From the NCBI RefSeq assembly GCF_900087055.1, contig NZ_LT575468.1, positions 2,359,773 to 2,423,772 of the forward strand: a stretch of DNA of 64,000 bases, given 5' to 3'. Position 1 is the first letter of the stretch; every line of letters begins with the position of its first letter. Made by a program: the position numbers and the translations under genes. This DNA comes from Plesiomonas shigelloides (GTDB lineage: Bacteria; Pseudomonadota; Gammaproteobacteria; Enterobacterales; CAMTGL01). Below are positions 1 through 64,000 of the stretch, piece after piece. The notes below the pieces were generated by a model. That model was not told the origin of the DNA, searched no databases, and was given only the letters and a program-made list of their open reading frames with translations.

Positions 1-137
1 ACAGCAAAATTTACTGTTGCTTTTGGTTGGCGCTTTGGTTTAAGTTGAATTCACACTAAGTCTATCTAGGCATCACTGGCTGTATACATGCTCAATCCAT
101 AACAGCAGCGATCATTAACCAGACACGAGATTTCACC

Positions 138-188
138 ATGACTGTTTTCACCGTTCGTAACCACCATCATCACCATCATCCTGATTAG
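138..188 (+). CDS. hisL: his operon leader peptide HisL
   Basis: This is a 16-residue leader peptide that reads M-T-V-F-T-V-R-N, then six consecutive His codons, then P-D and a TAG stop. Leader peptides with a His run are known in enterobacteria to time ribosome progress to the supply of charged tRNA-His, so stalling here favours an antiterminator. Seen directly: the His run (162-179), the stop, and a strong terminator hairpin 74 bases downstream. E. coli HisL is also 16 residues and has seven His. Function is inferred from this arrangement. Confidence 0.96.
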   Translation: MTVFTVRNHHHHHHPD

Positions 189-261
189 TCTTTCAGGACG
201 CTGGTCCGTGGAAGACGCTCAGAGAGTTCTTCCGGTGGACGACAGTCAAGGTACACAATCC

Positions 262-296
262 AGCCCCCGGAAGATCACTTTTCCGGGGGCTTTTTA
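262..296 (+). terminator. his operon attenuator (rho-independent terminator)
   Basis: An 11-bp perfect stem (262-272 paired with 281-291, core AGCCCCCGGAA) closes an 8-base loop and runs into a T tract at 291-295. It lies between the hisL stop and hisG, where the his attenuator sits in enterobacteria. When histidyl-tRNA is plentiful this hairpin should end transcription before hisG. Confidence 0.93.
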
Positions 297-361
297 CTGT
301 ATACGCCGGTGCAAACTGGCCACAGGCAAAACGTCAACGGATGACGTAACGATTTAACGGC

Positions 362-390
362 CTACTCCGCCGCCAGCAACATCGGAGTAG
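362..390 (+). other. hairpin in the hisG 5' leader, after the attenuator
   Basis: CTACTCCG at 362-369 is the perfect reverse complement of CGGAGTAG at 383-390, giving an 8-bp stem with a 13-base loop and no T tract. It lies between the attenuator and the hisG ribosome binding site (AAGGA before 455). It could shape the hisG leader in read-through transcripts; no function can be assigned. Confidence 0.5.
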
Positions 391-454
391 CCCCGCAATT
401 TATCCAGCCCCGCTTATCGGCGCTGGGACAAAATCAGACTAAAAGGACATTGCC

Positions 455-1354
455 ATGCTGAACGCCAACCGACTGCGTATCGCTATCCAAAAATCCGGTC
501 GCCTGAGTGATGACTCGCGCGAGCTGCTGGCCCGCTGTGGGGTCAAAATCAACCTGCAACAACAACGCCTGATTGCCTTTGCCGAAAACATGCCAATTGA
601 TCTGCTGCGCGTGCGCGATGACGATATTCCCGGGCTGGTGATGGATGGCGTGGTAGATCTGGGCATCATCGGCGAAAACGTGCTGGAAGAAGAAGTGCTG
701 AGCCGCCAAGCCCGTGGGGAAGACCCGCAATACAGCACCTTGCGCCGTTTAGATTTCGGTGGTTGCCGCCTCTCTTTGGCGGTGCCTATTGATACCCGTT
801 ATGACGGCCCAGCCAGCCTACTCAATGCGCGCATTGCCACCTCTTACCCCAATTTGCTCAAGCGTTACATGGATGAGCGCGGCATCGCCTTTAAAAGCTG
901 CCTGCTTAACGGTTCGGTAGAAGTTGCGCCGCGCGCCGGTTTGGCCGATGCCATCTGCGATCTGGTGTCGACCGGAGCCACTCTCGAAGCCAATGGCCTG
1001 CGTGAAGCAGAGGTCATCTACCGCTCCAAGGCCACCTTAATTCAGCGCGCCGGTACGCTATCAGCCGAAAAACAGCAATTGGTCGATCGCCTGCTGACGC
1101 GGATGCAAGGGGTGATTCAGGCGCGCGAATCCAAATACATCATGCTGCACGCTCCCACCGATCGCTTGGAAGAGATCATCGCGCTGCTGCCGGGTGCCGA
1201 GCACCCAACCGTGTTACCGCTGGCCAATGAGAAAAATCGTATCGCCATGCACATGGTCAGCAGCGAAACCCTGTTCTGGGAAACCATGGAGCAACTCAAA
1301 GCCTTAGGTGCCAGCTCCATTTTGGTGCTGCCAATTGAAAAGATGATGGAGTAA
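455..1354 (+). CDS. hisG: ATP phosphoribosyltransferase HisG
   Basis: HisG makes phosphoribosyl-ATP from ATP and PRPP, the first and feedback-controlled step of histidine synthesis. The 299-residue protein is the long, hetero-independent form with a C-terminal regulatory domain; E. coli HisG is also 299. Visible family features are the N-terminal [10 protein letters not shown] start, the PRPP-binding stretch around [14 protein letters not shown] near residue 175, and a C-terminal ACT-like segment ending in [10 protein letters not shown]. An AAGGA ribosome binding site sits just upstream of the ATG. It is the first structural gene of the operon and only 5 bases separate it from hisD. Confidence 0.98.
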
Positions 1355-1359
1355 CGGCG

Positions 1360-7081
<5,722 letters not shown>

Positions 7082-7088
<7 letters not shown>

Positions 7089-7699
7089 CTGAACAGCAAC
7101 GCGCAATGATCAACTGGGACAAGGTCGGTGGACTGCTGCCGGCTATCGTACAGCACGCCCAAAACGGCGAAGTGCTGATGCTTGGTTACATGACTCCGGA
7201 GGCACTGGGAAAAACCCTGCAAACCCGTCAAGTCACCTTTTTTTCACGTACCAAACAGCGCCTGTGGACCAAAGGTGAAACTTCCGGCCATATTCTGTGG
7301 GCCACCCGCATGGGGCTGGACTGCGATAACGACACCTTACTGATCTTAGCCGAACCGCACGGTGCTACGTGCCATCTGGGGACTGACAGCTGCTTTGAAG
7401 AAACTGCCGTGGAGCCAGATTTGATTTTCCTCGGCAAGTTAGAATCGATTTTAATGGCACGCAAAACCGTTGACCCACAAACGTCGTACACCGCACGCCT
7501 GTATGCCAAAGGCACCAAGCGCATTGCGCAGAAAGTAGGCGAAGAAGGAGTGGAAACCGCACTGGCCGCGGTGGCCGGTGATAAAGATGAGCTGATCAAT
7601 GAATCTGCGGATTTGTTGTATCACCTGATGGTGCTTCTGCAAGACCAAGATCTGCAGTTGCGTGATGTCATCCGCCGCTTGCGCGAACGTCATAGGTAA
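7082..7699 (+). CDS. hisI: bifunctional phosphoribosyl-AMP cyclohydrolase / phosphoribosyl-ATP pyrophosphatase HisIE
   Basis: HisIE is a fusion of the zinc cyclohydrolase HisI (first ~110 residues) and the MazG-like pyrophosphatase HisE (rest), steps two and three of the pathway. The cyclohydrolase half shows [26 protein letters not shown] and the Cys ligands in [12 protein letters not shown]. The HisE half shows [19 protein letters not shown]. It starts at GTG 7082 inside the hisF end; the first residues LTEQQR match E. coli. It is the last gene of the operon and is followed by a terminator. Confidence 0.96.
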
Positions 7700-7712
7700 C
7701 GTTCTTCGACTC

Positions 7713-7755
7713 TGCGGGTATCTATCGACACCGCCTGATACCCGCATTTTATTTT
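7713..7755 (+). terminator. his operon terminator
   Basis: TGCGGGTATC at 7713-7722 pairs perfectly with GATACCCGCA at 7737-7746 (10-bp stem, 14-base loop), followed by a T-rich tail ATTTTATTTT. It starts 14 bases after the hisI stop. Confidence 0.88.
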
Positions 7756-7767
7756 GGCGTAATGCGC

Positions 7768-7819
7768 TTTCCTCTTTTCCTCTTTTCCTCTTTTCCTCTT
7801 TTCCTCTTTTCCTCTTTTC
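7768..7819. repeat. octamer tandem repeat (CCTCTTTT)6
   Basis: Six perfect head-to-tail copies of the 8-mer CCTCTTTT occupy 7771-7818, with partial TTT before the first. The unit length is not a multiple of three, so slippage would shift any reading frame across it. A 65-codon frame (7762-7959) spans it but has no ribosome binding site and does not look like a protein. It is a simple sequence repeat just after the his terminator. Confidence 0.95.
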
Positions 7820-8296
7820 AGTTCAGCGTGGCGCAAATTAGCTCCACCGCTAAACAGTTAGCTCAGCCATCCCGCTCTGCACATCTCTTTGCATTGCATC
7901 ACCATAAGAAAAAGTGTCCGCTAAAAATGCCAGCCCCGTCCTCTGGTGCACGCCGCTAATCACCTACACGGCTGACTCACTGAACTCACGCCCCGATCGT
8001 TAGCATGCTTCACTGCTCGGCACAGAATAATCCTCTGCATTTACCGTATTCACCGCCACAAAAAAAGTATTTTAAGTGCGGTTTACACTTTCATTTACAG
8101 TGAAAAGTTATTCAAGCTGGATTTTTTATCCCTTCAAGGCAAATACTGCCTTAGCGCACTGTGTCGTGCCGTTTCTTTGACCTATCACACCATGAATTCA
8201 AGACAAAAAGTATCAACGAAAGCCGCACCAAGCCTGACATAGAACAAGATGACAGAAAAATCAGACCATTTTCTTATTCTTATCTTACATATCTAT

Positions 8297-8314
8297 ATTG
8301 CATAATTATGCGAA
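8297..8314. promoter_or_regulatory. putative ArgR operator (ARG box) upstream of artP
   Basis: ATTGCATAATTATGCGAA fits the 18-bp ARG box pattern wnTGNATwwwwATNCAnw with one mismatch (G for A at 8312). It lies 46 bases upstream of the artP start, where ArgR would repress. E. coli art genes are known ArgR targets. ARG boxes usually come in pairs 3 bp apart; I see no convincing second box, so binding may be weaker or the partner degenerate. Confidence 0.65.
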
Positions 8315-8359
8315 TCTATTTACTATCACCAAAAATAACTCATTATTCAGTTGGATCGC

Positions 8360-9088
8360 ATGAGTATTCAGTTAAATCAGGTGAATTGCTTTTACGGCGA
8401 ACACCAAGCCTTACACAATATCAGTTTTGAATGCAGCGCTGGCGAGACACTGGTACTGCTCGGCCCGAGCGGTGCCGGCAAAAGTTCGCTGCTGCGGGTA
8501 TTGAATCTGTTGGAAGTGCCCAAAAGTGGCACTCTGCACATTGCCGGTATGGACTTTGATTTATCGCGCGAACCTGACAGTCGCGCCGTGCGTGAGCTGC
8601 GCCAAAACGTCGGCATGGTCTTTCAGCAGTACAACCTCTGGCCACATCTGACCGTGATGGAAAATCTGACTGAAGCCCCGTGCCGAGTATTGGGTTTAAG
8701 CAAAGAACAAGCTCAAAGCCGCGCTAACGTGTTGCTGGAACGGTTACGTCTGACGCCGTATGCCGGCCGTTATCCGCTGCATCTATCGGGCGGTCAGCAA
8801 CAGCGGGTCGCTATTGCCCGCGCCCTGATGATGGAGCCACAAGTGCTCTTGTTTGATGAGCCGACGGCCGCGCTAGATCCAGAGATCACTGCACAAGTGG
8901 TCAGCATCATTCAAGAGTTGGCACAAACGGGGATCACACAGGTTATCGTGACCCACGAAGTGGAAGTGGCCAAGAAAGTGGCCAGTCAGGTGATTTACAT
9001 GGAGCAAGGGCATATCCTCGAACAAGGCAATGCCACCTGCTTCACTCAACCTCAAACCTCGGCCTTTGCCGGTTATTTATCGCACTGA
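8360..9088 (+). CDS. artP: arginine ABC transporter ATP-binding protein ArtP
   Basis: ArtP is the cytoplasmic ATPase of the arginine importer. The 242-residue protein has Walker [10 protein letters not shown] near residue 35, the Q-loop in FQQYNLWPH, the signature LSGGQQQ, Walker [14 protein letters not shown] and the switch His in VTHEVEV. Translation from the ATG at 8360 ([13 protein letters not shown]) matches E. coli ArtP; a TTG nine bases earlier is in frame but has no support. It is the first gene of artPIQM; the next gene begins 30 bases after its stop. Confidence 0.97.
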
Positions 9089-9118
9089 GTTTTCTCTGCG
9101 TATTACAAGGAGTTCATC

Positions 9119-9862
9119 ATGAAAAAATTACTGACCGCAGCTCTGCTGACTAGCAGCCTTTGCGCAGGTTTTAGCAGTACGGTAATGGCCGCCGACACTA
9201 TTCGCTTTGCCATGGAAGCAACCTATCCACCGTTTGAGTCCACCAACGAGAAAAACGAAATCGTCGGTTTTGATGTCGATCTGGCTAAAGCGCTGTGCGC
9301 GGAAATCAAAGCGGAATGTACGTTCAGCAACCAAGCATTTGACAGCCTGATCCCGAGCCTGAAATTCCGTCGTTACGATGCAGCCATTTCCGCTATGGAT
9401 ATCACCGAAGAGCGTTTAAAGCAGGTGGACTTCACCAAGCCTTACTATGACAACGCCGCGGTATTCATCGCCCAGAAAGGTAAGTTTGCCGATGCCGCTG
9501 GCCTGCAAGGTAAGCGGGTTGGCGTACAAAATGGCTCCACTCACCAAACCTATATCAATGAGCAGATGAAAGATCTGAAATCGGTGCCTTACGGTAGCTA
9601 TCAAAATGCCGTGATCGATATGAAAAATGGCCGGATTGATGCCGTATTTGGTGACACCGCGGTGATTGCCGAGTGGCTGAAGCAAGATGCCAACCTGCAG
9701 CCTGTCGGCGCTCCGGTGACCGATCAAGCTTACTTTGGTAAAGGCTTCGGCATTGCCGTCAACAAAGGCAACACCGAACTGCTGAACAAGCTCAACACCG
9801 CGCTGGATACCTTGCATGCCAACGGTACCTATCAATCCATCTACAACAAGTGGTTTAAATAA
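9119..9862 (+). CDS. artI: periplasmic arginine-binding protein ArtI/ArtJ type
   Basis: This is the solute-binding protein that delivers arginine to ArtQM in the inner membrane. The 247-residue precursor has a Sec signal peptide (basic MKK, hydrophobic core, cleavage after VMA near residue 24). The SBP_bac_3 core follows: IRFAMEATYPPFES, GFDVDLAKALC, FDSLIPSLKFRRYDA and the GVQNGSTH hinge. AAGGAG lies 7 bases before the ATG. E. coli has two such proteins (ArtI, ArtJ); only one is present here, inside the operon in the ArtI position, so the I/J assignment rests on position. Confidence 0.93.
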   Translation: MKKLLTAALLTSSLCAGFSSTVMAADTIRFAMEATYPPFESTNEKNEIVGFDVDLAKALCAEIKAECTFSNQAFDSLIPSLKFRRYDAAISAMDITEERLKQVDFTKPYYDNAAVFIAQKGKFADAAGLQGKRVGVQNGSTHQTYINEQMKDLKSVPYGSYQNAVIDMKNGRIDAVFGDTAVIAEWLKQDANLQPVGAPVTDQAYFGKGFGIAVNKGNTELLNKLNTALDTLHANGTYQSIYNKWFK

Positions 9863-9868
9863 TTAACG

Positions 9869-10543
9869 ATGGCCGGAACAGAATTTCTCCACCTACTCCT
9901 GGCGGCGACCGGCATGACTGTCGGTCTGGCACTCACCTCTTTAGTGATAGGGCTGATCCTGGCCCTGTTATTTGCCGTTCTTGAGTCCGTGCGATGGCGC
10001 TTCGTCAGTTGGCCTGTCAGTATGCTGGTGACGGTACTGCGCGGTCTGCCGGAAATTCTGGTCGTATTGTTTATTTATTTTGGCTCGACACAGGTGCTCT
10101 TCCTGCTAAGCGGCGAATTTGTCGAATTCAGTCCGTTTTGGTGCGGCGCGGTGGCACTGGCCGTGATTTTTGCCTCCTACGCCTCGCAGACACTGCGGGG
10201 CGCGCTGAAGGCTATTTCACAGGGGCAGTGGGAGTCTGGCTTGGCACTCGGCATGACGCGTAAAGATATTTTTGTGCGCGTGATCCTGCCGCAAGTCTGG
10301 CGTCACGCCCTGCCAGGGCTGGGTAACCAATGGCTGGTGCTGCTGAAAGACACCGCGCTGGTTTCCCTGATTGGGGTCAATGAGTTAATGCGTCAGGCTC
10401 AAACCATTGCCACCTCAACGTGGCAGCCGTTTACCTGGTTTGCGTTGGCCGCCGTGCTGTATCTGGTGGTCACGCTCATCAGCCAGTTTTTGCTGCACCG
10501 GCTGGATTTGTATGTCACCCGTTTTGAAAGGAGTGCCGCCTGA
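9869..10543 (+). CDS. artQ: arginine ABC transporter permease ArtQ
   Basis: This is one of the two inner-membrane permeases of the arginine importer. The 224-residue, strongly hydrophobic protein has about five membrane segments and the HisM/ArtQ family start with [14 protein letters not shown]. The EAA loop [26 protein letters not shown] near residues 115-140 contacts ArtP. It is somewhat shorter than E. coli ArtQ (238), the difference being in a periplasmic loop after residue 80. It follows artI by 6 bases and shares one base with artM. Confidence 0.95.
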
Positions 10544-11211
10544 TGTGGGATTATTTGCCAACGTTGTTGCAGGGGCTACAAACCAGCTTATCGCTGACCG
10601 TGTGCGCCCTGTTGATTGGTTTTACTCTGGCGGTAGTGATGACTGTGATCATGGCCGGTCGCAAAGGGCCGCTGCGCTGGTTGACTAAAGGCTATCTGAC
10701 GTTGTTCACCGGCACCCCGCTGCTGATTCAGATTTTTCTGATTTACTACGGCCCGGGTCAGTTTGAAAGCCTGCGTAACAGCGTGCTGTGGCCATTGCTG
10801 TCCGAGCCTTGGTTTTGCGCCATGCTGGCCTTAGCGCTCAATAGCGCGGCCTACTCCACCTTGTTGTTCTACGGGGCAGTAAAAGCGATTCCGGCGGGAC
10901 AGTGGCAATCTTGTAGCGCACTGGGAATGACCCGCTTGCAAACGCTGCGCATTTTAGTGCCTTACGCATTGAAACGCTCTTTGCCTGCTTATTCCAACGA
11001 AGTGGTGTTGATTTTTAAAGGCACGTCACTGGCCAGTACCATCACTATCATGGATATCATGGGCTATGCCCAGCAACTGAACGCCCAAACCTACGATACG
11101 CTAGCGGTATTTGGCATGGCTGGGGTGATTTATCTGGTCGTGAATGGTTTGCTGACTATCTTGATGCGTCAGATGGAAAAGCGGATGCTGGCATTCGAGC
11201 AGCGCTGCTAA
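10543..11211 (+). CDS. artM: arginine ABC transporter permease ArtM
   Basis: This is the second permease of the arginine importer, forming a heterodimer with ArtQ. The 222 residues match the usual ArtM length. Visible features are GLQTSLSLTVCALLIGF, the TPLLIQIFLIYYGPGQF segment typical of ArtM, and the EAA loop GQWQSCSALGMTRLQTLRILVPYAL. The ATG overlaps the artQ stop (TGATG), so the two subunits are probably made in equal amounts. A terminator follows at 11270. Confidence 0.95.
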   Translation: MWDYLPTLLQGLQTSLSLTVCALLIGFTLAVVMTVIMAGRKGPLRWLTKGYLTLFTGTPLLIQIFLIYYGPGQFESLRNSVLWPLLSEPWFCAMLALALNSAAYSTLLFYGAVKAIPAGQWQSCSALGMTRLQTLRILVPYALKRSLPAYSNEVVLIFKGTSLASTITIMDIMGYAQQLNAQTYDTLAVFGMAGVIYLVVNGLLTILMRQMEKRMLAFEQRC

Positions 11212-11269
11212 ATCGCATGCGTTCGCTAGGCTATGTCATTTCGTATCCAATAAACTGAGTTTCATTTAT

Positions 11270-11298
11270 AACGGCATCCTACGAGATGCCGTTTTCTA
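11270..11298 (+). terminator. terminator after artM
   Basis: AACGGCATC (11270-11278) pairs perfectly with GATGCCGTT (11285-11293), with a 6-base loop and a short T run (TTTTC). It lies 58 bases after the artM stop. Confidence 0.8.
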
Positions 11299-11488
11299 TA
11301 CTGAAATCCTATCAGCCCAGCCATCCTCGGCTTATCGGCCACCCGCTACATTCTCGCGGCCATTTAATACCATTTAGTCGCTGCCATCTGGCCGGATCAG
11401 CCGCACTTTTGTGACAGGTCGGTTTTGTCATACCGAAAAAGCAGGCTAACTTAGCTACAGTCAGAACCCGCGCAAGGACACCAACCTG

Positions 11489-11989
11489 ATGTATTACGTT
11501 AAATACGCCTCCCCATTGGGAGAGTTATTGCTGATTGCCGACCGTCATGGTCTGCGCCATTTGTATCTGCCATCGGAAAACCCGCCGCATAATCCGCTGT
11601 GGCAAGCGGGGAAAAATCGCCCACTGGAGCAAGCCTGCGACTTTTTGGATGCGTATTTTGCGGGGAAAAAACCTTCAGCCGAGCAATTACTGCTCGCCCC
11701 TGTCGGCACTCCGTTTCAGCAACAGGTTTGGCAGCAATTACTGCAAATTCCCTATGCGGGCACCCGCTGCTATGGCGATATCGCCCAGCGCATCGGTAAT
11801 CCGAAAGCCGTGCGCGCCGTCGGTGGTGCCATCGGCGCGAATCCACTGGCCATCATCATCCCGTGTCACCGCGTCCTCGGCAAAGATCGCTCGCTGACCG
11901 GCTACAGCGGTGGGCTACCCATCAAAACCGCGCTGTTGACGCTTGAAGGCGTCACTTGGCGCGAAAAGAAAGCGCCAAAAACAGCGTAA
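11489..11989 (+). CDS. ogt: methylated-DNA--[protein]-cysteine S-methyltransferase (Ogt/Ada-C family)
   Basis: This suicide repair protein takes the methyl group from O6-methylguanine onto its own cysteine. The 166-residue product has the helix-turn-helix region with the Arg finger (ACRYGD-type, here GTRCYGDIA), KAVRAVGGAIGANP, and the acceptor Cys126 in IIPCHRVLG. The N-terminal RNase H-like domain is present. The length is close to E. coli Ogt (171). The gene stands alone on the plus strand, facing rlmC across a shared terminator. Ogt and the Ada C-terminal domain are alike; the absence of an Ada DNA-binding domain favours Ogt. Confidence 0.92.
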   Translation: MYYVKYASPLGELLLIADRHGLRHLYLPSENPPHNPLWQAGKNRPLEQACDFLDAYFAGKKPSAEQLLLAPVGTPFQQQVWQQLLQIPYAGTRCYGDIAQRIGNPKAVRAVGGAIGANPLAIIIPCHRVLGKDRSLTGYSGGLPIKTALLTLEGVTWREKKAPKTA

Positions 11990-12092
11990 AAATAACGCGT
12001 GACGCAATCAATAGCAGTACTGGCCGTGCTCGCCGCAGAGCGGCGAAGATGCCATACCATGCTCAACTTTTTACCAGAGAAAAATTTGCCAT

Positions 12093-12124
12093 AAAAAAAC
12101 CGCCAATCACTGGCGGTTTTTTGT
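12093..12124. terminator. bidirectional terminator between ogt and rlmC
   Basis: ACCGCCA (12099-12105) pairs with TGGCGGT (12111-12117) around ATCAC, flanked by A7 on the left and T6-7 on the right, so it can terminate ogt (plus) and rlmC (minus). Confidence 0.85.
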
Positions 12125-12195
12125 TGTTCAGCGCGAAGTATTGCAGCATGCGCGTACAAACCTCGAGCGCATAGCGATTGTATTAGCGAAAATGC

Positions 12196-13338
12196 TTAAC
12201 AGGCAGATTTCTTCAACAGCCCCAGCACCTCATAGTGCGCGGTGTGCGGGAACATATCGAACAGCTGCATTTGCAACAGCTGATACTGGCCATTGGCCGT
12301 CAAGCGCGCTACATCGGCCTGCATACTGACCGCATTGCAGCTGGAGTACAAAATATACTCCGGCGCCATCCGCGACAGGTATTCGCACAGCGCCACCCCG
12401 ATCCCACGCCGTGGGGGGTTCACCAGCACCAGATCCGGCACCGCATCGCGGCTATGGGCAAAATCCGCCGAATCTAACGCCTGAAACTGCACCTTGTTTA
12501 GCCCCAAGGTCGCTGCCGATTTTTGCGCACAAGCAATGGCTTCTGGGGAAATCTCAATACCGGTTAACGCCATGTCGGGCGTGGCGCAGTGCAAGCCAAA
12601 CCCGCCGACGCCACAAAACAGATCCCACAGGGAATGCACCGGTAACGCACGCACCCAATCACGCGCCGTCGCATACAATTTGGCCGCAACATCGGGGTTG
12701 GTCTGGAAAAAGCTACGCGGGCGAATATACAGCGGCACCCGATTAAACTGCTCTTCTAGCGCTTCATCCGCCGTCAGGATAATCTCCTGCTCCCCTTCCA
12801 TAATGGCCATGTGCACCGGCTGGATATTCACCGAGATCACCCGTAACTGTGGCAACTGCGCTTGCAGCCAGCCCAGTTCACGGCGAATTAACGGTAATTT
12901 GCTGTCAGAGCGCAGCACAAAGCGCAGCATGAATTCGCCACTGAGGGTACTTTGCGTTAACAGCAGATATTTAAGCTCGCCACGGCGCCGTGCAATCTGA
13001 TAAGGCGTTAAACCGGCGCGGCCAATAAATTGCTTTAAGGCGGGGAATAGCGCCTGAAACGCCGCCGGATAGAGCGGACAATCACACAGGTCGACACCAT
13101 TGCCGGCGGCATCGCAAATGCCCAGCAGCGGACGCTCTACCGCGCCACTGACCACCATTTTAGCTTTGTTGCGAAACGCCTGCTCAGGGCCAGAAACTGC
13201 CGGTAACCACTGACCGACCGCAATCGGGGTAAATAACGCCTGCAAGTCATGCTGTTTTTGCTGCAGTTGCTCGGAATAAGGGCGGTCAAGCCAATGACAG
13301 GAGCGGCATTCACCGGCCTGAAAGTGCGCACACTGCAT
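12196..13338 (-). CDS. rlmC: 23S rRNA (uracil-747-C5)-methyltransferase RlmC
   Basis: RlmC methylates U747 of 23S rRNA using SAM and carries a [4Fe-4S] cluster. The 380-residue protein begins [14 protein letters not shown]; Cys3, Cys11 and Cys14 with a later Cys in DLCDCPLYP form the cluster set. The methyltransferase half shows [24 protein letters not shown] and the catalytic Cys in [10 protein letters not shown]. It closely tracks E. coli RlmC. It lies downstream of potI across a terminator; the ybjO gene that separates them in E. coli is absent here. Confidence 0.96.
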
Positions 13339-13362
13339 GCAAACCTCGCAATCGTATCGGGT

Positions 13363-13400
13363 GGCGTAAAAATAAAAAGAGGGGCAGAATTCTACCCCTC
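13363..13400 (-). terminator. terminator after potI
   Basis: The segment 13379-13400 is a 22-bp nearly perfect palindrome (GAGGGG...CCCCTC with AGAATTCT at the centre, one C-A mismatch). Read on the minus strand it is followed by TTTTTATTTTT, a strong rho-independent terminator that ends the potFGHI transcript before rlmC. Confidence 0.88.
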
Positions 13401-13473
13401 CTTGCCAATTAGCGCCAACACTGTTGTCAGCGCCCTAGCCTGCGCCGCTCAATACGCCCCCACAGGACGCGCA

Positions 13474-14316
13474 CTATTTTTGTGGCAACAGCATCTCTAA
13501 ACGACGTCGCTTTTCAGCGCGCGACATCAACCACCATGACAGCAAGCCGATGAGACTCACGGCCAAAATAATCAAGGTCGCCAAGGCGTTGATTTTCGGC
13601 GATACCCCCATGCGTACACTGGAGAACACAATCATCGGTAAGGTGGTCGAGCTTGGCCCTGAGACAAAACTTGAGATAACCAAGGTATCCAACGACAAGG
13701 TAAAGGCCAATAACCAGCCAGACACCAATGCCGGCGCGATTTGCGGCACCGTGATGACGAAGAACACTTTCAGCGGCGGCGCGCCAAGATCCATCGCCGC
13801 CTCCTCCACCGAGCGATCCAGCTCGCGCAGGCGAGCACTGACTACCACCGCCACATAGGAGGTACAGAAAGTCACGTGCGCCAACCAGATAGTCATCGCG
13901 CCGCGCTGCTGCGGCCAACCGAGCCACTGCCCCATCGCCACAAACAGCAACAGCAGCGACAAACCGGTGATCACCTCAGGCATCACCAATGGCGCGGTCA
14001 GCATAAACGCAAACGAGGTCTGGCCGCGAAAACGACGAAAACGGGTCATCACAAAGGAGGCCATCGTGCCCAACACTACGGCAGCACTGGCCGCTGCGGT
14101 AGCGATGGTCAAACTGAGCCAGACCGCATCCATCATCGCCTGATCGGCAAACAACTCGCGATACCAAATCGTTGACCATCCGGCCCACACCGTGACCAGA
14201 CGTGAGCTGTTAAAGGAGTACACCACCAGCATAATCATCGGTACATACAAAAAACTCAGACCGATAAACAGGATCAGGGCTTTCCAATAGCCTTTTTGTG
14301 CCGGCATCGAGCTCAT
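13474..14316 (-). CDS. potI: putrescine ABC transporter permease PotI
   Basis: PotI is an inner-membrane permease of the putrescine importer. The 280-residue protein has about six membrane spans, beginning with KALILFIGLSFLYVPMIMLVVYSF. The EAA loop is LDRSVEEAAMDLGAPPLKVFFVITVPQIAPAL near residues 165-195. The ATG overlaps the potH stop (TGATG). It is the last gene of the operon; a palindromic terminator lies 74 bases downstream. Confidence 0.96.
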   Translation of the reverse strand: MSSMPAQKGYWKALILFIGLSFLYVPMIMLVVYSFNSSRLVTVWAGWSTIWYRELFADQAMMDAVWLSLTIATAAASAAVVLGTMASFVMTRFRRFRGQTSFAFMLTAPLVMPEVITGLSLLLLFVAMGQWLGWPQQRGAMTIWLAHVTFCTSYVAVVVSARLRELDRSVEEAAMDLGAPPLKVFFVITVPQIAPALVSGWLLAFTLSLDTLVISSFVSGPSSTTLPMIVFSSVRMGVSPKINALATLIILAVSLIGLLSWWLMSRAEKRRRLEMLLPQK

Positions 14317-15212
14317 CAGCGCACCTCCTGATTCTGGTGTTTATGGAACCACATGATCGGTAACGCCAACAGCAGCAACATGATAATCGCCACCGCCGAG
14401 GCCACCGGCCAATCGCGGTTATTGAAAAACTCCTGCCACATCACCCGTCCAATCATGATGCTATCCGGACCGCCAAGTAGCTCTGGGATCACAAACTCCC
14501 CCACCGCCGGAATGAACACCAACATTGAACCCGCAATAATGCCGCCTTTGGTCAGGGGCAAGATCACCGAAAAGAAGGTGCGCACCGGTTTAGCGCCTAA
14601 ATCAAGCGATGCCTCCACCAGCGAGTAATCGAGCTTTAGCAGCGCGGTATACAGCGGCAAAATCATGAACGGCAAATAGGCATACACAATGCCGATGTAC
14701 ACGGCAAAATCGGTATGCAGCATCGGTAACGGTTGATCGATAATGCCCGCCCACATCAGGATATTGTTAATCACCCCGTTATTTTTCAGCAGACCAATCC
14801 ACGCGTATACCCGAATTAAAAACGAGGTCCACGACGGCAAAATCACCAGTAACAGTAAAATATTGCGCACCGACGGGCTGCTGTTCGCTATCGCCCACGC
14901 CATCGGATAGCCGAGCAGCAGACACAGCAATGTCGAGATCCCCGCGATTTCCAGCGAATGCAGATAAGCATCAACATACAGTGGGTCTTCAATCAGATAG
15001 GCGTAATTACCCAGATTAAGTGAGATGGTCAGTTTGCCATCCAGCCATTCAACCAGATCGGTATACGGCGGGATCGCTACCTGCATCTCAGCAAAACTGA
15101 TTTTGAAAACAATCAGAAATGGCACCAGAAAAAAGACCAGCAGCCAGATATAGGGAGCCGCAATCACCGCGTGGCGTCCGCCCGGACGGTGACGAGAATC
15201 GAGCAATTTCAT
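14316..15212 (-). CDS. potH: putrescine ABC transporter permease PotH
   Basis: PotH is the partner permease of PotI. The 298-residue protein shows APYIWLLVFFLVPFLIVFKISFAEM as the first span, and the EAA loop DYSLVEASLDLGAKPVRTFFSVILPLTKGGI. It also has the long conserved stretch GEFVIPELLGGPDSIMIGRV near the end. It is about 20 residues shorter at the N-terminus than E. coli PotH, but the ATG at 15212 has an AGGAG 6-8 bases upstream, so I keep it. It follows potG by 22 bases. Confidence 0.95.
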   Translation of the reverse strand: MKLLDSRHRPGGRHAVIAAPYIWLLVFFLVPFLIVFKISFAEMQVAIPPYTDLVEWLDGKLTISLNLGNYAYLIEDPLYVDAYLHSLEIAGISTLLCLLLGYPMAWAIANSSPSVRNILLLLVILPSWTSFLIRVYAWIGLLKNNGVINNILMWAGIIDQPLPMLHTDFAVYIGIVYAYLPFMILPLYTALLKLDYSLVEASLDLGAKPVRTFFSVILPLTKGGIIAGSMLVFIPAVGEFVIPELLGGPDSIMIGRVMWQEFFNNRDWPVASAVAIIMLLLLALPIMWFHKHQNQEVR

Positions 15213-15234
15213 CCCTGTCTCCTTGTTCCTTGCG

Positions 15235-16368
15235 TCAAGCGGTCAGTACGACACAGCTGTCCGGATTCCAGTACAGCCGCACCTCATCTCCCCACGTCGG
15301 CATACCGCGGCGGTAGCGACAATCGTTTTGCAACTGGGCGGTCAAAATCATGCCGCTGTGCAGTCGCACGTGATAAATCGACAAATCGCCTAAGTAAGCG
15401 ATGTTCACCACTTCGCCCACCGCAAAGTTACAGCCCTCTTCCGGCACATCATCGCACAGAGCAATTTTTTCTGGCCGCAGCGCCACCATCACCGGCACAT
15501 CCGGGGTGATCTTGACCTCTTGCTCAACTTTCAGTGGGTGCACTAAGCCAGGACTGCGCACGATATAGTGCTCTTCCTGCTCTTCTTGCAACATGCCTTC
15601 GAACACATTGATGCTGCCGATAAACTCAGCACTAAAGCGGCTGTTCGGGTACTCGTATACCTCTTCTGGCTCACCAATTTGCACGAATTTTCCGCGGTTC
15701 ATGATGGCGATACGCCCAGCCATGGTCATGGCTTCTTCCTGATCGTGGGTCACCATCACGCAGGTTGCGCCCACGCGCTCGAGAATATCCACCACTTCCA
15801 GTTGCATCTGGTCACGCAGCTTTTTATCCAGCGCCCCCATCGGCTCATCCAGTAGCAATAGCTTTGGCCGTTTAGCCAGACTGCGCGCCAATGCCACCCG
15901 CTGGCGCTGGCCGCCGGATAACTGATGTGGCTTACGCTTGGCAAACTCTTGCATGTGTACCAGTTCCAGCATCTCCGCCACCCGATTGCGGATCTCCGCT
16001 GTCGGTAATTTGTCCTGCTTAAGACCAAAGGCAATGTTCTGCTCCACTGTCATATGCGGGAACAGTGCATACGACTGGAACATCATGTTGATCGGGCGTT
16101 TATACGGCGGCACGGCGGACAAATCCTGTCCGTCGAGGAAAATCTGGCCACTAGTCGGCAACTCAAATCCAGCCAACATCCGCAGCAAGGTGGACTTGCC
16201 ACAGCCTGAGGCGCCCAGTAAGGCAAAAATTTCACCTTTATAGATAGTCAGATCGACATCATCCACCGCCAACGAACCATCGAAGGATTTGGTGAGGTTA
16301 CGCACTTCCAGCAACGGTGTTTTCAGCTTGGGGGCTTTGTTTTGAGGACGAGCTTGCGTCTCTTTCAC
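15235..16368 (-). CDS. potG: putrescine ABC transporter ATP-binding protein PotG
   Basis: PotG is the ATPase of the putrescine importer. The product has Walker A GASGCGKST, the Q-loop FQSYALFPH, signature LSGGQRQR, Walker B LLLLDEP and the switch in MVTHDQEEAM, then a C-terminal TOBE domain (GCNFAVGEVVNIAYLGD). I chose the GTG at 16368, which has AGGAG about 10 bases upstream and gives 377 residues, the E. coli length. A TTG at 16392 extends the frame upstream but has no ribosome binding site. The gap to potF is 222 bases. Confidence 0.94.
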   Translation of the reverse strand: MKETQARPQNKAPKLKTPLLEVRNLTKSFDGSLAVDDVDLTIYKGEIFALLGASGCGKSTLLRMLAGFELPTSGQIFLDGQDLSAVPPYKRPINMMFQSYALFPHMTVEQNIAFGLKQDKLPTAEIRNRVAEMLELVHMQEFAKRKPHQLSGGQRQRVALARSLAKRPKLLLLDEPMGALDKKLRDQMQLEVVDILERVGATCVMVTHDQEEAMTMAGRIAIMNRGKFVQIGEPEEVYEYPNSRFSAEFIGSINVFEGMLQEEQEEHYIVRSPGLVHPLKVEQEVKITPDVPVMVALRPEKIALCDDVPEEGCNFAVGEVVNIAYLGDLSIYHVRLHSGMILTAQLQNDCRYRRGMPTWGDEVRLYWNPDSCVVLTA

Positions 16369-16590
16369 TGATGGGGGTCTCCTAGACAACAAAAACCGTT
16401 AATGATCCATCATCAACACAATCCGTGTTACATCAGGGGTGATCCGGTGCTTGCAAGGTTTTGCTGCCTGCAAGACACCGGCAATACGCATGTTCAATTG
16501 CCATTTCCGCCAGCGCCGCTGTAGCGAAACTGGGCCAGCAAGCCCAGTCGATACGCCAACTGTAGCGCGGCTAAACGTTTGGAATCCGGG

Positions 16591-17712
16591 TTATTGGCCG
16601 CTTTTAACCCGTGTCCAGGAGCGGGTGATCACCCGGTCCACTTTAGGATCTTTAACCGTCAGGGTGAACATTTTGGCCCGCGTTTCAGCGGTCGGGTAAA
16701 TGCCCTGATCGTTTCGGATCTCTGGTTTTACCAATTCGGTCGCTTTCGCATTCCCGTTGGCGTAGTACACCGCATCACTGACTCCGGCAATCACTTCCGG
16801 TTGCAGCAAATAATCCATAAAGGCATAGGCGGTATCGGTGTTTTTCGCATCCGCGGGAATCGCCAGCATATCGAAGAAGGCTAATGCTCCTTCTTTCGGA
16901 ATGCTGTAGCCAACATTCACGCCGTTGTTGGCCTCTTTCGCGCGGTTGGCCGCCTGCTTCACATCCCCGGCCCAACCAATGGCGACGCAGACATCACCGT
17001 TAGCCAAATCATTGATATATTGGGATGAGTGGAAGTAAGTCACGCTCGGGCGCAGTTGCAATAACAGATCATTGGCGGCACCGGAGTAATCTTTTGGATC
17101 GGTGCTGTTAGGATCTTTACCCAGATAATTGAGCACGGTGGCGTACACTTCGCTCGGCGCATCTAAGAAAGCCACTCCGCAGCTTTTCAGCTTAGCCAGA
17201 TTCTCCGGCTTCAACACCAGATCCCAGCTATCGACCGGCGCATTTTCCCCGAGCACCGCTTTGACTTTATCGACGTTATAGCCAATTCCGGTGGTCGCCC
17301 ACAGATACGGGATCCCGTATTGGTTATCCGGATCGTGTTTGCTCAGCATTTTGAGCAACTCCGGATCCAAATTGGCGTAATGGGTCAGCTTGCTTTTATC
17401 CAGCGGTTTAAACACGCCGGCTTTAATCTGGCGCTCCAGAAAACTGGCCGACGGCACCACGATATCAAAACCGGTATTACCGGCCATCAGTTTGCCTTCC
17501 AACACTTCGTTGGAATCAAACACGTCGTACACGACTTTCACGCCACTGGCTTTTTGGAAATTCGCCAGCGTATCAGGGGCAATATAGTCAGACCAGTTGT
17601 AGACATGCAGCGTTTTCTCTTCCGCCTGCGCAGAAGACAAAACCAGCATGGAGGCCAGGATCGCTCCGACCCATTTAGCCCCGGTGAACTGACGCGCAAA
17701 CACTGCATTCAT
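16591..17712 (-). CDS. potF: periplasmic putrescine-binding protein PotF
   Basis: PotF captures putrescine in the periplasm and hands it to PotHI. The 373-residue precursor has a signal peptide ending in SSAQA near residue 30. The mature part starts EEKTLHVYNWSDYIAPDTL and contains VYDVFDSNEVLEGKL, GYNVDKVKAVLG and QPEVIAGVSDAVYYANGN, typical of PotF. I chose the ATG at 17712 with GGAGG 8 bases upstream; upstream Met codons at 17727 and 17760 lack a site. It is the first gene of potFGHI. Confidence 0.95.
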   Translation of the reverse strand: MNAVFARQFTGAKWVGAILASMLVLSSAQAEEKTLHVYNWSDYIAPDTLANFQKASGVKVVYDVFDSNEVLEGKLMAGNTGFDIVVPSASFLERQIKAGVFKPLDKSKLTHYANLDPELLKMLSKHDPDNQYGIPYLWATTGIGYNVDKVKAVLGENAPVDSWDLVLKPENLAKLKSCGVAFLDAPSEVYATVLNYLGKDPNSTDPKDYSGAANDLLLQLRPSVTYFHSSQYINDLANGDVCVAIGWAGDVKQAANRAKEANNGVNVGYSIPKEGALAFFDMLAIPADAKNTDTAYAFMDYLLQPEVIAGVSDAVYYANGNAKATELVKPEIRNDQGIYPTAETRAKMFTLTVKDPKVDRVITRSWTRVKSGQ

Positions 17713-18056
17713 TACCAAAACCTCCATGTTAGCCAACAGATTAATAACGCTAAGTAGCATAACGTTGTCTGGATGTTAAGACCATAAGGTGAGGGCAAAA
17801 CGACAGCATGCAAGACAAATAGCCATTATTGCTCTATCACCTGTGGCATAAGAGTTAAAAAACAGTGAAATGCAAGGTGGGAAAGGCGGTTTTATAGTAA
17901 GTTGTCAGGTATTTACACCGGAGGGTAAAAAACGGATTGCCGCAAAGAATTTGGCAGCCCCATTAGCACAAAGAAAGGGATATTAAGGTAAGCGTAGCGC
18001 AGCCGACTCATTGAAACGGCGCGGGTCAAGATAATCCTCCACCCGCGCATCTGGCC
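17713..18056. other. gap between potF and ybjN
   Basis: This 344-base gap should hold the potF promoter (reading left) and the ybjN terminator. Apart from the hairpin at 18019-18048 I see no repeats, RNA or plausible genes. A run of A+T-rich sequence at 17820-17930 is the likeliest promoter zone. Confidence 0.5.
18019..18048 (-). terminator. possible ybjN terminator hairpin
   Basis: GCGCGGGT (18019-18026) pairs perfectly with ACCCGCGC (18041-18048), just after the ybjN stop. On the minus strand the hairpin is followed by CGTTTC, a weak T tract, so termination may be partial. Confidence 0.5.
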
Positions 18057-18530
18057 TTAATGCAGGACTTTATCCTGCTCAGAAAACTCATCTTCCTCTG
18101 GGAAAAACAGGAAGCCTTTCAGTTTGACGTTTTCGACAAACAGCTCGATTTGCTGCTGGGTTTGCAGCACAAAACGCTGGAACTGCGCCAGGGTTAAACC
18201 GGCACCGGCAGTCAGTGAGTGGGTGACGATGAGTTTTGGCAGATTGTCATCTTGTACATCCACAAAACCATTTACCAGCGAGAACTGAGCATTAATGTCA
18301 CTGAGCCCCGCTACCAGTGGCAACAAGCCGGTTGGACGCACTTCAGTGGCCGCCGAAAAGACAATAATGTCTTCATCCAGCAAATCAATTTTGGCATCAA
18401 AAATCCCGTTGATGTTCTGCATATGCGGCAGGTGCAGAGCCTGACAAGATTCACACTCGAAAAACTCGATCCCTAACTGCAGCAGCCAGGTTTTCAATAC
18501 GGTCAAATCGGGAACAGGTAAGTTATTCAT
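18057..18530 (-). CDS. ybjN: YbjN family protein
   Basis: This 157-residue protein matches E. coli YbjN (158) over its length, including FFECESCQALHLPHMQN and DAKIDLLDEDII near residues 24-55 and DDNLPKLIV. YbjN is a small conserved protein of the YbjN/type III secretion chaperone-like fold; in E. coli it affects motility, colony form and stress traits, but its biochemical role is unknown. It lies between potF and the rimK group, as in E. coli, and appears to be a single-gene unit. Confidence 0.93.
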   Translation of the reverse strand: MNNLPVPDLTVLKTWLLQLGIEFFECESCQALHLPHMQNINGIFDAKIDLLDEDIIVFSAATEVRPTGLLPLVAGLSDINAQFSLVNGFVDVQDDNLPKLIVTHSLTAGAGLTLAQFQRFVLQTQQQIELFVENVKLKGFLFFPEEDEFSEQDKVLH

Positions 18531-18864
18531 GCCACACTACACAACAAGTACACGTGAAATTATCGGTGTAGCTTACGAAATGGGCAGTGATTTATCTATG
18601 CTCTCACGCAATAATTCGTGTCCTGACGTGAATTGTGGCCAGCCGCCAGCCAATACCAGGCCAATCGCCACGTTTTCCTCGGTCATTTTCTGAGGCCGTT
18701 TGCTCAAGTCATTCGCCGGTTTAACTGAGCCTTTGCTTATCTGTACTCGAAATTTTCTGATTAACATCTATGCTTGTGTGATGCATCCTGAAAAGGCATC
18801 ACGATGTGATACGTTGATAATGAAGAAGTACCGGCAGTGCTTATTCGCGGTACGAGGAGGTATG
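18531..18864. other. gap between ybjN and the DUF4250 gene
   Basis: This 334-base divergent gap presumably holds promoters for ybjN (left) and the DUF4250 gene (right). A 64-codon minus frame at 18573-18767 has no ribosome binding site and no recognisable sequence. Nothing else stands out. Confidence 0.5.
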
Positions 18865-19059
18865 ATGGATCTCACCCGCTTTGCGCAAATGGACAGCACC
18901 ATGTTGATGAGTATCGTTAATATGAAGCTGCGTAATGAGTTCGACAATCTGTACGAGCTGGCTCAGGCCTACGATATTGATGCCGCCGCGCTGTGTGAAA
19001 AGCTCGAACACAGCGGTTTTCATTACCATCCGGAGTTTAATCAGTTCCGTTCGGTATAA
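18865..19059 (+). CDS. DUF4250 domain small protein
   Basis: This 64-residue cytoplasmic protein fits the DUF4250 family: a short protein with MDSTMLMSIVNMKLRNEF near its start and a helix-turn-helix-like pattern (LYELAQAYDIDAAALCEKLEHSGF). The function is unknown; the pattern resembles a minimal HTH but DNA binding is only a guess. GAGGAGG precedes two adjacent ATGs (18862, 18865); the second has the better spacing. It is a single gene on the plus strand, convergent with rimK. Confidence 0.8.
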   Translation: MDLTRFAQMDSTMLMSIVNMKLRNEFDNLYELAQAYDIDAAALCEKLEHSGFHYHPEFNQFRSV

Positions 19060-19136
19060 TATTAGCGCAAGACTCCCTGTCGCTGACGCTCTGCGCGGTC
19101 ACTGATGCTGACCGCGCCACTTAACCTGTCTCATCG

Positions 19137-20033
19137 CTACCTGTCCTGCCGATGACGCATCACCTGCTCGGCCAGATAATCCAGTATTTGCCCCGCGACA
19201 TCTTGCCCCGTAGCACGTTCAATACCTTCAATCCCCGGCGATGCATTCACTTCCATCACCAGTGGGCCGCGCTTCGAGCGCAAAATATCGACCCCAGCCA
19301 CATTCAAGCCGATGATCTGTGCGGCGCGTACCGCCATATCGCGCTCCGCGACACTGATTTCCACCGGTGTGGCACTCCCGCCACGATGTAAATTGGAGCG
19401 AAACTCACCCGCCTTGGCTTGCCGTTTCATGGCCGCGACCACCCGATCGCCAATCACAAAACAGCGAATATCCGAGCCTTGCGCTTCGGCAATGTACTCT
19501 TGCACCAAAATATTGGCATTCAGGCCCCGAAAGGCATCGATGACACTTTCCGCAGCCTGACGGGTTTCCGCCAGCACCACGCCAATGCCTTGCGTGCCTT
19601 CCACCAGTTTCACCACCAATGGCGCACCACCAACCATTTTGATCAGATCGTCCGTATCCCCTGGCGAGCTGGCAAACCCAGTGATCGGCAGGCCAATACC
19701 TTTGCGCGCCAAGCGCTGCAGTGAGCGTAATTTGTCACGCGCACGGCTGATAGAGGTGGAGTCATTCAGTACGTAGCTGCCCAGCATTTCAAACTGGCGC
19801 AGCACGCTGGTGCCATAGAAAGTAATCGAGGCACCAATACGCGGGATCACCGCATCGTATACCGGCAAAGGTTGCCCTTGGCAGTGCACTGAAGGCTCAT
19901 CGGCATTGAGATTGATGTAACAGTGCAACGGGTCAATCACCTCAATGTGAAAACCACGCGCTTCAGCGGCTGCAACCAGCCGCTGGCACGAGTACAAAGA
20001 GGCATCCCGTGAAAGGATCGCGATGGAGAGCAT
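19137..20033 (-). CDS. rimK: ribosomal protein S6--L-glutamate ligase RimK
   Basis: RimK is the ATP-grasp ligase that adds glutamates to the C-terminus of ribosomal protein S6. The 298-residue product matches E. coli RimK (300): [59 protein letters not shown] (ATP-grasp loop), [22 protein letters not shown] and the metal-binding [15 protein letters not shown]. Its ATG follows the nfsA TAA directly with no gap, so it is the last gene of DUF1499-ybjC-nfsA-rimK. Confidence 0.97.
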
Positions 20034-20756
20034 TTAGCGGGTAATCCATCCCTGACGATGTAAATAATCCAGCATGAAAGGACGCGACTCTTTACTTAAG
20101 GTCGAACAGATATGCTGGCTCCAATTTTGCTGCTTGAGGTTACTGCCACGAGATTGGTAATAATGCGCCATCTCCGCATCATACTGCGCCAATTCCGCGC
20201 TATCCAGCGGCTGATACTGGTTTTCATGCAGCATAATCGACGCCGGTAGGCGCGGCTTTTGCTGCGGATCTTGCGCAGGATAACCCAAACACAGACCAAA
20301 CAATGGCAGTACATGCTGCGGCAAGTGCAACAGATCGGTGACCGCCTGAATATGATTACGCAAACCGCCGATAAATACGCCGCCCATGCCCAGTGACTCT
20401 GCCGCCAGTAAGGCATTTTGCCCCATCAGCGCCGCATCAATGCTGCCGGTTAACAGCTGCTCGGCAAATCCCAACTGCGCTTGCGGGTAAATCTGCTGAT
20501 TACGGTTAAAGTCGGCACAAAAGACCAGAAACTCTGCCGCCTGTGCCACATAGGCCTGCTCGCCAGATAATTTCACTAGCTGCTGACGCAAGGCCGGATC
20601 GGTGATCCGAATAATACTGACCAGCTGCAAAAAGCTGGAGGATGATGCCGCGCGCGCCGAATCGATAATGGCGTGAAGTTGCTCTGGGCTGATCGGCCGA
20701 TCCGTAAATTGACGGATAGAACGATGTGAACAGATCAGATCAATGGTCGGTGTCAT
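20034..20756 (-). CDS. nfsA: oxygen-insensitive NADPH nitroreductase NfsA
   Basis: NfsA is an FMN enzyme that reduces nitroaromatics and quinones with NADPH. The 240-residue protein is the same length as in E. coli. The FMN-site HRSIRQFTDRPIS starts at residue 9, followed by SARAASSSSFLQ, NALLAAESLGMGGVFIGGLRN and LPLFGLCLGYPA. Three ATG codons run in series; the third (20756) has AAGGAG 7 bases upstream and matches the E. coli start MTPTI. The 5' end overlaps ybjC by 17 bases. Confidence 0.96.
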   Translation of the reverse strand: MTPTIDLICSHRSIRQFTDRPISPEQLHAIIDSARAASSSSFLQLVSIIRITDPALRQQLVKLSGEQAYVAQAAEFLVFCADFNRNQQIYPQAQLGFAEQLLTGSIDAALMGQNALLAAESLGMGGVFIGGLRNHIQAVTDLLHLPQHVLPLFGLCLGYPAQDPQQKPRLPASIMLHENQYQPLDSAELAQYDAEMAHYYQSRGSNLKQQNWSQHICSTLSKESRPFMLDYLHRQGWITR

Positions 20757-21042
20757 CATCATGCTCCTTTTTCTTACGCTCATGCCCAGCACTGTGGTTA
20801 AACGTCGGTTTAATCCAGCTGTCTAGCTGACCAAACCAGCCGGACACCAAAAACAACCCAGCCGGTAACATCAAAATCAGTCCGACAATGATCATCGTCG
20901 CGGCACTGCCCGTGCCACTGAGCCATGCCGGTAACAGAGAACTTTGTTTGATATCGAGGTAGCCAAGAATAATCAGTAAAAAACCGACCACCTCGCTTAT
21001 CACAATCGGCCAAGGGAGGACAAATTTAGGTCTTTGTGTCAT
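20740..21042 (-). CDS. ybjC: YbjC family inner-membrane protein
   Basis: This 100-residue protein has two hydrophobic segments (about residues 13-30 and 45-67) and a charged C-terminal tail rich in His, Lys and Asp. It aligns with E. coli YbjC in size, hydrophobic pattern and the LMLPAGL motif, and sits upstream of nfsA as in E. coli. Function is unknown. The 3' end overlaps nfsA. Confidence 0.85.
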   Translation of the reverse strand: MTQRPKFVLPWPIVISEVVGFLLIILGYLDIKQSSLLPAWLSGTGSAATMIIVGLILMLPAGLFLVSGWFGQLDSWIKPTFNHSAGHERKKKEHDDDTDH

Positions 21043-21059
21043 GTAAAGCTCATCAGTTA

Positions 21060-21455
21060 TTACGGTGCAGGAGCATCATGTTGTGCTAATTGCGCTGTTA
21101 ACGCGGCGCGCAATTTTTCAATACGCCGGCGGTTACTGCCAAAATCGTAAGGCAACACTTTAGACACAGAACAGATGCAGATACAAGCATGGTGCGTATC
21201 CAATAAAAACTCGACTTCGTCTGGTAAGCGCAACAGCCGCGAATGGCTCAGCACTTTCAAATAACCCGGCACATCTTTAATCACGTCAGTACGCGGCCAA
21301 TTCACCACTAACTGACGCAGCGCCCGCCACACCACATCGGGCGGCACGGAAAACGACAATGGGCTGATATAACTGCGTTTATGCTGATCGCTACTGGATA
21401 CGCCAGCATGCACATTGCTGCATCCGGGCAGACTGGAAGGAATAGTCCGGCTCAT
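21060..21455 (-). CDS. DUF1499 family protein
   Basis: The product of 131 residues carries the DUF1499 signature: a Pro/Cys-rich start (PSSLPGCSN), Trp in VVWRALRQLVVNWPRTDV, DEVEFLLD near residue 85, and FGSNRRRIEKLR near the end, where the family usually has DLGVNRRRIE. DUF1499 proteins are small and often lipoproteins, but here the region before the Cys is not a clear signal peptide. Function is unknown. It starts at ATG 21455 with AAGGAG 9 bases upstream; a GTG at 21461 is an alternative. It is the first gene of the operon with ybjC, nfsA and rimK, 17 bases before ybjC. Confidence 0.78.
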   Translation of the reverse strand: MSRTIPSSLPGCSNVHAGVSSSDQHKRSYISPLSFSVPPDVVWRALRQLVVNWPRTDVIKDVPGYLKVLSHSRLLRLPDEVEFLLDTHHACICICSVSKVLPYDFGSNRRRIEKLRAALTAQLAQHDAPAP

Positions 21456-21585
21456 CTTCACACTCTCCTTGGCTAACTAGGTGCTCTACTACCTAAGTGC
21501 TCTGATAGGCGTACACAGGACTCGCTCACCAGAACAGGTCACTTCATCCCACAACGGGGTTGGTTGGATTCCCTTTCACGCGTTG

Positions 21586-21722
21586 ATCCCCGTGCGACTT
21601 GAAGCTGCAGCGGTGTTGGCTACGTTTGCTCACCCCCAATCATATCGTTTGCACAACGTTTGCCTATGCACATGGGGATTCACTCACATGCCATCTCCCT
21701 GTAACGCCAAGTCATTTGGGTA
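21586..21722. repeat. palindromic intergenic repeat, resembling Yersinia/Serratia-type elements
   Basis: The segment runs from ATCCCCGTGCGACTTGAAG to CATTTGGGTA and contains GTTGGCTACGTTTGCTCACC on the left and GGGGATTCACTCACATGCC on the right, around a palindromic centre (CCCCAAT...ATGGGGATT). From memory this is the layout of the ~130-170 bp palindromic repeats scattered between genes in Yersinia, Serratia and Photorhabdus. It encodes nothing. Only one copy is present in this window, so repeat status rests on recognition. Confidence 0.5.
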
Positions 21723-21867
21723 CAGTCAGGGTATTCAGCTTACTGATAATGCAGGGCAAAAATTCGGAAAGGAAGCGGTGAGCAAAGCAGAATGAAAAGT
21801 TGTGGCGGCGCTCTCATCGAGCAGTCAAAGAGGACGGCGAAGCGAAATCATCGAAGAGAAATAAAAG

Positions 21868-21991
21868 CAATGAATGCAGTGGCGCAGACACGTAACTCGC
21901 GCGTATCACCGCATTCATTGAATCTCACGTGGCGTAACGGCAAGCTACGCGGTGACTCAAAGCAACGTGATTGCAGTTAGCAAATCACGTT
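21868..21991. other. array of three perfect hairpins
   Basis: Hairpin 1: CAATGAATGC (21868-21877) with GCATTCATTG (21911-21920), 10 bp. Hairpin 2: TCAC..GCGTA (21925-21936) with TACGC.GTGA (21946-21955). Hairpin 3: AACGTGATT (21964-21972) with AATCACGTT (21983-21991), 9 bp. No T tract follows on either strand, so these are not simple terminators. A structured RNA or a decayed palindromic repeat are both possible. Confidence 0.55.
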
Positions 21992-22005
21992 CGCCTCACG
22001 GACGC

Positions 22006-22191
22006 TTAACGATCGCTGCTGGCGCGCACGACAGGCTCGCCACGGCGCAAGGTCACATGAGACGCCGAATCCGGCTGCAGCTGAAACTCACTGACCGGTT
22101 CACGATTTTGGTTATGGAGGTGCATACTAAATGAAGCAAACGCTGCCACTGGAAGCGCAATCAGCATAAGGGCAATAAAAGAGTCCTTCAT
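22006..22191 (-). CDS. small single-span or exported protein, unknown
   Basis: This 61-residue protein begins MKDSFIALMLIALPVAAFASF: one hydrophobic segment that could be a membrane anchor or a signal peptide cut after FAS. The rest is polar and Arg-rich towards the C-terminus. I do not recognise a family. Support for a real gene is the good ribosome binding site: AAAAGGA lies 7 bases before the ATG, which fits better than the longer frame starting at 22314. It is alone on the minus strand between the DUF1499 operon and grxA. Confidence 0.55.
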   Translation of the reverse strand: MKDSFIALMLIALPVAAFASFSMHLHNQNREPVSEFQLQPDSASHVTLRRGEPVVRASSDR

Positions 22192-22610
22192 TAAGCATTC
22201 CTTTTGAGCAAAATTACTAAAACTTACATCGTGCCAAAATTTAACGCAGTCACCGAAAATAACAAGGGACAGCGCACAATATGGCAAATTTCGACTGGAC
22301 ATAAAGACATACACTGCTGTCCATTCATGCCAAAACTCAATTTAATAGATAAAACCTATCAAATTAACAGGCGATACCAATTTTATTCAAAATCAATCCG
22401 CTGGCATAGTGTCACACCATATCCAGTCGTTCAAAATCACCGCCTGTCATGATGTACAATGATCACGATGTACAATGACTTTGTGGCAAGAGACGAATGA
22501 CGGCATTGAAGTTTATGCGGCAGGGATCTATTTCTGTTAGAGTAACCGGAAGTATTCCATTTAAAATGCTAATTTCGCGTAAACGCCTTGTAACTCAAAG
22601 GAGATTCTGA
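22192..22610. other. divergent gap between the small protein and grxA
   Basis: This 419-base gap is A+T-rich near 22200-22400. It contains a pair of direct 12-mers at 22451-22478. The grxA promoter probably lies at 22500-22590; in E. coli it is an OxyR target, but I cannot make out an OxyR site with confidence. Confidence 0.5.
22451..22478. repeat. direct 12-bp repeat upstream of grxA
   Basis: GATGTACAATGA occurs at 22451-22462 and again at 22467-22478, a 16-bp period with TCAC between. It lies about 135 bases before the grxA start. Direct repeats of this kind can be tandem regulator sites or a small duplication; nothing decides which. Confidence 0.6.
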
Positions 22611-22877
22611 ATGTTTGCAGTGATTTTTGGTCGTCCTGGTTGCCCTTATTGTGTCCGTGCCAAAGAGTTGGCCGAAAAGCTCAGTGCTGAGCGCGATGAT
22701 TTCCGTTTCCGTTATATCGATATCCATGCGGAAGGCATTTCAAAAGCAGATCTGGAAAAGACAGTAGGTAAGCCAGTAGAAACCGTGCCACAGATTTTTA
22801 TCGACCAGAAACACATCGGCGGCTGCACGGATTTTGAAGCCTATGCCAAAGAGCATTTGAGCCTGTACAACGCGTAA
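22611..22877 (+). CDS. grxA: glutaredoxin 1 GrxA
   Basis: GrxA is a small thiol oxidoreductase that reduces ribonucleotide reductase and other disulfides using glutathione. The 88-residue protein has the active-site Cys11-Pro-Tyr-Cys14 after FAVIFGRPG, the cis-Pro region ETVPQIFID and the GG of IGGCTDFEAY. Length and sequence follow E. coli GrxA (85). AAAGGAG lies 7 bases before the ATG. It is followed by a terminator at 22944. Confidence 0.97.
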   Translation: MFAVIFGRPGCPYCVRAKELAEKLSAERDDFRFRYIDIHAEGISKADLEKTVGKPVETVPQIFIDQKHIGGCTDFEAYAKEHLSLYNA

Positions 22878-23186
22878 TTCGCCTCTTCGTATCGTCATAA
22901 TCGAGTAGATTATTTGTACGCTGCACTCAGCGCCGTGAGAACATAAAAAAATGCCCGTAATGGGCATTTTTTGTTTTTGTATCTTGCGCCTATCTCCGCG
23001 CCAGTCTTATTTATAACGCGTATTAATGTGACACTTTCATGCAGAAAATATTTTCACACGCACTCTTTCCACGCGTATTTGCATGCGTACTATTTTCACA
23101 GGTAGTTGGCAGCTAATTTCCCTGATAGGCTATCGATCTCTATTTACGGTTAAACTCGGATCAATTTAGCATCAAAATAAATACAA
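22878..23186. other. convergent gap between grxA and ybjM
   Basis: This 309-base gap holds the grxA terminator (22944-22973). The rest is A+T-rich with no frame, repeat or hairpin that stands out; the ybjM 3' end reaches 23187. Confidence 0.5.
22944..22973. terminator. terminator after grxA
   Basis: AATGCCC (22950-22956) pairs with GGGCATT (22962-22968) around a 5-base loop. It has A7 before and T6 after, so it works for grxA and possibly for ybjM from the other side. Confidence 0.85.
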
Positions 23187-23636
23187 TTATTTTACTTTAG
23201 TGTGGCTAATATTGGACTGACTGTATTTTTTTTGTGGCGCCTGACTCAACGCGCGGCGAGCATGCGATTTGTAATGCAGTAAAATGCGGCTGCCAAAGAC
23301 ATACAGCAATGTACCCAAACCGCACCAGAAGGCGGCCCCGATAAAATACACCACGGTGTCGAGAAAACTCTCGTAACGGGAAAACGCAGCGAGCCGGATC
23401 AGCATACACAGCGGAGCCACCACCAGCGCGCCCATCAAGCCATGTAAGAGGCCATGACGACGCGCAAAATGCGCCGATACAATGCCTGGCAGCATGAATA
23501 GCAACAGCCCCGGATGGCTATGGGGATCGGCAGAATAAGCCGCTTCAGAATATGGATAGTGCATGCCCTGAAAGAAGAAAATCACACAAAATAAAAATCC
23601 ACCCAGCATGACCACATTCCAGTTCCACTTCAGCAT
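23187..23636 (-). CDS. ybjM: YbjM family inner-membrane protein
   Basis: A 149-residue membrane protein with about four hydrophobic segments. It matches E. coli YbjM (125) in LLLFMLPGIVSAHFARRHG, LMGALVVAPLCMLIRLAAFS and GAAFWCGLGTLLYVFGSRIL. The function is unknown. I chose the ATG at 23636 because AAAGGAG lies 7 bases upstream; the frame can be extended to 23705 but that adds a second hydrophobic stretch without a ribosome binding site. The C-terminal tail is basic. It sits between grxA and ybjL as in E. coli, divergent from ybjL. Confidence 0.86.
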   Translation of the reverse strand: MLKWNWNVVMLGGFLFCVIFFFQGMHYPYSEAAYSADPHSHPGLLLFMLPGIVSAHFARRHGLLHGLMGALVVAPLCMLIRLAAFSRYESFLDTVVYFIGAAFWCGLGTLLYVFGSRILLHYKSHARRALSQAPQKKYSQSNISHTKVK

Positions 23637-23934
23637 CAGTCGACTCCTTTCGACGAGGGATGGCAGAAAAAAAACCATCACGGAATACAGGAATAGAATA
23701 AGCAAACCACTAAATGCTGACCAAGTTCAAGACTTATAGCCAAATAGACAAGAAATCTAAAAAAGTTAGATGTAAAATAAAACTCAGATACGGAATTGAT
23801 AATTATCCTGAGAGTTAACGCATCATTTCATTTAAGTTATCAAAACATTCCGTTCACAATAAGCTGTGTCCTGCCATGCGCTGCATGATTTAACAGGCAT
23901 TATACATTTACTCTTCAGCCACAGAATTACCATC

Positions 23935-25620
23935 GTGAATATCGACGTATCAGCATTGCTCAATGGAAATGACATACTGCTTTTGTTTGTCGTACTGGCC
24001 CTCGGCCTGTGTCTTGGGAAATTACGCTTCGGCTCTATCCAATTGGGTAATTCAATCGGGGTTCTGGTCGTTTCGCTGCTGCTCGGCCAAATGCACTTCT
24101 CGCTTAATGCCGAAGCGCTGAGCCTTGGATTTATGCTGTTCATCTTCTGTGTCGGTATCGAAGCCGGCCCAAACTTTTTTGCCATATTTTTCCGCGATGG
24201 TAAGAACTACCTGCTGCTGGCACTGGTTGTGGTTGTCACTGCGCTGATCATTGCCTTTGCCCTTGGCCGCTGGTTAGGCTGGGATATCGGTCTAACCGCC
24301 GGTTTACTCGCCGGCTCCATGACCTCGACCCCAGTGTTGGTGGGGGCCAGAGAATCGCTCCTCAGTGGCTCGCACAATATCGCCGATCCGGCGCTGGTGC
24401 GCACCGCGCTGAGTAACCTCAGCCTCGGTTATGCCCTGACCTATTTGGTCGGTCTGGTCAGCCTTATTTTGGCGGCGCGCTATCTGCCAAAATTGCAACG
24501 TCAGGATCTGGTGACCAGTGCGCAAGAAATTGCCCGCGAACGTGGCCTTGACCCAGACAGTCAGCGCAAGGTGTATCTGCCGATTATCCGCGCCTATCGC
24601 GTGGGACCGGAGCTGGTCGAGTGGAGTGGCGGTAAGAACCTGCGTGAACTGGGGATTTATCGACAGACCGGCTGTTATATCGAGCGTATTCGTCGTAATG
24701 GCATCTTAGCCAGCCCCGATGGGGATGCGGTGCTGCAAGTTGGCGATGAGATTGCGCTGGTAGGTTACCCCGATAGCCATGCGCGCCTTGACCCGAGCTT
24801 TCGCGAAGGTAAAGAGGTGTTCGACCGTGACCTGCTCGACTTACGTGTTGTCACCGAAGAGATTGTGGTGAAAAACGACAGCGTGGTCGGCAAGCGTCTG
24901 GCGCATCTGCGTCTGACCGATCAGGGCTGCTTCTTGAACCGCATTGTCCGCTCGCAAATCGAAATGCCAATTGACGACACCATCGTCCTGAACAAAGGTG
25001 ATGTGCTGCATGTCAGCGGCGATGCCCGCCGTGTTCGCGGCTTGGCCGATCGGGTTGGCTTTATCTCCATCCACAGTCAAGTGGCGGACTTACTGGCGTT
25101 TTGTAGCTTCTTCATCATCGGTTTGATGGTGGGGCAAGTGACGTTCCAGTTTAGCCAGTTTACCTTCAGCTTTGGTAATGCCGCCGGTTTACTGTTCTCC
25201 GGCATCATGCTGGGCTTCTTGCGAGCGAACCACCCTACCTTCGGTTATGTACCGCAAGGGGCACTGACCATGACCAAAGAGTTTGGCTTGATGGTGTTTA
25301 TGGTGGGGGTTGGCCTGAGCGCCGGTAGCGGCATGAACAATGAAGTCGACAGCATCGGGTTACAGATGATTTTCGGTGGCTTACTGGTCAGTTTAGGCCC
25401 GGTCATTATTGCCTATCTGTTCGGTGCTTATGTGCTGAAAATGAACCGTGCGATGCTGTTCGGCGCCATTATGGGGGCCCGTACCTTGGCGCCAGCGATG
25501 GAAGTGATCAATACCCTGTCGCGCAGTAATATTCCGGCGCTCGGCTACGCCGGTACTTATGCGATAGCTAACGTGCTGTTGACGCTGGCCGGCTCCTTGA
25601 TCGTGGTGTTCTGGCACTGA
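23935..25620 (+). CDS. ybjL: putative transporter YbjL (AspT/YidE family)
   Basis: This inner-membrane protein has two AspT/YidE membrane halves flanking two TrkA-C (RCK_C) domains. The GTG at 23935 gives 561 residues, identical in length to E. coli YbjL, and the alignment begins [32 protein letters not shown] regions are visible at [24 protein letters not shown] and [23 protein letters not shown], with [20 protein letters not shown] between. The family is thought to carry anions or dicarboxylates, but YbjL's substrate is unknown. Upstream in-frame Met codons lie before the conserved start. Confidence 0.93.
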
Positions 25621-25652
25621 TTTCTACCCTCAGCGTCAGTGATTAAATGCAC

Positions 25653-25683
25653 AAAAAAATCCCGGGGTTCCCCGGGATTTTTA
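25653..25683. terminator. bidirectional terminator between ybjL and fadE
   Basis: AAATCCCGGGG (25657-25667) pairs perfectly with CCCCGGGATTT (25670-25680) around only TT, with A7 on the left and T5 on the right. It serves ybjL (plus) and fadE (minus). Confidence 0.9.
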
Positions 25684-25739
25684 TTGCTGCTAACGACAGC
25701 GATACCTTTCAACTTGCAGCGCCGGCTTATAGGCTCAGC

Positions 25740-28004
25740 TTAGGCAGCGCGGTCTTCCGCACAAGCTGGATTTGGATGCGGACCATTCACATGGTCGACC
25801 TGCACCGCACGGCTACGCAATGCTTCGGCGGCCAACATCTGCTCAGCTTCCGCTTCGCTGATAATCGCACTGGCTTTGGCTTGCTCCACCAGCTCATTGA
25901 GCGCAACTTTACGTGGTAATTTACCGCTACGCTGCGCTTCTGCCAGCTTCAGTTCGATATCACGCGCGCCATACATCGCTAAGAACGCTGACTCCATGAT
26001 ATTAATGGCTTCATCCGGCGCTTGGCCGACAAAGCACAGATTAGTCAGGCGATCACGCTGCGCCCCTGGCACCATCATCAGCTTGGCAATTTTCAGAGCC
26101 GTTTCATCCTGAACCGGCTTGTAACTTACGCCGTACGGGAACACCGCCACCCGCAGCATGATCGCAACAGCGCGATTGCTGAAGTTTTGGAAGAAGCTAT
26201 CAAAGGCTTTGCCACACTGATACAAGCAGTATTGCAAACCATATTCAGCCAACGGCAGGTCTTCCTTCAAACGCCCTTCTTGCTCGTAGCGTTTCAGTAC
26301 CGCAGACGCCAGATACAGGTGGCTGAGGACATCCCCCAAACGCGCCGACAGCATCTCTTTACGCTTCAGATCGCCGCCCAACACCAACATAGCCATATCT
26401 GCGGTCAAGGCCAGCGCTCGGCTCATGCGTCCTAGCTGCTTGTAATAGCGGCTCAGTGGACTGCCCGATGGCGCGGCATTTAATTTACCTGCCGTAATGC
26501 CCTGCCAGAAAGTGCTGAAGAAGTTAGTCACACCAAAAACGATGTGCTTGAACAGCAACTCATCAAAGGCCTGCAAACCGGCTTTTTCATCAGGGTTGGC
26601 CGCCGCTTCCATCTCACCCAATACAAACGGATGACAACGGGTCGCACCTTGACCGAAGATCATCAGGTTACGGGTCAGGATGTTGGCCCCTTCCACCGTG
26701 ATGGCTACCGGAATACCAAAATAGTGGTGTCCCAGATAGTTCATTGGGCCTAACTGGATAGCGCGACCCGCATGGATATCCATGGAATCATTCAGCAGCT
26801 GACGACCAATTTCGGTCATGTGATACTTGGCAATTGCCGTCACAATCCCCGGGGTTTCACCGGTATCCAATGCCGTAGTGGTAAAGGTACGCGCCGCTTC
26901 CAGCAAATAGGTCAGACCGCCAATGCGTCCCATCGCCTCAGCCACCCCTTCAAAGCGACCAATCGACAGACCAAACTGCTTACGCACATATGAATACGCA
27001 CCAGTGGTACGGGTAGTTAGATGGCCAATCGCAGTGCCCAGCGCCGGTAACGAAATACCGCGCCCCGCCGAAAGGCATTCCACCAGCATGCGCCAGCCTT
27101 TACCGGCATAAGATGGGCCGCCGATAATCCAATCCAGCGGGATAAACACATCTTTACCCCATGTAGGCCCGTTCATGAAGGCCAGATCCATTGGAATATG
27201 ACGCGCGCCAACCTCGACACCTGGGTGATTGGTTGGGATCAGGGCACAAGTAATCCCGATGTCCTCTTTATCCCCCAACAGGTGCTCTGGGTCGTACATT
27301 TTGAACGCTAAGCCCAGTACCGTCGCCACCGGTGCCAACGTGATATACCGCTTGTTCCAGTTCAAGCGAATGCCCAGCACGTCTTTACCGTCATACGTGC
27401 CACGGCAAACAATGCCTTTATCCGGAATACTGCCCGCATCCGAGCCCGCTTCAGGGCCGGTCAGTGCAAAGCACGGGATCTCACGGCCATCAGCCAGCCC
27501 CGGTAACCAGCGCTGCTTTTGCTCCTCTGTGCCGTAATGCGACAGCAGTTCGCCAGGGCCTAATGAGTTTGGTACCATGACGGTCACCGCCGCAGTGGTA
27601 CTCTTGCTGGCGATTTTGGTCACAATGGTGGAGTTAGCCAAAGAGCTAAACTGACGGCCACCAAACTCTTTGGCGATGATCAGCGAGAAGAAACGCTCTT
27701 TTTTCAGGTATTCCCACACTTCTGGCGGCAGATCGTTTAACTCATGCACGATCTGATAGTCATCCAGCATGTTGAGCAGGGTTTCCACCTGATTATCCAG
27801 GAACGATTGCTCTTCGGCTGTCAGCTTGGGTTTTGGCAGCGCATGCAGTTTGTTCCAATCAGGCTGACCGCGAAACAGGTCCCCTTCCCACCAGACAGTA
27901 CCCGCCTCCATGGCTTCACGCTCTGTCGCAGACAACGGCGGCAGAATGCGCTTGAATACCTTAAAAGCCGGGCCTGAGATATAACGTTGGCGCAGACTGG
28001 TCAT
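25740..28004 (-). CDS. fadE: acyl-CoA dehydrogenase FadE (short, soluble-looking form)
   Basis: FadE catalyses the first oxidation of fatty acyl-CoA in beta-oxidation, using FAD. The product is about 754 residues; E. coli FadE is 814. It starts at the region corresponding to E. coli residue ~65 (GPAFKVFKRILPPLSATEREAMEAGTVWWEG), so the N-terminal membrane segments of E. coli FadE are absent. Core motifs are MVPNSLGPGELL, FALTGPEAGSDAG, RLNWNKRYITLAPVATVLGLAF and the C-terminal DUF1974 region. The ATG at 28004 has AAGGA 8 bases upstream and is preferred over 28013. It follows psrA by 35 bases on the same strand. Confidence 0.95.
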   Translation of the reverse strand: MTSLRQRYISGPAFKVFKRILPPLSATEREAMEAGTVWWEGDLFRGQPDWNKLHALPKPKLTAEEQSFLDNQVETLLNMLDDYQIVHELNDLPPEVWEYLKKERFFSLIIAKEFGGRQFSSLANSTIVTKIASKSTTAAVTVMVPNSLGPGELLSHYGTEEQKQRWLPGLADGREIPCFALTGPEAGSDAGSIPDKGIVCRGTYDGKDVLGIRLNWNKRYITLAPVATVLGLAFKMYDPEHLLGDKEDIGITCALIPTNHPGVEVGARHIPMDLAFMNGPTWGKDVFIPLDWIIGGPSYAGKGWRMLVECLSAGRGISLPALGTAIGHLTTRTTGAYSYVRKQFGLSIGRFEGVAEAMGRIGGLTYLLEAARTFTTTALDTGETPGIVTAIAKYHMTEIGRQLLNDSMDIHAGRAIQLGPMNYLGHHYFGIPVAITVEGANILTRNLMIFGQGATRCHPFVLGEMEAAANPDEKAGLQAFDELLFKHIVFGVTNFFSTFWQGITAGKLNAAPSGSPLSRYYKQLGRMSRALALTADMAMLVLGGDLKRKEMLSARLGDVLSHLYLASAVLKRYEQEGRLKEDLPLAEYGLQYCLYQCGKAFDSFFQNFSNRAVAIMLRVAVFPYGVSYKPVQDETALKIAKLMMVPGAQRDRLTNLCFVGQAPDEAINIMESAFLAMYGARDIELKLAEAQRSGKLPRKVALNELVEQAKASAIISEAEAEQMLAAEALRSRAVQVDHVNGPHPNPACAEDRAA

Positions 28005-28039
28005 TATGTTCATCCTTCATAATAGGGTTGGTAACTTCA

Positions 28040-28729
28040 TCATCCGCCGTTGGCGGCTGCGCTGACGGGTTGTAGTAATAATTCAGCGCTATGAATTGGA
28101 GCGGCAACGCCGCCAGCCAGATACGGAATGATCCGGTCAATCAGATCACTGATCTGGATATGCTGACCAAAATCGGCCAACGCTATCTCACGCAGAGCCA
28201 CATTGGAGGCCATGGCAAACACTGCCGTCCCCAGCGTGAAGTGCAAACGCCAAAATAATTCGGCGGTATTCAGTGTTGGATTCGCCCGCTGTACCGCTCG
28301 GGTGAATAACGCCAACACATCGCCATAGCGGGTGGTGATAAACCAACGCAAGTGCCCCTGCACATCGGTATATCCTCGCCCTAACAGCTGCATAAATAAG
28401 GTGGTGCCCTCTGGCCGTAAGGCGGTCAATTGCAACAGCGGCGCTTTAAAAGCCTGAAAGACCTGCTGCAAACTTGGGGTTTGATCGCTACGTAAGACCG
28501 CATCTAACTCCAGCTCCAAGGCCGGCATAAACACTTCCAGATACCGTGCCAGCACCGCACGAATCAGCTCTTTTTTCGAGCCAAAGTGATAATTGACGGA
28601 CGCCAGATTCACTTCAGCCTCTGCGGTAATAGTCCGCAGTGAGGTGTCATTAAAGCCCTGCTCGGCAAACAACCGCTCAGCGGCATCAAGAATTCGGGCT
28701 TTGGTATCGGGCCTGACGGTCATAGTCAT
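28040..28729 (-). CDS. psrA: TetR-family regulator, PsrA type
   Basis: This 229-residue regulator has an N-terminal TetR helix-turn-helix (ARILDAAERLFAEQGFNDTSL, then VNLASVNYHFGSKKELIRAVLARYL). Its C-terminal region carries LFMQLLGRGYTDVQGHLRWFI and ELFWRLHFTLGTAVFAMASN. This pattern matches PsrA, a fatty-acid-responsive repressor of beta-oxidation genes known from Pseudomonas and Vibrio/Shewanella relatives. E. coli lacks PsrA and uses FadR. It heads a two-gene unit with fadE. Two near-identical inverted repeats upstream suggest autoregulation. Confidence 0.85.
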   Translation of the reverse strand: MTMTVRPDTKARILDAAERLFAEQGFNDTSLRTITAEAEVNLASVNYHFGSKKELIRAVLARYLEVFMPALELELDAVLRSDQTPSLQQVFQAFKAPLLQLTALRPEGTTLFMQLLGRGYTDVQGHLRWFITTRYGDVLALFTRAVQRANPTLNTAELFWRLHFTLGTAVFAMASNVALREIALADFGQHIQISDLIDRIIPYLAGGVAAPIHSAELLLQPVSAAANGG

Positions 28730-28738
28730 ACACTCATA

Positions 28739-28754
28739 TTAAACAGATGTTTAA
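28739..28754. promoter_or_regulatory. PsrA-type operator, proximal
   Basis: TTAAACAGATGTTTAA is a perfect inverted repeat (6-base arms, AGAT centre). It matches the AAAC-N4-GTTT core known for PsrA sites. It lies 9 bases before the psrA start, where binding would block transcription or initiation. Confidence 0.7.
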
Positions 28755-28788
28755 AATCTACATCCCATTAACATTGCAGTCAATGATT

Positions 28789-28804
28789 TTAAACAGATGT
28801 TTTA
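28789..28804. promoter_or_regulatory. PsrA-type operator, distal
   Basis: TTAAACAGATGTTTTA repeats the proximal operator with one base changed in the right arm. The centres of the two sites are exactly 50 bp apart. The pair flanks the likely psrA promoter. Confidence 0.65.
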
Positions 28805-28974
28805 TTTTTGTGTAAACAGCGTACCAATGCCGACAGCAGCAGAAATTTAGTTATTTAAAATCAAATGGTTATTTAGAGTGAAATACCGTTCGATGAGACA
28901 CACCGCTCGCGTGCAAACACCAAACCCGCCCATTCACGCACAAGCCAACAAAGGAATCAGGGCAAGAGCAAGAG

Positions 28975-29007
28975 GGAAGGAAGGAAGGAAGGAAGGAAGG
29001 AAGGAAG
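28975..29007. repeat. tetranucleotide repeat (AAGG)7
   Basis: Seven perfect AAGG units (28977-29004) with GG before and AAG after, in noncoding DNA between psrA and rybB. This is a second simple sequence repeat in the window, likely unstable in length. Confidence 0.95.
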
Positions 29008-29132
29008 ACGCAACATTGTAATGACACCGCACGACAAGCTCGCTACCACCACACCGGAACCGCCGGCCCCAAACCCGCACTAAAGAAACTGAAGAAAAAG
29101 ACGAAAAAAATGAGATTTTTTGATGCTGACGT

Positions 29133-29160
29133 GAAACTTCCGATGCAAAGCAGAGTCTGA
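29133..29160 (+). promoter_or_regulatory. sigma-E promoter of rybB
   Basis: GAAACTT at 29133-29139 and TCTGA at 29156-29160 match the sigma-E -35 (GGAACTT) and -10 (TCnGA) elements with a 16-base spacer. The -10 is 6 bases before the predicted 5' end of RybB (29167). RybB is a sigma-E regulon member in E. coli, which agrees. Confidence 0.85.
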
Positions 29161-29166
29161 GTATAT

Positions 29167-29252
29167 GCCACTGCTTTTTCTTTGATGTCCCCTGAGTTTA
29201 GAGGATAACCCGGTAACGTAATCTTTGGTTCCCAGTTACCGGGCGTTTTTCT
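29167..29252 (+). ncRNA. rybB: RybB small RNA
   Basis: The RNA starts GCCACTGCTTTTT and continues CTTTGATGTCCCC, which is the 5' seed region of E. coli RybB almost base for base (one extra T). A hairpin follows (CCCCT/AGAGG-like), then a terminator hairpin whose 9-bp stem CCCGGTAAC (29209-29217) pairs with GTTACCGGG (29235-29243) and runs into T5. The length is ~84 nt; E. coli RybB is 79. RybB binds Hfq and represses outer-membrane protein mRNAs when sigma-E is active. The 3' half differs from E. coli, so only seed and layout are conserved. In E. coli rybB also lies beside ybjL and a TetR gene. Confidence 0.88.
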
Positions 29253-29408
29253 TCCTACTGTTCATCCGTTAACTTTTCCCTCGCTTTTCATCCCTATCAG
29301 TTTGATTCTGTTTGTATTGCTTTTGGCTGCACTATTTTAGGTACATGTAATGTTTAGGTACACGTAATGCCAGTCGAGTCGCTGTACCGAATATGCACGG
29401 CCATCGCG

Positions 29409-29903
29409 TTAGCCAATCTCACCCTCTTCGGCATAAATCACATCCGTTAAGACACCCGCACCATTGCCGGCTTGATGCCAGTTAGGCAGCGTGATCCGAA
29501 TTTGCATCGCGGTGGTGAACTTAATTAGCTCATTATCGGTCAGATGCAAGACCAGATCGGCTAAACCGGGGTTATGGCCTACCAACACCAACTGTTGCAC
29601 CGAGTCAGGCGTGGCCGTGATCAGCTTTAACAGTTGCGGCAATGTGGCTTCATATAACTCAGGCGCGAGCCGTAATCTGGCTTGCAAAGCCGGTTTGCCT
29701 TCTAGCATCAAAGACGCGGTTTGCATCGTCCGTACACTGGGGGAGCAAAGTAACAACGCATCCTCATGAATAAAGGCTTGGCGCTGCGCCATCAATGTGG
29801 CTTGGCGTAATCCACGTTTAGCCAGTGGCCGTTGATAATCGGATGCCATATGATGCCGCCATGAAGATTTGGCATGGCGGACGAGTACTAATTCACACGT
29901 CAT
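29409..29903 (-). CDS. histidine phosphatase family protein, SixA-like
   Basis: This 164-residue protein is a small histidine phosphatase: the catalytic RHG-type motif is RHAKSSW (Arg9-His10). The second arginine is in the CSPSVRTMQTA segment and the second histidine in VGHNPGLADL near residue 108. It is the length of SixA, which in E. coli removes phosphate from the His of ArcB or PtsN-pathway proteins, but the RHAKSSW subgroup is distinct and its substrate is unknown. It is a single gene on the minus strand, convergent with rybB. Confidence 0.83.
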   Translation of the reverse strand: MTCELVLVRHAKSSWRHHMASDYQRPLAKRGLRQATLMAQRQAFIHEDALLLCSPSVRTMQTASLMLEGKPALQARLRLAPELYEATLPQLLKLITATPDSVQQLVLVGHNPGLADLVLHLTDNELIKFTTAMQIRITLPNWHQAGNGAGVLTDVIYAEEGEIG

Positions 29904-30136
29904 AGCGCCTCATTTATTTAAATTAATGCTATCGTAATCACGAATTATGGTATTTCATGCCACACAAAAGTGACAAAGTGGTTTAATCAATCAGGCAGCA
30001 TCATGAGCACAGAAAGAGAAGAAAACGATATGCTCTGCAGTAGAATTCTGATCCTTATACCACTAGCCTCGGATTGATTATAACATAACCAAACAACAGC
30101 CATATTGATGAAAAACTAACCTTTTGTATTTATATC

Positions 30137-31465
30137 ATGGTATATCGCATTGTTATTTTTTTTGTAACATTTTCAATCAGTGCTGTTTTGTTCCATTCGG
30201 AACAACAAGTACGTGATATCTACATGATGTCACGTCTGCATAATGAAATTAATTTATCTTTCCTGAAAATGTACTCGACATTACGCCGAGTAAAAGTGGC
30301 TTTTTCAAATTCAGCGGCAATCAGCAATCCTAATTTGCCCATCATCACCGCTGAAGATGGCGTGACCTTAGTGGTCAACCCGCAGCACCATGCGGTTCCC
30401 CAGCTTTACGAATCGCTCAATAAAATCAAAAATTTGCTGGATCTTGAAAGTGATAATCACACACATTTATTATCATTAGTGCAGAAAAACGGCCAATATG
30501 GGTATTTCACTCCGTATCGTCCTCATTACCAAGCTATCCTGAATTCTTTGGCAAAAGATCCCGAAAGCCTCGGGATTTTAAAAAAATATCATCTAGCCGA
30601 AGAGTTTGATGAGAGCCTTTTATTTTGTGATATCCGCACATCCGAAGTTTATAAAGAGGAATATTCACATCAGCAAATGCTCAGTATTTTTATGCCGATC
30701 TTTGATAAGAAAAAAGTTTCCGCACTGGCAATTGTTGATTTAAATAGTGATTACATTGCATATAAGATTCGCAAATTTAATAAAGAGAATAATACTTATT
30801 TCCAATTGAGTGATAGCAAAGGGATGGCGTTAAATATTCCTTGCATCACCACGCAGGAATACATTTATACCCCGCGCTTTACGCCGGATAGCTGGCATCA
30901 TCTGCTGTTCAGTTTAGCGATTGCAACGCTCGCGACGTTGTTGTTTAACTCCTACTTTAAACTTAAAGGGGTGGCATTTCGGGATAAACTGACGGGGCTA
31001 CATAATCGAAGTTATTTCCAACGCAAACAGCACAGCTTACGGCATTGCTATAGCGTGATCCTGATGGATATTGATGATTTCAAAGCCATCAATGATCACT
31101 ATGGTCACGATACCGGCGATAAAATTTTGCGTGGGATGGCGGAAATTATTCAACGCTGCGCCCGTAAAGATGACTTGCTGATCCGCTGGGGCGGAGAGGA
31201 ATTCTTATTGGTGCTGTATACCGATAATGTGGCGGTGGCTCAAGAGCGAGCCGAGTTCATCCGGAAAACCATCGCCGAAACGCCGATTAACGGTTTGCGG
31301 ATCAGCGTGTCTATTGGCGTCAGTGCTTGCACGGAGCAGAGTTTTGAGCTGACCTTTAAACAAGCTGACATTGCCCTGTATCAATCTAAAGCGCTCGGCA
31401 AAAATCAAGTCACCTTGTTTCGGGAAAACACAGAAAGCAGCCTCCCTCCCGATGTAAGCCATTAA
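30137..31465 (+). CDS. membrane diguanylate cyclase (GGEEF)
   Basis: This 442-residue enzyme probably makes c-di-GMP. It has an N-terminal span (about residues 3-20), a periplasmic sensory region of about 235 residues that I do not recognise, a second span (about 258-275), and a C-terminal GGDEF domain from RDKLTGLHNRSYF. The active motif is GGEEF at 352-356, and an RxxD inhibitory site (R343-D346) precedes it by five residues, so product inhibition is likely. The N-terminal half has many Asn, Ile and Lys codons compared with its neighbours. It lies before rimO; E. coli also has a GGDEF gene at this place, but the sensor here is not clearly the same. Confidence 0.88.
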   Translation: MVYRIVIFFVTFSISAVLFHSEQQVRDIYMMSRLHNEINLSFLKMYSTLRRVKVAFSNSAAISNPNLPIITAEDGVTLVVNPQHHAVPQLYESLNKIKNLLDLESDNHTHLLSLVQKNGQYGYFTPYRPHYQAILNSLAKDPESLGILKKYHLAEEFDESLLFCDIRTSEVYKEEYSHQQMLSIFMPIFDKKKVSALAIVDLNSDYIAYKIRKFNKENNTYFQLSDSKGMALNIPCITTQEYIYTPRFTPDSWHHLLFSLAIATLATLLFNSYFKLKGVAFRDKLTGLHNRSYFQRKQHSLRHCYSVILMDIDDFKAINDHYGHDTGDKILRGMAEIIQRCARKDDLLIRWGGEEFLLVLYTDNVAVAQERAEFIRKTIAETPINGLRISVSIGVSACTEQSFELTFKQADIALYQSKALGKNQVTLFRENTESSLPPDVSH

Positions 31466-31513
31466 TGCGTCGGCTATCGGCAACGCGAACCGGAAACAGA
31501 CTGAGTTAGCATT

Positions 31514-31555
31514 AGAAAAACGCGGCGATCCTGTGTAGAATCGCCGGCGTTTTTC
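31514..31555 (+). terminator. terminator between the diguanylate cyclase and rimO
   Basis: AAAAACGCGGCGAT (31516-31529) pairs with ATCGCCGGCGTTTTT (31540-31554) with one bulged C, ending in T5. It lies 48 bases after the cyclase stop and just before the rimO start region. Confidence 0.75.
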
Positions 31556-31585
31556 CCTCTTTGAATGATTTGTGAGCGTAATAGC

Positions 31586-32899
31586 ATGCAACAGCCACGT
31601 ATTGGTTTTGTATCACTGGGTTGCCCAAAAAATCTGGTCGACTCTGAGCGTATTTTAACGGAGCTGCGCACCGAAGGTTATCATGTGGTGCCAAGCTATG
31701 ATGATGCTGACATGGTGATCGTGAACACCTGTGGCTTTATCGACAGCGCCGTACAGGAATCGCTGGAAGCCATCGGCGAAGCGTTGCATGAAAACGGCAA
31801 GGTGATCGTGACCGGCTGTTTGGGTGCGAAAGAAGATCAAATCCGCGAAGTGCACCCGAAAGTGCTCGAGATCAGCGGCCCGCATAGCTATGAGCAAGTG
31901 CTGAGCCACGTGCATAAATATGTACCGAAGCCAAAGCATGATCCGTTTACCAGTCTGGTACCGGAAACCGGCGTTAAACTGACGCCACGTCATTACGCTT
32001 ACCTGAAAATTTCTGAAGGCTGCAACCACCGTTGTACGTTCTGCATCATTCCATCCCTGCGTGGTGATCTGGAAAGCCGTCCGATTGGCTCGGTGCTGGA
32101 TGAAGCCAAGCGTCTGGTGGAATCCGGCGTGAAAGAGCTGCTGGTGATTTCGCAAGATACCTCGGCCTACGGGGTCGATGTGAAGCACCGGACGGGTTTT
32201 TGGAATGGCCAGCCAGTGAAAACCAGCATGCTGTCACTGTGTGAGCAGTTGGCAAAACTGGGCGTGTGGGTGCGTCTGCACTATGTGTATCCGTATCCAC
32301 ATGTGGATGACGTGATCCCATTGATGGCAGAAGGCAAAATCCTGCCTTATCTGGATATTCCACTGCAGCACGCCAGCCCGAAAGTGCTGAAGCTGATGAA
32401 GCGTCCGGGCTCTGTGGAGCGCACGTTGGAGCGCATCAAGCGCTGGCGTGAGATTTGCCCAGAGCTGACTTTGCGTTCCACCTTCATCGTCGGCTTCCCG
32501 GGAGAAACCGAAGAAGACTTCGAGATGCTGCTGGACTTCTTGCGCGAAGCCAAGATCGATCGCGCCGGCTGCTTCAAGTACAGCCCAGTCGATGGCGCAA
32601 CCGCGAACGACCTGCCGGATCAAATTCCGGAAGAGGTGAAAGAGGACCGCTGGAATCGCTTCATGCAAGTCCAGCAGGAAGTGTCTGCGCTGCGTCTGCA
32701 AGAGAAGATTGGCCGCGAAATGCTGGTGATCATCGATGAAGTGGATGAAGAAGGCGCGGTCGCGCGCAGCATGGCCGATGCACCAGAAATCGATGGCGCG
32801 GTCTACCTGAACGGTGAAACGAACCTGAATGTAGGCGATATTGTCCGCGTGAAAGTAGAGCACGCCGACGAATACGATTTGTGGGCCAGCCTCGTTTAA
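31586..32899 (+). CDS. rimO: ribosomal protein S12 methylthiotransferase RimO
   Basis: RimO is the radical-SAM enzyme that adds a methylthio group to Asp89 of ribosomal protein S12. The 437-residue product has the N-terminal MTTase domain ([15 protein letters not shown] with Cys, [15 protein letters not shown]), the radical-SAM cluster CNHRCTFC near residue 148, and a C-terminal TRAM domain. It follows E. coli RimO closely through its length. The ATG at 31586 is preferred; an in-frame ATG at 31565 adds seven residues not seen in homologues and has no ribosome binding site. A terminator follows. Confidence 0.97.
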
Positions 32900-32950
32900 T
32901 CGCCGCCCTCATTTAAGCTCAATCGCTGTTTAGCCAAGCCTAAATGGCAT

Positions 32951-32990
32951 AAAAACCGGCTACCTTACCCAAGGTGCCGGTTTTTTTATT
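32951..32990. terminator. bidirectional terminator between rimO and yeeZ
   Basis: AACCGGCtACCTT pairs with AAGGTgCCGGTT around ACCC, with A5 on the left and T7 on the right. It serves rimO (plus) and yeeZ (minus). Confidence 0.85.
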
Positions 32991-33011
32991 GCTTGCACAG
33001 GCACAGCCAAC

Positions 33012-33842
33012 TCAAAACTGCATCTGCGCGGGATCTGGATATAAATAGCTAAAACCCTGTTCACGACAAATCAAGCTGCCATCAATCACCCGCATTTTAC
33101 CGTTGGTATCCGGCAAAAAGGTCGGTGGCTCGACGCCTAATGAGCGTGAAATCAGCGGATAGAACACCGAGCGGATCGGATGCTCAGGGGCACACAAATT
33201 GTAAATACGCCCCTGTGGTAAGCGGCATTCCAGCAACAGCGCGATAGCGCGGATGCAATCATCCAGATGCACAAAATTCACCCCTTGCGCACCATCGGTT
33301 AGATTTTGCCGTCCGGCCAGAAAACGGGCCGGATGTCGCCCAGGGCCGACCAAACCGGCGCAGCGCAGAATATCGACGCGCACACCCGGCAACGCATGCA
33401 ACCAATTTTCCAGCTCATGCAGCGCCCGCGCCGATGCCGTTTCTGGATAACATCCCGACGCTTCAGTCACCGCCCCTTTACCGCGGCCATACACCGACGT
33501 CGAGCTGACAAAAATAATATGCTGCACTTGCCCTTGCGCTAAGGCGCTATCGACCAAATTCTGCACCGCCGAGATATAAAACAGCTCATCGCAATTATGT
33601 CGACCTGGCGGGATATTGATGATCAACGTTTGAGCCGCGAGCAGATGCGTTACATCGTCATCGTCCGCGTCCAGTTCTGGTGTCAGTTGTAAACGATAAC
33701 ACTCGATACCGCTTAACCGGGCTGCATCCACGCCATCCTGTGTGGTTTTACTGCCCAGTACATGCTGACCTTGCGCCTGCAGTGCCATAGCCAGCGGCAT
33801 TCCTAGCCAGCCCAGCCCGATAATGGCAATTTCTTTGCTCAT
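33012..33842 (-). CDS. yeeZ: YeeZ family NAD(P)-binding protein
   Basis: This 276-residue SDR-like protein has the Rossmann GLGWLGMPLA at the N-terminus, SSTSVYG with the catalytic-like Tyr near residue 128, and GLVGPGRHPARF and YNLCAPEHPIRSVFYP. These are diagnostic of YeeZ, whose enzymatic role is not established. In E. coli yeeZ lies beside the his operon; here it is far away. The ATG at 33842 has GAGG upstream and matches the conserved start, so the longer frame to 33962 is not used. It is divergent from the methyltransferase gene. Confidence 0.9.
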   Translation of the reverse strand: MSKEIAIIGLGWLGMPLAMALQAQGQHVLGSKTTQDGVDAARLSGIECYRLQLTPELDADDDDVTHLLAAQTLIINIPPGRHNCDELFYISAVQNLVDSALAQGQVQHIIFVSSTSVYGRGKGAVTEASGCYPETASARALHELENWLHALPGVRVDILRCAGLVGPGRHPARFLAGRQNLTDGAQGVNFVHLDDCIRAIALLLECRLPQGRIYNLCAPEHPIRSVFYPLISRSLGVEPPTFLPDTNGKMRVIDGSLICREQGFSYLYPDPAQMQF

Positions 33843-34008
33843 AAATGCCTCACTACAGCATGACCGTGCTGCCCGTATGTACCTGTGTTCAGTGATAACA
33901 CTTCCCCTACCGGCATGCAAATCCCTCCCCATCGTCAAGTTGTAACACTCTGCGCCAGCCATGAAGTCAGTTATAGTAGGCAGCGTGTCTTCGAATTATG
34001 GCAAGAAA

Positions 34009-34662
34009 ATGAAAACGTGTTGTGTGTGTGAGGCGTCAGCCGGGATCCCGTTTCAGCAAATTGATGGCCGCCACTACTGGCGCTGCCAACACTGTCAGGC
34101 GACATGGCTCGATAGCCAGCATCATCTCTGTGCGCAGGCAGAATTGGCCGAATATCAGCTGCATGAAAATAATCTGCACGACAGTGGGTATCGCGACTTT
34201 CTCACCCGCATCAGTGAGCCGTTACAAAATCGCCTGCTACCGGGCGCTGAAGGATTGGATTTTGGCTGTGGGCCGGGGCCGTTATTGGCGCAAATGCTGG
34301 AAGAAACCGGTTTTCGCATGCACAAGTATGACCCTTATTTTCACCCCGAACGGGCAACGCTGGCCCGTGAGTATGATTTTGTCACCTGCACCGAAGTGGC
34401 CGAACATTTTTATGCCCCCGCGCAAGAATTCGCGCTTTTGCGCTCACTGGTTCGCCCCGGTGGCTGGCTCGCGCTAATGACCTGTTTTCAGACCGATGAC
34501 AGCCGTTTTGCGAATTGGAGTTATCGCCGTGACCCCACCCATGTGGTGTTCTACAAAGCAGAAACCTTCATGACGCTGGCACAGATGTGGGGATGGCAGT
34601 GTGAGATTCCCCGTAAGGATGTGGTGTTGCTACAAAAACCGCGGACGGCATCGCCTTCCTGA
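34009..34662 (+). CDS. SAM-dependent methyltransferase with N-terminal zinc-ribbon-like motif
   Basis: The 217-residue product starts with MKTCCVC and has a second CQHC at residues ~28-31, a zinc-ribbon pattern. A class I methyltransferase core follows: LDFGCGPGPLLAQML as the SAM-binding loop near residue 85, DFVTCTEVAEHF, and LVRPGGWLALMT. It resembles methyltransferase domains of the Methyltransf_23/UbiE-like type; the substrate is unknown. The ATG at 34009 is chosen because it keeps the first CxxC; frames from 33961 add residues with no ribosome binding site. It is a single gene ending at a terminator. Confidence 0.78.
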   Translation: MKTCCVCEASAGIPFQQIDGRHYWRCQHCQATWLDSQHHLCAQAELAEYQLHENNLHDSGYRDFLTRISEPLQNRLLPGAEGLDFGCGPGPLLAQMLEETGFRMHKYDPYFHPERATLAREYDFVTCTEVAEHFYAPAQEFALLRSLVRPGGWLALMTCFQTDDSRFANWSYRRDPTHVVFYKAETFMTLAQMWGWQCEIPRKDVVLLQKPRTASPS

Positions 34663-34703
34663 ACCGTCGTATACCATCGGTAAAAATACAAAGTAAAAAA
34701 CAC

Positions 34704-34733
34704 GAAAAAAATGCCGCGCAATGCGGCATTTTG
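34704..34733. terminator. terminator after the methyltransferase gene
   Basis: AATGCCGC (34710-34717) pairs with GCGGCATT (34723-34730) around a 5-base loop, with A7 upstream and T4 downstream. It lies between the methyltransferase and pgl. Confidence 0.78.
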
Positions 34734-34797
34734 AACACTTTTTGATAACGGATGTTGCTCACTGATAGCAACGAGTAGACTCGTTTCTCAATAAGGC

Positions 34798-35505
34798 TTA
34801 TTCCGTCCAGTACACATCCACTGGCGTTTGGGTCTGGCCCAACACGGCGCGCACTGGCATCTCGTTGACATCATCGCCTTGCAACGCACGCTCGTAAACC
34901 ACCCGCTTCGATGCGCCCACCAGATGCAGGTAAATCTGCCGACTGGCCAGCAACGCTGGCAAGGTCAAGGTGATGCGATCCAGTGGCGCGGTCAACGGCG
35001 TCATGCCCATGCACAGCTGACCGGAATACATGTTCAGCGCCGCTGGCAGATTTTCCGCTCCCGGGAACAGCGACGCGGTGTGACCGTCTTCGCCCATCCC
35101 CAAAATCACCACATCAAACGGACGCGGCAAATGTGCCAGACGCTCCGCCGTCAGCGCCGCACCAGCAAACGGGGTCAAATAAGCATTCTTCAGACCGCAA
35201 AAATGCGCGGACGCCGCAAAACCTTGCAGCAGATGGGCGCGCACCAATTTTTCATTGCTGGACTCATCCTGCACATCCACCCAACGCTCATCAGCCAGCG
35301 TGATATACACGCGGCTCCAATCAATGCGTTGCTGGCTGAGCTCGCTAAACAGCGCAATCGGGGTACGTCCGCCGGACACCACCAAACTGGCAGCACCACG
35401 CTCATCCACACCCTGTTGCAGCGCTTGAGCGATACGCTCAGCCAACTGGCTATTAAGCGCCTGCGCATCCGCGAACTCTTTAAATACCGGTACCGATATA
35501 GCCAT
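34798..35505 (-). CDS. pgl: 6-phosphogluconolactonase Pgl (DevB type)
   Basis: Pgl hydrolyses 6-phosphogluconolactone, the second step of the pentose phosphate pathway. The 235-residue protein has LVVSGGRTPIALF, ITLADERWV, NEKLVRAHLL and the GMGEDGHTASLFPG signature near residue 140. This is the NagB-fold DevB type, not the unrelated beta-propeller Pgl of E. coli. The ATG at 35505 has AAGGAG 6 bases upstream; an ATG directly before it has poor spacing, and upstream frames to 35580 lack a site. It follows zwf by 80 bases and likely shares its transcript. Confidence 0.95.
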   Translation of the reverse strand: MAISVPVFKEFADAQALNSQLAERIAQALQQGVDERGAASLVVSGGRTPIALFSELSQQRIDWSRVYITLADERWVDVQDESSNEKLVRAHLLQGFAASAHFCGLKNAYLTPFAGAALTAERLAHLPRPFDVVILGMGEDGHTASLFPGAENLPAALNMYSGQLCMGMTPLTAPLDRITLTLPALLASRQIYLHLVGASKRVVYERALQGDDVNEMPVRAVLGQTQTPVDVYWTE

Positions 35506-35585
35506 CATGTTCTCCTTGCTAGGGGTCAGCGTTGGCTGACCGATAGGCACAGTGTCGTACATCACTGTGCCCACGCTCATTCAAA

Positions 35586-37055
35586 TCAGGCGAATTCGCT
35601 CCACGAGCGGTTGTCACGGGTGATCATGGCGATGGATGCCACTGGGCCCCATGTGCCAGCCTGATACGGTTTTGGCGGCTCATTATCGGCAGCCCACGCT
35701 TCGATAATGGAGTCAGCCCACTTCCACGCCTCTTCCACCTCATCACGGCGCACAAACAGCGCCTGAATACCACGCATTGCTTCGAGCAGCAGACGCTCGT
35801 AAGCATCGGCAATGTGCTCGCCACTGAAGGTATCGGAGAAACTCAGATCCAGTTTAGTCGTCTGTAAACGGTGCTTGTGATCCAGACCCGGCACTTTATT
35901 CAGGATCTGAACTTCAATGCCCTCGTCTGGCTGCAAACGGATGGTCAGCTTGTTCGGTGGCAGATCTTTGTAAGAATCACTGAACAGGTTCAATGGTGGG
36001 TTTTTGAAGTACACCACAATCTCAGAGCACTTCGCTGGCATCCGCTTACCGGTACGCAAGTAGAACGGTACGCCTGCCCAGCGCCAGTTATCGATGTCCA
36101 CACGGATAGAGACGAAGGTTTCCGTGTTGCTGCTCTTGTTCGCGCCCTCTTCTTCCAAATAGCCAGGCACCTTTTGTCCTTGCACAAAACCGGCGGTGTA
36201 CTGGCCACGTACGGTTTTCTCATTGACGTTGGTGTGGTCGATTCGGCGCAGTGCGCGCAAGACTTTCACCTTCTCATCACGAATACGATCAGAGGTCAGG
36301 TCAACCGGTGGCGACATCGCAATCATGGTCAGGATTTGCAACAGGTGGTTTTGCACCATGTCACGCATCTGACCGGCCTTGTCAAAGTAACCCCAACGGC
36401 CTTCAATCCCCACTTCTTCGGCAATGGTGATCTGCACCTGATCAATGGTGCGGTTATCCCATTTCGAGGCAAAAATAGAGTTAGCAAAGCGCAGTGCCAG
36501 CAGGTTTAATACCGTTTCTTTGCCCAAATAGTGGTCAATACGGTAGACCTGCGACTCATCAAAATATTCCGCTACGCCATCATTGATCTGGCGCGAGGTC
36601 TCTAAACTGGTACCAATCGGCTTTTCCATCACCACACGGTGAGGTTGCTTGTTCAGACCAACGGCGGCCAAACCACGGCAAATCGCCGGATAGGTCATTG
36701 GCGGCATGGCGAAATAGTTCACCATCACTTGCTCTTTGCTCTCCGCCAGTGCAGCCAACTGAGCAAAATCGGCCTCGTTATTCACATCCAGATTGCAAAA
36801 ATGCAGACGCTGACAGAGCACTTCCCAAACGGCAGGTGCAATTTCTTCTTTTACAAAGGTTTCCAACGCATTGCGAACAAAGTCGTGATACTCATCCTGA
36901 CTCCACTCCGCACGGCCGACCCCGATAATACGGGTATCCTGATGCAGTAAGCCTGCTTTTTCCAATTGATATAAGGAAGGCAGCAGCTTACGGCGCGCCA
37001 GATCGCCTTTGGTGCCGAACAGAACCAAATCACAGGCCTGTGCTTTTGATACCAT
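35586..37055 (-). CDS. zwf: glucose-6-phosphate 1-dehydrogenase Zwf
   Basis: Zwf oxidises glucose-6-phosphate with NADP+, the entry to the pentose phosphate and Entner-Doudoroff routes. The 489-residue enzyme (E. coli 491) shows the NADP loop FGTKGDLARRKLLPSL, the active-site RIDHYLGKE near residue 175, and EEVGIEGRWGYFD. AAGGA lies 8 bases before the ATG. It is divergent from hexR, whose product is its known repressor, and a HexR-like site lies between the two. Confidence 0.98.
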   Translation of the reverse strand: MVSKAQACDLVLFGTKGDLARRKLLPSLYQLEKAGLLHQDTRIIGVGRAEWSQDEYHDFVRNALETFVKEEIAPAVWEVLCQRLHFCNLDVNNEADFAQLAALAESKEQVMVNYFAMPPMTYPAICRGLAAVGLNKQPHRVVMEKPIGTSLETSRQINDGVAEYFDESQVYRIDHYLGKETVLNLLALRFANSIFASKWDNRTIDQVQITIAEEVGIEGRWGYFDKAGQMRDMVQNHLLQILTMIAMSPPVDLTSDRIRDEKVKVLRALRRIDHTNVNEKTVRGQYTAGFVQGQKVPGYLEEEGANKSSNTETFVSIRVDIDNWRWAGVPFYLRTGKRMPAKCSEIVVYFKNPPLNLFSDSYKDLPPNKLTIRLQPDEGIEVQILNKVPGLDHKHRLQTTKLDLSFSDTFSGEHIADAYERLLLEAMRGIQALFVRRDEVEEAWKWADSIIEAWAADNEPPKPYQAGTWGPVASIAMITRDNRSWSEFA

Positions 37056-37401
37056 CTGTCTAGTCCTTAAGCCGTGTTTACCGGCTATGTAATTTTTTTA
37101 CCACAGCCATGCTAGCCAACTTATTTCGCGCAGTAAACCGCTAGCCGGCAAATCGGATCTGCTGCATCGCGCCGGCCTTGCCGCTCAATAAATCGCTGTC
37201 AGCCATAAAAACACCCACTCTCACTGTGCTTTCCATACACGCTATTTTTAGACATCAGTCATATTCTGACGAAAAAATACGATCATTCGGATTTTGCAAC
37301 GCTGTGCACCCACTACCTCTGGTAGTATATTTTCAGCATATTCCCACGAATCTCGGGGATTACGGATTTCAGTTACATTCCAAACAGCGCGTGGTATCCG
37401 C
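37056..37401. other. divergent promoter region zwf-hexR
   Basis: This 346-base region holds the putative HexR site near zwf. Nearer hexR it holds an inverted repeat ACTACC-TCT-GGTAGT (37312-37326). A TTG-started frame (37294) overlaps the hexR N-terminus but the conserved protein starts at 37402. Confidence 0.6.
37088..37102. promoter_or_regulatory. putative HexR operator upstream of zwf
   Basis: TGTAATTTTTTTACC matches the 15-bp HexR palindrome TGTAATWWWATTACA at 13 of 15 positions. It lies 32 bases before the zwf start on its non-coding side, between zwf and hexR. HexR controls zwf in many gammaproteobacteria. Confidence 0.5.
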
Positions 37402-38256
37402 ATGAACACACTGGAAAAAATCCAGAAAAGCTTGGAGCATTTTAGCAAATCGGAACGCAAGGTTGCCGAAGTCATCATTGCCTCTCCCCAAACTGCCATT
37501 CATTCCAGTATTGCCACATTGGCCAAAATGGCGGATGTCAGTGAGCCGACCGTAAACCGCTTTTGCCGTCGTCTGGATACCAAAGGTTTTCCTGATTTTA
37601 AACTGCATCTGGCTCAGAGTCTTGCCAACGGTACCCCGTACGTAAACCGTAACGTGGAAGAAGATGATGCCGCCGAGGCCTACACCGCCAAGATTTTCGA
37701 ATCCACCATGGCGAGTCTGGAAGTGGCCAAAAACAGTTTAGACACCAGCGCCGTCAATCGCGCCGTGGATCTGCTGACCCAAGCCAAGAAAATCTCCTTT
37801 TTCGGCTTAGGCTCTTCTGCCGCAGTGGCGCACGACGCCATGAATAAATTCTTCCGCTTCAATGTGCCGGTATTGTGGTTTGATGATGTGGTTATGCAGC
37901 GCATGAGCTGCATGAATGTCAGCGAAAATGATGTCATCGTACTGATCTCACACACCGGTCGAACGAAAAGTCTGGTGGAAGTGGCGCAACTGGCGCGCGA
38001 AAATGATGCCACGGTCATCGCCATTACCTCGGAAGGCTCTCCGCTGGCGCGTGAAGCGTCATTGGCCCTGACGTTGGATGTCCCTGAAGATACCGACGTT
38101 TATATGCCAATGGCCTCGCGTATCGCACAGTTGACACTGATTGATGTACTGGCCACCGGCTTTACACTGCGCCGAGGCGCCAAATTCCGCGATAATCTCA
38201 AGCGGGTTAAAGATGCACTGCGCGATTCCCGCTTTGAAAAAGGTCCTACCGCCTGA
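37402..38256 (+). CDS. hexR: HexR, RpiR-family repressor of glucose catabolism
   Basis: HexR is a DNA-binding repressor released by KDPG and a regulator of zwf, edd-eda and glycolytic genes. The 284-residue product has an N-terminal HTH_6 domain (FSKSERKVAEVI, ADVSEPTVNRFCRRLDTKGFPDFKL) and a SIS sugar-binding domain (FFGLGSSAAVAHDA, VLISHTGRTKSLVEVA). It matches E. coli HexR (289). The ATG at 37402 fits the conserved start. It is divergent from zwf and upstream of pykA, as in E. coli. Confidence 0.96.
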   Translation: MNTLEKIQKSLEHFSKSERKVAEVIIASPQTAIHSSIATLAKMADVSEPTVNRFCRRLDTKGFPDFKLHLAQSLANGTPYVNRNVEEDDAAEAYTAKIFESTMASLEVAKNSLDTSAVNRAVDLLTQAKKISFFGLGSSAAVAHDAMNKFFRFNVPVLWFDDVVMQRMSCMNVSENDVIVLISHTGRTKSLVEVAQLARENDATVIAITSEGSPLAREASLALTLDVPEDTDVYMPMASRIAQLTLIDVLATGFTLRRGAKFRDNLKRVKDALRDSRFEKGPTA

Positions 38257-38301
38257 TATAAGGGTGCGTGCATGAATGCTTATGCATAATCACTGCACAT
38301 T

Positions 38302-38367
38302 TTGCGGTACTTCGCCTTGATGTACCGCAACGGAATCCGCATGAAAGCACTAACGCAAGTTTCATGC
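38302..38367 (+). other. tandem hairpins between hexR and pykA
   Basis: TTGCGGTAC (38302-38310) pairs with GTACCGCAA (38322-38330), and GCATGAAA (38339-38346) pairs with TTTCATGC (38360-38367). Neither is followed by a T tract. They could end the hexR message inefficiently or structure the pykA leader. Confidence 0.5.
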
Positions 38368-38517
38368 AAAGTGCGATAATAAACGGAGTCATCATGCCAT
38401 CAGGCTATCGTGGATAACCTCCGATTGGCATGCCGGATTATCGCATTCCGCTGACTACGACGAATCTGCTGTCCTTGCCTGGCAGCATCGTATAGCGACT
38501 ATATAACGGAGTTATCC

Positions 38518-39960
38518 ATGTCAAGAAGGCTCAGAAGAACCAAAATCGTTACCACACTCGGCCCAGCAACTGACCGCGACAATAATCTTGAAAAAATCAT
38601 TGCCGCCGGTGCTAACGTTGTTCGTCTAAACTTCTCCCACGGCAGCGCTGAAGACCATCTGATGCGTGCCAACAAAGTGCGTGAAATCGCCGCTAAACTG
38701 GGTAAACACGTTGCAATTCTGGGCGACCTGCAAGGTCCTAAGATTCGAGTCTCTACCTTCAAAGAAGGCAAAATCTTCCTGAATGTGGGCGACAAATTCC
38801 TGTTGGATGCTGATCTGCCAAAAGGCGAAGGCGATAAAGAACAAGTCGGTATTGACTACAAAGGTCTGCCAAACGATGTAGTGCCTGGCGATATCCTGCT
38901 GCTGGACGACGGCCGCGTTCAACTGAAAGTGCTGGAAGTGCAAGGCGTTAAAGTCTTCACTGAAGTCACCGTAGGTGGCCCACTGTCGAACAACAAAGGC
39001 ATCAACAAGCTGGGTGGCGGTCTGTCTGCAGAAGCGCTGACCGAGAAAGACAAAGCTGACATCATCACCGCGGCGAAAATCAATGTTGATTTCTTAGCCG
39101 TGTCTTTCCCACGTACCGGTGAAGATCTGAACTATGCTCGCCGTCTGGCGCGCGATGCAGGCTGCAACGCCAAGATCGTTGCTAAAGTTGAGCGTGCTGA
39201 AGCCGTTGCCACTGATGAAGCGATGGATGACGTGATCCTGGCTTCTGACGTCGTGATGGTTGCCCGTGGTGATTTGGGTGTTGAAATCGGCGATCCAGAG
39301 CTGGTTGGTGTGCAGAAGAAACTGATCCGCCGTGCCCGTAGCCTGAACCGCGCGGTGATCACTGCGACTCAAATGATGGAGTCCATGATCACTAACCCAA
39401 TGCCAACCCGTGCTGAAGTTATGGACGTGGCTAACGCCGTGCTGGATGGTACCGATGCCGTGATGCTGTCTGCAGAGACCGCAGCAGGCCAGTACCCAGC
39501 AGAAACCGTAGCGGCAATGGCGCGCGTATGTCTGGGTGCGGAGAAGATGCCAAGCATCAACGTCTCCAACCACCGTATGGATCGCACCTTCGACAACGTC
39601 GAAGAGACCATTGCGATGTCCACCATGTACGCCGCTAACCACCTGCAAGGGGTTACCGCTATCATCGCCATGACTGAGTCAGGTCGTACTGCGCTGATGA
39701 TGTCCCGTATCAGCTCCGGCAAGCCAATTTTCGCCATGTCTCGTCACGAATCTACGCTGAATCTGGCGGCGCTGTACCGCGGTGTGACTCCGGTCTTCTT
39801 TGATACCCATACTTCTGGCCACGAAGCGGCGCAAGAAGCGGTTTCCGTGCTGAAGGACAAAGGTTTCCTGATGGCTGGCGATCTGGTGATGGTAACGCAA
39901 GGTGACGAAATGGGCGCTATCGGTAGCACCAACACCTGCCGGATCCTGCGCGTAGAATAA
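38518..39960 (+). CDS. pykA: pyruvate kinase II PykA
   Basis: PykA makes pyruvate and ATP from phosphoenolpyruvate. The 480-residue protein is colinear with E. coli Pyk[18 protein letters not shown], the PK signature around [31 protein letters not shown] and the [10 protein letters not shown] loop. The coding sequence uses strongly biased codons typical of a highly expressed gene (frequent CTG, CGT, AAA, GAA). A GGAG lies 7 bases before the ATG. A terminator follows at 40003. Confidence 0.98.
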
Positions 39961-40002
39961 GACGGTATCCGTCCATCCACAGCGCTTCTCCGTAAGCGCT
40001 GT

Positions 40003-40032
40003 AAAAAAGCCCGCTATAGCGGGCTTTTTATT
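40003..40032. terminator. terminator after pykA
   Basis: AAAGCCCGC (40006-40014) pairs perfectly with GCGGGCTTT (40019-40027) around TATA, with T5 following. A second palindrome (39980-40002, AGCGCTT/AAGCGCT) lies just upstream. Confidence 0.88.
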
Positions 40033-40124
40033 GCGTTATATGTGTCAATCAGTGCAGTTATTCACGTTTAAACGCAGTTTCGTCTCCATACTCCGCACTC
40101 CACCGATATCCACTATCCACAAAA

Positions 40125-41420
40125 TCAGTTACGAATTTTCTCGGCAAAGACTTGTACCGGATCGGTTCGCAGCACATACACCCGCTTTAAGGTGTACGGA
40201 TTATCGTGTACCTGCACTTTCCCCTGCTCGGTGGTCACCGCCAGACGGTAACCGGCCTCTTTCGCCGCTTTAATCGCGCGGCTGTTATAGCCACCAAACG
40301 GATACGACAGGTAATCGGCGTTATGATTAAACTTGGCCAACTCCTTTTTCGAGCGCACAAAATCGCGATAGATATTGTGATAAGACTTAGACAGCAAAAT
40401 CGGATGGCGAGTCGCCGCGCGTTTATGCAAGAAGTGGGTATGGGATTCAATCTCAAACACATCCGACATCGCATCAATCTCCTGAATACTCAAAAATTGC
40501 AGCGTATTCGGATCCCACTTTTGGGGAAAGTACTTGATACGAGACGAGATGATAAACGCCACTGCGTTCAAGTCATACTTTTTCAAGATTGGATAAGCAT
40601 ACTTGTACACAGATTTCAGACCATCATCAAAGGTCAGCACCACCGCCCGCGCCGGCAGATTATTGGTGGCGTGCACATAGCCATCTAACTGCTCCATAGT
40701 CAGGGTTTGGTAACCGGCTTGCTTGAGATAAGCCATCTGGTTGTTAAACGCTGCATCCGACGTCGTGGTAGACGTATGGCGGAAATACTTGTTCTCCGCA
40801 TTCGTCAGCAGATGGTGATAGGTCAGGACGGGGATCCCGTGATCCAACTCGACATCCGAGCTTTTCAGGTACTTGAGCTGATCGGCTAAATTAACCAGAT
40901 ACCAGCTGACATTATTGCTGTCCTGAATCTTACCCAGCACCGGATAACGCAAGTTGCTATTCAGATAGGCAAACACCTTTGGCTGATACGAGATACTGTC
41001 ATACACCGGCACCCGCGTTTTGGTCAGGATATTTTTCTGGTGTACTTCCATCTCATCACTGGCCTGATCAATGAGGCCATCGAGCAAATGGTCAATCTTG
41101 TCTTTTTGCAAAATCCGCACATCGGCAGGCGTAATATCCCCTTGCGCGTTACCAAAGCGTACTTGATATAACCCTGGCTGCTGCACATCCACATCAATGG
41201 ATTGCCCTTTGTTCAAGGTGGCCACCGGCATGCGCACGCCAGCGATATCCGCTTGGATCACCGTATCACGCAGGGTAACCGCTTTAACATACTGATGGCC
41301 CTCCGGCTCTGCCAGTGGCCTAATTTTCGGCTCATTGCTTTCTGCCGCACGGCAGGTAAAAGCCAACATCAATAACACCAGAGCGCCGCTCCGGCTCACC
41401 ACATTCAACAGCGTTTTCAT
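40125..41420 (-). CDS. polysaccharide deacetylase family protein, exported
   Basis: The product of about 431 residues has a signal peptide (MKTLLNVVSRSGALVLLMLA, cleaved near CRAAES), a ~190-residue N-terminal region of unknown role, and a NodB-type deacetylase domain. The metal and catalytic motifs are LTFDDG (Asp-Asp), the HTHFLH of SHTHFLHKR, and YPFGGYN. It belongs to the CE4 family, whose members remove N-acetyl groups from cell-wall or surface polysaccharide. E. coli YadE is similar in layout. The ATG at 41420 has AGGTG 5 bases upstream. It lies downstream of lpxM on the same strand, 149 bases apart; a role in the envelope is inferred. Confidence 0.85.
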   Translation of the reverse strand: MKTLLNVVSRSGALVLLMLAFTCRAAESNEPKIRPLAEPEGHQYVKAVTLRDTVIQADIAGVRMPVATLNKGQSIDVDVQQPGLYQVRFGNAQGDITPADVRILQKDKIDHLLDGLIDQASDEMEVHQKNILTKTRVPVYDSISYQPKVFAYLNSNLRYPVLGKIQDSNNVSWYLVNLADQLKYLKSSDVELDHGIPVLTYHHLLTNAENKYFRHTSTTTSDAAFNNQMAYLKQAGYQTLTMEQLDGYVHATNNLPARAVVLTFDDGLKSVYKYAYPILKKYDLNAVAFIISSRIKYFPQKWDPNTLQFLSIQEIDAMSDVFEIESHTHFLHKRAATRHPILLSKSYHNIYRDFVRSKKELAKFNHNADYLSYPFGGYNSRAIKAAKEAGYRLAVTTEQGKVQVHDNPYTLKRVYVLRTDPVQVFAEKIRN

Positions 41421-41569
41421 CGCACCTGATACCACTACAGATCGTCAAATTGACCTATATTTATACTTACCGCATGCCACAGCACATGCAAATAACAAAC
41501 GCCGATTTTCGTGTCTTATGCTTGCGCGCGGGCACGAATGGTCGGCGTTATCCTGTTCAGCTTGAAATG

Positions 41570-42529
41570 TTATAAATCCGTTCTGCTGTAAGGCTCAATC
41601 TCCCCTTCTCGGCGAGTTTTCAGCAATTTCAAAATCCAGATATATTGCTCCGGATTCGGTTTCACCAAGATCTCAATCTCTTCATTCATACGGCGTGCAG
41701 CGACAGCAGGCTCAGCATCTTGCAAATCATCCATCGGCGGACGGATATGCATTTCAAACACGCCTTCTTGGCTGTTATACACCGGGAACAGCGGGATCAC
41801 GGCCGCATTACACACCTTCATCATTTTACCTAAACCTGGCAACGTCGCTTTGTAAGTGGCAAAAAAGTCCACAAACTCACTTTTTTCCGCACCATGGTCT
41901 TGATCCGGTAAATAGTAACCACAGTAACCTTGGCGCACTGAACTTAAAAATGCCTTGATACCGTCTTGGCGCGTATGGAGACGGCCGCCAAAACGCAGAC
42001 GCACACTATTCCAAATCCAATCGACCAGCGGGTTGCGATGCGGATTAAACATCGCAGCAATCGGCATTCCTTTGGACGCCATAATGATGCCGGGAAAATC
42101 AATGGCCCAAGCATGCGGCACCATAAAGATAATGTTCCGACCGGAAGCTTTGACCTGCTCCACATGTTCAAAACCGATAAAACGGGTACGACTGTCTAAA
42201 AACGATTTGCTGCGCAAGGCCAGTTCCGCCATGGCCAGCATGACTTGCGCGGCCGTCGCGAAGGTCTTATCAATCAAGACTTCGCGCTCGGCGTCAGAGA
42301 GTTCAGGAAAGCAGTAAGACAAATTAATGGCGGCGCGTCGGCGCTGACTTTTCGCTACCCGCCCCACAGCACGGCCTACTTTGCCAGCCAATGCATCACG
42401 CACGCGATGGGGTAAAAAAGCCACTAATGCCACCAGCAACAAGCCCAGCCAGACTGGCCAGTAGCGCGGATGCAACATTGCAAGCGTAAACTTCGGTATA
42501 TGCCCTTCGGCTTTTCGTGTCTGTGTCAT
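41570..42529 (-). CDS. lpxM: lipid A myristoyltransferase LpxM
   Basis: LpxM adds the second secondary acyl chain to Kdo2-lipid A in the inner membrane. The 319-residue enzyme matches E. coli LpxM (323): a hydrophobic anchor near residues 22-40 and the HX4D catalytic motif at His139-Asp144 (VPHAWAID). FNPHRNPLVDWIWNSVR, GYYLPDQDHG and EFVDFFATYKATLP follow. A weak GGAATC precedes the ATG. In E. coli lpxM lies beside pykA and mepM; here pykA is close but mepM is eight kilobases away. Confidence 0.96.
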   Translation of the reverse strand: MTQTRKAEGHIPKFTLAMLHPRYWPVWLGLLLVALVAFLPHRVRDALAGKVGRAVGRVAKSQRRRAAINLSYCFPELSDAEREVLIDKTFATAAQVMLAMAELALRSKSFLDSRTRFIGFEHVEQVKASGRNIIFMVPHAWAIDFPGIIMASKGMPIAAMFNPHRNPLVDWIWNSVRLRFGGRLHTRQDGIKAFLSSVRQGYCGYYLPDQDHGAEKSEFVDFFATYKATLPGLGKMMKVCNAAVIPLFPVYNSQEGVFEMHIRPPMDDLQDAEPAVAARRMNEEIEILVKPNPEQYIWILKLLKTRREGEIEPYSRTDL

Positions 42530-42871
42530 GCGGATTCCGGCATTAATAAAAACCGACTTATGATAGGTTGGATCTGTAATTTTGCAATTCTTGTCCGTAC
42601 TTTTCGGCCTTTTTCTGGGCGCACATTTCGTTCAGACTCACGGTGCCGTTGACGTTATGATCCCTTTACCTTTTATACAAAACAGAGTGACGTCAATTTA
42701 GCCTCTCTCGGTAACTGCCTCACTTTTCTGCATTATTACAGTAAAACTTCAACCAATTCGTTACCGCTTTAGAGTAACTATCTTGTGAATTGGACTTTTT
42801 CAGCATAAGTCGCCTAGTATGGCGCAGTAAATTTCAGTAACGTTTGGATAAAATTTTTAGGGAGTGGCCTG
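42530..42871. other. divergent gap between lpxM and the META-domain gene
   Basis: This 342-base gap is A+T-rich and should carry the two divergent promoters. I see no operator, repeat or frame worth naming. Confidence 0.5.
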
Positions 42872-43531
42872 ATGCATTTACGTTCTCTTTCGCTGATCAC
42901 CGCAGTAGCCCTGCTGGCAGGATGTAATACCATGCAAAATCACATCGAGAATATTGACGGACGTTGGCAACAGACCAACAACTCCGCCGACAGCAAACCT
43001 GCCACTCTGGATATCCAGCAAGGTCATTTGGCAGCATTTGCCGGCTGTAACCGCATGATGGGCGCTGCCAGTGTCGAAAATAATCAACTGGTGGTAAAGC
43101 AATTGGCCGCCAGCATGATGATGTGTGAGCCACAAGCCATGGAGCGTGAGCAAGCGTTCTCAACCTTCTTGGCCAGCAGCCCGACGATTTCCCTAAAGGA
43201 CAATCAGCTGACCTTAACCCAAGGTGATACCCGTTACCAATTTAGCGCTCAACCCGCATTAGCTGAGGGCGTAACCAAATTTATCTATGTTGCCGCCGAA
43301 CGCAAACCGTGCATGGGCGTAGCGCCACAATCTTGCCTGCAGATCCGTGAAGACAGCAACGCGCCGTGGCAAAACTATTACGGCACCATCGAAGGCTTTG
43401 AGCCAGAGCCAGGGATCAGCTACCGCCTGCGTATCAAAGAGTTCGAGGTAGCAAACCCTCCAGCCGACGGCTCCTCTAAGCGTTGGGTGCTGGATATGAT
43501 TGTCGAATCTGCGGTAGTCGACGCCCAGTAA
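42872..43531 (+). CDS. META and DUF4377 domain lipoprotein
   Basis: This 219-residue protein is a lipoprotein by its lipobox LLAGC at residues 14-18. An N-terminal META domain (HslJ-like; DGRWQQTNN, AFAGCNRMMGAASVENN) is followed by a C-terminal DUF4377 domain (FIYVAAERKPCMGVAPQSCLQIRED through RWVLDMIVE). META proteins such as HslJ are linked to stress and antibiotic tolerance in E. coli; DUF4377 is of unknown function. GGAGTG lies 5 bases before the ATG. It is a single-gene unit with a following hairpin (43610). Confidence 0.83.
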   Translation: MHLRSLSLITAVALLAGCNTMQNHIENIDGRWQQTNNSADSKPATLDIQQGHLAAFAGCNRMMGAASVENNQLVVKQLAASMMMCEPQAMEREQAFSTFLASSPTISLKDNQLTLTQGDTRYQFSAQPALAEGVTKFIYVAAERKPCMGVAPQSCLQIREDSNAPWQNYYGTIEGFEPEPGISYRLRIKEFEVANPPADGSSKRWVLDMIVESAVVDAQ

Positions 43532-43879
43532 TCCTAGTCATCCTCTACGGGCGGCATAGCTTAAGCTCTATATCAGCGGCCTCAACACCAGCCGCCTTAG
43601 CAAATCGCGCCATACCGGACTCTTCTGTCGGTATGGTCGTTTTACCAGCAACATGAACAATCATGCAGCCATGCCAGCCTAATTCTGCTCGCCATCTAGC
43701 CACACCATTTAACGCACACCGCCTCACTCGCAATCAACGGCACCAAGTATACCAAACAGAAATAGCAAAACTCGAAATTCCGAAAATAGCCGCAAAAAAA
43801 TAAATGGTTTACGTGCTATAATAGTTTACTGCAATATAATCCCATCAATGCGACTTCGTACTGAATACATGTATTAATT
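43532..43879. other. gap between the META-domain gene and the dCache-EAL gene
   Basis: This 348-base gap contains a terminator-like hairpin (43610-43643) and then a very A+T-rich tract with two TATAAT hexamers (43817-43822, 43835-43840) before the EAL gene; either could be its -10. A 62-codon minus frame (43545-43733) lacks a ribosome binding site. Confidence 0.55.
43610..43643 (+). terminator. likely terminator of the META-domain gene
   Basis: CCATACCG (43610-43617) pairs perfectly with CGGTATGG (43629-43636), an 11-base loop, followed by TCGTTTT. The T tract is short, so strength is uncertain. Confidence 0.6.
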
Positions 43880-46483
43880 ATGTCCTTGTCTGCAAAGCTG
43901 TCTGGCCGCTTATCATTAAAACTTGTTGTCACCATTTTATTTCTGACAGCGATCAGTGCGATTTTTGGTGTATCGATGATCATCCAATATCGTAATGAAA
44001 CCGCGATGATCGAAGATTTAAGCGAGCGTATTGCGTCAACGTGGGCACAATTGGTACGAAATGATCTGAATAATTACCTGAGCGCACCGCCACAAGCCAA
44101 TGCGGTTATTGCCATCAGCTTAAAATCAGCACCGCATATCAATACACAAAACCTGACCGAAATAACGCCACACCTTTACGACACAATTAGTCGCGTATTT
44201 ACCAATGTTCCACAGTTAAGTTTTGTCGCCATCGGCACCACTGACGGTAACTATGCCGGCGTCAGCCGTGAAATTGTGAAGAATAAATATACCCTGACCT
44301 TAAAAGACAGCACCACCGGCGGGGCATTAATGTTCTACACCGATATGGAGCCAACCTCTGCGGTCTTGAACAAATTTGATATTTACGATCCACGCGTTCG
44401 CCCTTGGTATCGCGACTCCGATACCCGCAAAATCTCGCTGTGGACGAAAGCCTATCAAGATTATGATGCCAATCGCGGAGTGACTATCTCCTATTCCACG
44501 CCCGCCTACGATAAAGATAATCGTTATATCGGTATTATCACGTCTGATATTAAATTGAATGGATTTAACCGTTTCTTGCGCAACGTGGCCGGACTTGGTA
44601 ATTCAGTGATCCTGATTTTAAATGAAGAAAATCAGATTATTTCCCATTCCACCGATGAGCTCACCGAGCATAAAAGCAACATTATTGATTTTAGTTCGAT
44701 GGAAGATCCAAAACTATTACGCCCAGAACAAAGTCAAAATCCCTTAGTGCGTGTCGCAGCACCGCTCATGTCCGTGTCCGACAATCAATCCCACTCATTC
44801 ACGCTTAACGGTGAAACGTATTTCATCCGCATGATGAGTGTCGGTAATGAACTGAATCTGAAAAATTGGAAAGTTGCCGTTATCGTCGCGGAAAAAGATT
44901 TGATTGGTAGCCTGCATGAAGATCGCCGTACTACGATTATTTGGATCCTGTGCATCTTTGCTAGCGGCGTGATTTTAACTTGGTTTGCATTATCAAAAGT
45001 CACCACACCAATCTTGAGTGTGGCCCACGCTGCGCGTCTGTTAACGCGCCAACAGTGGTTACCGGTCAAACAAGATCAGTTTGAGCTGAAAGAAATTCGC
45101 CTGCTTAACACGGCCTTTAATGACATGTCGCGCTCGCTATCCGATGCATTCCATGAGTTGGAATATAGCATCGAGTATGACGCCAATACCGCGTTGATGA
45201 ACCGCACCGGCTTTAAAAAATGGCTGAATAACCAGTACGCCGACGATAGCCACACTGCGCCATCACTATCCGGACTGGTGCTGGTCAACATCAACAACAC
45301 CGATGTGATCAAAAACAGTCTTGGCGATGACAGCCTCAATGAGCTGTATCGTCTGATCAGCGCGCGCTTACAGCAATACATCATAGAACTGGATCTGAGT
45401 GTAATTGCCGTTAAAAGTGCTGATCATGAATTTATGCTGGCGTATCTCACGCCGCATGAATATGACTACCACAAACTGATCCACGTGTTTTACGAATCGT
45501 TCAAACTGCACAACGATGATGTCTTAATCACGGTGAATCTGGGTTATCTCAATCGCCCCTTTGCTGCAGCGAAATTGCAAGAGGCCTACACCCAGGCCAG
45601 CATTGCCCTGTCAGCGGCGCGCAAGCAAGGGGAAAACACCGGCGTTGCCTACGACAAAACGCTGGATGCCAATGTCGGGCTCTCAACCCAAATTCTGACC
45701 CACCTCAATTATGCACTCGAGCAAGATGAGCTCTACCTGCATTATCAGCCGATTATTGCCCTTGATAGTGAGCGCATTATTGGCGCTGAAGTGCTGATCC
45801 GCTGGCAATCGCCGATCTTGGGCTTTGTCAGTCCGGCGCAGTTTATCCCGATTGCAGAAAAATCCGGCTTGATCCTGCCGCTCGGCTCATGGGTGTTGCA
45901 GCAAGCTTGCCACGCCGTGGCGCATAAGATCCGTGAGCAACACTGGCCAGCCAATTTCGAGTTGCACGTTAATCTGTCGGTACGGCAACTGATGCAAGCG
46001 GACTTCGTCCAACGGGTGACTCAATGTCTGCACGATGCCGGCCTACCCGCGACAAACTTGACGCTCGAAATCACCGAGTCCATGTTGATTGAAAACTTGA
46101 GCTTTATCGATGAGCGGTTACGTGAACTGCGCCAACACGGGATCCGTATCGCCATCGATGACTTCGGTACCGGCTACTCGAGTCTGTCTCACCTGTACAA
46201 ACTGAGCTTTGATTGCCTGAAAGTCGACCGCATTTTCGTCAGTGGCCTACTCGATAGCCAAAACTGCGCCGCAGTGCTTAATTCGGTGGTGCAGCTGGCG
46301 CACGGTTTTAGTGTCCCGATGGTGGCCGAAGGGGTAGAAAAGCGCGAAGAAGCTGAGTTACTGCGTAAAATGGGCGCACAAAAAGCGCAGGGCTACTATT
46401 TCAGTCGCCCAGTTCCTCTGGAACAATGGGCTATCGATGATACGACAGGACAACACCGGCTATACATCCTGCCGAATAGCTAA
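43880..46483 (+). CDS. membrane c-di-GMP phosphodiesterase, dCache - degenerate GGDEF - EAL
   Basis: The 867-residue protein has a first span (about 14-33) and a periplasmic dCache-like sensor containing DIYDPRVRPWYRD and YSTPAYDKDNRYIG. A second span (about 350-368) and a HAMP-like linker follow, then a GGDEF fold whose active motif is lost (ADHEF at 514-518). A complete EAL domain ends the protein. The EAL motif is EVL (637-639), with ITESM, the DDFGTGYSSLSHL loop 6 block, LKVDR and AEGVE all present, so hydrolysis of c-di-GMP is likely. The degenerate GGDEF may bind GTP or regulate. Confidence 0.88.
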   Translation: MSLSAKLSGRLSLKLVVTILFLTAISAIFGVSMIIQYRNETAMIEDLSERIASTWAQLVRNDLNNYLSAPPQANAVIAISLKSAPHINTQNLTEITPHLYDTISRVFTNVPQLSFVAIGTTDGNYAGVSREIVKNKYTLTLKDSTTGGALMFYTDMEPTSAVLNKFDIYDPRVRPWYRDSDTRKISLWTKAYQDYDANRGVTISYSTPAYDKDNRYIGIITSDIKLNGFNRFLRNVAGLGNSVILILNEENQIISHSTDELTEHKSNIIDFSSMEDPKLLRPEQSQNPLVRVAAPLMSVSDNQSHSFTLNGETYFIRMMSVGNELNLKNWKVAVIVAEKDLIGSLHEDRRTTIIWILCIFASGVILTWFALSKVTTPILSVAHAARLLTRQQWLPVKQDQFELKEIRLLNTAFNDMSRSLSDAFHELEYSIEYDANTALMNRTGFKKWLNNQYADDSHTAPSLSGLVLVNINNTDVIKNSLGDDSLNELYRLISARLQQYIIELDLSVIAVKSADHEFMLAYLTPHEYDYHKLIHVFYESFKLHNDDVLITVNLGYLNRPFAAAKLQEAYTQASIALSAARKQGENTGVAYDKTLDANVGLSTQILTHLNYALEQDELYLHYQPIIALDSERIIGAEVLIRWQSPILGFVSPAQFIPIAEKSGLILPLGSWVLQQACHAVAHKIREQHWPANFELHVNLSVRQLMQADFVQRVTQCLHDAGLPATNLTLEITESMLIENLSFIDERLRELRQHGIRIAIDDFGTGYSSLSHLYKLSFDCLKVDRIFVSGLLDSQNCAAVLNSVVQLAHGFSVPMVAEGVEKREEAELLRKMGAQKAQGYYFSRPVPLEQWAIDDTTGQHRLYILPNS

Positions 46484-46507
46484 CCGCCGGTCTATCAGGG
46501 AACAGGA

Positions 46508-46954
46508 ATGACGATGAGTACTGATGCCACTTTCCAACTGCATCCACAACTGGCGGCAGATACCACTTGCCTTGGGCATTATCCACTCAGTGACGTGCTG
46601 CTGTGCCGCGAAGGACAACTGCCGTGGATCATCTTGGTTCCGCGCCAGATGGGCATTCGCGAAATTTATGAACTCAGCGACGCCGACCAAATCCAGTTAC
46701 TGCGCGAATCTAGCGCTGTCTCGCGCGTCATTAACGCGCTTTATCAGCCAGACAAGCTCAATATCGCCGCCATCGGGAACATGGTGCCACAGTTGCACCT
46801 GCATCATGTCGGACGCTTTAGCAGCGATCCTGTCTGGCCAGCGCCTATTTGGGGTCGCCTGACCGCCAGCTGGCGCAGTGAAGAGCAGCAACAAGCCGAA
46901 ATGCGTAAGTTACAACAAGCACTGGCGGATACCGCAGACTTTATCGCGGCCTAA
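46508..46954 (+). CDS. HIT family protein
   Basis: A 148-residue histidine triad protein with the HIT core near residues 85-105: NMVPQLHLHHVGRF. The first His of the triad is a Gln, as in a common proteobacterial subfamily. HIT enzymes hydrolyse or transfer nucleotides such as Ap4A; this subgroup has no assigned substrate. SDPVWPAPIWG after the motif is typical. Two close ATG codons (46508 and 46514) share one ribosome binding site, so the start may be either. It follows the EAL gene by 24 bases, so the two may form an operon. A terminator follows at 47029. Confidence 0.82.
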   Translation: MTMSTDATFQLHPQLAADTTCLGHYPLSDVLLCREGQLPWIILVPRQMGIREIYELSDADQIQLLRESSAVSRVINALYQPDKLNIAAIGNMVPQLHLHHVGRFSSDPVWPAPIWGRLTASWRSEEQQQAEMRKLQQALADTADFIAA

Positions 46955-47028
46955 TATTCTGGGTTAATCCGGTTACGCTGTTACGATTATTCCGTTAAGG
47001 CTATTGGATATAACGCAGAGCAGTGCAT

Positions 47029-47058
47029 AAAAAAAACCGGCCAATCAGCCGGTTTTTT
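47029..47058. terminator. terminator between the HIT gene and feoC
   Basis: ACCGGC (47036-47041) pairs with GCCGGT (47048-47053) around CAATCA, with A-run before and T6 after. It can serve the HIT gene and, in reverse, feoABC. Confidence 0.85.
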
Positions 47059-47090
47059 ATTCGCGTAATCCACTCAAGTGACCACAAGCT

Positions 47091-47333
47091 TCAATGACGC
47101 ACCACTAGCGCAATGCCCTGTGCATCGAGCCAACGGTAGTACACCTCTTGCGCCGCGCCGCAGCAAGAGCCGCCGCACACTTTTTGCTCGTCCTTACTGA
47201 CCCGCCCTTTACGCATCCATACCTGCAGCATCGCATCAACACCATCTTCGCTGCTGTTCAATTGACGAGCCAGATCCTTACGGGTCATACGGCCATGTTT
47301 TTGTAAAAGATCGCGCAGGTCTTGTAAGATCAT
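47091..47333 (-). CDS. feoC: FeoC-like iron transport regulator
   Basis: An 80-residue winged-helix protein (FeoC family) with the helix-turn-helix RMTRKDLARQLNSSEDGVDAML. The wing carries Cys53, Cys57 and Cys58 (CGGSCCG) and a YRW near residue 68, the site of the family's Fe-S cluster. In relatives FeoC binds FeoB and shields it or senses iron and oxygen. The C-terminus is somewhat longer than in E. coli. The ATG overlaps the feoB stop by 4 bases. Confidence 0.9.
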   Translation of the reverse strand: MILQDLRDLLQKHGRMTRKDLARQLNSSEDGVDAMLQVWMRKGRVSKDEQKVCGGSCCGAAQEVYYRWLDAQGIALVVRH

Positions 47334-49612
47334 GCCAATTTCACCTGTTGAGATTGTTGACGGCTTCCCTTAACCCGCATGACTGCAATGGTGATAAGGA
47401 ATATGCCACCGGTAATGGCCAACCACATCGCACTTTGTGCCGGATGCTGGCTAAAGTGCATGATTTGGTAGAACCACGTACCCACCACATACGCCAGCAG
47501 CATGGTCCAGCCCGCTACAAACAGCGCCCAGTTACGGCCAACTTCTCGCACAAAAGCGCCCATCGCCGCCACACACGGGGTATACAGCAGCACAAACAGC
47601 AAGTAACTAAAGGCTGCCGCAGGGCCAGCAAAGTTCTGTGACAGCTTATCAAACGTCGAAGTATTCACTTCCTGCGCTTCTGCTGCCGCGGTGCGATCCG
47701 AGGTATCACCCACACTGATATCGAGTGGATCGGCCAGATTAATACTGAGCAGATTTTCTGGGATAGTCAGCAGCGCTTCTTTGAACGAGGCAAAGAAGTT
47801 GTACTCATCGCCAGCATCCGCCGGTTCACCGCTATACAACGCGTTGAGCGTACCCACGACCGCTTCTTTGGCGAAGATCCCGGTAATAATACCGACCGTG
47901 GCCGGCCAGTTATCTTTCTCAATACCGATTGGCGCCAAAACAGGCGTCACATCTTTCGCTACCTGAGCCAACACAGAATTTTCTGTGTTTTGATTACCAA
48001 ACGAACCATCGGTACCCAGGGAGTTAAAGAAGCCCAAGGCGGCCACGACCAGCACAATGGTCTTACCGGCACCAAACACGAAGTTTTTCAGTTTTTGCCA
48101 GGTTTTCAGCCCGATATTACGCAGTGTCGGCCACTCATAATCCGGCATATCCATCACAAAGCTTTCACTGATCCCCGGCAGCAAGGTTTTACGCAGCAGC
48201 AAACCGGTAAAGACCGCCACCAAAATACCAATCAGGTATAACGCAAACACTACATTTTGCGCCGATGATGGGAAGAACGCCGTTGCAAACAACGCATATA
48301 CCGGCAGACGTGCGCCACACGACATAAATGGCGTCATCATCACGGTAAGCAAGCGCTCACGTTCTTGTGTCAGGGTACGGGTTGCCATGATAGCCGGCAC
48401 GTTACAGCCAAAGCCGATCACCAACGGTACAAACGAGCGCCCCGGCAAACCGATTTTCTGCATCAGCTTATCAAGCACAAACGCCGCGCGCGCCATGTAC
48501 CCCGAACCTTCGAGAATGGCCATGAACAGATACAAGCAACCAATGACCGGAATAAAGGTCGCCACGGTCTGAATACCGGCACCAAAACCATCCGCCAGTA
48601 ACGTCACCAGCCACACTGGCAATACACCATCCAGCAGATGATGCGTGCCGTCGACCAACAGCGCACCTACCGAGATATCGAAAAAGTCGATAAACGAGCT
48701 ACCAATCTTGATGGAGAACACAAACATCAAGTACATCACCAATAAGAAAATCGGCAGCCCCAAATAGCGGTTCAGTACTACCTTATCGATACGCTCACTG
48801 GTTTTGTGACTCACCATTCCCACGTGTTTGCGGGTTTTCTGACACAGATGATGGATAAAGCTGTAACGTACATCAGCAATTTGCAAATCGGTATCTACTG
48901 CTTGCTCTAAATGCCGTAAATGCTGCGCCACCAAGGTCTGGTTTTCCGCGCTCAGACGGCCTTCAACCAAACGGTCATGTTCTAACAAACGCAGCGCAAG
49001 TGAGCGACTACTCGCTTGCTCATTCTGCGGGCAATAAGGCACCAGCAGTTGCAGAGTGTTTTCTACCGCCTCACCATAATCGAGTTGCAGTTTGGTTGGT
49101 GTCACACCATTCGCCAGCATATCCACCAGCTCGCGACGAAACTGCATCACCTGCTGATGGTTATGCGCTGAAATAGCAAACACCGGACAGCCCAACATCT
49201 GCGACAGCAATGGCACATTGATCTGCTGGCGATTACGCTCCAGCGCATCCGTTTTGTTGATCACCACAATCACCGGACGACCGGTTTCCAACAACTGCAG
49301 CGTCAAATACAGGCTACGCTCCAGCGCAGAGGCATCAACGATGTTCAAAATCACATCCGCCGGCATCGACTCGACCACAATGGTGGCCAGCTGCTCGTCT
49401 TTACCGCTATCAACGTTATCACCTGACAGCGAGTACACCCCCGGCAAGTCAGTGATCTGAAGTTGGTGCTCACCGACTTTGCAGTGACCGGTTTTTTTCT
49501 CAACCGTCACACCGCTCCAGTTGCCCACTTGCTGGCGCGCACCGGTTAACCCGTTAAAAAGGGAGGTCTTACCGCTGTTCGGATTACCAACGGTTAACAA
49601 CGAAAAATTCAT
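47330..49612 (-). CDS. feoB: ferrous iron transporter FeoB
   Basis: FeoB is the inner-membrane Fe2+ permease with an N-terminal G domain. The 760-residue product has G1 GNPNSGKTSLFN, G2 around NWSGVTVEKK, G3 DLPG and G4 NKTD, a GDI region, then gate domains with VIGFGCNVPAIMATRTL and the C-terminal GIFAKEAVVGTLN repeat. It is close in length to E. coli FeoB (773). GAGG lies 7 bases before the ATG. It is co-transcribed with feoA upstream (ATGA overlap) and feoC downstream. Confidence 0.97.
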   Translation of the reverse strand: MNFSLLTVGNPNSGKTSLFNGLTGARQQVGNWSGVTVEKKTGHCKVGEHQLQITDLPGVYSLSGDNVDSGKDEQLATIVVESMPADVILNIVDASALERSLYLTLQLLETGRPVIVVINKTDALERNRQQINVPLLSQMLGCPVFAISAHNHQQVMQFRRELVDMLANGVTPTKLQLDYGEAVENTLQLLVPYCPQNEQASSRSLALRLLEHDRLVEGRLSAENQTLVAQHLRHLEQAVDTDLQIADVRYSFIHHLCQKTRKHVGMVSHKTSERIDKVVLNRYLGLPIFLLVMYLMFVFSIKIGSSFIDFFDISVGALLVDGTHHLLDGVLPVWLVTLLADGFGAGIQTVATFIPVIGCLYLFMAILEGSGYMARAAFVLDKLMQKIGLPGRSFVPLVIGFGCNVPAIMATRTLTQERERLLTVMMTPFMSCGARLPVYALFATAFFPSSAQNVVFALYLIGILVAVFTGLLLRKTLLPGISESFVMDMPDYEWPTLRNIGLKTWQKLKNFVFGAGKTIVLVVAALGFFNSLGTDGSFGNQNTENSVLAQVAKDVTPVLAPIGIEKDNWPATVGIITGIFAKEAVVGTLNALYSGEPADAGDEYNFFASFKEALLTIPENLLSINLADPLDISVGDTSDRTAAAEAQEVNTSTFDKLSQNFAGPAAAFSYLLFVLLYTPCVAAMGAFVREVGRNWALFVAGWTMLLAYVVGTWFYQIMHFSQHPAQSAMWLAITGGIFLITIAVMRVKGSRQQSQQVKLA

Positions 49613-49842
49613 GCCAAAACCTCAACATCGATGCCTGCGGCAATGGTACGGCGCAGAGCGATATTGACTCCGCAAATCTCAATCTGTAACGGATCGCCCA
49701 ACGGGGCAAAACGCACTACGTGGATCTCACTGGAAGGCAGCACTCCCAGTACCATCAATTTTTTACGCAATGGGCGATCCAGACGCTGCATATTGACTAC
49801 GCGCGCCTTGTCTCCCACCTTCAACTCAGCCAACGTCACCAT
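49609..49842 (-). CDS. feoA: ferrous iron transport protein FeoA
   Basis: FeoA is a small SH3-like cytoplasmic protein needed for FeoB function. The 77-residue product has KVGDKARVV, the RKKLMVLGVLPSSEIHVVRFAPLGDP core and IALRRTIAAGIDVEV at the end. The ATG at 49842 is preferred over the TTG at 49848. It is the first gene of feoABC, downstream of a Fur box. Confidence 0.94.
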   Translation of the reverse strand: MVTLAELKVGDKARVVNMQRLDRPLRKKLMVLGVLPSSEIHVVRFAPLGDPLQIEICGVNIALRRTIAAGIDVEVLA

Positions 49843-49869
49843 GTTCAAATCGCCAAAAAGATTAAATAA

Positions 49870-49889
49870 GATATATTATCATTATCATT
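49870..49889. promoter_or_regulatory. Fur box upstream of feoA
   Basis: On the minus strand the sequence reads AATGATAATGATAATATATC, with three overlapping GATAAT-type hexamers. It agrees with the first 12 bases of the Fur consensus GATAATGATAATCATTATC, with a weaker right arm. It lies about 30-45 bases before feoA. Confidence 0.78.
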
Positions 49890-50100
49890 ATTGTACGGGT
49901 TTCATAGCAAGCACTTTTTGCCAAAGATCAAACTTTCCCTGCTCAATCGCTATCCATGTCACTCAGCTCTCCACCACACTCGCTACGATTGTGCAACATG
50001 TCTCGCATAAATTAGCTAAAGGTAGCTGAAACGATAAAACTCATGGTGCGCATGCTAATAAATTCGTTACAAAACTGGTATAAACGGTTAAGTCAGAACA

Positions 50101-50128
50101 TTGAGTTACATAAATCTCTCTGTATTAG
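50101..50128 (+). promoter_or_regulatory. possible sigma-70 promoter of the candidate sRNA
   Basis: TTGAGT (50101-50106) and TATTAG (50123-50128) form a plausible -35/-10 pair with a 16-base spacer. They lie just upstream of the hairpin-rich segment that ends in a terminator. Confidence 0.35.
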
Positions 50129-50134
50129 ATATTT

Positions 50135-50258
50135 TTATGTCCGTTCATGATATCTACCGATTTATCAGAGAGTGTGGCCCCTAGGCCATGCTCCCGGCAG
50201 CAAGCGAAGGTGTCATTGGCACCCGTGGCACGTCATCTGGCCTGCCACGTCAATTTTT
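50135..50258 (+). ncRNA. candidate orphan small RNA between feoA and mepM
   Basis: The ~124-base segment contains TGGCC-CCTA-GGCCA, then GGTG-TCATTGG-CACC, then a strong hairpin. In that hairpin CGTGGCA (50224-50230) pairs with TGCCACG (50243-50249), and TCAATTTTTTT follows, a good rho-independent terminator not attached to any plus-strand gene. A promoter-like pair lies just upstream. No known RNA family is recognised. This is a prediction from structure. Confidence 0.4.
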
Positions 50259-50543
50259 TTACCTCCTCTCTTTTACCGCCTCGCTCTCCGTGACAAGACT
50301 GTTTTCTCTTTCCTCTCTTTTGGTTGGGCCTAGCCACAGCAATTCACACTCTGATTCTAGGCATTTAAGGCTGGGCAGACTCTCACCCTGGGGTATTCCG
50401 ACACTTATCCCCACTGAACATCTGTTATCCGCCGCAACTTACTAACATTGATCGTGTATTGGTCGCGCCATGCCGGTTTACGGCTCTCGCATAACCCGCT
50501 CGCCTAGCAAGCACAGATAAAACATGGGATAGAACGCGCAGAT

Positions 50544-50577
50544 AAAAAAAGCCCGCAGACTCTGCGGGCTTTTTTCA
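50544..50577 (-). terminator. terminator after mepM
   Basis: GCCCGCAGA and TCTGCGGGC pair around a single C, with A7 on the left and T6 on the right. On the minus strand this lies 28 bases after the mepM stop. Confidence 0.88.
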
Positions 50578-50604
50578 TGTAGAAAGATATGCGTAACGGA
50601 TTGA

Positions 50605-51924
50605 TTAATCCAGCGTCAGCTGTGGCAGGTACTCTTTGGTACGCGCCAAGAAGGCACGACGCTCTTGACCAGCCAAACCGTCCGACATCGGCAGTTTCAC
50701 CTTCATCGGATCCACCGGACGGGAGTTCAGCAAGAATTCATAGTGAATGTGTGGCCCGGTTGAACGCCCAGTGTTACCCGACAGCGCGACACGGTCGCCT
50801 TTCTTCACTTTCTGCCCTTGCTTAACCAAAATCTTGCTCAGGTGCAGGAAACGCGTCTGATACTGACGACCTAAACGGATCACCACATAGTTACCGGCAT
50901 ACGGGTGGTAACCGGCTTTCACCACTTCACCATCACCGATAGACAGCACCGGCGTACCGATTGGTGCCGCAAAGTCAGTACCGTTATGCGGCGCCACACG
51001 GCGCGTTACTGGATGCAGACGACGTGGGTTAAAATTCGACGAAATGCGATACTGCTTTAAAGTTGGCAGACGCAGGAAACCTTTGGCTAAGCCCGCACCT
51101 TCACGGTTATAGAAGCGGCCATCTTCAGCCTGAATCGCGTAATAGTCTTTGCCGGAGGAGTTCAAGCGTACCGCTTTGACTTCACCGGAGCCGGTCACTT
51201 TACCGTCCAAAAACTCACGTGACATCAGAACACTGAATTTATCGCCTTTTTTCAGCTTGCGAAAATCCACCTGCCACTGCAACGCTTTGGTAACCTGCTG
51301 AATTTCACGGGTCGACAAACCCGCTGCTTTCGCGCTGGATACGAAGCTACCATCGATAGTGCCTGCAACGCGATCGTTTTGCCACGTCCCTTGCATGGTT
51401 TCAACAGAGCGCTTATAAGCACCATTGTCTGCACGATCGTAAACGCGGGTTTCACGATTATTGACCGCCCAAGTCAATTGCTTGAGCAGACCATCATCAT
51501 CCAGTTTCCAGCTCAGCTCTTGGCCAATCCCTAAACGCTGAACTTCGGGGTTACTTTTTGTCAGTGCATGCACATCCGACATATCAATGCCGTACTGTGT
51601 CAGAATGCTGCCGAGGGTCTCACCACTTTCCACGGTGTGCTCATGTACCGCCTCTTCGAGCTTTTTATCCAGATCATCTTTCTCTGGCTCCAGCTCGGGC
51701 GCATCATTTGGCATCACCTGATCCAATGGCTCACTTGCCTCCGGCTGCAAATCGCGCTGGGTTTCAATATCCAGCGCAATTTCGCGTTTAAGCGGAGTAT
51801 GGTTCAACACCGGATTCCACGCGGCAACGGCCAACGTTAATGCGGTGAGCATACCCAGCAGCACTTTATGTAATCGTGGCAGGCCGTTAAGAGCTAGCGA
51901 TACTGACCTGACAAATTCTTGCAC
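50605..51924 (-). CDS. mepM: murein DD-endopeptidase MepM
   Basis: MepM cuts peptidoglycan cross-links so that new material can be inserted. The 439-residue protein (E. coli 440) has an N-terminal membrane anchor (about 19-36), a LysM-like/OapA region (VESGETLGSILTQYGIDMSDV) and a C-terminal M23 peptidase domain. The zinc motifs are HNGTDF and HIHYEF with GDRVALSGNTGRSTGPH. It starts at GTG 51924, with GGGG 7 bases upstream and a match to the E. coli N-terminus. It follows znuA by 18 bases, the order also found in E. coli. Confidence 0.96.
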   Translation of the reverse strand: MQEFVRSVSLALNGLPRLHKVLLGMLTALTLAVAAWNPVLNHTPLKREIALDIETQRDLQPEASEPLDQVMPNDAPELEPEKDDLDKKLEEAVHEHTVESGETLGSILTQYGIDMSDVHALTKSNPEVQRLGIGQELSWKLDDDGLLKQLTWAVNNRETRVYDRADNGAYKRSVETMQGTWQNDRVAGTIDGSFVSSAKAAGLSTREIQQVTKALQWQVDFRKLKKGDKFSVLMSREFLDGKVTGSGEVKAVRLNSSGKDYYAIQAEDGRFYNREGAGLAKGFLRLPTLKQYRISSNFNPRRLHPVTRRVAPHNGTDFAAPIGTPVLSIGDGEVVKAGYHPYAGNYVVIRLGRQYQTRFLHLSKILVKQGQKVKKGDRVALSGNTGRSTGPHIHYEFLLNSRPVDPMKVKLPMSDGLAGQERRAFLARTKEYLPQLTLD

Positions 51925-51942
51925 TTTGTTACCCCAATTTTT

Positions 51943-52854
51943 TTATTTACTCAGGCAACTCGCGTATTGTTGGGAGAGTTGCTCTAAAAACTGCACATAG
52001 CTGTCCTTGCCGAGAGAAACTTTCTCACCGAGCGGATCAAGCGTACCTATATTGACTGAGGTGCCGCGCGCGACAGCGTCAATCACTGCTGGTCTGAACT
52101 GGGGTTCAGCAAACACGCACGAAACCTGATGTTGTTCTATCTTCTGCTTAATCTCGCTCAATGTTCTAGCTCCCGGCGTGATCACCGGATTGACGGTGAA
52201 ATGCCCAACATTGTTTAAGCCAGCAAAAGATTCAAAATAACCGTACCCGTCATGAAACACAAAATAACCGTGCTGCTTGACTGGGTTCAGTATGCTACCA
52301 ATTTTTTCAGGTAAATGGTTAATCTGCGTTTGAAAATATTGCAGATTTGCCTTCACTTTGTCTTTTTGTTCTGGGAAAAGTTCCTGCAAACGTTCAGAAA
52401 TTGCGACTGCTGTATATAAAGCAATCTCAGGTGACATCCAGACATGTAAATCTGTGGAACCATGATCATGCGCATGACCGTGATCATCACCATGCTCTTC
52501 CGCATCTTCATCATTATCGTCAGCATGACGCAATAACGGCATGACCGAAGATAAGTTTTTTACTTTTATTTGCTGATTATTCGCCTTTTCTGTGAGTGGC
52601 TTCACTAAAAAAGGCTCCATCTCGTCACCCACCCATACCACTAAATCCGCATTATTTATCCGTTTAATATCGGACGGACGCAGCGCATAATCATGGGGAG
52701 ACGCACCATTAGGCAGCAAAACTTCGGTATCCGTGACACCATCAGCAATCGCCGCGGCGATAAAGCCTAACGGCCGCACTGATACCAACACCGAGGCAAA
52801 ACTTTGTATCGGCAGTAACGCCAAAAAACTGAGTAGAAAAATGCGCTTAATCAT
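51943..52854 (-). CDS. znuA: periplasmic zinc-binding protein ZnuA
   Basis: ZnuA is the high-affinity zinc receptor for ZnuBC. The 303-residue precursor has a signal peptide cut near SFAS (residue 21). Zinc ligands are His54 (ASPHDY), His137 (DLHVW) and the later His in VFHDGYGYF. The charged loop at 109-133 has 6-7 His among Asp and Glu (HGDDHGHAHDHG), the feature of gram-negative ZnuA that collects zinc. It is divergent from znuCB across a Zur box. Confidence 0.97.
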   Translation of the reverse strand: MIKRIFLLSFLALLPIQSFASVLVSVRPLGFIAAAIADGVTDTEVLLPNGASPHDYALRPSDIKRINNADLVVWVGDEMEPFLVKPLTEKANNQQIKVKNLSSVMPLLRHADDNDEDAEEHGDDHGHAHDHGSTDLHVWMSPEIALYTAVAISERLQELFPEQKDKVKANLQYFQTQINHLPEKIGSILNPVKQHGYFVFHDGYGYFESFAGLNNVGHFTVNPVITPGARTLSEIKQKIEQHQVSCVFAEPQFRPAVIDAVARGTSVNIGTLDPLGEKVSLGKDSYVQFLEQLSQQYASCLSK

Positions 52855-52881
52855 ACAAAAACCTTTCGAGTACCCAATGTG

Positions 52882-52904
52882 ATTTTGTTATAATATAACA
52901 TCAC
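52882..52904. promoter_or_regulatory. Zur box between znuA and znuC
   Basis: TGTTATAATATAACA (52886-52900) is a perfect 7-1-7 palindrome and equals the core of the Zur consensus TGTTATANTATAACA. It is placed to repress znuA and znuCB together when zinc is sufficient. Confidence 0.93.
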
Positions 52905-52975
52905 ATTTTTTAATCATACTTATTTTATCGCCACACACCGTGCCGAATAGCGATCACTCAGGTCATACAGACACC

Positions 52976-53737
52976 ATGTCAACACTCATTGAGCTTCATC
53001 ACATTGATGTCGTTTTGGGTGAGCGAAAAGTGCTGAACAACATTTCGCTCAACATCAAGAAAAACCACATCATTACCCTACTCGGCCCGAATGGCGCGGG
53101 AAAATCGACCTTGGTTCGGGTCGTCCTTGGCTTATTGGCGCCGAGCGCCGGACAAATCGTGCGCGCTGGTAATCTCAAAATCGGCTACGTACCACAAAAA
53201 CTGCACCTCGATGCTACCCTTCCCCTGACCGTGCGGCGCTTTTTAGCGCTGAAAAAGACGGCTAATCCGGAAGAGATGCTAAGCGCAGTCAGTAAAGTGA
53301 ATGTGTTGCACCTGCTCGAACAACCGATGCAAAAGCTCTCCGGTGGGGAAACCCAGCGCGTGCTGCTCGCACGAGCCCTGATGAACAAACCGGATCTGCT
53401 GGTACTGGACGAACCGATGCAAGGGGTGGATGTGAACGGCCAAGCGGCACTGTACGATTTGATCACTGTTCTGCGCGATGAGCTCGGCTGTGGGGTACTG
53501 ATGGTGTCGCATGATTTGCATCTGGTGATGGCGAAAACCGATGAGGTGCTGTGTCTCAACCAGCATATTTGCTGCTCGGGCGCGCCAGAGGATATCTCGC
53601 ATCATCCTGAGTTTATCTCGATGTTTGGCCGTCAGTTGCCGGGCAAACTGGCGTTGTATCAACACCATCATGATCATCGCCATGCGTTAAATGGTCAGGT
53701 CATCCATACTCATCATCAAGGATGCCGCCATGATTGA
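52976..53737 (+). CDS. znuC: zinc ABC transporter ATP-binding protein ZnuC
   Basis: ZnuC is the ATPase of the zinc importer. The protein has Walker [12 protein letters not shown], signature LSGGETQR, Walker [13 protein letters not shown] and the switch His in [10 protein letters not shown]. It ends with a His-rich tail ([13 protein letters not shown]). The ATG at 52976 (MSTLIELHH) gives 253 residues, near E. coli ZnuC (251); a GTG 36 bases earlier is in frame. It overlaps znuB by 8 bases. Confidence 0.96.
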
Positions 53738-54515
53738 GATCTTATTACCCGGCTGGCTGGCCGGTATGTTACTCACCCTCGCCACCGGTCCGCTGGGCTC
53801 GTTCGTGGTATGGCGGCGCATGGCCTATTTTGGCGATACCTTGGCGCACGCCTCATTGTTAGGGGTGGCACTTGGCTTACTGCTGGATGTCAATCCGTAC
53901 ATCACTATCTTGGGGTTAACCTTAACCTTAGCGGGCGTACTGGTATGGCTGGAGCATAAACCTCAACTGGCGGTCGATACCCTGCTGGGAATATTGGCGC
54001 ACAGCAGTTTGTCGCTCGGTCTGGTGACCGTGAGTTTGATGTCTGATGTGCGGGTTGATTTGATGGCCTACCTGTTTGGCGATCTGCTGGCTATCACATG
54101 GCAAGATATTGCGTGGATTGGTCTAGGCGCAGCGTTAGTGCTGGGCGTGTTGTGCTGGCAATGGAACGCACTGCTGTCTGTCACCATTAACCCCGAATTA
54201 GCCTTTGTGGATGGCATTAATCTCAACCGGATGCGACTGCTATTGATGCTGACCACCGCGGTGACTATTGGTTTGGCGATGAAGTTTGTCGGTGCCTTGA
54301 TCATCACTTCTTTACTGATTATTCCGGCGGCCACCGCACGCCGTTTTGCCAGCACGCCTGAGCAAATGGCCTTCACTGCATCACTGTTCGGGATGCTGTC
54401 GGTCACCGGAGGCTTGCTGTTATCGTGGTTTTATGACACGCCTGCCGGCCCTTCGGTAGTCATCTGCTCCGCTGCGCTTTTCATGCTCAGCCTGCTGAAA
54501 AAACAGCGTGCGTGA
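53730..54515 (+). CDS. znuB: zinc ABC transporter permease ZnuB
   Basis: ZnuB is the membrane channel of the zinc importer. The 261-residue protein, the same length as in E. coli, has at least seven hydrophobic segments and the ABC-3 family region [26 protein letters not shown] near the N-terminus. The ATG at 53730 has AAGGATG 7 bases upstream and lies inside the znuC end. A terminator shared with sucD follows. Confidence 0.96.
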
Positions 54516-54601
54516 GACGTAAAAATCGGTCCTTGCGATTTAACCGTTGTGCGATCAAGCGACAGACAAACAATTCGTAAAACAACGCGCAAACAGCATA
54601 T

Positions 54602-54631
54602 AAAAAAACCGGCATCACGCCGGTTTTTTAT
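54602..54631. terminator. bidirectional terminator between znuB and sucD
   Basis: AACCGGC pairs with GCCGGTT around a 5-base loop, with A7 on the left and T6 on the right. It ends the znuCB transcript and the long sdh-suc transcript. Confidence 0.9.
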
Positions 54632-54665
54632 ATCGCAATACTGCTGCTCGGCTCGGGCATCACGC

Positions 54666-55538
54666 TTACCAGCCAGTGACCTGACGCAGCGCCTGACCAA
54701 TATCGGCCAATGAACGCACGGTTTTCACGCCCGCATCTTCCAGCGCAGCGAATTTTTCATCCGCCGTGCCTTTGCCGCCAGAGATAATCGCCCCCGCATG
54801 GCCCATACGTTTGCCTTTTGGCGCAGTAACACCCGCGATGTAAGACACCACCGGTTTAGTGACATTCGCTTTGATAAAGGCCGCCGCCTCTTCTTCCGCG
54901 CTGCCGCCAATCTCACCTATCATCACAATCGCTTCGGTTTGCGGATCGTCTTGGAACAAACGCAAAATATCGATAAAGGTCGAACCTGGGATCGGGTCGC
55001 CACCGATACCAACACAGCTAGACTGACCAAAACCTTCATCGGTGGTCTGCTTAACCGCTTCATACGTCAGCGTACCGGAGCGAGAAACAATCCCAACACG
55101 GCCCGGCAGGTGAATATGACCCGGCATGATGCCAATCTTGCACTGACCCGGAGTGATCACGCCCGGGCAGTTTGGCCCAATCATGCGCACGCCAGTTTGC
55201 TCCAGACGCACTTTCACCTGCAGCATATCCAGCGTCGGGATCCCTTCCGTGATACAGACGATCAACTGGATCCCAGCATCGATAGCTTCCAAGATGGCAT
55301 CTTTACAAAACGGTGCCGGAACATAAATCACCGAGGCGGTCGCACCAGTCGTTTCGACCGCATCACGCACGGTATTAAATACCGGCAACCCCAGATGATA
55401 AGTCCCGCCTTTACCCGGTGACACGCCCCCAACCAGCTGGGTGCCGTATGCCAGCGCTTGCTCAGAGTGGAACGTGCCTTGCCCTCCGGTAAAACCTTGG
55501 CAAATAACCTTGGTATTTTTATCAATCAGAATAGACAT
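54666..55538 (-). CDS. sucD: succinyl-CoA synthetase alpha subunit SucD
   Basis: SucD binds CoA and carries the phosphohistidine of succinyl-CoA synthetase. The 290-residue protein has [44 protein letters not shown] and the catalytic His in [18 protein letters not shown] near residue 246. It matches E. coli SucD. The ATG overlaps the sucC TAA (TAATG). It is the last gene of the sdh-suc cluster. Confidence 0.98.
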
Positions 55539-56704
55539 TATTTGCCCTCCGCTGCATGAACGACACGCTGTGCAGCATCGGTCAAACTGGTTGCTGCGAT
55601 GATATTCAAACCACTGTCAGCCAGTTTCTTGGCTCCCAGCTCGGCATTGTTGCCTTCCAGACGTACCACCACCGGAATGCTTACGCCCACTTCTTCTACG
55701 GCGCCAATAATACCGTCAGCAATCAAATCGCAACGGACAATACCGCCAAAGATATTCACCAGTACCGCTTTGACATTATCGTCGGACAGAATAATTTTAA
55801 ACGCTTCGGTAACACGCTCTTTGGTTGCGCCACCGCCTACATCAAGGAAGTTTGCTGGTGCGCCGCCGTGCAATTTCACGATATCCATGGTGCCCATGGC
55901 CAGACCGGCGCCATTGACCATGCAACCAATATTGCCTTCCAGCGCCACATAGTTGATTTCCCACTGTGCGGCATGCGCTTCCCGTGCATCTTCTTGAGAC
56001 GGGTCTTGCATCTCACGCAGTTGCGGTTGGCGATACAGCGCATTGGAGTCCACCACCACTTTGGCATCCAGACAGTGCAGGTTGCCCTGCGCGGTGATCA
56101 CCAATGGGTTGACTTCAATCAGTGCCAGATCTTTATCCAAAAACAGCTGACCGAGGCCCATGAAAATCTTGGTGAACTGACGGATTTGATCGCCGGTTAA
56201 CCCCAGCTTAAACGCCAGCTCACGACCTTGGTAAGGTTGTGGACCGCAGATAGGATCAAGCGCCGCTTTATGGATAAGCTCCGGCGTTTCAGCGGCCACT
56301 TTCTCAATTTCCACGCCGCCTTCCGTTGACGCCATGAACACCACACGACGACTCGCGCGATCGACGACAGCGCCCAGATACAGCTCTTTGGCGATATCAG
56401 TGCAGCTTTCGACCAAGATCTTGTTAACGGGTTGCCCCTTGGCATCAGTCTGGTACGTGACCAAATTTTTACCCAACCATTTCTGGGCAAACTCACGGAT
56501 CTCGTCCTTAGAGCGCGCCAGCTTCACGCCGCCCGCTTTGCCACGTCCACCCGCATGAACCTGACATTTTACCACCCAGTGGTCACCGCCAATTTTATCA
56601 GCTGCCTCAACCGCTTCATGCTGGCTGCTACAGGCATAGCCTTCTGATACGGGCAGACCATACTGAGCAAACAGCTGCTTACCCTGATATTCGTGCAAAT
56701 TCAT
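55538..56704 (-). CDS. sucC: succinyl-CoA synthetase beta subunit SucC
   Basis: SucC is the nucleotide-binding subunit with an ATP-grasp fold. The 388 residues equal E. coli SucC. Visible are [45 protein letters not shown] with the metal-binding Glu and Asn, and [16 protein letters not shown]. The gap to sucB is 89 bases and carries a strong hairpin. It overlaps sucD by one base. Confidence 0.98.
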
Positions 56705-56755
56705 GATGCTCTATCCATGTTAGTTATATTGTCCTAGGGGGTCACCACTGAAACT

Positions 56756-56785
56756 GGGCCCGGGCTCTTCTCGGGTTCCGGGCCC
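56756..56785. other. hairpin between sucB and sucC
   Basis: GGGCCCGG (56756-56763) pairs perfectly with CCGGGCCC (56778-56785) around a 14-base loop. No T tract follows, so it is not a terminator. It could protect or direct cleavage of the sucAB and sucCD parts of the transcript. Confidence 0.6.
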
Positions 56786-56793
56786 GTTATCGC

Positions 56794-58020
56794 TTATACG
56801 TCCAGAAGTAAACGGGTTGGGTCTTCCAGCAGATCCTTCACCGCCACCAAGAAGCTGACGGACTCACGACCATCAATCAAACGGTGATCGTAAGACAGTG
56901 CCAGATACATCATCGGCAGGATCTCAACCTTACCGTCTACCGCCATAGGGCGATCTTTGATGGCATGCATACCCAGAATCGCACTTTGTGGCGGATTAAT
57001 GATTGGCGTTGACATCAGGGAGCCAAACACCCCGCCATTGGTAATGGTGAAATTACCACCGGTCAGGTCGTCCACGGTCAGCTTGCCGTCACGGCCTTTC
57101 TCAGCCAACACTTTGATGCTCTTTTCGATATCCGCCAGACTCAATGTATCGCAGTCACGCAGTACCGGCGTTACCAGACCACGTGGCGTAGAGACCGCCA
57201 TGCTGAGATCAAAATAGTTGTGATACACGATATCGTCGCCATCAATCGAGGCATTGATTTCAGGGAAGCGTTTTAACGCCTCAACCACCGCCTTCACATA
57301 AAACGACATAAAGCCCAGACGCACACCGTGGCGCTTCTCAAACACCTCACCATACTGCTTACGCAGCGTCATGATTGGCTTCATATTGACTTCATTGAAG
57401 GTCGTCAACATTGCGGTGGTGTTTTTGGCTTCCAGCAAGCGTTCAGCGATACGCTTACGTAAACGGGTCATTGGCACACGTTTTTCACTGCGACCGGCCA
57501 GCAATGCTGGCGCAGCGGCAACTGCGGTAGGCGCTTGCACAGCCGCTGGCTGGGCTTTGCGCATCTCAGTGACATATTTTTCTACGTCTTCACGCGTAAT
57601 GCGGCCACCGACACCAGAGCCTTTGATTTTGGCAGGATCCAGATTGTGCTCCGCGATCATACGGCGCACCGCAGGACTTAACGCATCGGAGCTTTCTTCG
57701 GTCAACGCGGCAGTATGGCGCTGCGCCGGAGTTGCCACTGGTTCAGACAGTTTGGCGGCGGTCGGTTCACCGGCTACAGCAACCGGACGCACACGACCAA
57801 TCAGCTGACGACCGGTAACAGTCGCCCCTTCCTCTTCCAGCACCACGTCCAGCACGCCATCATCGGTTGCCGGTACTTCCAGTACCACTTTGTCGGTTTC
57901 GATTTCGACGATCACTTCGTCACGCGTGACGCTATCACCCGGTTTTTTATGCCAGGTTGCGATGGTGGCATCGGCAACGGATTCAGGCAGATCCGGAACT
58001 AAAATATCTATGCTGCTCAT
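56794..58020 (-). CDS. sucB: 2-oxoglutarate dehydrogenase E2, dihydrolipoyllysine-residue succinyltransferase SucB
   Basis: SucB is the core of the oxoglutarate dehydrogenase complex. The 408-residue product has one lipoyl domain with the modified Lys in [10 protein letters not shown] near residue 44, a flexible Ala/Thr/Pro linker, the E1/E3-binding domain ([32 protein letters not shown]), and the catalytic domain ending with [12 protein letters not shown] single lipoyl domain and length match E. coli SucB (405). It follows sucA by 23 bases. Confidence 0.98.
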
Positions 58021-58043
58021 AAAAAATCCTTCGTTATTTGTTC

Positions 58044-60851
58044 TTATTCCGTGCGCAAGGCATCGTCAACCAGGTTCTTTTGTTGTTGGGTATGCAGTGA
58101 CATGTAACCGACCGCCGGTGACGCGGATGCCGGACGACCAGCATAATTCAGTGTCGCCCCCGCCGGGATCACCTGACGCAGATTATGCTGGCTGCAATAC
58201 CAGGCGCCTTGGTTCAACGGCTCTTCTTGGCACCAGACATAATCGGTCACGTGGGCGTAGGCACTGAGCAGTGCACGCACGCTCTCGTATGGGAACGGAT
58301 AGAGTTGTTCAATCCGGATAATCGCCACATCCGTTTGTTCATTCTTACGACGCTGTTCCAGCAAGTCGTAGTACACCTTACCGGAGCACAGCACCACGCG
58401 ACGCACCTTAGCCGGATCCAACGCATCAATCTCGCCAATCGCTGGCAGGAATTGTCCGTTGGCCAACTCTTCGAGGCTAGAAACTGCCAGTGGATGGCGC
58501 AGCAAGGATTTCGGAGACATAACCACCAGCGGACGACGCATTGGACGAACCATCTGGCGACGCAGCATATGGTAAACCTGCGCTGGCGTTGACGGCACGC
58601 ACACCTGCATATTTTGCTCAGCGCACAGCTGTAAATAACGCTCTAAACGGGCCGACGAGTGCTCTGGGCCTTGGCCTTCGTAGCCGTGTGGTAACAGCAG
58701 TGTCACCCCACACATCCGACCCCATTTTTGCTCACCCGAGCTGATGAATTGGTCAATCACCACTTGAGCGCCGTTGGCAAAATCACCAAACTGCGCTTCC
58801 CAAATGACCAGCGAGCGCGGCTCTGCCGTAGCATAACCGTATTCAAAAGCCAGTACCGCCGCTTCTGACAGCACGGAATCCCAGACTTCGAATTTGCCTT
58901 GGCCATTATGGATATGCGTCAGTGGCTGATAAATGCTGGCATCGTTTTGGTTGTGTAACACCGCGTGACGATGGAAGAAAGTACCGCGCCCAGCATCCTG
59001 CCCAGACAAGCGTACATTCACCGACTCATCCAACAACGTGGCATACGCCAGTGTTTCGGCAAAGCCCCAATCCAGTGGACGCAAGCCTTCGCTCATTTCG
59101 CGGCGATCGGCATAAATTTTTTCTACTCGTGGATGCAGTACATGACTTTCTGGGTACTGACAAACACGGCGCCCCAAATCCTGCAAGCGGGATAATTCCA
59201 CCCCTGCCGGATACGCCATATCCCACTCATGATTCAAGTACGGCGCCCAGTCAACCGAGTGCATCTGCATCGGACGCCACTCTGGCACCACGCAATCGCC
59301 TTTATCCAGCGCATCGCGATAGTTGTTGACCATTTCGGTGGCATCTTCTTGCAAAATCAGGCCACTTTCGATGAGTCGATCGGCATAAATCTTACGTGGC
59401 GTCGGATGCTTTTTGATCTTCTGGTACATCAGCGGCTGCGTAGCATTCGGCTCATCCGCTTCGTTATGGCCATGACGGCGATAACAAACCAGATCAATCA
59501 TCACATCACGCTTGAAGGTAAAACGATAATCCAATGCCAAACGAGCGACAAACGCGACCGCTTCAGGATCATCGGCATTAACGTGGAAAATCGGTGCCTG
59601 CACCATTTTGGCAATGTCAGTGCAGTATTGTGTCGAGCGCGTGTCTTTCGGGTTCGAGGTGGTAAAACCAATCTGGTTGTTAATCACAATCCGAATGGTG
59701 CCGCCCACTTTGTAACCACGCGCCTGCGACATGTTAAAGGTTTCTTGCACCACCCCTTGACCGGCAATCGCCGAATCGCCATGAATGGTGATCGGTAATA
59801 CCGTGCTGCCTTCATGATCGCCTAGGCGATCTTGGCGTGCACGCACGGAACCCACGACCACTGGATTTACAATCTCAAGGTGCGATGGGTTAAATGCCAG
59901 CGCCAAGTGCACGGTGCCGTGCTCGGTGGCAAAGTCAGACGAGAAGCCTTGGTGATATTTCACATCCCCAGTGCCCCAGCCTTCATCATGCTTGCCGGCA
60001 AAAGCATCAAACAAGTCCGCCGGTTTTTTACCCAGTACGTTGACCAGCATGTTCAAGCGGCCACGATGCGCCATTCCCAGCACCACTTCACGAGCACCAT
60101 GCTGGGCTGAGCCACGGATCAGCTCTTTAACCAGCGGGATCATGGCATCGCCACCTTCCAGCGAGAAACGCTTCGCGCCCGGGAAACGCGCCCCAATATA
60201 ACGCTCAAGACCTTCTGCGGCGGTCAATTCTGACAGGAAGGTACGCTGTTCCAGTGGCGTAAATTCAGGTTTACCTTGTACCGACTCCAGACGCTGCTGA
60301 ATCCAACGTTTTTCTTCAGTACTGGTGATGTGCATGTACTCTGCGCCCACCGAGCCACAATAGGTTTCATTCAGCGCTTGGTAGAGTGCAGATAACGGCA
60401 GACTCTCTTGCCCACAAGCAAAAGAGCCGACATTGAAGACGGAGCCAAAATCATCGGCGGTCAGGTTATGGAATGCAGGGTCAAGATCAGCGACAGGGTC
60501 TTGCTTCCACAGCCCCAGCGGATCCAACGTGGCCTGCTGATGACCGCGAAAACGGAATGCGTTAATTAGTTGCAGAACCCGCACCTGTTTAACGTCAGCC
60601 TCAGGATCGGCTTGGGTATGACGGTAACGCGCTGGCTCTTGGGCCAGTTTGCGGAAATAGTCGCGTACCCGAGAATGGGGCTGCTCAGCGGCCACACTCA
60701 CGACAGGCAAGCTATCAAAAATAGCCCGCCAGTTCTCATCTACCGACGCAGGATCTGTGAGGTAATCTTCATAGAGTTGTTCGATATAGGTTTGGTTGGC
60801 GCCCGCCAGCGGGGAAGAGTCCAACCAGTCCTGAATGACTCCGTTTTCCAT
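58044..60851 (-). CDS. sucA: 2-oxoglutarate dehydrogenase E1 SucA
   Basis: SucA is the thiamine-diphosphate decarboxylase of the oxoglutarate dehydrogenase complex. The 935-residue product follows E. coli SucA (933): [21 protein letters not shown] at the N-terminus, [56 protein letters not shown] and [20 protein letters not shown]. It starts a sub-unit of the cluster: the 272-base gap to sdhB could hold its own promoter. Confidence 0.98.
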
Positions 60852-61123
60852 CTTAATCCCTTTTATATATTTTGTTGTTTTGCCGTGGTGTTTTATACCG
60901 AAACTCGGTGAACCGACCGGATGTGGATACCCTGACGTTCACCGAGAGCCGGTATGGTGCTCGGACGGGAAACCCGAGCTCTCTTCTTTTTGCTTTCACC
61001 GCAGATAGTTAACGTATTCGTTCAACAATTTCAATCAGCGCGCAACATATCACAATCTTTTGTGCGCTTAATCGGCTGAACCGTTCCGTCTATTTACCCT
61101 ATCCGACTGATGGCTTACCGTAC
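60852..61123. other. gap between sdhB and sucA
   Basis: This 272-base gap is long for an operon. It contains a hairpin with GCTCGG (60959-60964) and CCGAGC (60974-60979) and a competing inner CGGG/CCCG pair. In E. coli sucA has a promoter in the equivalent gap. Nothing else is clear. Confidence 0.5.
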
Positions 61124-61843
61124 TTAAACCGCTTTTTGCAACAGCATAGACTTAATATGTCCAATTGCTTTGGTAGGATTTAATCCTTTAGGACATACAT
61201 TAACGCAATTCATAATTCCATGGCAGCGGAATACACTGAAAGCATCATCTAAATCAGCCAAACGCTCTGCTGTGGCGGTGTCACGACTGTCAATCAGGAA
61301 ACGGTATGCTGCCAGTAAACCGGCAGGACCGACAAATTTGTCCGGATTCCACCAGAACGACGGGCACGAGGTCGAGCAACAGGCACACAAGATGCACTCA
61401 TACAAACCATCGAGATGTTCACGCTGTGCTGGCATCTGAATAAACTCACGTTCAGGCTGCTGCTTACCATCGTTAATCAGGTACGGTTTGATTTTCTCGT
61501 ACTGGGTATAAAACTGGCCCATGTCGACAATCAAATCGCGGATCACCGGTAAGCCCGGCAATGGCCGGATCACAATGGTCTGTTGACCACTGCCCGTTAA
61601 CGCCGATAACGGTGTAATACAGGCCAGCCCATTTTTACCGTTCATGTTAATGCCGTCGGATCCACACACCCCTTCACGGCACGAACGGCGAAAGGCTAAG
61701 GTCGGGTCCTGTTCTTTTAACTTGATAAGCGCGTCCAGCACCATCATGTCTCGCCCATCTTCCGTTTCCAGGCGCAACGTTTGCATATAAGGCGCCTTAT
61801 CGGTTTCCGGGTTATAGCGGTAAATCGAAAACTGCACTTGCAT
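61124..61843 (-). CDS. sdhB: succinate dehydrogenase iron-sulfur subunit SdhB
   Basis: SdhB passes electrons from FAD to quinone through three clusters. The 239-residue protein has the [2Fe-2S] set CREGVCGSDGINMNG...C near residues 56-76, the [4Fe-4S] set CILCACCSTSCP near 150, and the [3Fe-4S] set CHGIMNCVNVCPKGLNP near 207. The length matches E. coli (238). It follows sdhA by 19 bases. Confidence 0.98.
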   Translation of the reverse strand: MQVQFSIYRYNPETDKAPYMQTLRLETEDGRDMMVLDALIKLKEQDPTLAFRRSCREGVCGSDGINMNGKNGLACITPLSALTGSGQQTIVIRPLPGLPVIRDLIVDMGQFYTQYEKIKPYLINDGKQQPEREFIQMPAQREHLDGLYECILCACCSTSCPSFWWNPDKFVGPAGLLAAYRFLIDSRDTATAERLADLDDAFSVFRCHGIMNCVNVCPKGLNPTKAIGHIKSMLLQKAV

Positions 61844-61862
61844 ACCCTGACTCCTTATTCCC

Positions 61863-63629
61863 TTAATAGGTACGTGCTTTCGGAGGGAAGGCCGGACGCA
61901 ATGTCGGCTCCATGTTAACCTGACGACGACTCATACTGTCGGTGACCGGATTGTACAGAGAGTGGCACAGCCACTGCTGATCATCACGATCTGGGTAGTC
62001 AAAGCGGCAATGCGCGCCACGACTTTCGGTACGGAAGTTAGCCGCCAGCGCGGTGGCATAAGCCGTATCCATCAGGTTATCCAACTCCAGACACTCTACC
62101 CGCTGGGTATTAAAGTCAGAGGATGTATCATCCAAACGTGCGGTCTTCAGACGCTCACGAATGGTTTTGAGCTCTTCGAGCCCTTCAGCCATCGCCGCAC
62201 CTTCTCGGAATACCGAGAAATTTCGCTGCATGCAGCTTTGCAGATCTTTACGGATTTGCACTGGGTCTTCGCCGTTACGGGTACTGTTCCAGCGATTCAC
62301 GCGTGCCAACGATGCCTCGATATCTGACTCACTGGCCGCACGGGCTTCACTTTGCGCCGCCAGCGTTTCACCAAGGTGCAAACCGGTTGCTCGGCCAAAG
62401 ACCACCAGATCCAGCAGCGAGTTCCCTCCCAGACGATTCGCCCCGTGTACTGATACACAGGCAATCTCACCGACCGCAAACAATCCTTGGATATCGACAT
62501 CACGCCCATCCGCAGTTTGTCCCACCGCTTGTCCACTGACCTGAGTCGGGATCCCGCCCATCATATAATGGCAAGTTGGGATCACCGGAATCGGCTCATT
62601 GACCGGATCAACATGAGCAAAGGTGCGTGACAATTCACAGATACCTGGCAGGCGAGATTCCAGAACCTCTTTACCCAAATGATCGAGTTTGAGCTTGATA
62701 TGCGGCCCCCACGGACCATCACAACCACGCCCTTCACGAATTTCAATCATCATAGAGCGCGCGACCACATCACGACCGGCCAAGTCTTTGGCATTCGGCG
62801 CATAACGTTCCATAAAGCGTTCACCGTGCTTATTCAGCAGGTAGCCGCCTTCACCGCGACAGCCTTCAGTAACCAGCACGCCCGCACCGGCAATCCCGGT
62901 TGGGTGGAATTGCCACATTTCCATATCTTGTAACGGCACCCCAGCGCGTACCGCCATCCCGACGCCATCACCGGTATTAATGTGGGCGTTGGTGGTCGAA
63001 GCGAAAATCCGCCCAGCCCCACCGGTGGCCAGCACTGTCGCTTTGGCTTTGAAATAGACGGTTTCACCGGTTTCCAAACAAATTGCCGTACAGCCTTGGA
63101 TCACGCCATCTTGGTTTTTCACCAGATCCAATGCATACCATTCAGAGAAGATGGTGGTTTTATTTTTGATATTCTGCTGATACAGGGTATGCAATAACGC
63201 ATGTCCAGTACGATCAGCGGCCGCCGCCGTACGCGCCGCCTGCTCACCACCGAAATTTTTTGATTGGCCACCAAAAGGACGCTGATAGACGCGGCCATTA
63301 TCAAAACGGGAGAAGGGCAAGCCCATGTTCTCCAGCTCTAAAATCGCCTCTGGGCCGGTTTTACACATATATTCAATGGCATTTTGGTCCCCGATGTAAT
63401 CAGAACCTTTTACCGTATCGTACATGTGCCATTCCCAGTTATCTTCATGGGCATTGCCCAGCGCCACGGTGATCCCACCTTGTGCCGATACGGTATGGGA
63501 GCGGGTTGGGAAAACTTTTGAGATTAGCGCACAGCTCAAACCTGACTGGGAAATCTGCAGCGCTGCGCGCATGCCAGCACCACCTGCACCAATCACGACC
63601 GCATCAAATTCTTTTGTTGTTATATTCAC
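61863..63629 (-). CDS. sdhA: succinate dehydrogenase flavoprotein subunit SdhA
   Basis: SdhA oxidises succinate to fumarate with covalent FAD. I start it at GTG 63629, one base after the sdhD stop, with GGGGGG 6-7 bases upstream; this gives 588 residues, the E. coli length, and places the FAD-linked His at residue 45 in [11 protein letters not shown]. The frame can be extended to 63647 but that adds residues not seen in relatives. Other motifs are [34 protein letters not shown] and the active-site Arg region. It is in the order sdhC-D-A-B. Confidence 0.97.
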
Positions 63630-63630
63630 C

Positions 63631-63978
63631 TTAAGCCCCCCACACAATGACGACTGTGGAAATCAGGTACACCATCAGTACCAACACCACCACAAACTGC
63701 AAAACCAGACGTAAAGCGACCGGTTTGATGTAATCGGTTAACACCTGCCAAAGTCCAATCCAGGCATGAACCAGCACACACACGGCAGCCAAAATGGTGA
63801 ACACTTGCGTGATGCCAAAGGTAAAGAAGTTCTTCCAGATCCCGTATGTCATTTCCGGGGCGGAAACGATGAAACCTAATAAATAGAGGATGTACAACGT
63901 CATGATGATGGCGGTGGCTCGCAGCAAGATCCAATCTTGCACGCCGCTTCGGCCAAACGCAGTGGCATTCGTTACCAT
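63631..63978 (-). CDS. sdhD: succinate dehydrogenase membrane anchor SdhD
   Basis: SdhD is a heme b- and ubiquinone-binding anchor of complex II. The 115-residue protein has three hydrophobic spans; the heme ligand His is in [20 protein letters not shown] and the quinone-site Tyr follows in DYIK. Size and motifs match E. coli SdhD (115). Its ATG overlaps the sdhC stop by 7 bases. Confidence 0.96.
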
Positions 63979-64000
63979 ACCAGCCCCCCCGCAAGCAGTG
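63972..64000 (-). CDS. sdhC: succinate dehydrogenase cytochrome b556 subunit SdhC, C-terminal end only
   Basis: The last eight codons of a minus-strand gene read LLAGGLVW and then TAA, overlapping the sdhD ATG. E. coli SdhC ends in a very similar way (LAGVLVW). The rest of the gene, including its start, lies outside the window. Identification rests on position and these few residues. Confidence 0.85.

Follow-up and report, generated by a model that had tools for sequence, protein, structure and literature searches.

A putative sigma-E-type RybB sRNA of Plesiomonas shigelloides, probably at an ancestral locus shared with Vibrio VrrA

The window analysed here, a stretch of 64,000 nucleotides of the Plesiomonas shigelloides genome, carries a predicted small RNA gene in the order ybjL (forward), fadE and psrA (both reverse), the sRNA (forward) and a sixA-like gene (reverse). 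Numbered from the first letter of the window, the features of the locus are:

23866-25620, plus strand: ybjL antiporter gene (NF003440, 1054 bits), upstream of the sRNA on the same strand, as in enterobacteria and Vibrio
25740-28013, minus strand: fadE-type acyl-CoA dehydrogenase gene (NF009586, 1247 bits), adjoining psrA
28040-28729, minus strand: psrA, a TetR family repressor gene (NCBIfam NF053516, 347.9 bits, cut-off 300), divergent from the sRNA and marking the VrrA locus
29133-29139, plus strand: -35 element GAAACTT, read in the sequence, a form also present in the relatives of family f10
29156-29160, plus strand: -10 element TCTGA, separated from AACTT by a 16-nt spacer and from G29167 by 6 nt
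29167-29252, plus strand: RybB-type sRNA of about 86 nt (Rfam RF00110, 42.0 bits), its 5′ end (G29167) and 3′ end both predicted
29168-29184, plus strand: 5′ seed CCACTGCTTTTTCTTTG with a T5 (Vibrio-type) run, predicted to form an unbroken 17-pair duplex with the leader of the porin gene L131
29209-29253, plus strand: terminator, a GC-rich hairpin with the stem CCCGGTAAC/GTTACCGGG (29209-29217 with 29235-29243) and a T-run
29409-29903, minus strand: SixA-like histidine phosphatase gene (PF00300 over its cut-off, TIGR00249 below its cut-off), convergent with the sRNA

The initial annotation had read this RNA as a RybB homologue with a conserved 5′ end and had suggested a covariance search with the Rfam RybB model, and this search bore the reading out: RF00110 matched at 29170-29253 (+) with 42.0 bits, a narrow margin over the gathering cut-off of 40, with E = 5e-5 for 64 kb and 4227 families, and as the only match in the 3.4 Mb single-contig genome, so that the score, the E-value and the uniqueness together place it above chance and background. 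The RNA starts with GCCACTGCTTTTTCTTTGATGTCCCC and runs from G29167 as CCACTGCTTTTTCTTTGATGTCCCC, and its 26-nt 5′ pairing end is that of enterobacterial RybB save one inserted T, as had been recognized for E. coli from the letters. The body and terminator had been called unlike E. coli RybB, which was overstated, since the alignment spans the full model (1-79) and takes in GAUGUCCCC and the GAGGA stretch ahead of the terminator, although the terminator stem has diverged from the enterobacterial one. The whole RNA folds at -21.6 kcal/mol, and its T-run TTTTTCTT is interrupted and short for an Hfq-binding tail; the RNA is presumed to depend on Hfq. When 691 bases around the sRNA were compared at the DNA level with E. 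coli genomes, no match appeared, a scan of genome contigs for the exact long seed gave none either, and no RybB match was found in the second genome of the genus, which is 75% complete, the family consisting of one genus with two genomes.

The RNA is preceded by what appears to be a sigma-E promoter of its own, as the initial annotation had it, and the spacing across 29133-29160 is identical to that of enterobacterial rybB. With a matrix built from 47 relatives, a training set that was itself chosen by a pattern, position 29167 is the top-ranked one of the window, counting both strands (8.7, the next 5.9), yet it is weaker than even the poorest training promoter (13.9). When the two core elements alone were scored, the site reached 18.8 versus at best 16.9 in 40 shuffles of the psrA-sRNA gap. 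RpoE is encoded in the genome (TIGR02939, 324.5 bits), and transcription under sigma-E control may be expected. Within the 438 bases that separate psrA from the sRNA there is also a run of about eight GGAAG/GGAA repeats (28975-29008), a run whose length could differ between strains.

Among the 394 genomes of the order, RybB was matched in this genome and in 29 genomes of f18, the family that carries the enterobacterial ybjL-rybB arrangement; matches under the cut-off occurred in Aliivibrio and in one unrelated partial case, and weak matches in G227 (second site) and G318, lacking seed and promoter, were dropped. The T5 seed CCACTGCTTTTTCTT was found in none of the 29 RybB-bearing f18 genomes and in 30 of the 33 f21 genomes (Vibrionaceae; counted by hand from the table), mostly in MicV-type sRNAs, and therefore the extra T represents the Vibrio form of the seed. 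Of the Vibrio instances inspected, most show a sigma-E promoter with an RNA starting at the seed, the three with identified flanks lie beside argH, and these sRNAs fit the description of MicV (PMC7602753), an identification made from the published account that MicV and VrrA share a seed and not from a match to the MicV sequence. The MicV-type loci resemble the window sRNA in the sigma-E promoter and the 5′-terminal T5 seed, whereas they differ in the body and lie beside argH, not psrA. Such sRNAs were seen in Vibrio at L060, L063, L065-L067, L069, L070 and L073-L076, in a place separate from that of VrrA (the checked ones beside argH), and these loci are possibly a duplicate of the ancestral gene. 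No sigma-E promoter accompanies the T5 15-mer matches L062, L064, L068, L071 and L072 or those in other families, all of which were set aside.

The target prediction covered eight outer-membrane leaders of the genome and 49 control leaders from the window, with gene starts predicted. The best of the eight, and picked among them, was the leader of the porin gene L131 (G000:C1:2268.7 kb, outside the window), whose segment CAAAGAAAAGGCAGTGG, spanning -27 to -11 relative to the start codon, is predicted to pair with sRNA bases 2-18 through 17 contiguous pairs, one of them G-U, at -27.7 kcal/mol. None of the 49 control leaders reached this energy (best -21.7), while shuffling reached it 4 times in 2000 for the leader and 10 times in 2000 for the seed; the comparison of the seed with local porin leaders, proposed at the outset, thus puts the predicted L131 pairing above the controls. 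The best-pairing stretch of the sRNA is its 5′ end. The unbroken run of 17 pairs is due to the T5 run in the seed, and the same leader gave -23.3 with the natural T4 seed of enterobacterial RybB and -23.5 with a Vibrio MicV-type seed. The L135 leader paired more weakly, over 12 bases at the ribosome-binding region at -19.5 (reached by 184 of 2000 shuffles). Unlike the targets of RybB and VrrA described in the literature, the two OmpA leaders of this genome paired no better than the control leaders and were dropped as targets. L131 is presented as the best candidate target, and the one extra seed base matched by its leader offers a ready test of sRNA-target co-evolution.

The window locus resembles the Escherichia and Salmonella RybB locus in the whole-length RF00110 match, the promoter spacing, the 5′ seed GCCACTGCTTTT..CTTTGATGTCCCC and the upstream ybjL on the same strand, and ybjL with its upstream neighbours is colinear with enterobacteria. 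It differs in the seed (T5 versus T4), in the diverged terminator, in having psrA-fadE between ybjL and the sRNA, and in having no rcdA-type TetR gene downstream. The sRNA had been placed between ybjL and rimO, beside a TetR gene of the PsrA type, in a setting thought to mirror E. coli. Both ybjL and rimO are indeed present and the TetR gene is indeed a psrA, but it is not the TetR gene of E. coli: the enterobacterial order is ybjL and rybB (both forward) followed by TetR (reverse), so that the two TetR genes lie on opposite sides of the sRNA, and the enterobacterial protein, which is not called PsrA, is like PsrA in the DNA-binding region only. The mirrored TetR gene thus does not hold; towards psrA the neighbourhood corresponds to the Vibrio VrrA locus, and towards ybjL to that of E. 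coli.

In V. cholerae, mapping placed vrrA between the genes vc1741 and vc1743, and its requirement for sigma-E was shown (PMC2628432); the divergent psrA-fadE of the window and of the VrrA-matching Vibrio loci is placed like the TetR gene vc1741, putatively psrA, beside vrrA. Rfam calls VrrA at 11 of the 15 Vibrio psrA loci tested, including those in the genomes of L143 and L145 (L077, L080). In L143 and L145 a forward ybjL is followed by reverse fabV, fadE and psrA and then the sRNA, FabV being confirmed in L143 and otherwise read as a FabV-sized gene, and L147 has the same order of ybjL, FabV-sized gene, fadE and psrA with two further genes between ybjL and fabV. Photobacterium jeanii (L037) has reverse fadE and psrA and a divergent sRNA with a T5 seed, starting GCCACTGCTTTTTCTT; Aliivibrio has ybjL (forward), fabV (reverse), the sRNA (forward) and nhaA (reverse), and psrA was not found. 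The window and VrrA loci are therefore alike in an sRNA with a sigma-E promoter, divergent from psrA-fadE and with ybjL beyond, and CTGCTTTTTCTT is common to the window RNA and part of the Vibrio genus. The RNAs themselves differ: VrrA has about 140 nt and an internal seed, whereas the window RNA has about 86 nt, carries its seed at the 5′ end and gave no match to the VrrA model (RF01456), RybB being the sole Rfam family listed up to E = 1. Among 29 psrA-divergent Vibrio loci, 13 have a motif like CTGCTTTTTCTTATTAACTCC near the end of VrrA, and 11 have CTGCATTTTCC or CTGCAATTTCC in place of CTGCTTTTT. Because the VrrA seed is internal and 11 of the 29 loci bear a variant, it is position, promoter and a short motif that carry the case for common descent.

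The layout was also searched across the 394 genomes of the order with the pattern AACYT-N15..17-TCnnA-N5..7-nCCACTGC. Beyond enterobacteria, repeated matches occurred in genus g25 of family f25 and genus g10 of family f10, and all of the examined instances lie beside and divergent from fadE, with psrA detected in all but L202, this synteny having been read mainly in pattern-matching genomes. The RNAs there are predicted at about 60 nt, begin GCCACTGCAATTAA..., end in a terminator of the GCCCAGC/GCTGGGC type, and matched no Rfam family up to E = 1, bar one 21-bit match far under its cut-off. A psrA-divergent, putatively sigma-E-type sRNA beginning GCCACTGC thus appears to be present in Photobacterium and in f10 and f25 as well; psrA-divergent candidates of the latter two families include L195 5106, L196 4942, L200 5123, L206 5062 and similar ones, and other psrA loci of f10 and f25 (L108, L109) showed no clear sRNA. 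Alignment A1 is invariant in the core of the promoter (AAC, TC), at T40, throughout CCACTGC and at a small number of positions in seed and terminator, the remainder being variable, and CCACTGC is followed by T4, T5 or AATTAA. The early proposal that selection acts on the seed and the layout only is thus broadly supported across the order by this alignment, although the seed itself varies.

Several other matches were noted. A second layout match in the Plesiomonas genome (L174), with no T-run or terminator after it, is apparently a chance one. Five f27 genomes (L190 5179, L191-L194) have a sigma-E-like promoter and a short GCCACTGC(A/T)TT RNA with a terminator, not beside psrA. In f20, f15 and f7, sigma-E-like sites upstream of psrA were not clearly above shuffles, and the claim for these families is therefore withheld; upstream of psrA at L107, L110 and L111 (f20, f15), sigma-E-like sites precede CTCTCCCTGG or CTCCCCTGG and then a terminator, a common motif that may mark another psrA-divergent RNA.

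Based on these findings, we propose that the window sRNA is probably the RybB of this genome, a sigma-E-made porin repressor at an ancestral locus shared with VrrA. Upon envelope stress, sigma-E would activate the sRNA of about 86 nt from its own promoter, and its single-stranded 5′ end would base-pair with the mRNAs of outer-membrane porins, on or close to the ribosome-binding site, and shut down their translation, as 5′-end pairing of RybB with porin leaders does in E. coli and Salmonella (PMC7602753). The gene would stand at the sigma-E sRNA site of the common ancestor, downstream of ybjL and pointing away from psrA-fadE; Vibrio VrrA would have arisen from this same locus, with about 95 nt ahead of its seed, and enterobacterial RybB after the loss of psrA-fadE. 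The neighbourhood and the seed look as if they tie RybB and VrrA to one ancestral locus, and the best reading is that the two are positional orthologues, the window gene being the counterpart of both rybB and vrrA.

We regard it as unlikely that RybB and VrrA/MicV are unrelated by descent, namely that sigma-E sRNAs arose independently and converged on a porin-pairing seed. VrrA has been described as not homologous to RybB (PMC2628432), and a later review treats MicV and VrrA as functional homologues of RybB (PMC7602753); the seed alone is short and strongly selected for porin pairing, MicV-type loci bear it in an unrelated place, and bodies and terminators differ. However, convergence leaves unexplained why the window, Photobacterium, Vibrio, f10 and f25 all have the sRNA divergent from psrA-fadE, why ybjL lies beyond these genes in both the window and Vibrio, and why the promoter-to-seed spacing is exact. 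That a transferred enterobacterial rybB landed beside psrA is very improbable: the body does fit the RybB model better than any other family, but the T5 seed is absent from the 29 RybB-bearing enterobacterial genomes, the terminator stem has diverged, psrA-divergent sRNAs occupy the same place in other families, and ybjL with its upstream neighbours keeps the enterobacterial order. A decayed and silent RybB relic, to which the promoter score under all relatives and the interrupted T-run would point, is hardly to be expected with promoter spacing, seed and terminator intact and a T5 seed that fits, through 17 pairs, the leader of one of the genome's own porins.

Extending the proposal of one ancestral RybB/VrrA locus, we think it likely that both are end states of a single order-wide sigma-E sRNA gene, ancestrally psrA-fadE-divergent. 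In at least two further families this gene would persist in that place, as an RNA of about 60 nt not described before; nothing but the promoter layout and the 5′ CCACTGC would have been conserved in the gene, with its length, body and terminator exchanged, and T4/T5-type seed changes would follow changes in porin leaders. The literature searched, the main paper on the shared MicV/VrrA seed lying outside that search, held no statement of a shared RybB/VrrA locus, and enterobacterial and vibrio envelope-stress sRNAs are treated as separate families, with two Rfam entries and no clan. A genome keeping both neighbourhoods makes their common origin testable, would be a case of an sRNA that retained promoter and seed tip with nearly all else changed, and points to unannotated sigma-E sRNAs in other families.

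Elsewhere in the window, Rfam matched TfoR, the translational regulator of Vibrio tfoX, at 50162-50259 (+) (RF02100, 76 bits, cut-off 70), and a histidine operon leader at 164-298 (RF00514, 72.1 bits).
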